Assembly: GCF_000447295.1 (NCBI RefSeq)
Contig: NZ_KE650771.1
Location: 2,075,533 to 2,126,373 of the forward strand
Source of the DNA: Fischerella sp. PCC 9431
GTDB taxonomy: Bacteria; Cyanobacteriota; Cyanobacteriia; Cyanobacteriales; Nostocaceae
Direction of reading: 5' to 3'
Length of the DNA: 50,841 bases
In this document: piece after piece, positions 1 through 50,841 of the stretch
Layout of the letters: each line of letters opens with the position of its first letter
Position numbering within the stretch: position 1 is the stretch's first letter
The notes under the pieces: model-generated
Database searches by the model: none
The model's input: only the letters and a program-made list of their open reading frames with translations
Told to the model about the DNA's origin: nothing
Program-made: the position numbers and the translations under genes

Positions 1-136
1 CTGTGTTACCGAAACCAGCAGCCGCACCATTTTGAGTCGCGTTTTGTTGGTTGCTTTGCACATCAGCCAAAGCCACACCAGGAGCAACCATCAAACCAGC
101 AGCCAGTAAACCGAAAGCAAAAGATTTCTTCAACAT
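1..136 (-). CDS. Small secreted N/Q-rich repeat protein, array copy A (partial, C-terminus outside window)
   Basis: Only the first 45 codons are present; the gene runs off the left edge. The start ATG (134-136) and the signal peptide (MLKKSFAFGLLAAGLMVAPG, ending VALA) match copies C and E. The mature part begins DVQSNQQNATQNGAAAGFGN, so this copy is the 'AAGFGN' type (type I), not the 'AVGVGN' type of its neighbour B. It is preceded by the shared AAAGGTCTAAAAAAATG ribosome-binding context. Function is unknown; see copy B for the family description. Confidence 0.85.
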   Translation of the reverse strand, partial: MLKKSFAFGLLAAGLMVAPGVALADVQSNQQNATQNGAAAGFGNT

Positions 137-240
137 TTTTTTAGACCTTTGTGTATTGTTTGTGTGTTGTTTGTATGTTGTGTGTTTTCTGTTGGGATGC
201 GCTCTTACTACCATCATCCCAATCCTGAACTCAATAAAGC

Positions 241-591
241 TTAGTAGCAGTTGTGGATACCGTTAGCGATTTCGGTTGCGTTTTGTAGAGCAGCTTGATT
301 ACCAACGTTAGCTACGGTGTTAGCAGTACCAACAGCAGCACCGTTTTGTGCGATATTTTGACCAGAAATTTGAGCGTTGTAGCTACCATGACAAGAAGCA
401 CCATTCTTAATCTTGGTGATACCTTGAATCGCTGTTTGGTTAGCGTTGTTGACAACTGTATTACCAACACCAACAGCAGCACCATTTTGAGTCGCGTTTT
501 GTTGGTTGCTTTGCACATCAGCCAAAGCCGCACCAGGAGCAACCATCAAACCAGCAGCCAGTAAACCGAAAGCAAAAGATTTCTTCAACAT
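241..591 (-). CDS. Small secreted N/Q-rich two-repeat protein, array copy B (type II)
   Basis: 116 aa. Residues 1-24 are a Sec signal peptide with a likely AxA cleavage site (ALA before DVQ), so the product is exported. The mature ~92 residues are two copies of a ~40-residue unit of pattern QNxxQNGAAVGxxNTVxN...Q...Q..T.I.NG, each ending near one cysteine (CHGS in the middle, CY at the end). This N/Q/G/A-rich composition with regularly spaced Q and N resembles curlin-type or other beta-solenoid/amyloid proteins, but the exact curlin consensus is not met. The start is fixed by AAAGG about 10 nt upstream of ATG and by conservation among the copies. Function is unknown; a surface or matrix fibre is an inference only. 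Confidence 0.85.
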   Translation of the reverse strand: MLKKSFAFGLLAAGLMVAPGAALADVQSNQQNATQNGAAVGVGNTVVNNANQTAIQGITKIKNGASCHGSYNAQISGQNIAQNGAAVGTANTVANVGNQAALQNATEIANGIHNCY

Positions 592-699
592 TTTTTTAGA
601 CCTTTGTGTATTGGGAGTTATTTGCGGATTGTGTGTTGTGATTTTTGATTGGGGATGAGTTAGTTGTCTATTGCATCATCCCTTGAGGCTCAATAAAAC

Positions 700-1050
700 T
701 TAGTAGCAGTTGTGGATACCGTTAGCAATTTCGGTTGCGTTTTGCAAAGCACCTTGACTAGCTTGGTTGGCTACGGTGTTAGCAGTACCAACAGCAGCAC
801 CATTTTGTGCAACATTTTGACCAGAGATTTGAGCGTTGTAGCTACCAGTACAAGAAGCACCATTCTTTATCTTGGTAATACCTTGAATCGCTGTTTGGTC
901 AGCGCTGTTGACAACTGTGTTACCGAAACCAGCAGCCGCACCATTTTGAGTCGCGTTTTGTTGGTTGCTTTGCACATCAGCCAAAGCCACACCAGGAGCA
1001 ACCATCAAACCAGCAGCCAGTAAACCGAAAGCAAAAGACTTCTTCAACAT
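700..1050 (-). CDS. Small secreted N/Q-rich two-repeat protein, array copy C (type I)
   Basis: 116 aa when started at ATG 1048-1050. An in-frame ATG 15 nt upstream (adding MRSKK) overlaps the conserved AGGTCTAAAAAAATG leader and is absent from the sister genes, so I reject it. Signal peptide, two QNGAAxG repeat units and two cysteines are as in copy B. It belongs to type I: AAGFGN in unit 1, SADQ, and CTGS rather than CHGS. The protein is identical to copy E over its whole length, although the two genes are separated by type II copy D. Confidence 0.85.
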   Translation of the reverse strand: MLKKSFAFGLLAAGLMVAPGVALADVQSNQQNATQNGAAAGFGNTVVNSADQTAIQGITKIKNGASCTGSYNAQISGQNVAQNGAAVGTANTVANQASQGALQNATEIANGIHNCY

Positions 1051-1108
1051 TTTTTTAGACCTCATTAATTGTGTGTGTTAGTTAGATAAATATTGTGTGT
1101 TGTGATTT

Positions 1109-1150
1109 TTGATTGGGGATGAGTTAGTTATCTATTGCATCATCCCTTGA
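1109..1150 (-). promoter_or_regulatory. Array spacer hairpin, second type
   Basis: Between copies D and C the coding strand has GGGATGA...TCATCCC, a 7-bp stem with a loop of about 17 nt, followed by CAATCAAAAATC. The spacer between C and B (592-699) repeats it almost exactly. Spacer types therefore run 1,2,2,1 along the array. Confidence 0.45.
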
Positions 1151-1163
1151 GGCTCAATAAAAC

Positions 1164-1514
1164 TTAGTAGCAGTTGTGGATACCGTTAGCAATTTCGGTT
1201 GCGTTTTGCAAAGCACCTTGGCTAGCTTGGTTGACTACGGTGTTAACTTCACCAACAGCAGCACCATTTTGTGCAACATTTTGACCAGAAATTTGAGCGT
1301 TGTAGCTACCATGACAAGAAGCACCATTCTTGATCTTGGTGATATCTTGGATATTTGTTTGAGTTGCGTCATTTACAACTGTGTTACCAACACCAACAGC
1401 CGCACCATTTTGAGTCGCATTTTGTTGGCTGTTTTGTACATCAGCCAAAGCTGCACCAGGAGCAACCATCAAACCAGCAGCCAGTAAACCGAAAGCAAAA
1501 GATTTTTTCAACAT
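1164..1514 (-). CDS. Small secreted N/Q-rich two-repeat protein, array copy D (type II)
   Basis: 116 aa with the same signal peptide (cleavage after ALA), two tandem ~40-residue QNGAAVG units and two cysteines. It shares AVGVGN and CHGS with copy B, hence type II. It is the most divergent copy, with DVQNSQQN, NDATQTNIQDITK and GEVNTVVNQ in place of the usual residues. The second half (NQASQGALQNATEIANGIHNCY region) matches copies C and E rather than B, which suggests recombination between copies. Function unknown. Confidence 0.85.
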   Translation of the reverse strand: MLKKSFAFGLLAAGLMVAPGAALADVQNSQQNATQNGAAVGVGNTVVNDATQTNIQDITKIKNGASCHGSYNAQISGQNVAQNGAAVGEVNTVVNQASQGALQNATEIANGIHNCY

Positions 1515-1527
1515 TTTTTTAGACCTT

Positions 1528-1596
1528 TGTGTGTTGTTTGTGTGTTGTGTGTTTTCAGTTGGGATGCGCTCTTACTACCATCATCCCAATCCTGAA
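1528..1596 (-). promoter_or_regulatory. Array spacer with hairpin and CA-rich leader
   Basis: Between copies E and D the coding strand carries TTGGGATG, a 15-nt loop and CATCCCAA, an 8-bp perfect stem, followed by a CA-rich leader to the next start codon. The spacer between B and A (137-240) is nearly the same. No U-run follows, so this may be a stability or partial-termination hairpin rather than a classical terminator. Confidence 0.5.
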
Positions 1597-1607
1597 CTCA
1601 ATAAAGC

Positions 1608-1958
1608 TTAGTAGCAGTTGTGGATACCGTTAGCAATTTCGGTTGCGTTTTGCAAAGCACCTTGGCTAGCTTGGTTGGCTACGGTGTTAGCAGTACCAAC
1701 AGCAGCACCATTTTGTGCAACATTTTGACCAGAGATTTGAGCGTTGTAGCTACCAGTACAAGAAGCACCATTCTTAATCTTGGTAATACCTTGAATCGCT
1801 GTTTGGTCAGCGCTGTTGACAACTGTGTTACCGAAACCCGCAGCCGCACCATTTTGAGTCGCGTTTTGCTGGTTGCTTTGCACATCAGCCAAAGCCACAC
1901 CAGGAGCAACCATCAAACCAGCAGCCAGTAAACCGAAAGCAAAAGATTTCTTCAACAT
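1608..1958 (-). CDS. Small secreted N/Q-rich two-repeat protein, array copy E (type I, promoter-proximal)
   Basis: 116 aa and the first gene of the minus-strand array, so it is closest to any array promoter in 1959-2482. Signal peptide to ALA, then two QNGAA(A/V)G units, CTGS in the middle and a terminal CY. Protein sequence is identical to copy C. A CA-rich leader (ACACACAACACACAAAC on the coding strand) precedes AAAGGTCTAAAAAAATG. Whether the five genes form one transcript is not shown by sequence; hairpins in every spacer would allow graded expression. Confidence 0.85.
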   Translation of the reverse strand: MLKKSFAFGLLAAGLMVAPGVALADVQSNQQNATQNGAAAGFGNTVVNSADQTAIQGITKIKNGASCTGSYNAQISGQNVAQNGAAVGTANTVANQASQGALQNATEIANGIHNCY

Positions 1959-2482
1959 TTTTTTAGACCTTTGTGTGTTGTTTGTGTGTTGTGTGTTTTT
2001 AGCTAGAGAATTTATACCTTTGACTCTTCGTTCGGTTATTTATTTTTGACCTCTAGAAGTTGTTTTTGGTTTCTCTGTCGCGTTTTTGTTTTGTTAATGA
2101 GAGCTACAAAGTCCAATTTCTCCATTCCGGATTCGTCTGAAAAATTTTTGGGAAAAAGTTTGCTTGGGCTTTGTCTACCTTTAGACATAAGGGGAAAACA
2201 GGCTAAGGATGAGAGACTAAAGTGAATTTGAAAAAGAGCTTTCAGATTCTCTAAGACTCATTTGCCAAAGCTTCCGTTCTTTAACTTTTACGTTCAATTT
2301 CTTGTCAAAGTTTATTTTGCAAGATATGTGAGGCGGTAGTCAACCTCATACTTAATATTTTTACCCAAAAAACTTGGGTGTAGTCAAGAGGTGAGTTAAA
2401 TTTTTTAGCCACTAAATTTTTTTGATGCCAGCTAGATTTTTTTGATGCTAGGATCTACGACTAAAGGTAAATCAAAAGTGCT
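1959..2482. other. Gene-free region upstream of the array and of the XRE regulator
   Basis: About 520 bp between divergent genes, so promoters in both directions are expected, but I cannot place -35/-10 boxes with confidence. Visible structure: a short inverted repeat ACCCAA(5 nt)TTGGGT at 2363-2379, and two direct copies of TA(A/G)ATTTTTTTGATGC(C/T)A at 2413-2430 and 2433-2450, just upstream of the regulator start. No ORF with convincing coding character was seen. Confidence 0.6.
2413..2450 (+). repeat. Tandem 20-bp-spaced direct repeat upstream of XRE regulator
   Basis: Two copies of an 18-bp motif (16/18 identical) lie 20 bp apart, i.e. about two helical turns, and end about 30 bp before the regulator's GTG. 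The position suits an operator for autoregulation, which is inference. Confidence 0.45.
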
Positions 2483-2830
2483 GTGAAACGGAAAGCAAAA
2501 CCAAACATCGCTTTTCTGCGGGAAAAAGCAGGGCTAACTCAGCTGGAATTATCGCGTCTTGTGGGCGTGACAGAAAGCACTATTCAAAATTGGGAAAGTG
2601 GTAGAACCGGGACAGAACAGATAGAAAGAATCATTAAGTTTTGTAAAGCACTCAATTGTCAAGTAGAAGATTTAATTGAGTATGCAAGCACATCGCAAGA
2701 GCCAGCAACCAAGCCTAGTTCCCTGAGCGATATACATAATATGTTGGGGACAGATGAACCTTCATCAACTTCCAGTCCCGATACACAAAATGATCAACAA
2801 TGGGAAGAGTCAAAAGTTAAGGGTCAATAG
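2483..2830 (+). CDS. XRE/Cro-C1-type HTH transcriptional regulator
   Basis: 115 aa from a GTG start. Residues ~7-65 form a typical Cro/C1 helix-turn-helix: LREKAGLTQLELSRLVGVTE with the recognition helix STIQNWESGR, ending in LNCQVEDLIEY. The remaining ~50 residues are S/T/Q-rich and probably disordered. It is divergent from the secreted-protein array and could regulate it or itself, but only adjacency supports this. The gene is followed by TGATAACT-like short repeats (about 2850-2930) before the convergent deacetylase gene. Confidence 0.8.
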   Translation: MKRKAKPNIAFLREKAGLTQLELSRLVGVTESTIQNWESGRTGTEQIERIIKFCKALNCQVEDLIEYASTSQEPATKPSSLSDIHNMLGTDEPSSTSSPDTQNDQQWEESKVKGQ

Positions 2831-2933
2831 TCCATTGTCAGTTGTGACTATTCATTTGTTGATACTTAAAGACTCAGTTAACAATAAAATTTTGATAACT
2901 GATAACTCATAACTGACAATTGATAACTGAAGA

Positions 2934-3617
2934 CTAAAGTTTTAATTCCAGAGTTTGCTGCCACAATGTGTCTATAGTTACAAAGTGATAACCTTGCTGA
3001 AGTAATTTGGGGATAAGTAAATTAGTAATTTCTGCGACATCTTCTCCGCCGCAAACACCATCATGCAAAACGATAATAGAGCCGCTTTTGACTTGTTGTA
3101 GAACTCGCTGTACTACGGTGTTGACTCCGGGTCGTACCCAATCTTCTGGTACTACAGTCCACATTACAGAACGGTAATTCCACTGTTGTAGTAGGTTTAA
3201 AGTTTGAGGTGTAAATAAACCATTGGGAGGTCTGACATCACGCACTTGTGTTGGTTGCAGTTCGCAAGCATCATAAATGACAGCTTGAGTTCTTTCTAGA
3301 CTGTCTTTGAGTTCATCAGGCGAGAGCAGAGGAAAATTATGATGATAGTAACCGTGCAGCCCGATCCAATGTCCGCGATCGCACACTTCTTTTGCCAAAC
3401 TAGGCGAACGTTTGACACAAGCACCCAACCAAAAAAAATTTGCTGTCACTTGGTAACGATCTAAAACTTCTAATAGTCGGGGTGTGTATTGCGGATGAGG
3501 ACCATCATCAAACGATAGAGCGATCGCTTGAGAATTGCACTCACCCCCCCAAAGACAACTGGGAAAAGTTGGTTTCAGAATGGGGTGTAAAAGCGGAAAT
3601 AGAGGATAAAGCTGCAT
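2934..3617 (-). CDS. Polysaccharide deacetylase (NodB homology, carbohydrate esterase 4)
   Basis: 227 aa. CE4 motifs are visible in order: motif 1 SFDDGP (~residues 35-40) with the catalytic Asp pair; motif 2 HGYYH with the H-x3-H zinc ligands; motif 3 RPPNG (usually RPPYG); PEDW as the motif 4 region; and LHDG as motif 5 with the catalytic His. The family removes N- or O-acetyl groups from peptidoglycan, chitin-like or exopolysaccharide substrates. No clear signal peptide is seen; the first ~25 residues are proline-rich and weakly hydrophobic, so location is uncertain. It stands alone, convergent with the XRE gene. Confidence 0.88.
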   Translation of the reverse strand: MQLYPLFPLLHPILKPTFPSCLWGGECNSQAIALSFDDGPHPQYTPRLLEVLDRYQVTANFFWLGACVKRSPSLAKEVCDRGHWIGLHGYYHHNFPLLSPDELKDSLERTQAVIYDACELQPTQVRDVRPPNGLFTPQTLNLLQQWNYRSVMWTVVPEDWVRPGVNTVVQRVLQQVKSGSIIVLHDGVCGGEDVAEITNLLIPKLLQQGYHFVTIDTLWQQTLELKL

Positions 3618-3706
3618 TTATGGATAATACGTGCTGTTAATTTATATTTTACAAAAATTAATCTATTTGACCTGTAATGCGATCGCACGAATCTATCACC
3701 AGATCG

Positions 3707-3736
3707 GTGCGTTAGGACGTTCCGTCAATAACGCAC
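3707..3736. repeat. Dispersed GTGCGTTA...TAACGCAC palindrome
   Basis: Perfect 8-bp arms GTGCGTTA/TAACGCAC enclose a second small stem (GACG/CGTC). A related palindrome with 11-bp arms occurs at 43543-43573. It lies in the 250-bp gap between the divergent deacetylase and RnfD-like genes. Confidence 0.6.
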
Positions 3737-3865
3737 GCTACATTTACTTTATAAATGGTCTTTTAAACGCTGTTTGTGTAACAAATTCTGTAACAACGCC
3801 ATAATTTCAGCCTTTACCTGTCTAGATTAGAACAAATTTAAGGATAATCCCTGAAGTAGCGGGTA

Positions 3866-4750
3866 ATGCTGTTCAAAGGTATACAAGATATTCGCGATTA
3901 TCAAATTCTTTTTCTGTCTTTGTTTTTGGTACTGGGAATTGGTACAAGAGATTGGACATTACGACCAGAGTTGATTGTTGTCGTCATAGTTACCTGTTTG
4001 TCAACACAATGGTTCTTGTCATTGGTCGTTGGTCGGTTAACAAAATTTATTGATCAAGAACAAAGGACAAATGACAAGGGACAAATAATCAATTTTCGCA
4101 GTCCTTTAATTACTGCTTTGGGACTTAGCTTATTGTTGCGGGCTGACCATTGGACGACAATGGTTTTTGCAGCAGTGGTTGCGATCGCCAGTAAATTTGT
4201 TTTCAAAATAGGCGATAAACATTTTTTCAACCCTGCGAATTTTGGTATTATCTCGGCTTTAATACTGACTCCCGATGCTTGGGTTTCGCCGGGACAGTGG
4301 GGTGAAGATTGGTGGTATGGGTTGTTATTTGCTGGGACTGGTGGTTTGATTCTCAAAAAAGTCGGACGTTGGGATACGACAGCTGCTTTTTTGGGTGCAT
4401 ATGCTGTCTTAGAAGCAATTCGTAATTTTTATTTGGGTTGGACTTGGGATGTTTATTGTCACCGCTTAATGAGCGGATCTTTGTTACTGTTTGCCTTATT
4501 TATGGTGACAGATCCGCGCTCAATTCCCAACGCTCGTATAGCGCGTGTAGTTTGGGCAATATGCATCGCCATATTAACTTTCATTTTACGAAATAATTTC
4601 TTTCTCTCTACTGCTGTTTTCTGGGCATTATTTACCCTAGCGCCTTTGACGGTGCTACTAGATGTGATTTGGGAAGCACCTCGTTTTGGGTGGAGATTGG
4701 GGAACGGGGATCGGGGATCGGGGATCGGGGAAAAGGGAACAAGTTCTTAA
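3866..4750 (+). CDS. RnfD/NqrB-like integral membrane protein
   Basis: 294 aa with about nine hydrophobic segments. Family marks are FFNPANFGI (~residues 120-128) and the SGSLLLFALFMVTDPRSIP stretch (~205-223), which resemble subunit D of RnfABCDGE and NqrB of Na+-NQR, the membrane subunits that carry covalent flavin. No other Rnf subunits are near, so a complete Rnf complex is not implied. The last ~18 residues (GNGDRGSGIGEKGTSS) are encoded by the G-rich repeat that begins about 4694, so the native C-terminus has been replaced or extended. The next gene, a DUF2330 protein, is co-directional 160 bp downstream. Confidence 0.75.
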   Translation: MLFKGIQDIRDYQILFLSLFLVLGIGTRDWTLRPELIVVVIVTCLSTQWFLSLVVGRLTKFIDQEQRTNDKGQIINFRSPLITALGLSLLLRADHWTTMVFAAVVAIASKFVFKIGDKHFFNPANFGIISALILTPDAWVSPGQWGEDWWYGLLFAGTGGLILKKVGRWDTTAAFLGAYAVLEAIRNFYLGWTWDVYCHRLMSGSLLLFALFMVTDPRSIPNARIARVVWAICIAILTFILRNNFFLSTAVFWALFTLAPLTVLLDVIWEAPRFGWRLGNGDRGSGIGEKGTSS

Positions 4751-4880
4751 ATTTTGAATTTTGTACGCCCTTGGCGTTCCCGAAGGGTATTTTGAATTGT
4801 TTTGTCCTCCATGTCCCCTTTCGCTTGTCCCGATCCCCAATCCCCGATCCCCAATCCCCAATCCCCTATCCCCGTTCCGA
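4694..4880. repeat. G-rich/C-rich heptamer repeat element (STRR-like), copy 1
   Basis: A G-rich arm (repeated GGGGATC/GGGGAAC, 4694-4740) and a C-rich arm (CCCCAATCCCCGATCC type, 4835-4875) flank a core at about 4743-4815. The core's reverse complement (ACAAAACAATTCAAAATACC followed by a GGGAA...TACAAAATT stretch) recurs at 6336-6392 and, partly, at 30285-30325. The arms could pair into a long imperfect hairpin. It supplies the stop codon and last codons of the RnfD-like gene. Confidence 0.7.
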
Positions 4881-4911
4881 ATTTTTGCTTAATCACTTAA
4901 AAACTAAAATT

Positions 4912-6279
4912 ATGAAACACTTAAAATTCTTGATTTCGTTAGTGCTGATATTGGCGGTTGTATTTTGTTTTGCACCTACAGCTTGGGCTTTTTGCGGTTT
5001 TTATGTTGCGAAGGCGGATACGAAATTATATAACAAGGCTTCGCAGGTGGCGATCGCACATAGTGGTGATCGGACTGTGTTGACAATGGCTAATGATTAT
5101 CAAGGTGATGTGAAAGATTTTGCGATCGTTGTACCAGTACCTACTGTTATCCAAAAAGAACAGGTACGTGTTGGCAATCCTAAAATTATCGAACGTTTGG
5201 ATGCTTTTAGCGCCCCACGATTGGTAGAGTATTATGATTCTGATCCTTGTGAGCCTTTATATGATCGAGTTATGCTGCAAGCTGCGCCAGCACCATCAGC
5301 AGAAAGTCAGGGACAGAGAAGAAACAGCAATCAGAATTTGGGTGTAACTGTTGAAGCACGGTTTAATGTTGGTGAATACGATATTGTCATTTTGAGTGCG
5401 AAAGAATCGGGCGGATTGGAAACGTGGCTAATTCGCAACGGTTACAAAATTCCTAGAGGGGCGAAACAGTTACTTAAACCCTACATTCGCCAAAAGATGA
5501 AGTTTTTTGTGGCTAAAGTCAATCTAGAAAAGTTTGACCAGACGGGCTATCAAAACTTGCGTCCCTTGCAAATATCTTACCAGTCGCCCAAATTCATGTT
5601 GCCAATTCGTTTGGGTATGATCAATGCTGCAACAGACCAAGATTTAATAGTTTATATTCTTTCGCCGAAAGGACAAGCAGAACTTACCAACTACCGCACT
5701 GTCAAAGTTCCTTCTGATGCGAATATCCCCTTGTTTGTCAAAAATGAATTTGGCGAATTTTATAAATCCATGTTCCAAACTGCTTACACCAAAGAAGACC
5801 GGAAAGTAGGATTTTTAGAATACGCTTGGGATATGGGTAGTTGTGATCCCTGTTCTGCTGAACCGCTAAACTCGGAAGAACTCAAAGAAGCAGGGGTCTT
5901 TTGGTTAAATGATTTCCCTCCAAATATTAATCAGTCAGCACCTTTTCGTCCTTCTCCTGTTTCCAACAACGTTTTTATTACTCGTCTCCACATCCGCTAC
6001 ACCCGCGACAAATTTCCCGAAGATTTAGTTTTCCAAGAAACATCTAACCGTGAAAACTTCCAAGGACGTTATATTTTGCAACATCCCTTTACAGGTGAAG
6101 CAAAGTGTCAAGCAGGGAGAGAATACAAAGGATCTTTAGGAAAACGCTTTGAACAAGAAGCACAAACCCTTGCTAAATTAACCAATTGGAATATTCAAGA
6201 TATCCGTAAAAAAATGAACCTCAACGGTCAGGTTAGTGTTTCTTGGTGGCGAGTGCTTCTTTCTTGGATCGGATTGTAG
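4912..6279 (+). CDS. DUF2330 domain protein, exported
   Basis: 455 aa from ATG 4912, chosen because the 80 codons upstream in frame are translated repeat DNA and because a clear signal peptide starts here (MKHLKFLISLVLILAVVFCF, with cleavage near TAWAF). The mature start CGFYVAKADTKLYNKASQVA and the phrase DFAIVVPVPT are typical of DUF2330, a family of unknown function. The C-terminus (WWRVLLSWIGL) is hydrophobic and may anchor the protein. It is flanked by inverted copies of the G/C-rich repeat. Pairing with the RnfD-like gene suggests a shared periplasmic or membrane redox role, which is inference. Confidence 0.82.
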   Translation: MKHLKFLISLVLILAVVFCFAPTAWAFCGFYVAKADTKLYNKASQVAIAHSGDRTVLTMANDYQGDVKDFAIVVPVPTVIQKEQVRVGNPKIIERLDAFSAPRLVEYYDSDPCEPLYDRVMLQAAPAPSAESQGQRRNSNQNLGVTVEARFNVGEYDIVILSAKESGGLETWLIRNGYKIPRGAKQLLKPYIRQKMKFFVAKVNLEKFDQTGYQNLRPLQISYQSPKFMLPIRLGMINAATDQDLIVYILSPKGQAELTNYRTVKVPSDANIPLFVKNEFGEFYKSMFQTAYTKEDRKVGFLEYAWDMGSCDPCSAEPLNSEELKEAGVFWLNDFPPNINQSAPFRPSPVSNNVFITRLHIRYTRDKFPEDLVFQETSNRENFQGRYILQHPFTGEAKCQAGREYKGSLGKRFEQEAQTLAKLTNWNIQDIRKKMNLNGQVSVSWWRVLLSWIGL

Positions 6280-6283
6280 TTTA

Positions 6284-6435
6284 ATTGGGGATCGGGCATC
6301 GGGGAAAGGGGAAAGGGGACAAGGAAGACAAGGGGGACAAAACAATTCAAAATACCCTACGGGAAGGCTTGCGCCTACAAAATTTCAGAACTTGTTTCCC
6401 TATCCCGGTTCCCTTTTCCCCGTTCCCCGTTTCCG
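6284..6435. repeat. G-rich/C-rich heptamer repeat element, copy 2 (inverted core relative to copy 1)
   Basis: Starts 5 bp after the DUF2330 stop. It has a G-rich arm (GGGGATCGGGCATCGGGGAA type), then the core GACAAAACAATTCAAAATAC with CGGGAAGGCTTGCGCCTACA, then a C-rich arm ending at CCCCGTTTCC. The core is the reverse complement of that in 4743-4815, so the two copies bracket the DUF2330 gene in inverted orientation. Confidence 0.7.
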
Positions 6436-6496
6436 ATATTAAATGCCAATTCTACGCAATACTTAGAAAAGGCTTGTTGTGTTCCTGAAAAGTATT

Positions 6497-7132
6497 ATGC
6501 AAATATTGGAGGAAAACTTACGAAGTTTAGTTGAAGAAGCTTGTGGACATCCGGTTGGAAGTCCGCAGCGTCAGAGACGACTGACACAAATTATTCGCTT
6601 GAGTACTGGCAAACTTTGGAAAGAGACTACGCCTTATTATCAAGATGCGCTGCAACAGACGTGGTTATATTTCTGTGCCAATGTTTGTAAAGCATATGAT
6701 CCGACGCGGGGATCTGTGATTACCTGGTTGAATGCTTATCTGAGATGGAGACTGCAAGATTTTTACACTCTACAACGGGAGGAAAATGCTAAAAAAGCCC
6801 TTCCCAGGATTAATCAGTCTGCTTCTGGCGATCGCATTGAAACTATATATCCTGAAGATAAATTACCTGCTTCTCCCGATATACCTCCAATTTTAGAAAC
6901 AGTGAAGTCATGGGTGGAAGCAGATGTTGATGGAGAACTACGCAGCACTCATGTTCAAGGACATCCCCATGTCAGTTGCCAAGTGCTAATTTTAAAACGT
7001 TTACCACCAGAGGTAGGCTGGAAGGAGTTATCAGCAGAATATAATCTACCAGTTTCTACTTTGAGCAGTTTTTATCAACGTCAGTGCTTACCGCGTTTAC
7101 GTAAGTTTGCTGAAAATGAAGGTTATTTATAG
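6497..7132 (+). CDS. Sigma-70-like RNA polymerase sigma factor (cyanobacterial, small)
   Basis: 211 aa from ATG 6497; a GTG at 6479 would add six residues. A GAAAAG stretch 6-10 nt before the ATG supports the shorter form. YDPTRGSVITWLNAYLRWRLQDF-like residues (~70-95) resemble sigma region 2 (helix 2.2/2.3), and the C-terminal GWKELSAEYNLPVSTLSSFYQRQC stretch resembles a region 4 helix-turn-helix. The linker carries an alcohol- and proline-rich segment. The promoter specificity is unknown. No anti-sigma gene is adjacent. Confidence 0.68.
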   Translation: MQILEENLRSLVEEACGHPVGSPQRQRRLTQIIRLSTGKLWKETTPYYQDALQQTWLYFCANVCKAYDPTRGSVITWLNAYLRWRLQDFYTLQREENAKKALPRINQSASGDRIETIYPEDKLPASPDIPPILETVKSWVEADVDGELRSTHVQGHPHVSCQVLILKRLPPEVGWKELSAEYNLPVSTLSSFYQRQCLPRLRKFAENEGYL

Positions 7133-7197
7133 ATTAAAAATATGACTCTGTAGAGATGCATTGCTGTGTATTATCTCAGAATCCTCCCAAAAAATAA

Positions 7198-7320
7198 TAC
7201 CGATTCAAAAAATGTTTGCGACACATTCAGAATATGAAACGCGATCATCTGGATATGAGACGCGATTTATCGCGTCTCTACAATAAAATTTATCTGTCGC
7301 ATTCTTTTTTCAAATTGGTA
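7198..7320. mobile_element. MITE-like palindromic element (intact copy)
   Basis: A 123-bp non-coding element bounded by imperfect terminal inverted repeats: TACCGATTCAAAAAATG at the left, TTTTTTCAAATTGGTA at the right. It contains a perfect hairpin with 10-bp arms GAGACGCGAT/ATCGCGTCTC (7257-7278). The reverse complement matches both ends of 19529-20084 closely, including TTCTGAATGTGTCGC. No transposase is encoded, so it would depend on one elsewhere. Confidence 0.7.
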
Positions 7321-7466
7321 TAAATATTTTGGCAATAGCTAAACTCAGATAAATTTGACTAGGAAAGTGTTTATGACCCCAAATTTAACTTGAGCTTAAT
7401 TCTTAAAGTAGAGTTAAGTAATAATTAAAAAGGCATATACTACAATTACCAAGCAAGAATTATTTC

Positions 7467-7501
7467 AGCCCCTAGTCTTATAAGTACTAGGAGCTTTTTT
7501 T
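7467..7501 (+). terminator. Intrinsic terminator without an obvious gene
   Basis: AGC-C-CCTAGT, a 9-nt loop and ACTAGG-A-GCT form a 9-bp stem with one internal mismatch, followed directly by eight U residues (TTTTTTT and beyond). This is a good Rho-independent terminator on the plus strand. The nearest upstream gene ends at 7132, with a MITE in between. Confidence 0.7.
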
Positions 7502-7740
7502 AATTGATTGTCTATTTCAAATCAGCCATTCACGAGAAAATCTCTCTAAGTAAAATGAGAATAAGACTCCTCCTACACCCCTACACCCTCTTTGAAGTCA
7601 GACGTATATCTAAAGAAATGACAGCGATTGAAGTATTACTTTCGGCTAATTAATAGTTAATTCTGTTGGTAGATTGGATATCTTAGTTGAGACTGTTAAT
7701 GTGTACTTGTTACTAAAAAACGTTTACCAAATACAAAACA

Positions 7741-8010
7741 ATGAATATTCTTGCTTGGATTGTTTTAGGTTTAATTGCTGGTGCGATCGCTAAAGCTATC
7801 TACCCCGGTCATCAAGGCGGTGGCATTTTAGGAACAATTATCTTAGGTATTATTGGTGCATTTGTTGGTGGTAGTCTAGGCGTATTTTTCGCTACGGGAC
7901 GCTTTGCATTGGCAGCTACTTCTCTGAGCATTCCTGGTATTTTAGTCGCAGTTCTTGGGGCAATTGTTGCCATTTTCTTGTGGAACGCATTAAGTCGTCG
8001 TGCTGTGTAA
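7741..8010 (+). CDS. GlsB/YeaQ/YmgE-family small membrane protein (transglycosylase-associated)
   Basis: 89 aa, almost wholly hydrophobic, with three predicted membrane helices: ILAWIVLGLIAGAIAKAI, GTIILGIIGAFVGGSLGVFF and IPGILVAVLGAIVAIFLW. The G-x-L-G-T-I-x-L-G-I-x-G-A-x-V-G-G pattern is characteristic of this stress-associated family, whose biochemical role is not known. It is monocistronic; a terminator follows at 8088-8131. Confidence 0.85.
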   Translation: MNILAWIVLGLIAGAIAKAIYPGHQGGGILGTIILGIIGAFVGGSLGVFFATGRFALAATSLSIPGILVAVLGAIVAIFLWNALSRRAV

Positions 8011-8043
8011 TAAGTTAAATTGCACTCAATTTATAGTAAAAAT

Positions 8044-8074
8044 CAGGGAATTTATCACAGTATATTTTTCCCTG
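8044..8074 (+). terminator. Hairpin downstream of the GlsB-like gene
   Basis: CAGGGAA (8044-8050) pairs with TTCCCTG (8068-8074) around a 17-nt AT-rich loop. There is no U-run after it on the plus strand, so it is a weaker terminator candidate than the next hairpin. Confidence 0.35.
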
Positions 8075-8087
8075 AACTTAAATAAAG

Positions 8088-8131
8088 TAGTAGCGTCTAC
8101 CTAAATACAGGCAGGCGCTATTATAGTTTTT
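8088..8131 (+). terminator. Intrinsic terminator between GlsB-like gene and nuclease gene
   Basis: TAGTAGCG (8088-8095) pairs with CGCTATTA (8116-8123, one G-T pair), with an inner CCT/AGG stem, followed by GTTTTT. It is the likely end of the 7741 transcript, and the convergent nuclease gene may use the same region from the other side. Confidence 0.55.
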
Positions 8132-8278
8132 GATAAGCAACAGTCAACCACTTTTCATTCAAACAACCTCTTATTTATTAATGGGAACTCATTCATTACA
8201 AACAGGAAAGCGATCGCGATAAACTTTAGAATTAATTCTGAGGCGGGCTGGATGAGAATGAAATAGCCCTGGTTTTTA

Positions 8279-11200
8279 CTAATTTGCGCTGAAAACAGAA
8301 CTTGTAATCGTGTTTGCTTGGACTCCAATTAAAGAAGCTAACAAATCACCAGTACTCGTCACACTGATTAGTGTGTTGTTTACATCTGCGCCAGTACCTT
8401 GGGTAATTGTGATGTCTGCAAAATTTAAGCCACTTAACTCAATTTGGTCTTCTGTGAATACGAAGTTTTCGATTTGATCAAATCCTTCGCCAGCAGCTAG
8501 GACAAACCGATCACGACCACTGCCACTAAATATTTTATCGAAGCCTGAACCAGAATCAATTTTATTGTTGCCAGCTTCGGCATAAATTACATCATCGCCA
8601 TTGCCAGTGGAAATTTGATCATTGCCTTGACCAGCATAGATAATATCGTTACCGTCACCACTCTCTATTTGATCGTTGCCATCTCCACCATAAATTGTGT
8701 CATTCCCAGCTTCGCCATACAGCTTATCGTTACCCTCACCACCGTAAATAGTATCATTGCCATCACCACCGTAAATGGTGTCGTTGCCTTGATCACCTTC
8801 AAGAAGATCGTTACCACCTAAGCCACTGATAGTATCATTTTTTTCTAAACCACGAATGCGATCGCTTGCGGCTGTTCCTACAAGATTATCATTGCCTGGT
8901 GTACCGATAATTTCGTTGTATACCTGGGATAGTTTAAAACTAGCCATTACGGGATCATGGTCACTGACTTGATCAACAAACTCAGAGTTAAGATGCACAA
9001 CATCGAATTCAGACCCATTGACTAAATTATTACTCACCAAAATGTGGTCAAGTACTTGGGAGTTACCATCAAAGACGTAGGTATATTGTTCATTTACAGG
9101 CAGAGTATCAACTAAGTCAGTCAGGACACCACCCTTCAAGGTTGCAATGGGGTTGGAAAACTGGAAGTCGTTGAGATCACCCATGACCACCACATTGGCG
9201 TTGGGGTCTGTTGCTAAAACGCTGTCTACAAAATTATTGACAATTTGGGCTTGTTGTGTACGTTGTGCCTCAGAACTGAGTGTTGGCGGTTGGAAGCGTC
9301 CGAATAAAGGTTGGTCGCCACCTTTAGAATTAAAGTGATTGGCGACTACAAATACTTTATTGCCATTAAAGACAAACTCACCCACCAAAGGCTTACGGCT
9401 ATTAGCAAAAGCATCACCGTCTGAGAGATCGGTGTCAACTAGGCGACCAGGACTAGTTGAAAGTTCGCCATTCACGACTGTTGTATTACTCGTTGATGTC
9501 CCACCTGGACGATCTACAAAATCTACGCGGTTGGGATTATATAGAAAACCAACGCGAATATTTCCGCCGGGTTCACCTCCGTCTTGGTTATCCACCGGAT
9601 TAATTTGACGGTACTCATAAGTAGGACCACCAGCAGCTGCGATCGCATTAATTAAAGTTTGGTAAGTCAGATTTGCATCAACAACAGAGTCATTTGTCGC
9701 ACCGTTGTTGTCTTGGACTTCTTCTAAACTAATAATATCCGGTGACTTGAGATTATTAACAATCGCATTTGCCAAGTTAGTAAACTTGTCACTACCATCA
9801 CCAGGATCGAGGTTTTCCACGTTGAAGGTAGCAACAGTTAGTTTATTTTCACTAGCTGTAATTGTTGTGGTTTCGCGAGTCAGACCACCAGAAGTTACAC
9901 TTGGCAAAGAGGTAGTATTTAATAATTTATAATTACCAAAGCTGTAATCAATTACACCTGTTACTGAACCATTAAAGCGATCGCCTACATTTACTTGTGG
10001 TTCATTAGTAATGATGGCATCATCAATAATAATCCGTTCTGGGTTAAAGTCTCCAGGCTGGATGACAATTCCGCCGCGACTTGTACGAATGCTAGCATTA
10101 ACACCATTATCAGCAAGAACAGGGATTTCACCAAAACTATTAGTCGGACCGACTGCTACTGGATTATTCACCTGCACTCGCATTCCTTCTACACTTTCGT
10201 AGAAGTCAATCCCATCTTGGGACGGGTCAAAAGTGCCGCTAGTTTCTACATTACCAGTTGCATCGTCTTCAATTACCGTTGTGGGGATTGTTCGTCCACC
10301 GTTACCGAGAATTGTTGCTGTGGGTAAGGTGTTACCGTTTGAAAGTACGGTGATAGTGGGATTGTCGCTAATTTCGGTAATTGAAAGATTGTTAGTACCG
10401 CCAGAACCACCGGGACGAAACTCTGTGACTGTACCACTAACTAAAATCGAGTCGCCAACGGTGACTGTGGGTGTAGAAGAAGTAAAGACAAAAATCCCTT
10501 CGGAAGTCGCATCATTGCTATCAGGATCGGGATCTTGTAAATAAAAGCCATTAGCAACAACTGCTGTGACAATACCAGGAACATTCGTAACTGTTTGACC
10601 AACAAGCGGTGAAACGTGGCTAGCACCTTGGATATCATGGATACGGATATTCCCGGCTGTGAGATCATTATCTGTGACTGTGACAGTGGTTGTGCCGTTG
10701 GTAAATCCCGATGCAGTTGCAGTCAAAGTGACAGTTTGGGAACCATCTGCGATCGCATCATCCACAGCAGCAATATTAAATGTTGCAGAAGTTTGTCCCG
10801 CCGCAATTTCTACTGTTGTGGGAACAGTTGCCTCACTAGTATCATTGCTAGTTAAAGTCACCATTAAGGCGTTATCTGTGTTTCCCGTACGAGTAACTGT
10901 ACCAATCGCCGCATTGTTTCCTGCTGCTTCGGAAAAGCTAGTAGGAGAAACACTCAAACTCAGCGACGGTGTTCCACCACCATTTGTTTTATAAAATCCT
11001 AAATCATCAAAAGTATCGGTAGCGTAACCATCCCATTCCACACTAGGATCAAAAACATCAAAGGGATTAGTATCACCATTGATCAAACCGCTTTTGCGAC
11101 GTAGGGTATTATCTGCTGTACTAGTCAGTCCACTTCCCCACTCAGTACCAGGATCAAAGCCAATTTGACCAATAGAATCAATTATTGTGCCGTTAACACC

Positions 11201-11497
11201 ACCTTGACGCAGGACGATCGCATCGTCACCATTAAACCATCCTGCACCATTAGTTTGATCTGCTTGACCAAGAATGACTGCACTGGCGCTACTTTGAGCA
11301 AGTACGAAAACATCGTTATCTGTGACAGTACCAGTGAGATTAATTGTCAAACCAGCAGAAGTGCTACCGTTGAAATATACCTGGATAACATAGCCTTCCA
11401 AACTTAAGTCAATAGCAGCACCAGTACCGTTATAAATTTCTAGTGCTTTGTTGTTGCTACTTCCCTCAATATATTCCGAGAAGAACAAATTAGCCAT
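8279..11497 (-). CDS. Secreted multidomain nuclease: lamin-tail, Calx-beta-like, OB-like, endonuclease/exonuclease/phosphatase and RTX repeats
   Basis: 1072 aa from ATG 11495-11497, with GGAGG 5 nt upstream; a TTG one codon earlier is rejected on spacing. Order: lamin-tail-like domain (~2-110, LFFSEYIEGSSNNKALEIYN), Calx-beta-like domain (~180-280), ExeM/NucH-type OB-like segment (~283-400), endonuclease/exonuclease/phosphatase domain (~550-845) with the active-site motifs TFNVEN, LEEVQD, GDLND and SDHDP, then RTX nonapeptides (GGDGNDTIY type, ~860-1000) and a C-terminal beta domain. Family knowledge: such enzymes degrade extracellular DNA for nutrients or biofilm turnover and bind Ca2+ through RTX. 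No N-terminal signal peptide plus the RTX tail implies type I secretion. No T1SS genes are near. Confidence 0.9.
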   Translation of the reverse strand: MANLFFSEYIEGSSNNKALEIYNGTGAAIDLSLEGYVIQVYFNGSTSAGLTINLTGTVTDNDVFVLAQSSASAVILGQADQTNGAGWFNGDDAIVLRQGGVNGTIIDSIGQIGFDPGTEWGSGLTSTADNTLRRKSGLINGDTNPFDVFDPSVEWDGYATDTFDDLGFYKTNGGGTPSLSLSVSPTSFSEAAGNNAAIGTVTRTGNTDNALMVTLTSNDTSEATVPTTVEIAAGQTSATFNIAAVDDAIADGSQTVTLTATASGFTNGTTTVTVTDNDLTAGNIRIHDIQGASHVSPLVGQTVTNVPGIVTAVVANGFYLQDPDPDSNDATSEGIFVFTSSTPTVTVGDSILVSGTVTEFRPGGSGGTNNLSITEISDNPTITVLSNGNTLPTATILGNGGRTIPTTVIEDDATGNVETSGTFDPSQDGIDFYESVEGMRVQVNNPVAVGPTNSFGEIPVLADNGVNASIRTSRGGIVIQPGDFNPERIIIDDAIITNEPQVNVGDRFNGSVTGVIDYSFGNYKLLNTTSLPSVTSGGLTRETTTITASENKLTVATFNVENLDPGDGSDKFTNLANAIVNNLKSPDIISLEEVQDNNGATNDSVVDANLTYQTLINAIAAAGGPTYEYRQINPVDNQDGGEPGGNIRVGFLYNPNRVDFVDRPGGTSTSNTTVVNGELSTSPGRLVDTDLSDGDAFANSRKPLVGEFVFNGNKVFVVANHFNSKGGDQPLFGRFQPPTLSSEAQRTQQAQIVNNFVDSVLATDPNANVVVMGDLNDFQFSNPIATLKGGVLTDLVDTLPVNEQYTYVFDGNSQVLDHILVSNNLVNGSEFDVVHLNSEFVDQVSDHDPVMASFKLSQVYNEIIGTPGNDNLVGTAASDRIRGLEKNDTISGLGGNDLLEGDQGNDTIYGGDGNDTIYGGEGNDKLYGEAGNDTIYGGDGNDQIESGDGNDIIYAGQGNDQISTGNGDDVIYAEAGNNKIDSGSGFDKIFSGSGRDRFVLAAGEGFDQIENFVFTEDQIELSGLNFADITITQGTGADVNNTLISVTSTGDLLASLIGVQANTITSSVFSAN

Positions 11498-11651
11498 CAA
11501 TACCTCCAGGATTATATAGAAGTCAAATTGAGATTTTTCCTGACTTCATAAATGTCACTAGAAGTTTAAGAAGGAATTATTTTTTGCTTAATTTTGGTAG
11601 AAAAATTTAGTTAAAAAGGCTACGAATGCCATTTTTTATCTTTTTCATGTC

Positions 11652-12941
11652 TCATTTGTCACTTTGCCGTGGAGCCTCAAGTACGCTCACATCAACCAGA
11701 GGTGTCACATTAAAGCCTTGTTGCAATAAATGAGTTTGTATAGCTTGAGTCAAACGAGAGCGAATTTCTTCCGAGGATACACTGACACCGGCTCGACGTT
11801 GGACGTAAACTATACCCAGCAATGTATTTTGACCTTTGATATTAGCACGAGTAAAGCGAACATTTGCCTCTACCAGTTCTGCCAGGGGATTTTGATTAAC
11901 TACTTTTTGAATTTCTGCATTAGCTCTTTGAGCTAGGGAAGAGCGCTGTAAGTTGGGAGGATTGACAAACTGCCAAGTTAGTAGAGCGGCGAGTAATATT
12001 ACAGTGAATACTAACGCCACAGGAAAGATCCCAGGTTTACCCCGCGTATAACGTACGCCCTTTGCAGACACACCAAACAGCCGGAACAACAGCGCCGCCG
12101 TGAGATTAATTCCAGCTAGTTGCAAAAATAGCAAAAATAAGGCATCAGTCGCCAAATCCCATCTACCGATCGCACTCGCCATCCCCACAATTCCGGCGGG
12201 AGGAGCCAAGGAAGCAGCAACGAGCATTCCAGTTGCGGCTCCAGATACCAAACTACTGCGATTAGATTGAACCAAATTGAGTGATCCGGCGGCTCCAGCA
12301 GCTAAAGGTAGCAAAACAGCCACAGAGGAAACTTGGCTACGGTCAATCATCAGGCTGGTGGCGATATCCTGTCGCATAATTAAACTTAGGATTCCTGCGA
12401 CTGCGATTGTCACCACCAGCGCCACAAAATAACGGAATACGCTACGCCCAAGTAATTTGCGATCGCCTCTTGCGGTTGCAATTGCTACATTCATTGCCGG
12501 TCCTGCAAATGGCGCAATCAGCATTGCTGCTACCAACAGATAACTTGTGTTTGTGTACAAGCCAATCCAGACGACAAAACCTGCTACTATCGCATATCCC
12601 AAAAAACCCTGCCAAGAGCCAACACTTTGCAATCCAGAGAGAAATATTTCTATGGGACTGCGTTCTTCGACATTCTTTACTTGCTGGGGTGCTTCCTCAC
12701 CTGGGGGATGCAGAGTTATAACTCCACTTGGTAGCAGCGTGATGTGTACATTAGGTAAATTTTCGAGTTTTGCGAACAGTTGCTCTACTTGCCGATTGGA
12801 AACGTGAACTAGCACTAAGTCGGTCAATTCCTCGCTACCTTTTGCCTCAAACTGAGCCAGGTTTACTCCATTTACAGACTTAGCAATCTCAAGAACTTGT
12901 TTTCCATTTCCACGTGGTACCTGGACAATCAGTTGGCGCAT
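11652..12941 (-). CDS. DUF389 family integral membrane protein
   Basis: 429 aa; start ATG 12939-12941 with AGGAGG 5-6 nt upstream. Residues 1-80 are a soluble ferredoxin-fold-like part (MRQLIVQVPRGNGKQVLEIA). Residues ~105-320 hold about six membrane segments with the DUF389 signature AAMLIAPFAGPAMNVAIATA. A C-terminal soluble domain follows. The family's function is not established. It is followed on the same strand by nothing for 150 bp and preceded by the PadR and MgtE genes, so a link to metal or stress adaptation is only contextual. Confidence 0.85.
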   Translation of the reverse strand: MRQLIVQVPRGNGKQVLEIAKSVNGVNLAQFEAKGSEELTDLVLVHVSNRQVEQLFAKLENLPNVHITLLPSGVITLHPPGEEAPQQVKNVEERSPIEIFLSGLQSVGSWQGFLGYAIVAGFVVWIGLYTNTSYLLVAAMLIAPFAGPAMNVAIATARGDRKLLGRSVFRYFVALVVTIAVAGILSLIMRQDIATSLMIDRSQVSSVAVLLPLAAGAAGSLNLVQSNRSSLVSGAATGMLVAASLAPPAGIVGMASAIGRWDLATDALFLLFLQLAGINLTAALLFRLFGVSAKGVRYTRGKPGIFPVALVFTVILLAALLTWQFVNPPNLQRSSLAQRANAEIQKVVNQNPLAELVEANVRFTRANIKGQNTLLGIVYVQRRAGVSVSSEEIRSRLTQAIQTHLLQQGFNVTPLVDVSVLEAPRQSDK

Positions 12942-13041
12942 AATATCCTCCTGACCCTAACCATCTGGCATTACAAAAAGTTTTGTCTCTAGCTAGAGGA
13001 AGAAGTTTTGAGTTGTTTTTATTTCTTTTAAGTTAAATGTA

Positions 13042-13629
13042 TTATTCTTCCTCTGCCAAGATGGTGTAGATTTCGCGTTTGGCTCGATTGAGTATTTCAC
13101 GTACTCTATTTATATGATCTGCATTGCCACTGCGAGCAACTTGCATCACTATTCCACCTAAATCAGCGATCGCATTTCCCAATTCCATCCACTGTTGGGG
13201 TTTGTTTCTTCTGGTCATCCAATCTTGAGGATCACCCCGTTCGGCTAATAGTTGTCTACCAGTCTCAGTTATTGTGTATACTTTCTTACCTTCTACTTGC
13301 TCAGAAATGAGATAACCTCCTTCTTCAAGTAGCTGGAGTGTAGGATAAACGGAACCTGGGCTAGGTTTCCAAAACCCACCGTAACGTGCTTCTAATTCTT
13401 TGATCAAGTCATATCCATGTCGCGATTGTTCTGCCAGCAAGGATAGGAGAATGTATTTTATATCACCGCGAGGTGTGCGTTGCTCATCTTTCCAATCCCA
13501 CTTTGAGGAACGATGATGTCTACGTCTGTGGGGTCTATCGTCGCATCCTGATTCAAAAAAATCAGGTTGCATAGGAACGCCCAAAAACCTACCCATGAAA
13601 TGAGGATGTCTAGGAAGACCTAAAAACAT
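13042..13629 (-). CDS. PadR-family transcriptional regulator
   Basis: 195 aa from ATG 13627-13629, chosen because GAGA lies 5-8 nt upstream and because the longer reading (from 13689) would place the operator palindrome inside the coding region. The N-terminus is His/Arg/Asp-rich (DDRPHRRRHHRSS), a plausible metal-binding tail as in some nickel- or metal-sensing PadR proteins. The PadR winged-helix follows (~50-125): DIKYILLSLLAEQSRHGYDL, then FWKPSPGSVYPTLQLLEEGG, the hallmark segment. A C-terminal helical dimerisation region ends the protein. Ligand unknown. Confidence 0.88.
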   Translation of the reverse strand: MFLGLPRHPHFMGRFLGVPMQPDFFESGCDDRPHRRRHHRSSKWDWKDEQRTPRGDIKYILLSLLAEQSRHGYDLIKELEARYGGFWKPSPGSVYPTLQLLEEGGYLISEQVEGKKVYTITETGRQLLAERGDPQDWMTRRNKPQQWMELGNAIADLGGIVMQVARSGNADHINRVREILNRAKREIYTILAEEE

Positions 13630-13663
13630 AATTTTTCTCTTGTATACTTCTATTTCGATTATA

Positions 13664-13681
13664 GATATATCACGATATATC
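13664..13681. promoter_or_regulatory. Palindromic operator upstream of the PadR gene
   Basis: GATATATCACGATATATC: two GATATATC half-sites separated by AC, centred about 43 bp before the PadR start. The symmetry, AT-rich half-sites and position strongly suggest the regulator's own operator overlapping its promoter. The binding protein is inferred, not shown. Confidence 0.7.
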
Positions 13682-13758
13682 GTTAACAAAAGTTAATATA
13701 AATAATCCCCTGATGAAACGGGGGATTATGACTGAACAATACTAAAAAATAGTAGAAG

Positions 13759-15114
13759 TTAAGGTTTTAAGTGGAATATATGCAATGCACTAGAAATTAA
13801 AGTTAAGAAAATCACAAACCCGATCGCATCCAGCATAGTTGTCACTAACGGTCCGCTAACTAATGCTGGGTCAAGTTTAAGGCGCTTTAAGACCATTGGT
13901 AACAACGTTCCTAAAGTCACAGCGACAAGGGTATTAATCGCCATTACTGTTCCAGCAATCAGTGATACCCAACGTTCTTGAGGAGGGGCCCAAATTAAGG
14001 AAAGACAAATCATTGTCAAACCCAAAGCGATCGCTGTACCTAGTCCTGCTGTCAGTTCTTTCCGCAGAAGTTTAACGGTGTCCTTGGGTGTGACTTCTCC
14101 CACACCAAGTCCGCGAATTGTCACTGTTAAAGCTTGAATACCCACAGTACCACCTGTATTGGAAAATAGGGGCATAATGACAGCCAATACTGGTACCATC
14201 GAAATCGTAGACTGAAAGGGAGCGATCGCGCTAGATGCTCCGATATACAGTAGCATGACTCCAAATAGCCACGGTAAACGTTTTCTGAGCGTGATCAAGG
14301 GAGAAGATAAAGTAGCTTCGTCACCACCACTCACCCCTGCTAATTTTTGAATATCTTCTGTGGCTTCTTCTTCCAGAATGTCAATCACATCATCAATGGT
14401 GATGATACCAACTAATCGTTCTTCGCGATCAACCACAGGTAAAGCGATCAAGTCGTAACGCTGCATGATGCGCGCGACTTCTTCTTGAGAAGTTTCGGTT
14501 CTGACTTTGACAACGCGATCGCTAGCAATACTCCCGATCAAAACATCAGGAAAAGTAAATAATAATTGTCGCAAAGAAACAACACTCACCAACTTGCGGT
14601 TATCGTCAGTTACGTAGGCGTAGTAAATTGTTTCTTTGTCTTCGTCTTGGCGACGAATTTTGCTCAAAGCTTCACCTACAGTCAATCCTTCGCGCAAACG
14701 TACATATTCTGTGGTCATTACCCTACCAGCAGTGCCTTCAGGATAACCGAGAATTGTTGCTGTTATTTGTCTTTGCTCCGGACTCAGTTCCTGCAATAAG
14801 CGTTTAACAATCTTTGCTGGTAACTCATCAAATAATTCTGCCCGATCATCGGGACTCATATTTTCGACAATTTGCACAACCTGCACATCATGCAGAGAAT
14901 TAATTAATTCTTCTTGCACGTCTGGAGGTAGATATTCAAAAACATCTGTGGCTTGATGTTTGTTAAGTAGACGAAATGCGATCGCTCTTTGTTTTCTGGG
15001 TAATTGGGTAATGTATTCTCCCACATCAACCGCTTGTGAACGGTTTAAATCCCATTTCAGCTGGTTCAAGTCAGCAACGTCAATGGCAGAATTGCGAACG
15101 TCCTGTACAAGCAT
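13759..15114 (-). CDS. mgtE: Magnesium transporter MgtE
   Basis: 451 aa from ATG 15112-15114, with GGGAGG 7 nt upstream; the TTG at 15129 would swallow this site and is rejected. MgtE architecture is complete: N-domain superhelix (~20-135, with LPRKQRAIAFRLL and LPPDVQEELINSL-type repeats), two CBS domains (~136-260, VGIITIDDVIDILEEEATED), and a five-helix channel domain (~285-451) with GNTGGTVGIQALTVTIRGL-like residues (here SNTGGTVGIQA) lining the pore. Family role: Mg2+ uptake gated by Mg2+ binding to the cytosolic domains. A long structured leader precedes it. Confidence 0.93.
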   Translation of the reverse strand: MLVQDVRNSAIDVADLNQLKWDLNRSQAVDVGEYITQLPRKQRAIAFRLLNKHQATDVFEYLPPDVQEELINSLHDVQVVQIVENMSPDDRAELFDELPAKIVKRLLQELSPEQRQITATILGYPEGTAGRVMTTEYVRLREGLTVGEALSKIRRQDEDKETIYYAYVTDDNRKLVSVVSLRQLLFTFPDVLIGSIASDRVVKVRTETSQEEVARIMQRYDLIALPVVDREERLVGIITIDDVIDILEEEATEDIQKLAGVSGGDEATLSSPLITLRKRLPWLFGVMLLYIGASSAIAPFQSTISMVPVLAVIMPLFSNTGGTVGIQALTVTIRGLGVGEVTPKDTVKLLRKELTAGLGTAIALGLTMICLSLIWAPPQERWVSLIAGTVMAINTLVAVTLGTLLPMVLKRLKLDPALVSGPLVTTMLDAIGFVIFLTLISSALHIFHLKP

Positions 15115-15370
15115 TTTATAACCTCCCAATTGCCTCCCCCGCGCTGGGAGACAAACTCGCCAGCTTAGAGGAGGATAGTACTACCGTCTTGTGGACTTTG
15201 GTCCATAAAATCTCTGGAACTCAACATCGATGACCAATCAAGGCATCGCTCAGTCTCATGCTAACCCGGAGTGATTAAGCATCCGGTGAACGCTTAAGCG
15301 TCAAAGTGGATATTCTGTGATGCTACACACAAGCAACCCACTTAGCTACCCTGATTTTTTGATTACTTTG
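15115..15370 (-). promoter_or_regulatory. Candidate structured 5' leader of mgtE
   Basis: Within 250 bp before mgtE are several stems: the perfect palindrome ACGCTTAAGCGT (15290-15301), CCGGA/TCCGG with an 11-nt loop (15266-15286) and TGGAC/GTCCA with a 4-nt loop (15192-15205). GC content and motif density are above the surrounding AT-rich DNA. I could not match it to the M-box or the c-di-AMP (ydaO) riboswitch consensus, so the class is unassigned. Confidence 0.4.
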
Positions 15371-16297
15371 AGTAGATTCTACTACTGTTAGCAAATGTGT
15401 CAAGCTTCTCTCAGGATTAATTTGTCAACTTCATAAAGTGAAAATAATTACTACCTTAGAATTAGTAATGATTTCAAGATACTTTCAAGGCTTCATCAGG
15501 CAGAAATTCAGCAATCCTAGCTAACACTACTAGTTTTCCTGATAACAATTGCTACTATTTTCAGCCTAAAAGCCGTGAGTCAACGAAAGTTATAAAACTC
15601 GTATTAATTCCTTTGAGCTAGTTCCCGATACAACTACCGAACAGCATTCTTAATGATTTTGCTCAATCATTAATCAGCAGATACTCTCTGAATTTTGGTG
15701 TCGGAGGATAATCAATATTTGGGTATTGTTAAGCATTATAACATATACAAAACAATTTTATTTACAGCAAGCCTAAATTGTTTACGAATACCGTCAACCA
15801 ATTTTGGATTTTAGATTTTAGACTTCGTCGTCAGCGCTCAGTCGAACGATTTTGGATTGACTCTAAAGATAAATCTGTTTGCTTTGTATGCTCAAGGAAT
15901 AATTGGTAATTAATTGTCTTCGTCTTTCAATTCTTTGTGTACGTTGTGGTTCGTTGAATAAAGATTATGTTCATAGCCTACATACAACTGCTTTATGATC
16001 ACACTTTCAGAAAATATTTTCTTTATTCTGTTAAATTGACATAATAAATGGTTAACAATTTAACAGTTTTACTCAAAACATGGAATTTATATATAACTTT
16101 TACTTACTGATTATGAGGAACAAACCACAAATGACACAAAGTACAATAATTACACCAAAGTCGGAGATAAAAAGTATTTTACAAAAGATTTGTGCTTGCT
16201 ATATAATATTCTCAAAATGCGGGGAAAATTTGAATTAACTGAAATAATTAAATATAAACTTCAGGGTTATTTTCGAGAATCTACTATTGAATTCCAT
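15371..16297. other. Long gene-free region upstream of the GH15-like gene
   Basis: About 930 bp, AT-rich. A 35-codon ORF (16131-16238, MTQSTIITPKSEIKSILQKI...) has a GAGGA 12 nt upstream and overlaps the longer possible start of the GH15-like gene; it may be a small peptide or chance. Otherwise I see only an AT-rich stretch with no strong hairpins or terminators. Confidence 0.5.
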
Positions 16298-19200
16298 ATG
16301 AAAAAATCTTCCAAATTGCCAGAACGTCTAGAACATTATTATCAGCAAATCAAGACAATAATCTTAGCACGGCAAAATCCAATTACTGGTCTATTACCTG
16401 CAAGTACAGCAATTACTGCTCATGGTGATTACACTGATGCTTGGGTACGTGATAATGTTTACAGTATTTTGGCAGTTTGGGGATTAGCGCTAGCATACCG
16501 CAAGGTTGATGAAGACAAAGGACGCACCTATGAATTAGAACACAGCGTCGTCAAATTAATGCGGGGTTTGTTATTTGCGATGATGCGACAGGCGCATAAA
16601 GTAGAAAAATTTAAACATACTCAATCACCTTTGGATGCTTTACATGCCAAATACAATACCGCTACAGGAGATATTGTGGTTGGTGATGAAGAATGGGGAC
16701 ATTTACAACTAGATGCAACATCAATATTTTTGTTGATTTTGGCACAAATGACTGCTTCAGGATTGCAAATTATTTTCACTCTTGATGAAGTCAACTTTGT
16801 GCAAAATTTGGTTTACTACATTGGTAGGGCTTATCGTACACCAGATTATGGAATTTGGGAAAGAGGCAATAAAATAAATCATGGTAATGCAGAATTAAAT
16901 GCTAGTTCTATTGGAATGGCAAAAGCCGCATTAGAAGCAATTGATGGACTAGATTTATTTGGTGTACGTGGTAGTCAAGCATCAGTAATTCATGTCTTAC
17001 CAGATGAAATTGCTCGTGCCAGAATTACTCTTGAATCTCTACTACCAAGAGAATCTGCTTCTAAAGAAATAGATGCAGCACTTTTGAGTGTGATTAGTTT
17101 TCCGGCGTTTGCAGTTGAAGATGTACAATTACGCGATTCTCCTACAGAAACGCTTCGCGATCGCACCCGTAATGATATTATTAAAAAACTCGCAGGTAAA
17201 TACGGCTGCAAGCGTTTTTTACGCGACGGACACCAAACAGTTTTAGAAGACAACAAACGCTTACACTATGAACCGTGGGAACTGAAACAATTTGAAAATA
17301 TTGAATGTGAATGGCCTTTATTTTTTACTTATTTATTTTTAGATGGGTTATTTTGCGGTAACGAAGAACAAGCTAAATATTACCAAGAACGTTTAGAATT
17401 TTTACTTGTACAAAAAGATGGCTTGGGCTTATTGCCAGAACTTTATTATGTGAGTGCAGAATTTGTTGAAGCAGAAAAACAAGCACCATCAACTCAGCCA
17501 CGTTTACCTAATGAAAATGTGCCTTTAGTGTGGGCGCAGAGTTTATATTATCTCGGTCAAATGCTCAGTGAAAAATTAATTGCCGTAGGAGATATTGATC
17601 CCTTGGGGCGACACTTACGCATGAATAAACACCGAGAACCTCTAGTGCAAATTGCTTTATTAGCAGAAGATGAAGATTTACAAGCAGAACTAGAAGTTTA
17701 CGGAATTGAAACCCAAACACCCAAGCAAGTAGAACCAATTCAAATCCGCCAAGCTGATGATTTTATTAATATTTATGCCCAGATTGGTCGTAGCGACAAA
17801 CTCGGTTTAACTGGACGTCCACCCCGTCGTCCTCGTAGTTTAACCACATCAAGAATATTTCGTATTGGTAGCGAAACTATTGTATTTTTACCTTCATTTT
17901 TAGATTCTCAGCAGTTCTATTTAACGCTGGATTATCATTTTTTGATAGCGCAATTACGCAGTGAACTTGCTTATATTCAAAAGTATTGGAGTGATTTAGG
18001 GCGTCCAATCCTAACTTTAATGTTGACGCGCACAATGTTAGAAACTGGTTCCGAGGCGTTACTAAACCTCATGCAAGAACTCAAAGATGGTATTTGTAAC
18101 GGCGTGCGGGTAAAATTAGGACGGCTAAATCAGTTGATGTTAACAGCAGCGATCGAACGAATTGATTTTCTGCGAGAGTTTGAATTTACTTTGTCTTCCC
18201 TTAAAGATGCTAAACCTCGCTGCGCTTATTTAGCACTACATCCAGATAAAAATTGGCCTTTGAGACATACTCAAGAATTCCAAGTAGAGTACGAAACCAA
18301 CTTTGGGTTATTGCTTGGTTACTTGCGTTCCTCAGAAAATATTTACGAACAAATAGAATTGTTGCAGACGCTGACACGTTTGCAAGGACTAGATTTTAAT
18401 ACAGGTTTTGGCGGACCAGGAAATATTGTTACAGTCGGGGATTTGCTAGATGAAGTTTACACTAAAGCCGCAGAATTAGGGATTTGGGCGGTTGTACGGC
18501 GTGCAGCAGGATTGCGGCAAATGGCGTATATTGCTTTATCAGACGTAGTTACAAGTATTATCGTCCGGGGTAAACAAATTGCAGTTGGTAAAGCTTACAG
18601 TGAAGCATCATTGATGACTGTACCTCTGTCCCACAACGAAATTGTCGAGAAAATCAATCATTTTTGTCGTGAAGATATACGCGATCGCGTTTTAACTCAA
18701 GAAATCCTGATTTATCTGAGTACCTTAATTAAATCAGAACCAGAATTGTTTAAAGGACTACTTACCCTCAGAGTTGGTTATCTAATTTTGTTAATTACCA
18801 GCGAACTTGCACAAGAGTTGAAAGTTACTCAAGATGAAGCATACGAAACCTTGATGCAACTTTCACCATTTGAAGTCAAAACTCGTTTAAGTCAGGTATT
18901 AGGTGAGTACTCAGATATGAGTAAGTTATTACGTCAGCAAGAATCTTTGCACGTCAAACAAAAAGAAAGCGATATTGACTGGGTAGTACAACCAATTATT
19001 TTCGAGGATATCGAAGTTCAACCAGGTGGTTGGCGACGGTTTCGTCAAGCAGAAGGTACAACAGGCCGTACACCCAAAGACTTTTACAAACAAGTTTGGC
19101 TGTTAATGCATCATTGTAAAGGTTTGGTGATTGGCGATAAATTAGAACGCCGTAACCGCTTAGAAAGTGAAGAGATGATCTCGGAAATGACAGCCGGCGA

Positions 19201-19528
19201 AAAAAACTTTGCCCTGCAAGTCGAACATCTGTTAAATAAAATAGAAGCTCCTGAATATCGCCAAGTCAATATCGAAACATTAATGGAATTAGCGGCGATC
19301 GCATCCAATAACCCTGACTTACAAATCGAAGAATATATCGTTTTAGATGTGTTAGTCGGTCATGCTGTGAGATTAGCATGGTTAGATGGACATCCAGAAA
19401 GAGGCGATCGCTATGATGAAGACAAAGGTAGTGCGTGGCGATCGTTTTACAACACTTCTCCCAAAGAATGCGCTAGTTACGTGGTAAAAGCGTTTAGGTT
19501 CTTGACAGAGTTCGTACAAGAGTTGTAA
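16298..19528 (+). CDS. GH15-family / phosphorylase-kinase alpha-like protein
   Basis: 1076 aa from ATG 16298; an upstream in-frame start at 16190 would add 36 AT-rich, poorly conserved-looking codons, so I chose the shorter form with low certainty. The N-terminal half is an (alpha/alpha)6 glucoamylase-like domain: LARQNPITGLLPASTAITAH, DYTDAWVRDNVYSI, then WGHLQLDATSIF and YGIWERG. The whole length and order resemble eukaryotic phosphorylase kinase alpha/beta subunits, for which cyanobacteria carry homologues of unknown role. The C-terminal half is helical. Glycogen-related function is an inference. The stop codon abuts a MITE-like element. Confidence 0.82.
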   Translation: MKKSSKLPERLEHYYQQIKTIILARQNPITGLLPASTAITAHGDYTDAWVRDNVYSILAVWGLALAYRKVDEDKGRTYELEHSVVKLMRGLLFAMMRQAHKVEKFKHTQSPLDALHAKYNTATGDIVVGDEEWGHLQLDATSIFLLILAQMTASGLQIIFTLDEVNFVQNLVYYIGRAYRTPDYGIWERGNKINHGNAELNASSIGMAKAALEAIDGLDLFGVRGSQASVIHVLPDEIARARITLESLLPRESASKEIDAALLSVISFPAFAVEDVQLRDSPTETLRDRTRNDIIKKLAGKYGCKRFLRDGHQTVLEDNKRLHYEPWELKQFENIECEWPLFFTYLFLDGLFCGNEEQAKYYQERLEFLLVQKDGLGLLPELYYVSAEFVEAEKQAPSTQPRLPNENVPLVWAQSLYYLGQMLSEKLIAVGDIDPLGRHLRMNKHREPLVQIALLAEDEDLQAELEVYGIETQTPKQVEPIQIRQADDFINIYAQIGRSDKLGLTGRPPRRPRSLTTSRIFRIGSETIVFLPSFLDSQQFYLTLDYHFLIAQLRSELAYIQKYWSDLGRPILTLMLTRTMLETGSEALLNLMQELKDGICNGVRVKLGRLNQLMLTAAIERIDFLREFEFTLSSLKDAKPRCAYLALHPDKNWPLRHTQEFQVEYETNFGLLLGYLRSSENIYEQIELLQTLTRLQGLDFNTGFGGPGNIVTVGDLLDEVYTKAAELGIWAVVRRAAGLRQMAYIALSDVVTSIIVRGKQIAVGKAYSEASLMTVPLSHNEIVEKINHFCREDIRDRVLTQEILIYLSTLIKSEPELFKGLLTLRVGYLILLITSELAQELKVTQDEAYETLMQLSPFEVKTRLSQVLGEYSDMSKLLRQQESLHVKQKESDIDWVVQPIIFEDIEVQPGGWRRFRQAEGTTGRTPKDFYKQVWLLMHHCKGLVIGDKLERRNRLESEEMISEMTAGEKNFALQVEHLLNKIEAPEYRQVNIETLMELAAIASNNPDLQIEEYIVLDVLVGHAVRLAWLDGHPERGDRYDEDKGSAWRSFYNTSPKECASYVVKAFRFLTEFVQEL

Positions 19529-19602
19529 TACCAATTTGAAAAAAGAATGCGACAAATCAATTTTTTTGTAGAGACGCGATTTATCGCGTCTAATTTATTG
19601 CT

Positions 19603-20007
19603 AGGACTTACGCACTATACAAATTGGCTATTATGTGCTTAATGATTGGTTGAGAATACAAGTTCGTTGGTTCAAAACACAAGTTCGTTGGTTCAAAACA
19701 CAAGTTTGTTGGTTCAAAACACAAGTTCGTTGGTTTAAAACACAAGTTTGTTGGTTCAAAACACAAGTTCGTCGGTTCAAAACACAAGTCCGTTGGTTCA
19801 AAACACAAGTTTGTTGGTTCAAAACACAAGTTCGTTGGTTCAAAACACAAGTTCGTCGGTTCAAAACACAAGTTTGTTGATTGAGAATACAAGTCCGTAG
19901 CGATCGCCTGAGTAAAGCCATCATTACCCGGTTAAAATCGATAATACTCCCAAACAACCAAATATCCTCATGCACGTAATAGACAATTTGTACAGTGCGT
20001 AAGTTCT
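19603..20007. mobile_element. Inner element with 24-bp terminal inverted repeats and 21-bp minisatellite
   Basis: The ends at 19603-19626 (AGGACTTACGCACTATACAA...) and 19984-20007 (reverse complement AGAACTTACGCACTGTACAA...) are inverted repeats agreeing at 22 of 24 positions. Inside are twelve 21-bp tandem units and about 85 bp of unique DNA. No protein is encoded. A second copy begins at 50716 with the same terminal repeat and the same type of array, so this is a dispersed non-autonomous element. Confidence 0.75.
19648..19899. repeat. Twelve tandem 21-bp repeats
   Basis: The unit is GGTTCAAAACACAAGTTCGTT with variation mainly at positions 17-21 (TTCGTT, TTTGTT, TCCGTT, TTCGTC). Units 1 and 12 differ from all others by carrying TTGAGAATACAAG, so the outer units are diverged in the same way and the inner ten have been homogenised or expanded. 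Because 21 is a multiple of three, all frames stay open, giving spurious Cys-rich ORFs. Confidence 0.85.
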
Positions 20008-20199
20008 AATTGCGTCTAATTTATCGCGTCTAATTTATCGCATCTCATATTCTGAATGTGTCGCAAACATTTTTTGCAATGGTATGAGACGGTTTGAGCA
20101 AGGTAAAATTTGTCAGAATCGCAGAACTTATAATCCTCGATCTTTGAGAAAAATTCGGGGATATTGTCTCTCAAAAATGATTTAGGAATACAATATTTC

Positions 20200-20628
20200 T
20201 TATTCTTGCAATTGTTCTACTAACAGTTTTTCCAAAAGCTCCAATAAATTATTAACATCCTGACCAACTTGTTGAAAACAATCTGGTGGTGCTGGTTGTG
20301 GTTCAAAATGTATCAGCTTGATTTGATCTTTACCAATACCAACCATCACAACTTCAACTTCTGGCTGATAATGCTCTATGATGCCAAGAACTTCCTGAAG
20401 CCTATTTTCCACATTATCATTTAATTTTTCTATGGCTTCTTTGGGACAATAAACAAAATGCGGTTGAGGTTGCAAATCAATACCGATAGTACCCTGAGTG
20501 TCACCATTTTCTAACCACAAACCCCAAGCTAACGCGCCTAATTCTTGCTGATGTGCTTTCACAAATTGATCTAATTGGCGACGCCATTTATTATCAGGTG
20601 ATTCTGGTTGGGTAGTACCGAAGATCAT
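20200..20628 (-). CDS. Conserved cyanobacterial protein, possibly the carboxysome assembly chaperone CcmS
   Basis: 142 aa, acidic, soluble, no signal peptide. Features seen: NKWRRQLDQFVKAHQQELGALAWGLWLENG at the N-terminus, then GTIGIDLQPQPHFVYCPKEA, then EVEVVMVGIGKDQIKLIHFEPQ and a helical acidic C-terminus. From memory this resembles proteins named CcmS, a chaperone acting on the shell protein CcmK1 in beta-carboxysome assembly, but I cannot verify it and no carboxysome genes are nearby. It could also be read simply as a conserved cyanobacterial hypothetical protein. Confidence 0.7.
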   Translation of the reverse strand: MIFGTTQPESPDNKWRRQLDQFVKAHQQELGALAWGLWLENGDTQGTIGIDLQPQPHFVYCPKEAIEKLNDNVENRLQEVLGIIEHYQPEVEVVMVGIGKDQIKLIHFEPQPAPPDCFQQVGQDVNNLLELLEKLLVEQLQE

Positions 20629-20734
20629 ATCAATTCTGGATTTTGGATTCTGGATTCTAGATTCTCACAAAACATAATCTCACCCATAGGCACAAAAGTC
20701 CAAAGTATTTTGACTTCTTGCAAAAACCAAGGAA

Positions 20735-20900
20735 AGGAGATCGGGGACAAAACAATTAAAAATTAAAAATTAAAAATTAAAAATTGGGAAGAGGGAATTG
20801 GGAATTGGTTTATTCTCCCTGCTTCCTTGTCTCCCTTGTCTCTCTTGTCCTCCTTGTCCCCCTTTGTCTCCCTTGTCCCCTATCCCCTATCCCCTATCCC
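20735..20900. repeat. Heptamer repeat element, copy 3, with AAAAATT repeats
   Basis: GGGGACAAAACAATT opens the element as in copies 1 and 2, but the core is replaced by five AAAAATT-type heptamers (20754-20785), a G-rich segment (GGGAATTGGGAATTGG) and a long C/T-rich arm (CCCTTGTCTCCC type) ending in CCCCTATCCCCTATCCC. It abuts the stop codon of the ABC exporter at 20901. Confidence 0.65.
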
Positions 20901-22721
20901 TTATCTTAAACCCGACTGCACACGCCAGAGACTTGCATAGACTCCGTTTTGTTCTAGTAGTTGTTCATGGGTTCCAGATTCGACAAATTTTCCGTATTCC
21001 ATGACGTAGATATGATCAGCATTGCGGATTGTAGAAAGACGATGAGCGATCGCAATTGTTGTTCTATTGATAGTAATTCGTTCTAGCGACTTTTGAATTG
21101 CTGCTTCTGTTTCATTATCTACTGCCGAGGTGGCTTCATCTAAGATGAGAATCGGTGGATTTTTTAAGACAGCACGAGCGATCGCAATTCGTTGACGTTG
21201 TCCACCCGATAACTTTTGCCCTCGTTCCCCGACAATTGTCTCATAACCTTGGGGTAATTGCATAATAAAATCGTGTGCTTCCGCGATCTTCGCCGCATTG
21301 ACAATTTCTTGTTGTGTAGCGTCAAAAGTTCCGTAGGCGATATTTTCGGCGACAGTACCGTGAAACAAAAATACATCCTGACTCACCAAACCCATACAAC
21401 GACGTAAGTCTCGTAATTGTAGTTTTTGGATATCAATTCCATCGAGTGTGATTGTTCCAGATTGCACCTCATAAAAGCGGAGTAATAATTTGATGAGAGT
21501 GCTTTTTCCTGAACCAGTCGAACCAACAATAGCGATCGTTTTACCAGCAGGAATATCTAGCGATAAATTTTTAATTACCGCTTGGCGATCTTGATAGTTA
21601 AAAGTGACATTGTGAAATTTGACTTCACCACGCACATTTTCCACAGGTAAAGATATATCTCCCGGATGGATTGTGATCGGCGTATCTAATAAATTCATCA
21701 CCCGATTTGTAGAAGCCATTGCTCTTTGATATTGGTCAAAAGTATCACCTAATCTCGTTAAAGGCCATAACAATCGTTGAATCAAAAATACTAAAACACT
21801 ATATGTTCCAACCGAAATTCTGCCATTAACTGCTGCTAATCCACCATAAAACAGTAATGCGGTAAAACCTGCCAAAATCAACATCCGAATTAAAGGAATA
21901 TAAGCAGCAGAAAGTTGAATTGCTTTGGAATTACTGCGACGATAAGCTTCACTTTCTATACCTAAACGGGAGATTTCATAATCTTCAGCCGTGAAACTTT
22001 TAATAGTAGTAATACCGCTTAAATTATTTGACAAACGAGAATTTAATAAACCTACCTTTTCTCGCACATCAGCATAGCGAGGTGCTAATACATTTTGGTA
22101 AGTGAATGTCCCCCAAAGGATAAAAGGAATAGGCAGCATCGCCATCCATGCTACACTTGGAGCCAAAATAAAGAAAGCCCCACCAATAATTAATACTGTC
22201 ACTACAACCTGGATAATGTCATTGGCACCAACATCCAAGAAGCGTTCGAGTTGGTTGATGTCATCACTGAGAATAGACATCAAACCACCAGTGCTGCGTT
22301 CTTCAAAATATGCTAATTCTAAATCTTGTAAATGCTGATAAGCATCAAGACGCAAATCATGCTGAATGTTTTGTGCTAGATTACGCCAAAATCTCTCGTA
22401 AGCGTACTCCAAAGCTGATTCTAAAATCCAAATAATCACAGTGAGAGCAGAAAGAATCAAAAATTGACCAAAAATGTCTCTGACTCCCAACCGTGCAATG
22501 ATAGAATCTTGCTGCTTGACTACCACATCTACCGCAATACCGATTAACGCTGGTGGTGCTAAGTCAAAAAGTTTATTTAGGATAGAACAAATACTAGCCC
22601 ACCAAATTTGTTGGCGATACTTATGTCCGTAGTTCAGCAAGCGTTTGAGGGGATGAACTGAACCCCGGCGTTTTCTATCCACCCGACGAGATTTAATTAC
22701 TGTAGTCACAGCCCTGTGCAA
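20901..22721 (-). CDS. ABC exporter, fused permease-ATPase (MsbA/MdlB type)
   Basis: 606 aa. Six-helix transmembrane domain (~35-340) followed by a nucleotide-binding domain: Walker [11 protein letters not shown]-loop VSQDVFLF, signature [14 protein letters not shown], Walker [13 protein letters not shown] and the H-loop AIAHRLST. Half-transporters of this type dimerise and export lipids, peptides or drugs; the substrate here is unknown. The start is uncertain: TTG 22721 gives the stated protein, and GTG 22709 would shorten it by four residues; neither has a strong ribosome-binding site. Divergent from the SPFH gene with a 100-bp gap. Confidence 0.88.
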
Positions 22722-22820
22722 TTGTGTGAAGAAACCGATATTAGCACGTTTGCCAGGATTCAGGCATCACGATTGAGCTGTAAAACTTGACATAGATACA
22801 ACACACAAAGGAGATGAAAT

Positions 22821-23663
22821 TTGAAAAATCAGCAATTAGGTAGTTGGCAAAGTACAGTAGCAGGAGTTGTAATAGCAATACTTGTAATTTTGAGTCTTAA
22901 CTGTTTTATCATTATTAATCCAGGTGAGGCAGGAGTTCTGAGTATACTAGGTAAAGCCAGAGATGGAGTCTTAATCGAAGGTATTCATTTCAAACCGCCA
23001 TTTATATCTAAAGTAGATGTATACGATGTGACGGTGCAAAAATATGAAATACCAGCTCAAAGTGCTACCAAAGATTTGCAAGAACTAACAGCAAAATTTG
23101 CGATCAATTTCCGTATTGATCCACAACAAGTAGTTGAAATTAGAAGAAAACAGGGAAGTTTAGAAAATATTGTTGCTAAAATTATTGCTCCTCAAACTCA
23201 GGAATCATTCAAAATAGCAGCTGCAAGGAGGACAGTAGAAGAGTCGATCACCAAAAGAAATGAACTTAAGGATGATTTTGACACCGCATTAGGTCAACGC
23301 TTAGAAAAATATGGAATAATAGTCTTGGATACTAGCGTCATTGACTTGACTTTTTCACCAGAGTTTGCAAGAGCTGTAGAGGAAAAACAAATTGCCGAAC
23401 AAAGAGCGCAAAGAGCAGTTTACATAGCAAAAGAAGCCGAACAAGAAGCACAAGCAGAAATTAATCGCGCCAAAGGGAAATCAGAAGCTCAAAGACTTTT
23501 GGCGGAAACCTTAAAAGCGCCAGGAGGACAACTAGTTCTGCAAAAAGAAGCAATTGAAGCATGGAAAAATGGCGGTGCTCAAATGCCAAAAGTTCTTGTC
23601 ACGGGTAAAGACTCACAAAGTAGTGTTCCCTTTCTTTTCAATGTGGGTAACATACAGGATTAG
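22821..23663 (+). CDS. Prohibitin-family (SPFH/band 7) membrane protein
   Basis: 280 aa from a TTG start, supported by AAGGAG 7 nt upstream; an ATG at 22814 overlapping this leader is out of frame. One N-terminal membrane anchor (VAGVVIAILVILSLNCFIII), then the SPFH domain (NPGEAGVLSILGKARDGVLI ... VYDVTVQKYEIPAQSATKDL) and an Ala/Glu-rich coiled coil (~190-240). Prohibitin-like proteins form ring oligomers that organise membrane microdomains or act with FtsH proteases. The DUF1824 gene follows 55 bp downstream. Confidence 0.88.
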   Translation: MKNQQLGSWQSTVAGVVIAILVILSLNCFIIINPGEAGVLSILGKARDGVLIEGIHFKPPFISKVDVYDVTVQKYEIPAQSATKDLQELTAKFAINFRIDPQQVVEIRRKQGSLENIVAKIIAPQTQESFKIAAARRTVEESITKRNELKDDFDTALGQRLEKYGIIVLDTSVIDLTFSPEFARAVEEKQIAEQRAQRAVYIAKEAEQEAQAEINRAKGKSEAQRLLAETLKAPGGQLVLQKEAIEAWKNGGAQMPKVLVTGKDSQSSVPFLFNVGNIQD

Positions 23664-23717
23664 ACCTGAATTGTTCTTGAACAAAACTGCACATCAACAC
23701 AGATAATAAACCAAGAT

Positions 23718-24134
23718 ATGTCCAGCACAAATCAAACTAATCTCACCATTGCTGAAGCTAAAAAAGTTCTGAATAAATTCAACTGTGTAGACATAGCACC
23801 AAAAATTAAACCATCAGAAAAGCCTGTAATCAGAGAAGCTTTGCTTTTTCTCGCGAAACTATCTGATTACCAGATTTTAGGGATTTGTGCTGACACTGAA
23901 GAAGAAGGAATGCTAGCCATGAAAACTTATTCCCTCGCTTTGGGGTATGAGCCACCAAGTAATTTACCTAAAATTGATGGTCCTGTATACATCAAATTAA
24001 ATGGGAAAAATGGTGTGTGTCACATAGATTCCTATTTTGGACATCATCGCGGTGTGTTGGTGTCTTGCCAATGTTACTCTTCTGAGGGAATTAATGAGAT
24101 GTACGGTCATTTACCCTTGGATTTATTTGTTTAA
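23718..24134 (+). CDS. DUF1824 family protein
   Basis: 138 aa, soluble, no signal peptide. Recognisable stretches are LSDYQILGICADTEEEGMLA, MKTYSLALGYEPP and a C-terminal GPVYIKLNGK ... GVLVSCQCYSSEGINEMYGH. The family is nearly restricted to cyanobacteria and plastid-bearing lineages and has no assigned biochemical role. It lies 55 bp after the SPFH gene on the same strand and may be co-transcribed. Confidence 0.85.
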   Translation: MSSTNQTNLTIAEAKKVLNKFNCVDIAPKIKPSEKPVIREALLFLAKLSDYQILGICADTEEEGMLAMKTYSLALGYEPPSNLPKIDGPVYIKLNGKNGVCHIDSYFGHHRGVLVSCQCYSSEGINEMYGHLPLDLFV

Positions 24135-24167
24135 ATAAGTGCATTTTTAGCTTCAGAAAAAGTTTTT

Positions 24168-24233
24168 GTGTCTTAGTGTTATTAGTGGTTTAAGTAAATA
24201 TTTTCTGAACCACAAAGACGCTAAGACACTAAG
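24168..24233. terminator. Hairpin between DUF1824 gene and uup-like gene
   Basis: GTGTCTTAGTG (24168-24178) pairs with C(G)CTAAGACAC near 24223-24233, and TGGTTT/AACCAC-like segments pair inside. The right arm carries the CACAAAGACGCTAAGACAC motif, which I recall as widely dispersed in cyanobacterial intergenic DNA. It could end the upstream transcript, although no clean U-run follows. Confidence 0.4.
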
Positions 24234-24251
24234 TTAGTTACACAAAAATTT

Positions 24252-26177
24252 ATGAGTTTAATTACACTACAATCGGTTAAAAAAGATTTTGGTATTAAAG
24301 AAATTCTCAAAGATGCTAATTTTAGTTTAGATGCTAATGATAAGGTCGGTTTAATTGGGACTAATGGTTCTGGAAAATCAACTCTTTTAAAAATGATTGC
24401 TGGTTTAGAACCAATTGATGAAGGTCAATTTTTAGTTAATTCTGGTGCGAAGATTATTTATTTACCCCAACAGCCAGATTTAGATGATGAGCATACTGTT
24501 TTACAGCAAGTTTTTGCTGACAGTGGTGAAAATATGGCTTTGGTGCGTGAGTATGAAGAAATATCTGATAAACTGGCTCATTATCCAGAAGATAATCAGT
24601 TAATGTCCCGGCTTTCGGTGGTGATGCAACGTATGGATGCAACTGGTGCTTGGGAGTTAGAAACTAATGCGAAGATAATTCTTTCTAAATTAGGAATTAC
24701 AGATTTTGATGCTATTGTTGGAACTTTATCTGGAGGCTATCGTAAACGTATTGCTTTAGCTACAGCTTTGCTATCAGAACCAGATTTGTTATTGATGGAT
24801 GAACCGACAAACCATCTGGATGCAAATTCGGTGGAGTGGTTACAAAGTTATTTGAATCGCTATCGTGGCGCACTTTTATTAATCACTCACGATCGCTATT
24901 TTTTAGATCGTGTCACTAACCGAATTATTGAGATAGATAGAGGTGATATTTACACCTATGGTGGCAACTATTCATACTATCTCGAAAAGAAAGCCGAAGC
25001 AGAAGAAAGCGCTGTGAGTAGTCAGCGTAAATTTCAAGGAGTATTGCGTCGGGAGTTGGAATGGTTAAAGAGGGGGCCAAAAGCCAGAAGTACCAAGCAG
25101 AAAGCCAGAATAGATCGGATTAGCGACATGCAAGCGACGGAGTTTAAACAAGCTCAAGGTAAAGTTGATATTGCAACAGCTAGCCGTCGAATTGGCAAAA
25201 AAGTTATTGAAATCAATAATATTTCAAAAGGGTATGGCAATCGCACTTTAATTAAAGATTTTACCTACGAATTTAGTCCTGAAGACCGGATAGGGATTAT
25301 TGGCGGTAATGGTGCGGGTAAATCTACTTTAATGGATATAATCACCGGACGATTACAGCCAGATACAGGTAGTGTAGATATTGGAACGACAATTCACATT
25401 GGCTATTTTGATCAGCATTCTGAAGAATTACTCACTGCTTTAAATGAAAATCAGCGCGTGATTGATTACATCAAAGAAGAAGGGGAACAGGTCAAAATCG
25501 CAGACGGAACAACAATCAGTGCTTCCCAGATGTTAGAACGATTTTTGTTTCCGGGAAACCAGCAGTATGCACCGATTCATAAACTTTCTGGTGGAGAAAA
25601 GCGGCGATTATTCTTGTTGCGTGTGCTGATGAGTGCGCCGAATGTTTTGATCTTGGATGAACCGACAAATGATTTAGATGTCCAAACCTTGGCGGTACTA
25701 GAAGAATATCTAGAAGATTTTAACGGTTGTGTAATTGTAGTCTCTCACGATCGCTACTTTCTAGATCGGACTGTAGACACTATCTTTGCTTTGGAAGAAG
25801 GGGGTAATATCCGCCAGTATCCTGGAAATTACTCAGTCTATCTCGATTACAAAAAAGCCGAAGAAGAAAAGCAACAAGCAACTGTTAATACAAAGGAAAA
25901 GCCAAAAAATCAACAGACACAACCAACAGAAACTCAAACTAAAGAAACACCCAAGAAAAAACGTTTGTCAACTTGGGAAAGACGAGAGTTTGAGCAGTTG
26001 GAAGATAAAATTGCTCAATTAGAAACCGAAAAAGCAGAAGCCGAAAAAGCAATGGCGAATGTTCCCGCAGGGAATTATACGCAGGTGCAAAAGTTGTATG
26101 AACAGGTGGAAGCACTCAAGCAAGCAATTGATCAAGCGACAGAACGCTGGTTAGAATTGGCGGAAATTGAATCTTAA
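24252..26177 (+). CDS. uup: ABC-F ATPase, Uup type
   Basis: 641 aa, no membrane segments, two ATP-binding domains in one chain. First domain: Walker A GTNGSGKST (~37-45), signature LSGGYRKRIALA, Walker B LLLMDEPTNHLD. Second domain: Walker A GGNGAGKST, signature LSGGEKRRLFLLR, Walker B LILDEPTNDLD. The arm linker (KRGPKARSTKQKARIDRI) and the charged C-terminal coiled coil (~560-641, LEDKIAQLETEKAEAEKAMA) mark the Uup branch. ABC-F proteins act on the ribosome or DNA branch intermediates rather than in transport. Both catalytic sites look intact. Confidence 0.88.
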   Translation: MSLITLQSVKKDFGIKEILKDANFSLDANDKVGLIGTNGSGKSTLLKMIAGLEPIDEGQFLVNSGAKIIYLPQQPDLDDEHTVLQQVFADSGENMALVREYEEISDKLAHYPEDNQLMSRLSVVMQRMDATGAWELETNAKIILSKLGITDFDAIVGTLSGGYRKRIALATALLSEPDLLLMDEPTNHLDANSVEWLQSYLNRYRGALLLITHDRYFLDRVTNRIIEIDRGDIYTYGGNYSYYLEKKAEAEESAVSSQRKFQGVLRRELEWLKRGPKARSTKQKARIDRISDMQATEFKQAQGKVDIATASRRIGKKVIEINNISKGYGNRTLIKDFTYEFSPEDRIGIIGGNGAGKSTLMDIITGRLQPDTGSVDIGTTIHIGYFDQHSEELLTALNENQRVIDYIKEEGEQVKIADGTTISASQMLERFLFPGNQQYAPIHKLSGGEKRRLFLLRVLMSAPNVLILDEPTNDLDVQTLAVLEEYLEDFNGCVIVVSHDRYFLDRTVDTIFALEEGGNIRQYPGNYSVYLDYKKAEEEKQQATVNTKEKPKNQQTQPTETQTKETPKKKRLSTWERREFEQLEDKIAQLETEKAEAEKAMANVPAGNYTQVQKLYEQVEALKQAIDQATERWLELAEIES

Positions 26178-26305
26178 GAAAGATTCAAAAGCCAATGTGG
26201 TTTAGTTTATTTGATATTTGAAGTATCAGGCTGATCAAGGGTGAATGAAGTGTCAAGAATCACCGCGCCTTTAGGTCGGTGAGCATGTCAAATCATCCAT
26301 CACGC

Positions 26306-26764
26306 TTATTGATTACAGATATCCTCAGAAGGTTTGATCTCAATCAGAGCAATTCCAGTCTCAGGGTCATGCTTGGTTTGCATTTGCTCTGGAGACTCCC
26401 GCAAAATAAGTTGCAGAGTAGGCCGCACATAGGCTTCTAAAACGTGACCACCCCGCGCATTTCCATCGGGGAGAGCAACAACAACATGGGCATGAACTCT
26501 AGGCTCACCCTCCTTCATCGCAATGTTGCCGATCATGGAGACGACCTCTACTTGTTCCTCAATAGGGTGTTTGCGAAACTCCTTGGTTTGCCAATCCAAA
26601 TAACCTAATGTCGCCCGTTCAAACGCACCAATCGCAGTGAAGTCACTTCCTTGTAATCCTTGCGATTTGGCAAATTCCGTCAATCCCTGCTTGAACTCTT
26701 CGCCTTTATCAAAAATCACGGCATAAGTCCGTTGTGGCTGATCCTCAATTAGTTTGGCGTGCAT
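26306..26764 (-). CDS. PPC (DUF296) domain protein
   Basis: 152 aa, soluble. The PPC fold is recognised from DFTAIGAFERATLGYLDW, the metal-binding-like histidines in EPRVHAHVVVALPDGNARGG (two histidines) and the following HVLEAYVRPTLQLIL. In plants the PPC domain is fused to AT-hooks; bacterial stand-alone PPC proteins form trimers of unknown role. GGGGG precedes the ATG. It is the last gene of the minus-strand operon, 14 bp after the SDR stop, so it is probably translated from the same message. Confidence 0.85.
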   Translation of the reverse strand: MHAKLIEDQPQRTYAVIFDKGEEFKQGLTEFAKSQGLQGSDFTAIGAFERATLGYLDWQTKEFRKHPIEEQVEVVSMIGNIAMKEGEPRVHAHVVVALPDGNARGGHVLEAYVRPTLQLILRESPEQMQTKHDPETGIALIEIKPSEDICNQ

Positions 26765-26778
26765 TTTTACCCCCTATT

Positions 26779-27624
26779 CTACATACTAAATCGTTTAGAA
26801 ACCGCGCTGGCAAGGGAACCTGCATCGATTCTGTAGTCCGCACCTGTAATATAGCGTGCCTCATCTGATACTAAGAACATCAGTAAATTGCTCACTTCCT
26901 GTGGTTCGATCCAAGGTACGGGAATGGCATTCGGTTTGGGAAAAGCTTTGAGGGCGTTTTCGTATGTTGGTGGTTCGGCTCCAAACGCCTTATACAGTGA
27001 ATCATTGTGAACCATCGCTGTATCAACCGTTGTGGGACAAATAGCATTGATCGTAATTCCATTTTCGGCATTTTCAATCGCCACAGTCTCGACCATGCCA
27101 ATCAGCCCATGCTTGGCAGCAGCATAATGTCCCTGGGTCTTACCACCTGTTAAACCCAACTGCGAAGCGATGACAGCAATCCGTCCGTACTGACGCTGGA
27201 TCATGTGGGGAAGCACGGCACGAATGATATTAAATCCACCAGTCAGATCGGTATCAATCATATCTCGCCACATCTGTTCACTCATCTCGGATAGCAGACT
27301 GGCAGAAGCAATCCCGGCGTTAGATACGAGAATGTCTATTTTGCCGCATTCGGAAACTGCCGTGTTTGCTAACTCTTGCATCTGCTGGAAGTTTCGCACA
27401 TCGGCTTGCACAGCTAGGCAATTTCGTCCTTGTGCTTCTACTATTTTCTTAGTTTTAATTAAGTCATCTTTGTCTGCCAGCTTGTAGGGAACGCTATCTA
27501 TCTGCTGACAGATGTCACAAATGACGATATCTGCACCCTCGCGGGCTAAATTCTCAGCATGGCAGCGTCCCTGTCCGCGTGCGCCACCTGTAATTAATGC
27601 TACTTTTCCTTCAAACCTATTCAT
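26779..27624 (-). CDS. SDR oxidoreductase of the mycofactocin-coupled type
   Basis: 281 aa; ATG 27622-27624 with AGGAG 7 nt upstream. Rossmann motif GGARGQG (TGxxxGxG variant), NAG (LVSNAG), and the catalytic Ser-Tyr-Lys (IASQ... HYAAAKHG). The insertion CQQIDSVPYKLADKDDL after the second beta strand is the mark of the subfamily annotated as mycofactocin-coupled SDRs (carveol dehydrogenase-like), in which NAD is held tightly. No mycofactocin genes are in this window. Co-directional with the TIM-barrel gene 119 bp upstream and the PPC gene downstream. Confidence 0.87.
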   Translation of the reverse strand: MNRFEGKVALITGGARGQGRCHAENLAREGADIVICDICQQIDSVPYKLADKDDLIKTKKIVEAQGRNCLAVQADVRNFQQMQELANTAVSECGKIDILVSNAGIASASLLSEMSEQMWRDMIDTDLTGGFNIIRAVLPHMIQRQYGRIAVIASQLGLTGGKTQGHYAAAKHGLIGMVETVAIENAENGITINAICPTTVDTAMVHNDSLYKAFGAEPPTYENALKAFPKPNAIPVPWIEPQEVSNLLMFLVSDEARYITGADYRIDAGSLASAVSKRFSM

Positions 27625-27743
27625 GATTAAACTCCTGTTATTATTGGAAATCTAGTTTATTTAGCCTCAAAAACCACTAGATTTAGTATCATTTATGTTA
27701 AAAAAGGTACTTAATTAGGACAAGTTGATGTTGCGATCGCCAA

Positions 27744-28550
27744 CTACGCACTCAGAGCATCTTCCGCACCCCGGACACATTTTTCTAGTAGCTCAGGATA
27801 TTGCTCTGGCTGATATTGGTCACTCATAATTTCCACTTCGTACCAACCCTGATAGCCAAACTGCTGAACCTGCTGCATCAACTCTTGCAGGTGAATAACT
27901 CCATTTCCGGGTACAGTGCGGTTACGGGGGTTGTCGCTGGTTTCTTGCCAGTCTGCTAGTTGGACACAGGCAATTTTATCTTTTGCATACTGCAATTGAC
28001 TGGGCAAATCTGGCTCCCACCAAGCATTCCAGGTGTCAAATATGAGTCCCACATGAGGCAAATCTTTGATGATAGCTAGAGCTTGGGGAATTGTCACAAT
28101 CGTGGAAAAACGGGTAATTTCCATTGGGTGCAGTGGCTCCAATGCCAGAGTGACATCGGCTTGTTGAGCAATTAAAGATAAAACTTCCAGGGCTTCTCGT
28201 GTGAGAGCATCGCCTTTCTCAACCGTAAGATGCATCCGAGGACCAGCAACAGTCAAAATGGTTTTGCATCCTAATTCGTGAGCATTATCAATTGCCCGTT
28301 TACCTATTTCAATGCCTTGTTTCAAGTTACGGGTAAAGTTGCCAATGATCACTAGGGTAGATACTTGTAAAGCTTTGTCCTTGAGGAGTTGGGCGGCTTT
28401 CGAGGTATTGATCGCTGCCAGTTTATCAGCCCAAATCCCGATGCCGTCAATCCCATCGATTTCGGCATAATGTTCTACCGCTTCCGGTAAACTCCATTGG
28501 GATGTAGTGATTTGGTTAACTGCGATCTTCCTGGTCATGACGCTGTTCAC
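27744..28550 (-). CDS. Sugar phosphate isomerase/epimerase-like TIM-barrel protein
   Basis: 268 aa from GTG 28550; ATG 28538 is an alternative that would cut four residues. Xylose-isomerase-like (AP endonuclease 2 family) barrel with the metal-site residues in place: LALEPLHP (Glu), GLIFDTWNAWWEP (Asp), VQLADWQE (His-equivalent region), and PGNGVIHLQELM with YEVEIMS (Glu). Substrate is unknown. The start overlaps the 3' end of the FAD oxidoreductase gene by 35 bp, which implies translational coupling. Confidence 0.82.
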   Translation of the reverse strand: MNSVMTRKIAVNQITTSQWSLPEAVEHYAEIDGIDGIGIWADKLAAINTSKAAQLLKDKALQVSTLVIIGNFTRNLKQGIEIGKRAIDNAHELGCKTILTVAGPRMHLTVEKGDALTREALEVLSLIAQQADVTLALEPLHPMEITRFSTIVTIPQALAIIKDLPHVGLIFDTWNAWWEPDLPSQLQYAKDKIACVQLADWQETSDNPRNRTVPGNGVIHLQELMQQVQQFGYQGWYEVEIMSDQYQPEQYPELLEKCVRGAEDALSA

Positions 28551-30204
28551 TCATTTTCTTGACTGCTACGCCGGTAGCTACGGCTGCACCAATCGCCACG
28601 CCACCAACTAGCTTTTTCATCAAACCATCAGTGTTGATAATTTCTTGGGCGCACAAATAGCCTGATGTGCCATTTGTTCCGGCTCCGGGCCAGGTTCCCG
28701 CACCCACCATATAAAGGCGGTCGAGGGGCATTTTGTAGTTGGAGTAGTTGGGGAACGGACGAAACAGAAAGTTCTGCCGCAGATGATGACTACCGCCTAT
28801 ACTGTCGCCGCCTACAAGGTTGGGGTTATGACGTTCCAAGTCAGCTGGAGAGAACACCCTCATATCAAGAATCTGCTTTTTGATACCAGGTGCATAATCT
28901 TCTAACTTTTGTAAAACGCGATCGCTAAACGGTTCCTTGGCTTCATCCCAATTCCGTGCTTGGATCTCATTCTTCGCGTCGCCTTTAATCTCAGGCGGTA
29001 AAGTACGTACTTGCACCCAAAGTATATGTTCATCTGGGCTAGGTGTACGAGTTGGATCGACAACGGAAGTTTGTCCGACAATCAGCAAGGGACTAGCCGG
29101 TAAAATCCCATTCACCGAGTCGTTGTAAGTCTGGGCTAGGTCTTCCACATAAGGCGCAATATGGACATAGGCGAAATCTTTGGTTTCTGGGCTACCTTTC
29201 CAATTGGGCTTACCTTTAAGAGCCAGGTGAACCATCATTGTGGCTGGACCGTAGGTATAACCTTCGATATCGCGGTGAACCTCTTTTGGTATGGGCGCAT
29301 CTTGGAGTAGGCGATGGAATAATACATCCGGTGTGAGGTTAGCAATGATGGCACGTCTAGCGGTGATGCGATCGCCATTTGCCAATTGCACTGCGATCGC
29401 TTTTCCGTTCTCTTCTATAATTTTGGTGACTGCTGCCTGGGTACGAATTTCCGCCCCGTACTCTTGCGCCAAACCAGCTAAGGCTGCGGGCATTTTGGCA
29501 GCACCACCTTGAGCCAGGTTCATACCTTCACGCATATCGCTAAAAGTTTCCAAAAATGGAAACATTGCTCCACCAGCCACATCCGGACCAAAGTCCAAGT
29601 GCATCCCCCAAGTAGAAATCAGCGCCCGTGTTTCACGAGTCTCGAAGAACTCTAACCCTAATTGCCGAGTGGAACTAGCGAGGATCTGCGCTAACTTCAC
29701 CAGTTCCCTAAATCCGACTGCTGCGATTGCTTTTGTCAGTTGTACACCAACCTGGGGAGAAGGAAGCGGTGTAGCGTACAGAGGAAGTAGTGATTTTTGA
29801 AATTGCTGAAAGTGGTCAAAAAGAGCCGACCAACCTGCCGCATCTTTAGGATTATGCTGGTGTAAAAGGTCGAGGGTTTTTTGGCGATCGGAATAGACAT
29901 GAAGGCTTTTACCTTCTGGAAATAGGCAGCAATAAGGTTTAGACGAGTTAGCGTACTTTAAGCCATGTCGTTCTAAATCGTCTTTCAATTCTTTATAAAC
30001 TGGAGAAGCCAGAAATAGATTTTGGTTAGTAGACCACAGATCGTGAATAAATCCAGGGCGGGTAATCTCACCACTCTGCACAGCACCGCCAATCTTTTCG
30101 TTACGCTCCAGCACTAGGACACTTAAGCCAGCACGAGCTAGATAAAGGGCGGAAACTAAGCCATTATGCCCAGCACCCACCACAATTGCATCATAATCAC
30201 TCAT
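28516..30204 (-). CDS. Phytoene-desaturase-like NAD(P)/FAD-dependent oxidoreductase
   Basis: 562 aa from ATG 30202-30204, with AGGTGA 4 nt upstream; the earlier start at 30228 lacks such a site. Dinucleotide-binding motif VVGAGHNGLVSALYLARAGL near the N-terminus, LERNEKIGGAV, and a C-terminal FAD motif region (YMVGAGTWPGAGTNGTSGYL). This is the CrtI/PYROXD2-like superfamily; it is not obviously a carotenoid desaturase. A hydrophobic stretch (LVGGVAIGAAVATGVAV) near the C-terminus followed by a charged tail could anchor it to a membrane. First gene of a four-gene operon; function unknown. Confidence 0.85.
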   Translation of the reverse strand: MSDYDAIVVGAGHNGLVSALYLARAGLSVLVLERNEKIGGAVQSGEITRPGFIHDLWSTNQNLFLASPVYKELKDDLERHGLKYANSSKPYCCLFPEGKSLHVYSDRQKTLDLLHQHNPKDAAGWSALFDHFQQFQKSLLPLYATPLPSPQVGVQLTKAIAAVGFRELVKLAQILASSTRQLGLEFFETRETRALISTWGMHLDFGPDVAGGAMFPFLETFSDMREGMNLAQGGAAKMPAALAGLAQEYGAEIRTQAAVTKIIEENGKAIAVQLANGDRITARRAIIANLTPDVLFHRLLQDAPIPKEVHRDIEGYTYGPATMMVHLALKGKPNWKGSPETKDFAYVHIAPYVEDLAQTYNDSVNGILPASPLLIVGQTSVVDPTRTPSPDEHILWVQVRTLPPEIKGDAKNEIQARNWDEAKEPFSDRVLQKLEDYAPGIKKQILDMRVFSPADLERHNPNLVGGDSIGGSHHLRQNFLFRPFPNYSNYKMPLDRLYMVGAGTWPGAGTNGTSGYLCAQEIINTDGLMKKLVGGVAIGAAVATGVAVKKMSEQRHDQEDRS

Positions 30205-30696
30205 AAAGTCACCTAATTGATGTGACACATCTAACGAGAAAGCTGGTTCACAAATTTCTAACAGTTGCAGATGGAACTAATCAATTCAAAATACTCTAAA
30301 AAGGCTTGTGCCTACAAAATTCAAACTCCAAGAATTGCTTACTCAGCACTCCACACTCAGTACTTTCAAGTTAGAGATTCTTTAATCATGAATTATCATC
30401 ACATAGCTCTCACTCCATCTGAGGTAGGGCGAAACAAACCGACATCTCTATCTTTGGAATAAAAATTAACTAAAGCGCAGATAATAGTTTTGTGTTAAAA
30501 ATTGCTTAGTTAATAATCTAACCGTAACTATTTACTGAAGGAAAAATGACTTGATGACTGGTTTGGCTACTTATACCTATCTACCTCAAAAACTATCATT
30601 TAACATCTACGACAAAAGCTTACATATTATACTGTCGGCTCTTTTTTAATTTTGTCGAAATCACGTTAAAATTATACTAATCAATGTTGCTGTTAT
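30205..30696. other. Gene-free region upstream of the redox operon
   Basis: About 490 bp, AT-rich. Contains a partial copy (30279-30325) of the core of repeat copies 1 and 2 (CAATTCAAAATACTCTAAAA ... GGCTTGTGCCTACAAAATTC). The promoter of the FAD oxidoreductase gene must lie here; I cannot assign its boxes. No terminator is obvious after the small peptide gene at 30697. Confidence 0.5.
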
Positions 30697-30924
30697 TTAC
30701 ATAGATATAGTGAGGTTTATTTTCATCGGCCCATTTATATCCTTTTGAAAAACAAATATATTTGTAACGTTTTTATCCTTCTGTTTTTCCTTATCTTTAT
30801 CTTTATATTTAAATTTATCGAAAGAACCATCCTTATTATTTGAGTTGATTCCACCAAATACAAGTTGTTGCTGCACTAAAGGTAAGTCAAAAAGTAACTC
30901 GGTAGATAAATCTTGAATGAACAT
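30697..30924 (-). CDS. Short peptide with Gly-Gly (bacteriocin-type) leader
   Basis: 75 aa. The first 25 residues, MFIQDLSTELLFDLPLVQQQ then LVFGG, form a double-glycine leader like those of cyanobacterial bacteriocin-type or RiPP precursors cut by C39 peptidase exporters. The remainder is a Lys/Asp-rich core (DKFKYKDKDKEKQKDKN) with no cysteines, ending in a hydrophobic tail. The ribosome-binding site is strong: GAGGAA 7 nt before ATG. No C39 transporter or modifying enzyme lies in the window. The neighbour upstream is a DUF4396 membrane protein in the same orientation. Confidence 0.65.
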   Translation of the reverse strand: MFIQDLSTELLFDLPLVQQQLVFGGINSNNKDGSFDKFKYKDKDKEKQKDKNVTNIFVFQKDINGPMKINLTISM

Positions 30925-31086
30925 AAGTTAATTCCTCAATTAAGTTCAATTAGCTTCTAGCTTCAAAAGCCGAGCTAATTCTTATACCGATACAAAAATA
31001 GCTAAATTTGTCAGATCAGATATGAAGTTATAAGCATAAACAGAAATATTTTGAACAATAGATTTTGAGATTGGGATGTCAGTCAA

Positions 31087-31785
31087 TTACATAACTTCCT
31101 TAATTTTTTTACTAAGTAGCCACCAATTTACTGGGTAACTAGTGAGAAAACCACAGACCATACCAATCTGCATCATGAACCAGAACACGGGATTGTTCGG
31201 GCGTAATGTTTCTGGTGAAAAAAGAAGAAAAAAACTGATCGCCATCCAACCATACATACCTATTTGCCATGCTGTTAATGAGAGAGTATCTGCCTTAACC
31301 GCAGCTTTCAAACCCTCACCAACAGAAAGTTCTCGCATTGGTTTGATGGTAAAGTATTGAAAAGCAATACCAAAAACGAACGCAACAATATAATCTAATA
31401 CCCAAGTGCCAACCACATGGCTACCAAAGATAACAATTGGCACAAAAAATACAAACCATTCAGCAATAATATCTCCTAAAGTACAACCACTACCGCAATG
31501 ACTTGCCCCGACACCTACACTTTGCCAAAATGGTTTTTTCTTATTTGGAGGTTCTTCATCTCGTTCTTTAGCTTTTTGAACTCGTTGCTTGGTACTCAAT
31601 CGACCTACTTTGTAATAGGCGTAAAGTCCAAGTGGTCCTGACCACAAAGCTGTGACAGGCCAAACTACTTGCATAATCCACATATTTTGCGGATTTTGAG
31701 TAAAAATATCGATAGCAATAATCAAAAAGCAAATTCCAGCAGTGACTAACGAGACAATTGCAAGTTCATAAAGCCATTGTGGCAT
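31087..31785 (-). CDS. DUF4396 integral membrane protein
   Basis: 232 aa, five or six membrane segments. The family signature is ASHCGSGCTLGDIIAEW (~110-126), a Cys/His cluster next to a membrane helix that could bind a metal or be redox active. ATG is preceded by GGAGAG at 8 nt. DUF4396 proteins have no established function and are often found near copper or heavy-metal genes in other bacteria. Same orientation as the peptide gene 160 bp downstream. Confidence 0.85.
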   Translation of the reverse strand: MPQWLYELAIVSLVTAGICFLIIAIDIFTQNPQNMWIMQVVWPVTALWSGPLGLYAYYKVGRLSTKQRVQKAKERDEEPPNKKKPFWQSVGVGASHCGSGCTLGDIIAEWFVFFVPIVIFGSHVVGTWVLDYIVAFVFGIAFQYFTIKPMRELSVGEGLKAAVKADTLSLTAWQIGMYGWMAISFFLLFSPETLRPNNPVFWFMMQIGMVCGFLTSYPVNWWLLSKKIKEVM

Positions 31786-31933
31786 TTTATTACTCTCCTA
31801 CAATCAAGGAGTCTTAGTTATCTAAATGACCAAAATCTTAGAGTGAAAACATCTAACTTAGGTGTGAGAATCTTTAGATCAGACACAATCTTTCAATTAA
31901 TATTAAGTGTGTACTGATTTAATAAAATATCAA

Positions 31934-32557
31934 ATGTCATTCACCTGCACAAAATTGTTACTAACTCATTCTCAAATTTGGCACTCTGCTACCATACATC
32001 CTTTTCTACAGCAATGTCACTTGGGTACAATCAAATCTGAGCAATTTAATACGTGGTTAGTACAAGATTATTTTTTTGTTGTTGAATTTACGCGGATGGT
32101 AGGAAGAGTATTAGCCAGCGCGCCTCTACATCATTTTGATGTGATACTTGGTGGATTAGCAGCGCTTCAAGATGAATTGAGTTGGTTTAAACAAAAAGCA
32201 GCACAAAGACAACTAAATCTAGACACAAAAAGACAACCAAAATGTCAAGAATACTGTGAATATATGCATAGTCTGGGAAGCAAACCTTATCCAGTACAAG
32301 CAACTGCATTTTGGGCAATTGAATTAGCCTACAATCAAGGTTGGCAATTACCTGGTGAGATGCCTGTACCCTATAATGAATTTGCCAACAGATGGGGAAA
32401 TGCTGGTTTTACAGAATATGTAAAAATTTTGGAACAACAAGCTGATGAAGTGTTACAAGTTGCTGCTGCTGATATTCAACAGCAAGCCGAAGAAGCTTTT
32501 GTCAAAGTGGCAAAATTTGAACAAAATTTTTGGCAAATGGCTTTTAATGCAGGTTAA
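31934..32557 (+). CDS. TenA-like (thiaminase II / heme oxygenase-fold) protein
   Basis: 207 aa from ATG 31934; a GTG at 31907 would add nine residues. All-helical TenA fold: HPFLQQCHLGTIKSEQFNTW, then LVQDYFFVVEFTRM, and ELAYNQGWQ near the end. The usual catalytic Cys of TenA thiaminase (a Cys in a CxxxY-type context around residue 135) is not clear; the segment QPKCQEYCEYMHSLG carries two Cys. Homologues salvage thiamine precursors (TenA) or have other roles; the lack of thiamine genes nearby leaves the substrate open. Confidence 0.78.
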   Translation: MSFTCTKLLLTHSQIWHSATIHPFLQQCHLGTIKSEQFNTWLVQDYFFVVEFTRMVGRVLASAPLHHFDVILGGLAALQDELSWFKQKAAQRQLNLDTKRQPKCQEYCEYMHSLGSKPYPVQATAFWAIELAYNQGWQLPGEMPVPYNEFANRWGNAGFTEYVKILEQQADEVLQVAAADIQQQAEEAFVKVAKFEQNFWQMAFNAG

Positions 32558-32637
32558 GCCATTCGTTATTTGTCATTGGTTATAGTTAGGTTTATTTTCA
32601 CTCACTTACTTAATTCAATTTTCAAAGTTTTCATTCA

Positions 32638-33390
32638 TCATTGCTTTTCAAATATCATTAGATGTTGCTGCGGTAATAAGTTTTTAGTTTCACGCCACGT
32701 TAAACCAACAGCTTGCATTTCTTTTTTCACCTGCTTTTGAGTCATTTTATGTAAGCGTTTAATCATAATAAAAGGATTTTCTCCCCGGTATTCTACTAAC
32801 ACTACTCTACCGCCTGGTTTTAATGCTTTCACTATCGCTTGCATCACTTCTCGTGGATATGCAAATTCGTGGTATGCATCTACCATCAACGCTAAGTCAA
32901 TACTTGTATTTGGTAAGTTGGGATTGGTGAGAGTTGCCAATATTGGTTCGACGTTGGTAACATTTGGCTCTCGCTTGAAAAAGTTAATAATATCCAGCAT
33001 TTCTGGCTGAATATCTACAGCTAAGACTTTTCCCTGTGGTACTTTGGGAGCGATACGAAAACTCAAGTAACCAGTACCCGCACCAATATCTGCGACTACG
33101 TCTGTAGATTTAAGGTTCAAAGCGTCTACGATTTTACTTGGCTTTTCTTCTGCTTCACGACCCGGACGTTCTAGCCAAGCTGCACCAGTATGTCCCATAA
33201 CTTTAGCTATTTCTCTACCCATGTAGTATTTACCAATACCATCTGGATTATAAGTGTTTCGTTGTTCGTAAACCGGGGAAGAGTTTGTAGTTGCAATTGT
33301 TGTGTTAATTGGGTAAAGCAAGCAATTAAAGATAATTACTGAGATGATAAATACTAAATAAATTAAATTATACTTTTTACGAGTATACAT
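32638..33390 (-). CDS. Class I SAM-dependent methyltransferase with N-terminal membrane anchor
   Basis: 250 aa. Residues ~8-30 are a hydrophobic signal anchor (NLIYLVFIISVIIFNCLLYP). The catalytic domain follows, with motif I VVADIGAGTGYLSF, motif II VLAVDIQPEM, and LALMVDAYHEF and GGRVVLVEYRG downstream. The methyltransferase domain therefore lies outside the cytosol or faces the periplasm if the anchor is N-in, which is unusual for a SAM enzyme; alternatively it is a cleaved signal. Substrate unknown. It is 51 bp downstream of the WD40 protein gene in the same orientation. Confidence 0.82.
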   Translation of the reverse strand: MYTRKKYNLIYLVFIISVIIFNCLLYPINTTIATTNSSPVYEQRNTYNPDGIGKYYMGREIAKVMGHTGAAWLERPGREAEEKPSKIVDALNLKSTDVVADIGAGTGYLSFRIAPKVPQGKVLAVDIQPEMLDIINFFKREPNVTNVEPILATLTNPNLPNTSIDLALMVDAYHEFAYPREVMQAIVKALKPGGRVVLVEYRGENPFIMIKRLHKMTQKQVKKEMQAVGLTWRETKNLLPQQHLMIFEKQ

Positions 33391-33441
33391 AAGTTATAAA
33401 ATTTTGAGTGTTTGTAGTAAGCACCAAGCGTGCTTAAAAAT

Positions 33442-36400
33442 TTAGTTTCGCTCACAAAGGTGGCGATCGCTCTGTTTAACTGTTGTATTGGTCTGCAAAT
33501 AATTCTGCACTAAGGCGCAGCCATAGGCTAGTACATCTTGATTGAGAATTCGCTCTAAGTTCCACAGAATAAGTCTGTTGTCATCACCAGTTGATGCCAA
33601 AATTTTCCCATCACTACTGATAGCTATTCCTCGAATCGCCGCAGTATGTCCTGTCAGAGTTGCGATTTCTGTACCATCAACTTGCCAAAGTTTGATAGTA
33701 GTATCCACGCTTCCAGATGCTACGATTCGATTGTCAGGACTAAAGGCAACTCCCCAAATCGCGGCTGTGTGACCTTTAAGAGTTCTGAGTAATTGACCAT
33801 CCAGTGTCCACAATTTGACGGTATTGTCTCCACTTCCAGAGGCCAAAATCTTCCCATCAGGGCTAATATCAACTCTCCACACAGGCGCGGTATGACCTTT
33901 GAGAGTTCTGTGTAATTTACCATCAAGTGTCCACAATTTTACAGTTTCATCACTACTAGCTGAAGCTAAAAGCCGACTGTCTGGACTAAATCTCAGTTGC
34001 CAAATTTCTGCGTGATGTCCTTTGAGGATATTGGGTGAAAGCTGAAAGTCTTGCCAAGATGCTTGGCGATCGCGCAACCATAATCTAATAGTATTATCAA
34101 CATTTGCCATTGCGATCGCTTGATCGTTAGGACTCAAGGTTGTGCCAAAAAGTTTACCATTAGGAATTTTGTAAGTAGCAACCAAAGAAGCATTTCGTTG
34201 CCAGATTTTTACTGTATCATCTTCCGAACCGAGAGCAACGAATTTGCTATCGTGACTGAATGAAACCGTAGAGATTGGACGATCATATTGAGAAAAAGTT
34301 TGGAGTAATTTACCTTGAGGACTCCAAAGTTTTGCTGTGTTGTCGTGACCTCCTGTTACTATTGTTCCACTGTCAGGACTGATTGCAATTGACCAAATTC
34401 CTGCACTATGAGCTACAATTCTGTTTTGAAATGGATTATGAGTCTGCCACAACCTGACGATGTTTTCCGCACCAGCAGAGGCGATAAAACTACCATCAAG
34501 GCTAAACCTCACTCCCCATACCGACGCACTGTGTCCTCTTAGTGTTCTTAGTTCTGTACCATTAATGTCCCAAAGTTTAATTGTTTTGTCGAGACTGGCG
34601 GAGGCTACAGTTTGACCATCTGGACTAAAAGCCACTTCCCAAGTCCCCGCACTATGACCTGGAAGAGTTTTCCATAAATGATACCTACCATCTGTGTTGT
34701 CTTTTCGCCAAAGTTTGACAGTTGTGTCTTCACTTGATGAAGCAATAGTTTGACCATCGGGGCTAAAAGTAACTGCGGAAACCCAACCTGTGTGATCTGC
34801 AAGAGTTTGTAGGGGTTTGGCTTGCTCCCAATTTGTGTCATCATCTCGTTTCCACAATTTTATTGCTTTGTTGAGAGTTGCAGCAGCTAAAACCCGACCA
34901 TCAGGACTAAATGCTACACCCCAAAAACCGACATTATCACCTGTAAAAGTCTTGAGCAAAGAGCCGTTGTCACTCCACAGTTTCACCGTTTTGTCAATAC
35001 TAGCCGACGCAATAGTTTGACTGTCCCGACTAAAGGCGAGTCCCCAAATCGCAGCAGTGTGAGCGGTAAAACTTTTAGAGAGATGATATGTACCGTTTTT
35101 GAGATCTCGTCGCCAAAGTTTAATCACTCCATCATCGCTCGCTGAGACAAGCATCTGACCATCAAAGCTAAAATCTAGTACTCTCACTGGTGCTTGATGA
35201 GTTCTGAGTGTAGCGACTTCTGAGCCATCTCGACGCCAGAGCTTAATTGTTTTATCTATACCTGCGGACGCAATTAAGGAACTATCAGGACTAACAGCTA
35301 CTGTGAGAATTGCTGCTGTATGTCCAGAAAAACGATTGTATTCATCTGCTCCATAAACTGCTTGTCGTAGTACTTGTTTTAATTGAGGCTCTATATTTGT
35401 ATTGGTTTCTTTTAGTTTTTGGAGTTTGTGTGTAGCTTTGATTGCTTCTACAAGTGCATCTAATTTCCGATTGGAAGCAAACAATCCTTCAGAAGAAGAT
35501 ACCAGCGCTGCAATTTCGCTCATCCTGGCTTGATGTTCGCTGTTGATTGCTTGACGATACAAAATAAAAGTTCCTACTCCCAATCCACTAGAGATGAGCA
35601 ACGCTATAGCCACTGTCACCAGCAAAAATCTTTGTAATCTGGCGGTTTTTTTCTCTTGTACTAGTCGTGCTTCTACTTCTTTGGCTCGTGCAGCTTCCCA
35701 GAAAAGTTGGATTTCTCGCTGTTCATCTTCCTGACTGGCGGCTAAAAATTGATAATCAACATCGCTTAGACTTTTGCCTTGAGCCCATTGTTGAGCATCC
35801 TGTAACGCCTGTCCTCGCAATAACCGCGATTGGTCTTTATAGTTCGATGCTACCCATGCATTCAATGCTTGCGAGTAGGGACGCAGAGAATTTAACTGCT
35901 TTGCTACCCATTGCGTATTGAAGACACTGCGGTAGATGGGATTTTTAATTTTTAAATAACCATCACGCTTTTCGACCAATCCAGATAATAATAATTCTGT
36001 CTGTTCTTGGCTGTCATCGGTTGGTACGGATGCTTGTAATACTAGTTGATAAAGTCCTAGCAACCGTCCGGCTCGTTCTTCTTTGAATAATAAGCGATCG
36101 CGTATAGTACGCAGATGTTCCGGTTCATCTTGCGATTCCCAGTTATGGATAATGTGCGATCGCACTAATTGCTCGACCCACGCTGCTTCCGTACCTGGAG
36201 TAAGCTTGATCATTCCTGTAGCATTTTCACAAGCTTGCTGGAAGACTAGGCGACAAAGTTTTTGAGTCAAAAACGGTTGTCCTCTTGTCCAGTAGATAAT
36301 TTCCCGCAGCACTGTTTCTGGCTGAGTTACTAATCCTTCTAACCCTTTAAGCAATGGTTTAGCTTCCTCTAATTGAAAGCCGTATAATTCTATTGCTTTA

Positions 36401-36996
36401 CCAATATTAAAAGGTGTTCGACGTTTGTCTGTGATCAAATCCGATGGACTAGCGACACCAAAGATCGCAAATCCTAGACGCTCAAACTGTGAATTATGCG
36501 ATCGCAGGTTATAACAATGACGTATCCAGACAAAAAAGTCGTTGATCGGGAAACTTAAGCTCAACAGACTATCAATTTCATCAATAAAAATAAAAATACC
36601 TTTTTTCTGCACATTTGGTAGCACCACCTCTTCCACAAATTGATGCAGTCTTTGTATTGAGGAAAATTCTGCTTGTTGTTTCCACCAATCTTGAAAGTTA
36701 ACTTGCTGTGCCAAATCTAAATCGTAAAACAAGCTGATGAGAATGCCTTTGTACCATTGTACAGATGTTAGTTCCTCACTACCCAACCGAGAGAGATCTA
36801 GATAAACACACGCATAACCTTCTTGTTCTAAACTATAGCTGGTTCGCTGTAGCAAAGATGACTTGCCCATTTGGCGGGAGTTTAATACGTAACAAAAATC
36901 ACCTGCTTTCAGCCCAGTATAAAGTTGTTTGTCTGCTTGACGGATCACATAGGTGGGATCGTTTCCTCGTAGACTACCACCAACCTGGTATCTCAT
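33442..36996 (-). CDS. AAA-like ATPase with transmembrane segment and 14 WD40 repeats
   Basis: 1184 aa. AAA-like (AAA_35) ATPase at ~1-330 with Walker A VLNSRQMGKSSLLQ (~37-50) and Walker-B-like GIFIFIDEIDSLLS. A coiled segment (~430-450) precedes one membrane helix (LLVTVAIALLISSGLGVGTF, ~457-476). From ~553 to ~1160 come fourteen WD40 repeats, each ending in KLW or similar, enough for two seven-bladed propellers. The layout, an ATPase switch plus a ligand-sensing propeller, is typical of STAND-type signalling NTPases. Partners and ligand are unknown. Start at ATG 36994-36996. Confidence 0.88.
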   Translation of the reverse strand: MRYQVGGSLRGNDPTYVIRQADKQLYTGLKAGDFCYVLNSRQMGKSSLLQRTSYSLEQEGYACVYLDLSRLGSEELTSVQWYKGILISLFYDLDLAQQVNFQDWWKQQAEFSSIQRLHQFVEEVVLPNVQKKGIFIFIDEIDSLLSLSFPINDFFVWIRHCYNLRSHNSQFERLGFAIFGVASPSDLITDKRRTPFNIGKAIELYGFQLEEAKPLLKGLEGLVTQPETVLREIIYWTRGQPFLTQKLCRLVFQQACENATGMIKLTPGTEAAWVEQLVRSHIIHNWESQDEPEHLRTIRDRLLFKEERAGRLLGLYQLVLQASVPTDDSQEQTELLLSGLVEKRDGYLKIKNPIYRSVFNTQWVAKQLNSLRPYSQALNAWVASNYKDQSRLLRGQALQDAQQWAQGKSLSDVDYQFLAASQEDEQREIQLFWEAARAKEVEARLVQEKKTARLQRFLLVTVAIALLISSGLGVGTFILYRQAINSEHQARMSEIAALVSSSEGLFASNRKLDALVEAIKATHKLQKLKETNTNIEPQLKQVLRQAVYGADEYNRFSGHTAAILTVAVSPDSSLIASAGIDKTIKLWRRDGSEVATLRTHQAPVRVLDFSFDGQMLVSASDDGVIKLWRRDLKNGTYHLSKSFTAHTAAIWGLAFSRDSQTIASASIDKTVKLWSDNGSLLKTFTGDNVGFWGVAFSPDGRVLAAATLNKAIKLWKRDDDTNWEQAKPLQTLADHTGWVSAVTFSPDGQTIASSSEDTTVKLWRKDNTDGRYHLWKTLPGHSAGTWEVAFSPDGQTVASASLDKTIKLWDINGTELRTLRGHSASVWGVRFSLDGSFIASAGAENIVRLWQTHNPFQNRIVAHSAGIWSIAISPDSGTIVTGGHDNTAKLWSPQGKLLQTFSQYDRPISTVSFSHDSKFVALGSEDDTVKIWQRNASLVATYKIPNGKLFGTTLSPNDQAIAMANVDNTIRLWLRDRQASWQDFQLSPNILKGHHAEIWQLRFSPDSRLLASASSDETVKLWTLDGKLHRTLKGHTAPVWRVDISPDGKILASGSGDNTVKLWTLDGQLLRTLKGHTAAIWGVAFSPDNRIVASGSVDTTIKLWQVDGTEIATLTGHTAAIRGIAISSDGKILASTGDDNRLILWNLERILNQDVLAYGCALVQNYLQTNTTVKQSDRHLCERN

Positions 36997-37018
36997 GGAA
37001 TATCGTGTGTACTAAATA

Positions 37019-37267
37019 AGGGATCGGGGATTGGGGATTGGGGATCGGGGATTGGGCATGGGGCATTGGGCATGGGGCATTGGGCATTGGGGATTGGGCA
37101 TGGGGCATGGGGCATTGGGCATGGGGCATGGGGCATGGGGCATTGGGCATGGGGCATTGGGCATTGGGCATCGGTTATTTATTCTCCCTTGTCCCCTTTC
37201 CCCTTGTCTCCCTTGTCCCCTTGTCCCCTTTCCCCGATCCCCAATCCCCAATTCCCAATCCCCAATG
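37019..37267. repeat. Heptamer repeat element, copy 4 (GGGCATG/GGGGATT array with C-rich arm)
   Basis: From 37020 to ~37170 the sequence is about twenty consecutive heptamers of the types GGGGATT, GGGCATG and GGGCATT. A C-rich arm (CCCTTGTCCCC, then CCCCGATCCCCAATCCCC) spans ~37185-37266, so the two sides could pair. It fills the gap between the two AAA-like genes and is the longest such array here. Shadow ORFs rich in Pro-Met-Pro arise from it. Confidence 0.8.
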
Positions 37268-37281
37268 ACTAAAAAAATCAT

Positions 37282-38688
37282 TTAATGAACAGCAGAGAGC
37301 TGCTTTTCAAAGTAGGTGCGGTAGAGATCGCAGCGTGGTTTGATGCGATCGCCTTCATAGCAAACTAATCCTAAGCTATCAAGCTTGTAAATCTCAACAG
37401 GATTAACAGAAGTAGTTTGTCTACCCGCCAAAACTTTAGTATATGTCTTCATGAGACTAGGTTGCTCTTGTAGGGTTGTCCAATGTCGCCACAAATGATG
37501 GCGATAGATACCACCGTTGGCGATCGCTTCCTGTATCAGCTGTTCCAGAGTCATTTTTTGAGAGCAAAGATAATACAGAGAAATCCGAACTAAAGCTGGA
37601 TGTCCTCCTATCAGTGACATCAATCTGGTCACTTCGTTACCATAACTCCAGTCTAGCCCGTGTCTTTTTGCTAACTCTCTTACCTGTTCCTCAGTAAATT
37701 CTGGTAAACGCAAAGGTAATCCAATATTAAATGGGGAACTATTGATATCTAAAGAAGCACACACTTCTGTGGAGTAAACTACTACTATTCTCAGTCTTTG
37801 CCAGATGGGATCTCTTCGTCCTTCTTCATGCCATGAACGCAACAAAGTGAAAAACTCTTGGGCTAGTTCTGCATATTCAGCAAAGCGATCTGCTTGCTCT
37901 AATACGAGAACCACAGGATGTTTAATTTGTTTGAGCAAATAGTTCTTAAAGTAGAAACTACAACTTAGTTTTCTACCCATTTCTTTATCCCAGTAGGTAT
38001 CTATATTGGGATTAATATCTAATTCTTTTGCTACGCGCCAGCAAAAAAAACGGAAAAAGTGGTTTAAGTCAATCATGCACAGCGAATCGATTTCATGGCA
38101 ATCCAATTTGACTGTGTGATATCGCTGCTTTTGTGCGAAAGCAAGCAACCGCAGCACCAGAGAGCTTTTACCCATATCTCTTGGAGAGCGAATCCTGATT
38201 ACACACCCTGGTTGAGTTATTTCTTGATAAACTAGTTTCTCAATTGGTGGACGTTCAATATATAAGGGAGAATCTAGGGGAACTGGACCATCTGGATATG
38301 GCCAACTATATTCAGAATGTCCATATAGTTCTTTAACCGATGGCAATTCAAACGCATATATGTCTTTTTTGTCTAAATTTGTTAATAATCCCGGAAAAGT
38401 TTCAGTGTAATTCCTTTCACTCAAAATGGTGTAATCTTCCCGACGTAACTCTAAATAAAAGGCATTGAAACAAAGTTTGAGGGTTTTGCGATCCACACTT
38501 GCATTCGACGACCACAACCGAGTCAACGTTTTAGTAGAAATTTGAATGCGATCGCTTAACTGTTCCAAACTGAAGCGATTACCATTATTCTCTGCTTTTT
38601 CGACCCTGAAAATTGCTGATTGCAGCCGCTTCATTCCTGCGGAGGTCAGCATAACTCCCCGTCTGCGTGTAGCTTTAGATCTTTCCAT
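37282..38688 (-). CDS. AAA-like ATPase with N-terminal HTH-like domain
   Basis: 468 aa. Residues ~15-95 look like a winged-helix/vMAP-type N-domain (QLSDRIQISTKTLTRLWSSN, then VDRKTLKLCFNAFYLELRRE). The AAA_35 domain follows with Walker A RDMGKSSLVLRL (~170-181) and a Walker-B-like PVVLVLEQADRF. It shares the ATPase type with the WD40 protein but lacks TM and WD40. Cyanobacterial genomes hold many such signalling ATPases, often tied to conflict or stress signalling by inference only. Same strand as the WD40 gene, 285 bp of repeat DNA between. Confidence 0.82.
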   Translation of the reverse strand: MERSKATRRRGVMLTSAGMKRLQSAIFRVEKAENNGNRFSLEQLSDRIQISTKTLTRLWSSNASVDRKTLKLCFNAFYLELRREDYTILSERNYTETFPGLLTNLDKKDIYAFELPSVKELYGHSEYSWPYPDGPVPLDSPLYIERPPIEKLVYQEITQPGCVIRIRSPRDMGKSSLVLRLLAFAQKQRYHTVKLDCHEIDSLCMIDLNHFFRFFCWRVAKELDINPNIDTYWDKEMGRKLSCSFYFKNYLLKQIKHPVVLVLEQADRFAEYAELAQEFFTLLRSWHEEGRRDPIWQRLRIVVVYSTEVCASLDINSSPFNIGLPLRLPEFTEEQVRELAKRHGLDWSYGNEVTRLMSLIGGHPALVRISLYYLCSQKMTLEQLIQEAIANGGIYRHHLWRHWTTLQEQPSLMKTYTKVLAGRQTTSVNPVEIYKLDSLGLVCYEGDRIKPRCDLYRTYFEKQLSAVH

Positions 38689-39385
38689 GCGCTAACTAGA
38701 CAACCCTATACTTGTTAATTTTTGATTGAAAAAAATCTCTAGCCTTGGTTTTTAAGCCTTTTGTCAACAAGGGAATTTCAATAACAAACACAAAATTATC
38801 TTACAATCGCGGTTATACCAACACACTCTACGCGGAAAAATACTTATATAAATTATTACAGATTAATTTGATGTACATGACTGTGGTTAAAGAAGCGCTA
38901 GGTTGTTCTACGATTTCACGAATAGACGTATCTATTGAATGTACTGTGCGATCGCGCAATAGATAATCTTGCTCAAAATTTAAGATTTCCATTTTTTCTC
39001 TCTTGGAATAAAACTTGTTGATACCAGTTTATTGTAACCATATTAGCCATATAGTAAACATTGAACTTTAATGATTGTAAAGTCTAAATGAGTTTGTCCA
39101 AATTCTATACTTCTGTTTTTTGTATAAAATAAGACCTTTCTTTTCACATTTTTTAAAACTATAAGATAAGTTTACCCCCAATATTGTTTATAGATACTAT
39201 TTGATTAGTATATGCTTAGTTAAGCATTTATAAGTAACTTTAGCTAATTTATTGATACAAATATTACTTAATTACTTAATTATTTTTATTTATCTGCGAA
39301 ATAAGACGAGCGTTGGGGCGTTGGGGCATTGGTATTCTTTCCCATTCCCCATGCCCGCAAAATCCCACTTCTTTTAGGGATGAGC
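38689..39385. other. Gene-free AT-rich region
   Basis: About 700 bp. ORF-like reading at 38745-38966 has no coding character or ribosome site and I do not accept it. The right part (39305-39446) is a G/C-rich heptamer repeat. No terminator, tRNA or recognised regulatory motif was seen. Confidence 0.5.
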
Positions 39386-39446
39386 TTAACTCTTATCCCT
39401 AGAGGGGGCCCCACCTCCGATTCCTGATCCCCTATCCCTCTTACCA
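39312..39446. repeat. Heptamer-type repeat element, copy 5, extending into the symporter gene
   Basis: GCGTTGGGGCGTTGGGGCAT then CCCATTCCCCATGCCC, followed by a hairpin TAGGGAT...ATCCCTA (39375-39402) and GATCCCCTATCCCTC inside the 3' coding end of the symporter. As with copy 1, the repeat supplies the last codons of a membrane protein (RDRGSGIGGG). Confidence 0.6.
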
Positions 39447-40705
39447 TCGAGTAAAGCGCTGACGGTCATATCTCCCATCACATTAATAGCAGTACGACAG
39501 CGATCCAAGAACCAGTCTACGGTTACAAGTACGGCAATATATTGTGTAGGCAAACCGACGGAAGTAAATACAAGAGTCATAGTCACCAGTCCAGCATTAG
39601 GAATATTAGCCGCACCCACTGAAGCAAAAATAGAAGTGAGAACGACAACAAGTTGTTGTCCAAGATTTAAATGTTGTCCCAATACTTGAGAAATAAACAA
39701 AGCAGACATCGCCTCGTAAAGAGCCGTACCATCATTATTAAAATTTGCTCCCACCAATGCTCCCAAAGCTGCGGAAGATTCTCGTAAGCCTATTTTTGTT
39801 TGCAAAACTTCAAAGGTGACGGGCATTGTCGCCCCAGAAGAAGATGTGGAAAAAGCCATCACAAAGGCGTCGGAACCACCACGCAAGAAATTAACTGGTT
39901 TGACCCAAGAACCAAATTTAACTCTACTCAAGTAGTAGCAAGCTTGTAGCACCAGTGCTATTAGCACCGCTAAAATAAAAGCACCCAAAGATATAAATGG
40001 CTCAAAACCTTCTTTCGCAACTGTAGAGGCAACAATACCAAAAACAGCCAAAGGTACTAAACTTATTACCCAGTTCAGGATACGGATCACAGCCTCGAAC
40101 AAAATTGAAATTACGTCTTCAATGGGCTTGTATTCATTCTTACCTTGAGCCACCATCTCTGACTTAATAGCACGTAGAACAATACCAAAAGATAAGGCAA
40201 TAACAATGAGTTGGATAACATTGTTGTTGACTAAAGGCTCAAGAATTGCTTTTGGTATAGCGTCTTGAATCAGTCCCCAGGGATCGAATTTTTCCTGGGG
40301 CAAATTTGTACCCCCCTGAACTGACAAACTTCCCCATGTACCAGGACGCAGGACGTTTGCTACCAAAAGCCCGATAAATATCGCTACTGTAGTATTAGTA
40401 AGTAGTAGCACCGCCAAGCGTCGTCCAGCAGTACCAGGAATATTTGCCGTCATGAAAGTATGCAGCACTGCTACCAAAATCAAGGGCGGAGCTAGGGCGC
40501 GCAAAGCCTTCAGTATTAACTCGGCGGGAATGGCAAGGTTTTTGATCAGGGCTGCATTTGCTGGGCTGGGGTTGCCTGCACCTAGCAAAAATCCAACTGC
40601 GATCGCCAACATCAAGGCAATGATAATTTGTAATGTGAGCGGGATTTTTTGCCACCAAGGACGGTCTTTATTTTTCGGTTGCTCAATACTGTCTATTTCT
40701 TTCAT
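39386..40705 (-). CDS. Dicarboxylate/amino acid:cation symporter (DAACS family)
   Basis: 439 aa, eight or more membrane helices. Family signatures: the serine-rich hairpin AFSTSSSGATMPVTFE (substrate-site re-entrant loop) and GANFNNDGTALYEAMSALF (normally GATINMDGTALY; here NNDG). Together they bind Na+ and acidic substrates such as glutamate or C4-dicarboxylates. The last ~20 residues (GKRDRGSGIGGGAPSRDKS) are encoded by repeat DNA and lie outside the conserved fold. Start at ATG 40703-40705. No partner genes adjacent. Confidence 0.88.
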   Translation of the reverse strand: MKEIDSIEQPKNKDRPWWQKIPLTLQIIIALMLAIAVGFLLGAGNPSPANAALIKNLAIPAELILKALRALAPPLILVAVLHTFMTANIPGTAGRRLAVLLLTNTTVAIFIGLLVANVLRPGTWGSLSVQGGTNLPQEKFDPWGLIQDAIPKAILEPLVNNNVIQLIVIALSFGIVLRAIKSEMVAQGKNEYKPIEDVISILFEAVIRILNWVISLVPLAVFGIVASTVAKEGFEPFISLGAFILAVLIALVLQACYYLSRVKFGSWVKPVNFLRGGSDAFVMAFSTSSSGATMPVTFEVLQTKIGLRESSAALGALVGANFNNDGTALYEAMSALFISQVLGQHLNLGQQLVVVLTSIFASVGAANIPNAGLVTMTLVFTSVGLPTQYIAVLVTVDWFLDRCRTAINVMGDMTVSALLDGKRDRGSGIGGGAPSRDKS

Positions 40706-40888
40706 TTATTGAAGAAGAAGCTGCTGATGTCATTATAAAAACAACGCTTTAGCAAGATAATTTTTCAAAAAAATACAAATTTTAATATTGCTTGGGTTCA
40801 TTTGGTTCACCGGAGAGCTTTGGTGGCGTTTATTTGTTCCACGTCGTACACTGATAACTGTTCACTGATAACTGTTCACTGTTCCCTT

Positions 40889-43522
40889 ATGTCTTTTGTT
40901 CCGTTGCACATTCATAGTGACTACAGTCTGTTGGATGGTGCTAGTCAAATACCAAATTTAGTGGATCGTGCTATTGAACTGGATATTAAAGCGATCGCTC
41001 TGACGGATCATGGTGTTATGTATGGTGCGATCGAACTGATAAAAATTTGTCGCAACAAAAATATTAAGCCAATCATTGGCAATGAAATGTATATTATCAA
41101 CGGCGATATTACGAAACAAGAACGCCGTCCTCGTTATCATCAAATTGTTCTAGCAAAAAATACTAAAGGTTATAAAAATTTAGTTAAATTAACAACTATT
41201 TCCCACCTCCAAGGTGTACAAGGCAAAGGTATTTTTTCTCGTCCTTGTATTAGCAAAGAATTACTCAAAACATACCACGAAGATTTAATCGTTACTAGTG
41301 CTTGCTTGGGTGGAGAAGTACCCCAAGCAATTCTGGCAGGAAAACTAGATGCAGCCCGTCGAGTTGCTCAATGGTATAAAGATGTATTTGGTGAAGATTA
41401 TTATTTAGAAATTCAAGATCATGGTTCTCCCGAAGACCGAATTGTCAATGTCGAAATTGTCAAAATTGCCCGGGAATTAGGCATAAAAATTGTCGCTACC
41501 AATGATTCTCATTATATTTCCTGTTATGACGTCGAAGCACACGACGCCTTATTGTGTATTCAAACCGGTAAATTAATAGTTGAAGATAACCGGATGCGTT
41601 ATAGCGGTACAGAGTATTTAAAATCCGCAGAAGAGATGAAACAGCTATTTCGTGACCATTTGCCGGATGATGTCATTGAAGAAGCGATCGCTAATACTGT
41701 AGAAGTAGCAGAAAAAATCGAACCATACAATATTTTGGGTGAGCCTCGGATTCCCAATTATCCAATTCCATCTGGTCATACTGCTGATACTTATGTCGAA
41801 GAAATTGCTTGGCAAGGACTCTTACAAAAACTAAATCGCAAATCCCGCAACGAAATCGATTCAGCTTATAAAGAAAGGCTGGAATATGAATTAAAAATGA
41901 TTCAGCAAATGGGTTTTTCCACATACTTTTTAGTTGTGTGGGACTACATCAAATTTGCCAGAGATAATGATATTCCAGTTGGGCCGGGTCGTGGTTCTGC
42001 GGCAGGTTCTTTGGTAGCTTATACTATGGGAATTACCAATATAGATCCTGTACATCATGGCTTACTTTTTGAAAGATTTCTCAACCCAGAACGGAAATCT
42101 ATGCCAGATATTGACACGGATTTCTGCATTTCTCAAAGAGATAAAGTCATAGAATATGTTACCGAAAAATATGGTACAGAAAGAGTTGCTCAAATTATCA
42201 CTTTTAACCGTCTGACTTCCAAAGCCGTTTTAAAAGATGTCGCCAGAGTGTTAAATATTCCTTATGCAGAATCAGACAAAATGGCGAAAATGATTCCCGT
42301 TTCACGGGGGAAACCTGCCAAGTTGAAAGTGATGATTTCTGATGACACTCCTGAACCAGAATTTAAAGCCAGATATGATAATGATCCAAGAGTCCGCCAT
42401 TGGGTAGATATGGCAATTCGTATCGAAGGAACTAACAAAACCTTCGGTGTTCATGCAGCAGGTGTAGTTATTTCTGCTGATCCATTAGATGAAATTGTAC
42501 CACTTCAGAAAAATAACGATGGTTCTGTAATTACCCAGTATTTTATGGAAGATTTAGAATCGCTGGGTTTATTAAAAATGGATTTTCTGGGCTTAAAAAA
42601 TCTGAGTATGATTCAGAAAACCATTGAATTAATTGAAAGTAATCATGGATTTAAAATAGACCCCTATGTAATTACTGCTCAAGAAAGAAAAGCGCAGAAA
42701 ATATTAGCAAAAGGTGGAGAAGGTGCAAAACTTCCTCCTGATGTGAAAAAGACTTACGAATTATTAGAAGCAGGCGAATTAGAAGGAGTATTTCAGCTAG
42801 AATCTTCGGGAATGCGTCAGATAGTACGTGATTTGAAGCCTTCTAATATAGAAGATATTTCTTCTATTTTGGCGCTATATCGACCAGGTCCATTAGATGC
42901 AGGGCTAATTCCAAAATTTATTAACCGCAAACACGGTCGAGAAAATATTGATTATGAACATACAACTTTAGAACCAATCTTAGATGAAACCTATGGAATT
43001 ATGGTTTATCAAGAGCAAATTATGAAAATTGCTCAAGATATGGCCGGATATTCTTTAGGTCAAGCTGATTTGCTGCGTCGGGCGATGGGTAAAAAGAAAG
43101 TTGCGGAGATGCAGAAGCAGCGAGAAAAATTTATGGATGGTGCAGCGAAAAACGGTGTCAAACAACAAATTGCAGAAGAATTATTTGAGCAAATGTTAAA
43201 GTTTGCCGAATATTGCTTGAGTTATGACACTGAAGTTTTGACTGTAGAATATGGATTTTTACCAATCGGAGAAATCGTCGAAAAAAGAATAGAGTGTACT
43301 GTTTACACTGTTGATACTAATGGTTATGTATATACACAAGCGATCGCACAGTGGCATAATCGTGATGAGCAAGAAGTATTTGAATATGCTTTAGAAGATG
43401 GTTCGATAATTCGAGCTACGAAAGATCATAAATTTATGACTAGTGAAGGGCAAATGTTACCAATTGATGAAATATTTGCCAAAGGATTAGATTTGCTGCA
43501 AGTACAAGGATTACCAGAATAA
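40889..43522 (+). CDS. dnaE: DNA polymerase III alpha subunit, N-terminal half with split-intein N-fragment
   Basis: 877 aa from ATG 40889 ([19 protein letters not shown]), chosen since this is the canonical start; the upstream 29 codons hold TGATAACTG repeats. Extein (775 aa): PHP domain ([22 protein letters not shown]) and the polymerase palm with [12 protein letters not shown] and [12 protein letters not shown]. The extein ends FAEY and is followed by the intein at 43214. The C-half (with its intein-C) must be encoded elsewhere; trans-splicing rebuilds the polymerase, as in other cyanobacteria. Confidence 0.95.
43214..43519 (+). other. Split DnaE intein, N-terminal fragment (102 aa)
   Basis: Starts with Cys1 ([10 protein letters not shown]) directly after the extein Tyr and ends with the stop codon. 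Block B TKDH (Thr69, His72) is present. Ala occupies position 59, where Npu DnaE has Cys, leaving only Cys1 and Cys28. Lys70, Met75 and Met81, remembered as associated with fast splicing in this family, are all present. A stand-alone N-fragment without C-fragment is expected of the split form. Confidence 0.93.
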
Positions 43523-43542
43523 TTTAGTTATCCCACATGTTC

Positions 43543-43573
43543 GGTGCGTTATGACTAATATCCATAACGCACC
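43543..43573. repeat. Dispersed palindrome GGTGCGTTATG...CATAACGCACC
   Basis: Perfect 11-bp arms with a 9-nt loop, 20 bp after the dnaE stop. Related to 3707-3736. It may act as a terminator between the convergent genes dnaE and 43607, followed by TGATAACTGATAACTG repeats (43580-43607) rather than a U-run. Confidence 0.65.
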
Positions 43574-43606
43574 CTACCAGATTTGATAACTGATAACTGA
43601 TAACTG

Positions 43607-44941
43607 TTACAGTTTTTGAAAGCCTTTTGCTGCTTTTTTTTGTCCCTTGGTTTTCGATTTAGTTTTATGTACTTCTCCTAAAGCTTCTTGAAATAAATTA
43701 TGTAGATGTACTGGTACGCTGGCTATTTCTGGTAATTCTGGCTCTAGAAGTTTATGATATTCTTGTAACAGTGTATCTAAGTCATTTTTTAAGTTAAAAT
43801 CTGGACGTTGTAGGACTGTTTGCAATATTTTTTCTAATGAATTTGGATACTCTGCTGCAAGGCGATACCAGATAAAAGCATTGATATCTTTACTTTCTAG
43901 ATAGTGGCGAATTAGTTTTTCAGAACCTTCAATACTCTGCCAATCTTCTGCTGCTAAAATTGTTTTAATTTTGGCGTATGTTGGTAAAAACATCTGTCCC
44001 CAACGGGGATGAGAAAGGGCTGTTACTGCTTCTGCTTTTTTGAGATCCGCAGGCAGTTCCACTTTTGATGTTACCATTTTGGCTGTAGTCGTTTTGTTTT
44101 TCAACAATTGCGATACTACTTTCGAGTCAGCACCCATGTCTTCGGCCGCGGCCTGGATTTCTTCTTCGTCAACTCCTGCTTCTTGGGCAATTTCTCCAAG
44201 TGATTTTGAGGAATCAATTCCTGCTGCGGCTAAACTTTTTTCTGTAGTGATTTCTTGAAGTTCAGCTATTTTTTTATTGAGTTGGTATCCTGGCATTGTG
44301 ACTTCATCACTACCAAAAAACTCAACAAATTGTTGATGATATGTTAATACTGACTGCCAAGCTTCTTCTAACAAATCGGGTGCATCGCTGTAAAGATGGC
44401 TTTTGTAATTTTCTTTAAAATTACCAATCGCTACTGCTAGTTTTGGTTTACCCAGTTTACCCATTTGTGTATAGGGACCAGAAAATGTCCAGTAGGATTC
44501 TGTAACCGGAGAAATGCGAGTTAGCAAAATTTCTCCTGCTTTTAACCGCGACATTTCCTGTTGGGTTTTAGCGTTGTTGAACTTAACAATGTAGTTTTTG
44601 GCTGTTAGCCAGTTCATCAACTCAAAGCCATCGTCTAATATTTTAGCGATCGCAAATAATCCCATAAAACTACGATGCCAATTATTCAGCAATTGGCGAT
44701 CGCTTGGTGACAATTCTGGATGAGTTTCTATAAACAGATCTACTGGTGATTTATCCCCTACTTTACCTTCGATAGCAAAGCTGTCTATTGTTAACTCTTG
44801 TTGGATTGTATCACCAGAGCCACGACGCAACTGTGCTGCTGCATAAGTTTCCAATGCTTCTGCCAGTTCATCGTCTGCATCCAAGATAAAATCAATTAAC
44901 GCTTGTTTGAGTTGGTGCGATCGCTCTAAGAGTGCATCCAC
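43607..44941 (-). CDS. Conserved cyanobacterial protein of unknown function
   Basis: 444 aa, soluble, no signal peptide or membrane segment. Mostly alpha-helical by composition. An N-terminal region (LLERSHQLKQALIDFILDAD) and a central region with TRISPVTESYWTFSGPYTQM and LYSDAPDLLEEAWQSVLTYH are the most distinctive stretches. The C-terminus is Lys-rich (KTKSKTKGQKKAAKGFQKL). I do not recognise a catalytic motif or named family. It is convergent with dnaE, and its own promoter lies in 44942-45271, shared with the divergent PEP-CTERM gene. Confidence 0.75.
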   Translation of the reverse strand: MDALLERSHQLKQALIDFILDADDELAEALETYAAAQLRRGSGDTIQQELTIDSFAIEGKVGDKSPVDLFIETHPELSPSDRQLLNNWHRSFMGLFAIAKILDDGFELMNWLTAKNYIVKFNNAKTQQEMSRLKAGEILLTRISPVTESYWTFSGPYTQMGKLGKPKLAVAIGNFKENYKSHLYSDAPDLLEEAWQSVLTYHQQFVEFFGSDEVTMPGYQLNKKIAELQEITTEKSLAAAGIDSSKSLGEIAQEAGVDEEEIQAAAEDMGADSKVVSQLLKNKTTTAKMVTSKVELPADLKKAEAVTALSHPRWGQMFLPTYAKIKTILAAEDWQSIEGSEKLIRHYLESKDINAFIWYRLAAEYPNSLEKILQTVLQRPDFNLKNDLDTLLQEYHKLLEPELPEIASVPVHLHNLFQEALGEVHKTKSKTKGQKKAAKGFQKL

Positions 44942-45271
44942 AGTTTTATCTCTCGGTTTTAACTTTTCGTAGATTATAAGTTGCCGAAAGCCGGATGGAT
45001 CTAACTATTGGCTTAATTTCTGAAATTGCGATACTACTTGGCAGAAATTACTGATTATTTACAAAGATTGTAATTTTTTGCTTGAAATTTCACATCAAAT
45101 TACGTATTATCGCTTAACTGGGGGTTGTTTGGCTAACACAAACTTCAATCCTAGACATTCCTACTATAAACACATTTATTAGGCAACTAAGTAGAACAGC
45201 GTAAATAATTAAAGGTTTGTAGTGAGGACTAAAGTCCTTACTACGAACTAGAGTACAAAAAAGAGGAAAAC
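44942..45271. other. Divergent promoter region with dispersed hairpin
   Basis: 330 bp between divergent genes, so it must hold two promoters; I cannot place their boxes. It carries one strong palindrome (45219-45244). The PEP-CTERM gene has GAGG 7 nt before its ATG. Confidence 0.5.
45219..45244. repeat. Dispersed palindrome GTAGTGAGGACT/AGTCCTTACTAC
   Basis: Two 12-bp arms with one G-T-type mismatch and a 2-nt loop. The same design is seen at 48101-48129. Located about 30 bp before the PEP-CTERM gene's start, so it may sit in its leader. Confidence 0.6.
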
Positions 45272-46174
45272 ATGAAACGATATCTGTATCTGGGATTGGC
45301 TAAACAATTTGTACTGATGGTGACTCCGATAGTAGCCAGTTCTGTTTTAGCCAGCTCACCCAGTCAAGCTGCTAGTCTAGCTTTTGCTCAAGAAGAGTTG
45401 AATTTTACCAACTTTAGTCAAAGTTTTGGCATCATCGACAGGCAAAATCAAGCTAGTACCAATGCCTCTCCTTTTACTGATGATGCAACAGTATTAACTA
45501 TCAATCAACAAGTACAAACAGATTTCACATTTACTCCGCCACAAGCTTATACTCAAGTCGGTTTGAGTCTTGTGAATGGACAAGGCACAAGTTACTTTGG
45601 AACAGCAGATACTTTTGGGGGAATAGTCGGTAATTTTGACATAGATGCAGGTAAGTTGTTTTCTTTTGATTTCACAGCTTATTTAAATCTGGGAACATCA
45701 ATAGATAATCCTCCACAAGAAAATGCGAAAGCGATTGGAGATATTTCATTCTTATTATTTGATACGAGTTATATTGAGCCGACAAATATATCAGATTTTG
45801 TAGCCAATGTCTTATCTGGAAATCAAAGTATTAATACCAATCCCTTAGATTACTTTTCACTCACTGGTAATATTAATACTGCTGGTAATGATGATTTTCT
45901 CACATATCAAAACAGCCAAAATATTAGCTTATTAAATGAATTAGATGCATCTAATTTTGGTGGAAATCAAGAAACAGCTAGTGCTTTTATCAGTGGATCT
46001 TATCAACGCTCTTTTGAGAATAAAACAAATCTGACTTTAGTAGCGGTCAGAAAAAGCCAAGTCAAAGTTGCAGCACCAGAACCTTCAACTTATGTGGGTT
46101 CAATACTATTTTTTGGCTTGGGTGCAATTGCTTTGAAAGCAAAACGTAGAAGAAATAATACCAATTTAATGTGA
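45272..46174 (+). CDS. PEP-CTERM-anchored exported protein
   Basis: 300 aa. N-terminal signal peptide (residues ~1-33, cleavage near SQAAS). The C-terminus is a PEP-CTERM sorting signal: APEPSTYVGSILFFGLGAIA followed by KAKRRRNN, to be processed by exosortase. The middle is a serine/threonine- and asparagine-rich beta domain with no known catalytic motif. PEP-CTERM proteins are exported with extracellular polysaccharide in cyanobacteria and other bacteria. Ribosome site GAGG upstream of ATG. Confidence 0.88.
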   Translation: MKRYLYLGLAKQFVLMVTPIVASSVLASSPSQAASLAFAQEELNFTNFSQSFGIIDRQNQASTNASPFTDDATVLTINQQVQTDFTFTPPQAYTQVGLSLVNGQGTSYFGTADTFGGIVGNFDIDAGKLFSFDFTAYLNLGTSIDNPPQENAKAIGDISFLLFDTSYIEPTNISDFVANVLSGNQSINTNPLDYFSLTGNINTAGNDDFLTYQNSQNISLLNELDASNFGGNQETASAFISGSYQRSFENKTNLTLVAVRKSQVKVAAPEPSTYVGSILFFGLGAIALKAKRRRNNTNLM

Positions 46175-46211
46175 AGCCACACTGAATGAATAAACCTCTA
46201 CTCTTAGCGGT

Positions 46212-46421
46212 TTATCTTAAACTATTCAGATACTCTTGCTTTTTGACAAAATAGTTAGTTATTTCAGCTGGAGTTAGCAGTATTACTTTTGTTGTCGTTC
46301 GGATCGGTTGTAGCAATGTATTAAAACTACAATGGGAATCGCTTGCTTTTCTATACACACAGTTGGGATTAATACCTAGTATCCGAAAATAATCACCGAT
46401 TTGCAGTTCTTGAAAGGTCAT
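46212..46421 (-). CDS. Small conserved-type hypothetical protein
   Basis: 69 aa beginning MTFQELQIGDYFRI, then NPNCVYRKASDSHCSFNTLL and TTTKVILLTPAEITNYFVKK. This resembles small cyanobacterial proteins of the 'F-x-x-L-x-x-G-x-x-F' kind with unknown function; I am not sure it is expressed. The ribosome-binding site is weak. It is convergent with the PEP-CTERM gene and divergent from the FAD oxidoreductase. Confidence 0.5.
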   Translation of the reverse strand: MTFQELQIGDYFRILGINPNCVYRKASDSHCSFNTLLQPIRTTTKVILLTPAEITNYFVKKQEYLNSLR

Positions 46422-46466
46422 ACAGAGAGAAAATATTTTGTGAGACGTTTACAATTACTAGAGTAA

Positions 46467-47639
46467 ATGAAAACCTACGATTGGATTGTAATTGGTGCTG
46501 GTATTACAGGTGCTGCACTAGCCTATGAACTGGTGAAAGTTGGCTTTTCGGTGCTTTTATTAGAACAAGATACGACGTTACAGAATGCAACTCGTTATAG
46601 TTATGGTGGTTTAGCTTTTTGGTCTGCGACAACTCCCCTAATGCGTCAATTGTGTGATGAGGGAATCGCGCGTCATCGCATTCTGAGTACAGAGTTGGAC
46701 GCTGAGACTGAATATCGGGAGTTAGATTTGTTGTTGACGATCGCAACCGATACCGATCCAGAAGTTGCTGCGGCGTTTTATGCTAATTGTGCCATTCCTC
46801 CCAAGTTACTTAGTGTTGACGAAGCTTTGGAGATGGAACCTTTATTAAATAAACAAGCGATCGCAGGTGCTTTAACTGTTACACACGGTCATATTAACCC
46901 CGAAAAAACAGCACAAGCTTATATTGAAGCATTTCTGCGGGCTGGAGGTGAAATGGAAATTACCCAAGTACAAAACTTCACCTCAAACCATTCCTCACAA
47001 ACCATCAAAACAACAACAGAAACTTATCACAGCGCTAACATTGTTGTCTGTGCTGGTGGACTCTCTCGACAATTGCTCAAAGCATCCGGTATTTCTATAA
47101 AGTTGTATTTCACCCATGCGGAGATGATCCAAACTCCACCAGTAGAAATGCAATTACGTACCTTAATCATGCCAGCTAATCTCCAACGCTTTCAATTAGA
47201 AGCAGAGTCTAGCAAAGTGGATGAATTATGGAATGAACCGGGAAATGAACTATTAGCACCAATTTTAGATGCGGGTGCAATTCAGTTTCTAGATGGAAGT
47301 ATACGCTTAGGTCAAATTAGTCGTGTTCTTAGCAATCCCTACGTTGACATCGATAGAAAAACAAGTGAAAGCTGGCTGAGGCGAAGTATAGGAGAAATAT
47401 TGCCAGCATTATCTAATTTACCAGGAACTTGGCATCATTGTTTAGTGGCATTTAGTAGCGATCGCCTTCCTCTAATCGGTTCTATTCCTGGATGTCAGGG
47501 AGTTTATCTATTTTCTGGATTTAGCAATCCTCTGGCGATCGTACCGCCTTTAGCCCAACGCTTTGCTAATTATTTAACTGGCAAAGAAGACAAAATTATT
47601 TCTCTATTTTCTCCTGTTCGTTTTCAATCTCCGATGTAG
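46467..47639 (+). CDS. FAD-dependent oxidoreductase (D-amino-acid oxidase/glycine oxidase fold)
   Basis: 390 aa. N-terminal FAD motif WIVIGAGITGAALAYELVKV, LLLEQD, and a C-terminal GCQGVYLFSGFSNPLAIVPP typical of the DAO fold. A ThiO-like or sarcosine-oxidase-like role is possible, but the substrate cannot be read from the sequence. The 3' end overlaps the convergent gene at 47596 by 44 bp. Confidence 0.82.
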   Translation: MKTYDWIVIGAGITGAALAYELVKVGFSVLLLEQDTTLQNATRYSYGGLAFWSATTPLMRQLCDEGIARHRILSTELDAETEYRELDLLLTIATDTDPEVAAAFYANCAIPPKLLSVDEALEMEPLLNKQAIAGALTVTHGHINPEKTAQAYIEAFLRAGGEMEITQVQNFTSNHSSQTIKTTTETYHSANIVVCAGGLSRQLLKASGISIKLYFTHAEMIQTPPVEMQLRTLIMPANLQRFQLEAESSKVDELWNEPGNELLAPILDAGAIQFLDGSIRLGQISRVLSNPYVDIDRKTSESWLRRSIGEILPALSNLPGTWHHCLVAFSSDRLPLIGSIPGCQGVYLFSGFSNPLAIVPPLAQRFANYLTGKEDKIISLFSPVRFQSPM

Positions 47640-48066
47640 CTAAAAGTTCTGCGGCTTCTTGGAAAAGCTCATTTTGTTCTTTTTGAATTTCAGCTAGCCT
47701 TTGAAAAATGGCTGCTAATCTTTTTTTATTTTCTAGGTGAAGATTTGGAGAGATTTGTGGTGGCAAAACAGCTAATTTATGCTCATGATTTATCTGAGAA
47801 TTAGAAAGTCTTTTTATTGCTATATGACTAATTTGACTGAATGATGAAAAAGTCAATTTGATAATAGCTAAAATCAACCTCAAAGGAACTTGTAATATTG
47901 ACCTACTAGCTGATTCAATCAACCGACCAATCGCTTGAATAATACTGCCAATTATAGCTAGAATAAACAACAAAATAATAAAACTAATAATTGGGTGATT
48001 AGCTGCCCAACTAATAATTTGTGCTAATTGAAAAATAGAACGATTTTGATTCAGCAAATCATTCAT
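47596..48066 (-). CDS. Small membrane protein of unknown function
   Basis: 156 aa. A hydrophobic segment (ISFIILLFILAIIGSIIQAI) at ~28-47, with a second amphipathic one (LRLILAIIKLTFSSFSQI), then a charged helical C-terminus (RLAEIQKEQNELFQEAAELL) likely to be a coiled coil. No family recognised. Convergent overlap of 44 bp with the FAD oxidoreductase and 70 bp downstream of argD on the same strand. Confidence 0.65.
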   Translation of the reverse strand: MNDLLNQNRSIFQLAQIISWAANHPIISFIILLFILAIIGSIIQAIGRLIESASRSILQVPLRLILAIIKLTFSSFSQISHIAIKRLSNSQINHEHKLAVLPPQISPNLHLENKKRLAAIFQRLAEIQKEQNELFQEAAELLATSEIENEQEKIEK

Positions 48067-48100
48067 AATTCATATATATGACTTGTTGGGATGCTTCCTT

Positions 48101-48129
48101 TAGTAGTAAGCGCTGAAGCGCCTACTACT
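48101..48129. repeat. Dispersed palindrome, AGTAGTAAGCGCT/AGCGCCTACTACT
   Basis: Arms of 13 bp with 12 matches and a 2-nt loop (GA). Immediately downstream of argD (stop at 48137), so it may act as its transcript end. Same design as 45219-45244. Confidence 0.55.
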
Positions 48130-48136
48130 GAGATGG

Positions 48137-49420
48137 TTATGCTGTTACAGTCGCCATTACCTTGTCAACAATTTGCAGCGCCGTATTTACTTCTTTTTCA
48201 CTCACAATCAACGGTGGTACAAACCGGATGACTTTGGGACCTGCTGGTACAAGTAACAAACCCTCGTCTATCGCAGCTTTGACGATATCACCGGCGGTAA
48301 GTTCAATGTCTGCTGTTAATTCCATACCATTGATCAAACCCCAGCCACGTACATCGACGACGTGATGAGGATATTTGCTGGCGATCGCTCTTAAGCCACC
48401 TCTGAGTTGTTCACCCCGTTGTTGGACGTTCTGTAAAATATTCTCTTTTTCCAAAGTCTGACAAACAGTCAAAGCCACACCACAAACAAAAGGATTGCCG
48501 CCAAAGGTGCTAGCATGTTCACCTGGTCCGAAGACATCGCAGAATTTTTTGCTCATCATTGCGCCGATGGGGATACCACCACCCAAACCTTTGGCACTAG
48601 TAAAGATATCCGGTTCTACGCCGAGATATTCGTAACCCCATAATTTGCCACTGCGCCCCATTCCGACTTGCACTTCGTCGAAAATCAGTAGCACGCCTGT
48701 CTCATCGCAAATTTTCCTTAATTGCTGGAAGTAGGTTACATCCCCCGGACGCACCCCGCCTTCTCCCTGTAATGGTTCAATCAAAATCGCAGCGACGCGG
48801 TAATCACCTTCATCTAACTCGCTAATTGCTGCTTCTACCGCCGAAATGTCATTGTAAGGTACATAGTGGAATCCTGGTACTAGGGGATCGAAATTCTTTT
48901 GATACTTCGGTTGTCCCGTAGCAGTAATCGTCGCTAATGTCCGTCCGTGGAAACTGGAGTGGGTAGTGAGAATAATCGGACGTTCTATTTGCAACTCTGT
49001 GTGAGCGTATTTACGCGCCAGCTTAATAGCAGCTTCGTTTGCTTCTGCTCCCGAATTGCAGAAAAATACGCGATCGGCACAAGAATGGTCAACAAGCCAT
49101 TTTGCCAATTCTCCTTGTTCGGGAATGTAGTATAAATTAGAAACGTGATGCAGCTTTTGAATTTGCCGTGTCACCGCTTCTATCATTGCTGGGTGAGCAT
49201 GTCCCAAAGTGCAAGTAGCGATTCCTGCTACAAAATCTAGATATTCTCGTCCTTGGGTATCCCAAACGCGACAGCCCACACCCCGCTCTAAAGCGAGGGG
49301 AAACCGCCCATAGGTAGACATGACGGCTGCATCAAAACTATCAGCATTAAAAGCGCTAGATGATGCAGTACCTGATCCTGGAGTAATGGGGTGTTGTTGA
49401 ATTAGAGTTTCTAGGCTCAC
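48137..49420 (-). CDS. argD: Acetylornithine aminotransferase
   Basis: 427 aa from GTG 49418-49420, with GGGAG 8 nt upstream. Class-III aminotransferase fold: SNLYYIPEQGELAKWLVDHS, GAEANEAAIKLAR, the PLP Lys in TSAKGLGGGIPIGA, and STFGGNPFVCGVAL. ArgD converts N-acetylglutamate semialdehyde and glutamate to N-acetylornithine and 2-oxoglutarate in arginine synthesis. Other subclass-III enzymes (GABA transaminase) are less likely given the length and motif set. N-terminal ~30 residues are extra and Ser-rich. Confidence 0.9.
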   Translation of the reverse strand: MSLETLIQQHPITPGSGTASSSAFNADSFDAAVMSTYGRFPLALERGVGCRVWDTQGREYLDFVAGIATCTLGHAHPAMIEAVTRQIQKLHHVSNLYYIPEQGELAKWLVDHSCADRVFFCNSGAEANEAAIKLARKYAHTELQIERPIILTTHSSFHGRTLATITATGQPKYQKNFDPLVPGFHYVPYNDISAVEAAISELDEGDYRVAAILIEPLQGEGGVRPGDVTYFQQLRKICDETGVLLIFDEVQVGMGRSGKLWGYEYLGVEPDIFTSAKGLGGGIPIGAMMSKKFCDVFGPGEHASTFGGNPFVCGVALTVCQTLEKENILQNVQQRGEQLRGGLRAIASKYPHHVVDVRGWGLINGMELTADIELTAGDIVKAAIDEGLLLVPAGPKVIRFVPPLIVSEKEVNTALQIVDKVMATVTA

Positions 49421-49561
49421 CTGTTTGGCTCCCTAAATTCTTTATTATAGGGTGATTCACGAGTCTGATAGAAATCAGTCAAAATTTCTTATCCTTATCT
49501 AATACTTCATCTTAAGCTGATACGCAGTTATCCTCAAAACGAGTGGCGATGGTGAATAATT

Positions 49562-50626
49562 GTGTACTCAAATCTGGAACAAAAATATCAACGCATCCAA
49601 AAAGAGTTAATGCTAGGCGCGATCGCTCTTGCTGGCGTACTTTTGATTGGTACTTTATGGTACGCCCTAGTAGAAGGTTGGTCATGGGAAGATGCAGCAT
49701 ATATGACAGTAATCACCTTGGCTACTGTGGGTTACAGTGAAACCCATCCACTAGGAAACAGGGGACGACTATTTACTATTGCCTTAATTTTAATGGGTGT
49801 AATTACTATTGGTTATATCGTTAATAGATTTACAGAAGCAATTATTCAAGGCTACTTTCAAGAAGGAATTCGATTTCGGCAGGTGCGGCGGGCAATGGAA
49901 TCTTTATCAGGGCATTATATCATCTGTGGATTCAGTCGGACTGGTCGGCAAATTGCGATAGAATTTCAAGCAGAAGGCGTCTCTTTTGTGATTATTGACT
50001 CTGATGCCGAATCTGTAAGAAAAGCGCAGGAACTCGGTTACACTATCTACCAGGGCGATGCCACTTTAGATGAAACACTGCTGAGAGTAGGTATTAACAG
50101 AGCGATTTGCATAGTTGCAGCCCTTCCTTCAGATGCAGAAAATTTATACACAGTACTTTCGGGGAAATATCTCAATCCCAGCATTCGGGCGATCGCTAGG
50201 GCTAGTACAGAAGAAGCTTTGCAAAAATTGCAACGCGCTGGTGCAGATGCTGTGATTTCTCCTTATATCACCGGCGGTAAGAGAATGGCCTCTGCGGCCC
50301 TCAGACCTCAAGTTATGGACTTTGTAGATGGAATTATCTCAGGTACAGACCGTCAGTTATACATGGAAGAATTTTTGCTCGATCCCAAAGTCTGTCCAGT
50401 GGTGGGACTGACTCTCGGACAAGCGAGATTACGGGGGCAAACAGGTGCATTGATACTTGCTGTCCGACGCAATGATGGTACTCTGATCGGTGGCCCCACT
50501 CCTGATACAGTATTTATGCCCGCAGATGTATTAATTGCTATGGGTACACCAGAACAACTGCGCGCCCTCAATCAACTTCTAGGGCCAATTGGTTCTAAGC
50601 AGTTGCGGAAACCGAAGAATATTTGA
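49562..50626 (+). CDS. Potassium channel with TrkA-N/RCK regulatory domain
   Basis: 354 aa from GTG 49562. A two-helix pore module: first helix LMLGAIALAGVLLIGTLWYAL, P-loop with the selectivity filter VITLATVGYSETHP, and second helix LFTIALILMGVITIGYIVNR. Then an RCK N-domain (GHYIICGFSRTGRQIAIEFQ, IDSDAESVRKAQELGY, GDATLDETL) and a C-terminal TrkA-C-like region. Such channels bind NAD(H) or Ca2+ and control K+ flux. No partner genes adjacent. Confidence 0.9.
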   Translation: MYSNLEQKYQRIQKELMLGAIALAGVLLIGTLWYALVEGWSWEDAAYMTVITLATVGYSETHPLGNRGRLFTIALILMGVITIGYIVNRFTEAIIQGYFQEGIRFRQVRRAMESLSGHYIICGFSRTGRQIAIEFQAEGVSFVIIDSDAESVRKAQELGYTIYQGDATLDETLLRVGINRAICIVAALPSDAENLYTVLSGKYLNPSIRAIARASTEEALQKLQRAGADAVISPYITGGKRMASAALRPQVMDFVDGIISGTDRQLYMEEFLLDPKVCPVVGLTLGQARLRGQTGALILAVRRNDGTLIGGPTPDTVFMPADVLIAMGTPEQLRALNQLLGPIGSKQLRKPKNI

Positions 50627-50715
50627 TTGGGGATTAGGGACAAGCTGACGGATGTAGGTTTTTTATACTTTGCCCAGAAAATACTGGTTTTAGGGTGTAG
50701 GAGTGTAAAAATTTT

Positions 50716-50841
50716 AGGACTTACGCACTATACAAATTGGCTATTATTTGCATAATGATTGGTTCACAACACAAGTCTGTTGGTTCACAACACAAGTTCG
50801 TTGGTTCACAACACAAGTCTGTTGGTTCACAACACAAGTTC
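50716..50841. mobile_element. Second copy of the terminal-repeat/21-bp-repeat element (truncated by window end)
   Basis: 50716-50739 matches the left terminal repeat of the element at 19603 (AGGACTTACGCACTATACAA...). From 50761 come 21-bp units of the type GGTTCACAACACAAGTCTGTT, three complete and one partial. The unit differs from that at 19.6 kb by ACAACACA versus AAAACACA and alternates TCTGTT and TTCGTT. The right end lies outside the window. Confidence 0.75.

Follow-up and report, generated by a model that had tools for sequence, protein, structure and literature searches.

The described systems closest to the locus analyzed here are curli (CsgA/CsgB, csg operons), Fap (FapB/FapC), and the EbfG proteins of Synechococcus elongatus. 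QX10Q is named as the curli motif in the part of PMC12822426 available to us. EbfG1-4 of S. elongatus are small secreted proteins from one operon; EbfG1-3 form amyloid, EbfG4 is found on the cell surface, and secretion involves the C39 peptidase-transporter PteB, as described in the accessible sections of PMC9981879. The available parts of the curli/Fap papers PMC12822426 and PMC3521004 name no fiber of the kind considered here for cyanobacteria: the word stem "cyanobacteri" does not occur in the former, and the latter carries it once, in a sample name. In the open-access papers searched, no title or opening of an abstract describes this locus. We analyzed a window of 50,841 nucleotides of DNA from Fischerella sp. 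PCC 9431, at the left end of which lies a tandem array of small genes. We somewhat favor reading this array as the amplified major-subunit part of a locus for a secreted, functional-amyloid-like fiber, in which like copies are homogenized and alternation of copy types is no general requirement. This reading rests on the repeat of the array proteins, a motif within it, co-occurrence with partner genes, a separate distal class of copies, and homogenization of the others.

The window holds four whole genes and the start of a fifth, in tandem on the minus strand, with the promoter side to the right, beyond copy E. Copies B, C, D, and E comprise 351 nt and encode 116 amino acids each. Copy E (1608..1958), the first from the promoter side, is of type I and specifies a Sec-like leader ending in ALA (by eye), two 47-residue repeats, and two Cys. 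It is followed by D (1164..1514, type II), C (700..1050, type I), B (241..591, type II), and the 136-nt 5' part of A (1..136, type I). C and E carry the motifs AAGFGN/CTGS, and B and D carry AVGVGN/CHGS; A shows AAGFGN only, its CxGS stretch being hidden by an assembly gap. The spacers are of type 1 between E and D (1515..1607), type 2 between D and C (1051..1163) and between C and B (592..699), and type 1 between B and A (137..240), which by eye is the order 1,2,2,1 claimed originally. The gap, 98 N at 7436-7533 of the neighboring stretch (L004), lies inside copy A, and the window begins directly after it. Together with the 98 N, the known ends of A come to 350 nt, one less than its complete neighbors (351), so a single copy is the simplest reading of the gap, which could nonetheless hide extra units.

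Extension to the left, proposed as a check of the array, showed that it continues, yet with members that fit neither type. Beyond A, outside the window (L004), lie F, G, H, I, J, and K in turn. F is of a third type (AVGTAN/CQTTFN), and G, which begins MFSKVK, is a diverged last array member; the beginning of the spacer between A and F resembles type 2. Past K, on the opposite strand, there is a gene that we take to be MltA-like. An open frame of SPLSPLSPL units, a simple DNA repeat, also runs on the opposite strand and overlaps the 3' end of K (L004 3754-4140). In the window, 4669-4900 and 6240-6440 contain repeats whose translation reads GIGDRGSGIGDRG and similar, presumably akin to cyanobacterial heptamer repeats.

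The original prediction spoke of five nearly identical genes of types I-II-I-II-I. The alternation of motifs was confirmed (for A by AAGFGN only), but near identity is limited to A, C, and E, with three to five differences. Of the 252 known sites of A, 3 are not as in E. C and E, separated by D, do encode the same protein, and their 351 nt differ at five third-codon sites, all silent. B and D are distinct copies: 39 of 351 nt differ between them, compared with 35/351 between D and E and 28/351 between B and E. Since B and D are farther from each other than either is from type I, type II is not one group. What the two types capture is thus two short motifs; by nucleotide distance, the array consists of A, C, and E, which are almost the same, interrupted by the distinct copies B and D.

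Comparison with Fischerella muscicola SAG 1427-1 suggested how the like copies stay alike. Type-I copies within one genome, in both of these close species, differ by 3/252, 5/351, or 8/351 nt. Between the species, positional orthologues are 22/351 (E) and 16/252 (A) apart, much like the single genes beside the array, at 20/351 (F) and 12/345 (G). D and B are closest to their own positional orthologues in SAG 1427-1 (16/279 and 9/204, respectively). Distances within a genome that are so much smaller than those between species argue that like copies evolve in concert, whether by gene conversion or by unequal crossing-over. The predicted duplication plus gene conversion thus gained support, with unequal crossing-over also compatible. 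Exchange of this sort within the genome would account for C and E being identical despite D between them.

Concerted evolution is also evident from a tree built with 84 array proteins (95-145 amino acids) of 16 loci, which excluded copy A (N run) and loci L025-L032, L075, and L076. In this tree, the nearest tip of 57 of the 68 upstream copies belongs to their own genome, whereas 15 of the 16 distal copies are nearest to the distal copy of another genome. The tree topology indicates that the true two-class division is between the upstream copies and the distal copy. The idea of a fiber of two subunits may therefore be right with another pair, namely the amplified upstream copies and the conserved distal copy that lies outside the window. 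The one exception among the distal copies is L128 (2756-7500), where the last copy is almost the same as the others; it is the sole locus of the 16 without a distinct distal member, and its I gene is flanked by two H-like genes.

Whether the alternation has a meaning was judged from relatives. One scan returned 12 named loci of relatives: two in F. muscicola SAG 1427-1, two in F. muscicola PCC 7414, one each in F. thermalis PCC 7521, Pelatocladus, Westiellopsis, and Chlorogloeopsis, and four in Calothrix. In SAG 1427-1, types I and II are followed by a contig break and then by II, I, F, and G; the copies on either side of the break are separate genes, since 11 of their 132 shared sites differ. 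Because this order is compatible with that of PCC 9431 and D and B are kept as positional orthologues, the order predates the split of these two species, which speaks against a pure accident. Retention of D and B, with the I copies homogenized around them, could speak for types I and II as obligate partner subunits in a fixed ratio, their order being kept by selection. We nevertheless consider such a functional alternation very unlikely. In genome G061, six of whose seven profile matches sit in one locus (L064), a stretch without N reads AVGVGN, AAGFGN, AAGFGN, AAGFGN, F, G, i.e., II-I-I-I. In PCC 7414, the two upstream copies known are both AVGVGN/CSGS, and AVGVGN also occurs in the single known upstream copy of Pelatocladus and in the partial one of PCC 7521. 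Directly behind the first mature Cys, the four copies seen in SAG 1427-1 all have R, where both of PCC 7414 have S; B and D, as shown above, are not one type.

Comparison of orthologous loci thus yielded a compatible order in SAG 1427-1, against II-I-I-I in G061 and AVGVGN in the two known upstream copies of PCC 7414; the latter two leave unsupported the suggestion that strict alternation reflects a need for both types together. Three copies of type I and two of type II can be arranged in ten orders, one of which alternates, so alternation by itself is weak evidence. As far as the compared loci go, the order is common to two close species at four comparable positions and is absent from G061. 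The alternation itself is ordinary, and the copy distances make it seem for the most part a side effect of one copy being overwritten by another. The order might also be an artifact, near-identical units having been collapsed or shuffled by short-read assembly. The 98-N gap within copy A would fit this, as would the contig ends or N runs within the array in Westiellopsis, Pelatocladus, SAG 1427-1, PCC 7414, and PCC 7521, this array being a place where draft assemblies are prone to break. However, units B to E differ in spacers and silent sites, D and B can be paired with positional orthologues in SAG 1427-1, and the N-free stretch of G061 has four units before F, which together render an artifact highly improbable. 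The order is better regarded as a pattern that two close species have in common and that exchange between like copies sustains.

The array proteins themselves combine a leader with a repeat. The leader ends in AxA in 34 of 34 aligned members, which suggests the Sec route. In the mature part of copy E, the two repeats are offset by 47 residues with 21 of 44 residues identical, a match equaled in none of 5,000 shuffles over offsets of 35-55. The 92 mature residues of E include 12 Q, 14 N, and 5 charged residues. Imperfect Gln/Asn-rich repeats, a feature of functional amyloids, are thus present. Across the 34 aligned members, Q27, Q56, Q74, and C67 are invariant, and Q103 is kept in 33. The motif Q-x5-G-x2-N-x7-Q occurs 36 times in these members (19 carry it and 15 do not), compared with a shuffle mean of 0.7, twice in each of B, C, D, and E, and in 11 of 12 distant proteins; it was chosen by eye from members that partly overlap those counted, and these counts are therefore not an independent test. 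At 34 loci, 455 frames read on the strand upstream of I include 35 with at least two copies of the motif, versus 1 of 1,475 frames elsewhere; that lone frame overlaps I and is a subunit gene itself. By locus, the genes upstream of I include a two-motif gene in 19, a one-motif gene in 7, and neither in 8.

An AlphaFold model of the subunit (34 sequences; mean pLDDT 62.7, pTM 0.44), of low-to-moderate confidence, places four strands of 17-19 residues at 26-42, 45-63, 73-89, and 92-110. A Foldseek search of 350,542 chains with this model returned FapC, FapC, and a CsgA fibril first, at values that are not significant (E 0.09-1.2, TM 0.10-0.15), with ice-binding solenoids further down the same list. 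Searches of array members against Pfam, NCBIfam, and PDB sequences gave nothing above the cut-offs. The solenoids among the weak structural matches, the near identity of the copies, and the scarcity of charge (5 of 92 residues in E) would also suit plain dosage of an abundant secreted protein that does not polymerize, e.g., a surface or carbohydrate-binding beta solenoid, whose copies conversion keeps alike. We regard this explanation as rather unlikely, because the conserved partner genes, the Gln/Asn-rich repeats, and the separate conserved distal member fit an assembled fiber better.

Partner genes accompany the array across genomes. Among 192 sampled genomes of the family, the array-protein profile has a match in 69, the I profile in 79, and the J profile in 70, although absences may be over-counted, since many genomes had their first-look candidates scored in part (for example, 23 of 31 with the array profile in PCC 9431). 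All 69 array genomes carry I and 56 carry J; 13 array genomes are without J, and 14 J genomes and 10 I genomes are without a detected array. This co-occurrence is counted per genome and not per locus (the I match of G126 sits at another locus), and its Fisher values are overstated, as genomes are not independent. At three of four array-negative, I-positive loci, a two-motif gene lies about 0.5 kb upstream of I. Class-wide, I-type genes are present in 42 of 388 sampled genomes. At 11 class-wide I loci, a Gln/Asn-rich repeat protein was found by eye beside I in every case, 10 of them with an array-profile match (E up to 0.05).

Pfam returned nothing above cut-off for H, I, J, or G and a single match for K, below cut-off (Nuf2-like, 18.4 bits versus 28.4), the end of K resembling a coiled coil by eye; 17 I proteins had scattered weak family matches only. 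J, modeled from the Westiellopsis orthologue with six sequences, is confidently predicted as a beta sandwich of nine strands, with ten-residue pLDDT means of 83-96 from residue 61. The model is closest to FnIII-like modules (best E 0.006, with no match at or below 0.001).

On its promoter side, the array is separated by a divergent intergenic region (1959..2482) from an XRE-type helix-turn-helix (HTH) gene on the plus strand (2483..2830; Pfam HTH_3, 4.7e-12). A 38-base block on the minus strand (2082..2119), identical in six aligned intergenic regions and some 120 bases ahead of the first start codon, is a candidate promoter core or regulator site. Next to the HTH gene, a gene that we take to specify a polysaccharide deacetylase (2934..3617, minus strand) forms a flank of conserved position. 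The HTH gene lies divergently beside the array at 15 of 22 loci examined; of the other seven, six are cut off by a contig end within the array, and L077 spans a single kilobase that has no array. An HTH match (E up to 1e-12) occurs in 127 of 192 genomes and in 63 of 69 array genomes, leaving 6 of 69 without. Control of the array probably falls to the product of this divergent HTH gene, our candidate regulator.

In 20 loci centered on the HTH gene, a chosen sample mostly from array-negative genomes, the array, H, I, and J were all found in 3 (G052, G111, G019) and none of them in 17, including loci of two genomes with family genes elsewhere (G028, G135) and one with I elsewhere (G082). These genes thus tend to be gained or lost together. 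Since the HTH gene is kept without the array, the regulator may have another target. In L110-L125 and L129, where it persists in this way, a deacetylase-like neighbor does so too in 15 of 17. Secondary family loci (L133-L136, of G135, G028, G115, and G049) had no HTH match; in G049, an array with I is present as two adjacent, near-identical units.

Spacers might add further signals. In the E-to-D spacer, a hairpin predicted after the stop codon (z -1.4, no stronger than in shuffles) is followed by an ACACA-rich leader and by AGGTCTA before the ATG. The leader recurs in 63 of 82 spacers, distant genomes included, versus a shuffle mean of 38 and maximum of 46. Hairpin z-scores fall below -2 in 36 of 82 spacers, and those of the six PCC 9431 spacers reach only -0.7 to -1.7; hairpins were thus set aside as a regulatory signal. 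The ACACA leader is better supported than the hairpins. Rfam at gathering scores gave no match in the window or L004.

On the fiber reading, the 116-residue array proteins, put under control of the HTH protein, would be exported via the Sec-like leader. In the low-to-moderate-confidence model, each 47-residue repeat consists of two long beta strands that meet near a conserved G-x-G-N turn and carries invariant Gln; subunits would stack outside the cell into a functional-amyloid-like beta fiber. The conserved distal G and I, with its conserved Cys and Gln, are the best candidates for a starter or cap, and J, with its predicted FnIII/Ig-like domain, is a candidate chaperone or anchor. Upstream copies would have been multiplied for dosage and kept alike within the genome by gene conversion or unequal crossing-over. 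We identified no outer-membrane exporter for the array. More tentatively, and as a proposal that could well go either way, cyanobacteria may own a class of extracellular beta-fiber system with no detectable sequence kinship to curli/Fap, consisting of Q-x5-G-x2-N-x7-Q arch-repeat subunits, a constant I, usually an FnIII-like J, K, homogenized arrays in Nostocaceae-type lineages, and an exporter yet to be found. If right, this would provide a defined candidate protein matrix fiber for the many cyanobacteria with I-type genes, and the locus would offer a natural experiment in the homogenization of tandem copies while one distal copy stays apart.

Measured against curli, the locus is, by its sequence features, not a member and would work like curli at most, since the curlin repeat and CsgG were not found and the QX10Q spacing is depleted. 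The curlin repeat (PF07012) has no match in the PCC 9431 genome at E up to 10, with a positive E. coli control, and the curlin family none in the 34 aligned members (E up to 0.1) or in nine distant members (E up to 10). QX10Q is depleted, with 13 occurrences in the 34 members against a shuffle mean of 46.5; the array proteins have instead a repeat length of 47 and Q-x5-G-x2-N-x7-Q. CsgG is absent from the PCC 9431 genome (E up to 0.001). As an exporter of the array it was rejected for lack of association, PF03783 being present in 14 of the 69 genomes with the array and in 24 of the 123 without. The likenesses to curli are of another order: small Gln/Asn-rich repeat proteins, secreted in curli and predicted so here; homologous subunit copies beside accessory genes; units predicted to run strand-turn-strand; a regulator gene in divergent orientation, a candidate here; and a small Ig-like accessory protein, CsgC in curli and, by prediction, J here.

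For Fap, the 34-member profile found nothing among PDB sequences, FapC included, at E up to 10. FapC is the first, nonsignificant structural match of the array model, and its conserved Asn/Gln and long inter-repeat loops, as given in the available part of PMC12822426, can be likened to the array proteins. Unlike these, with two repeats, FapB/FapC have almost always three according to the same part of that source (PMC12822426). In contrast to the PteB-linked secretion of EbfG1-4, the leader of the array proteins looks Sec-like; by description only, the two resemble each other, EbfG1-4 being four small secreted cyanobacterial proteins from one operon.
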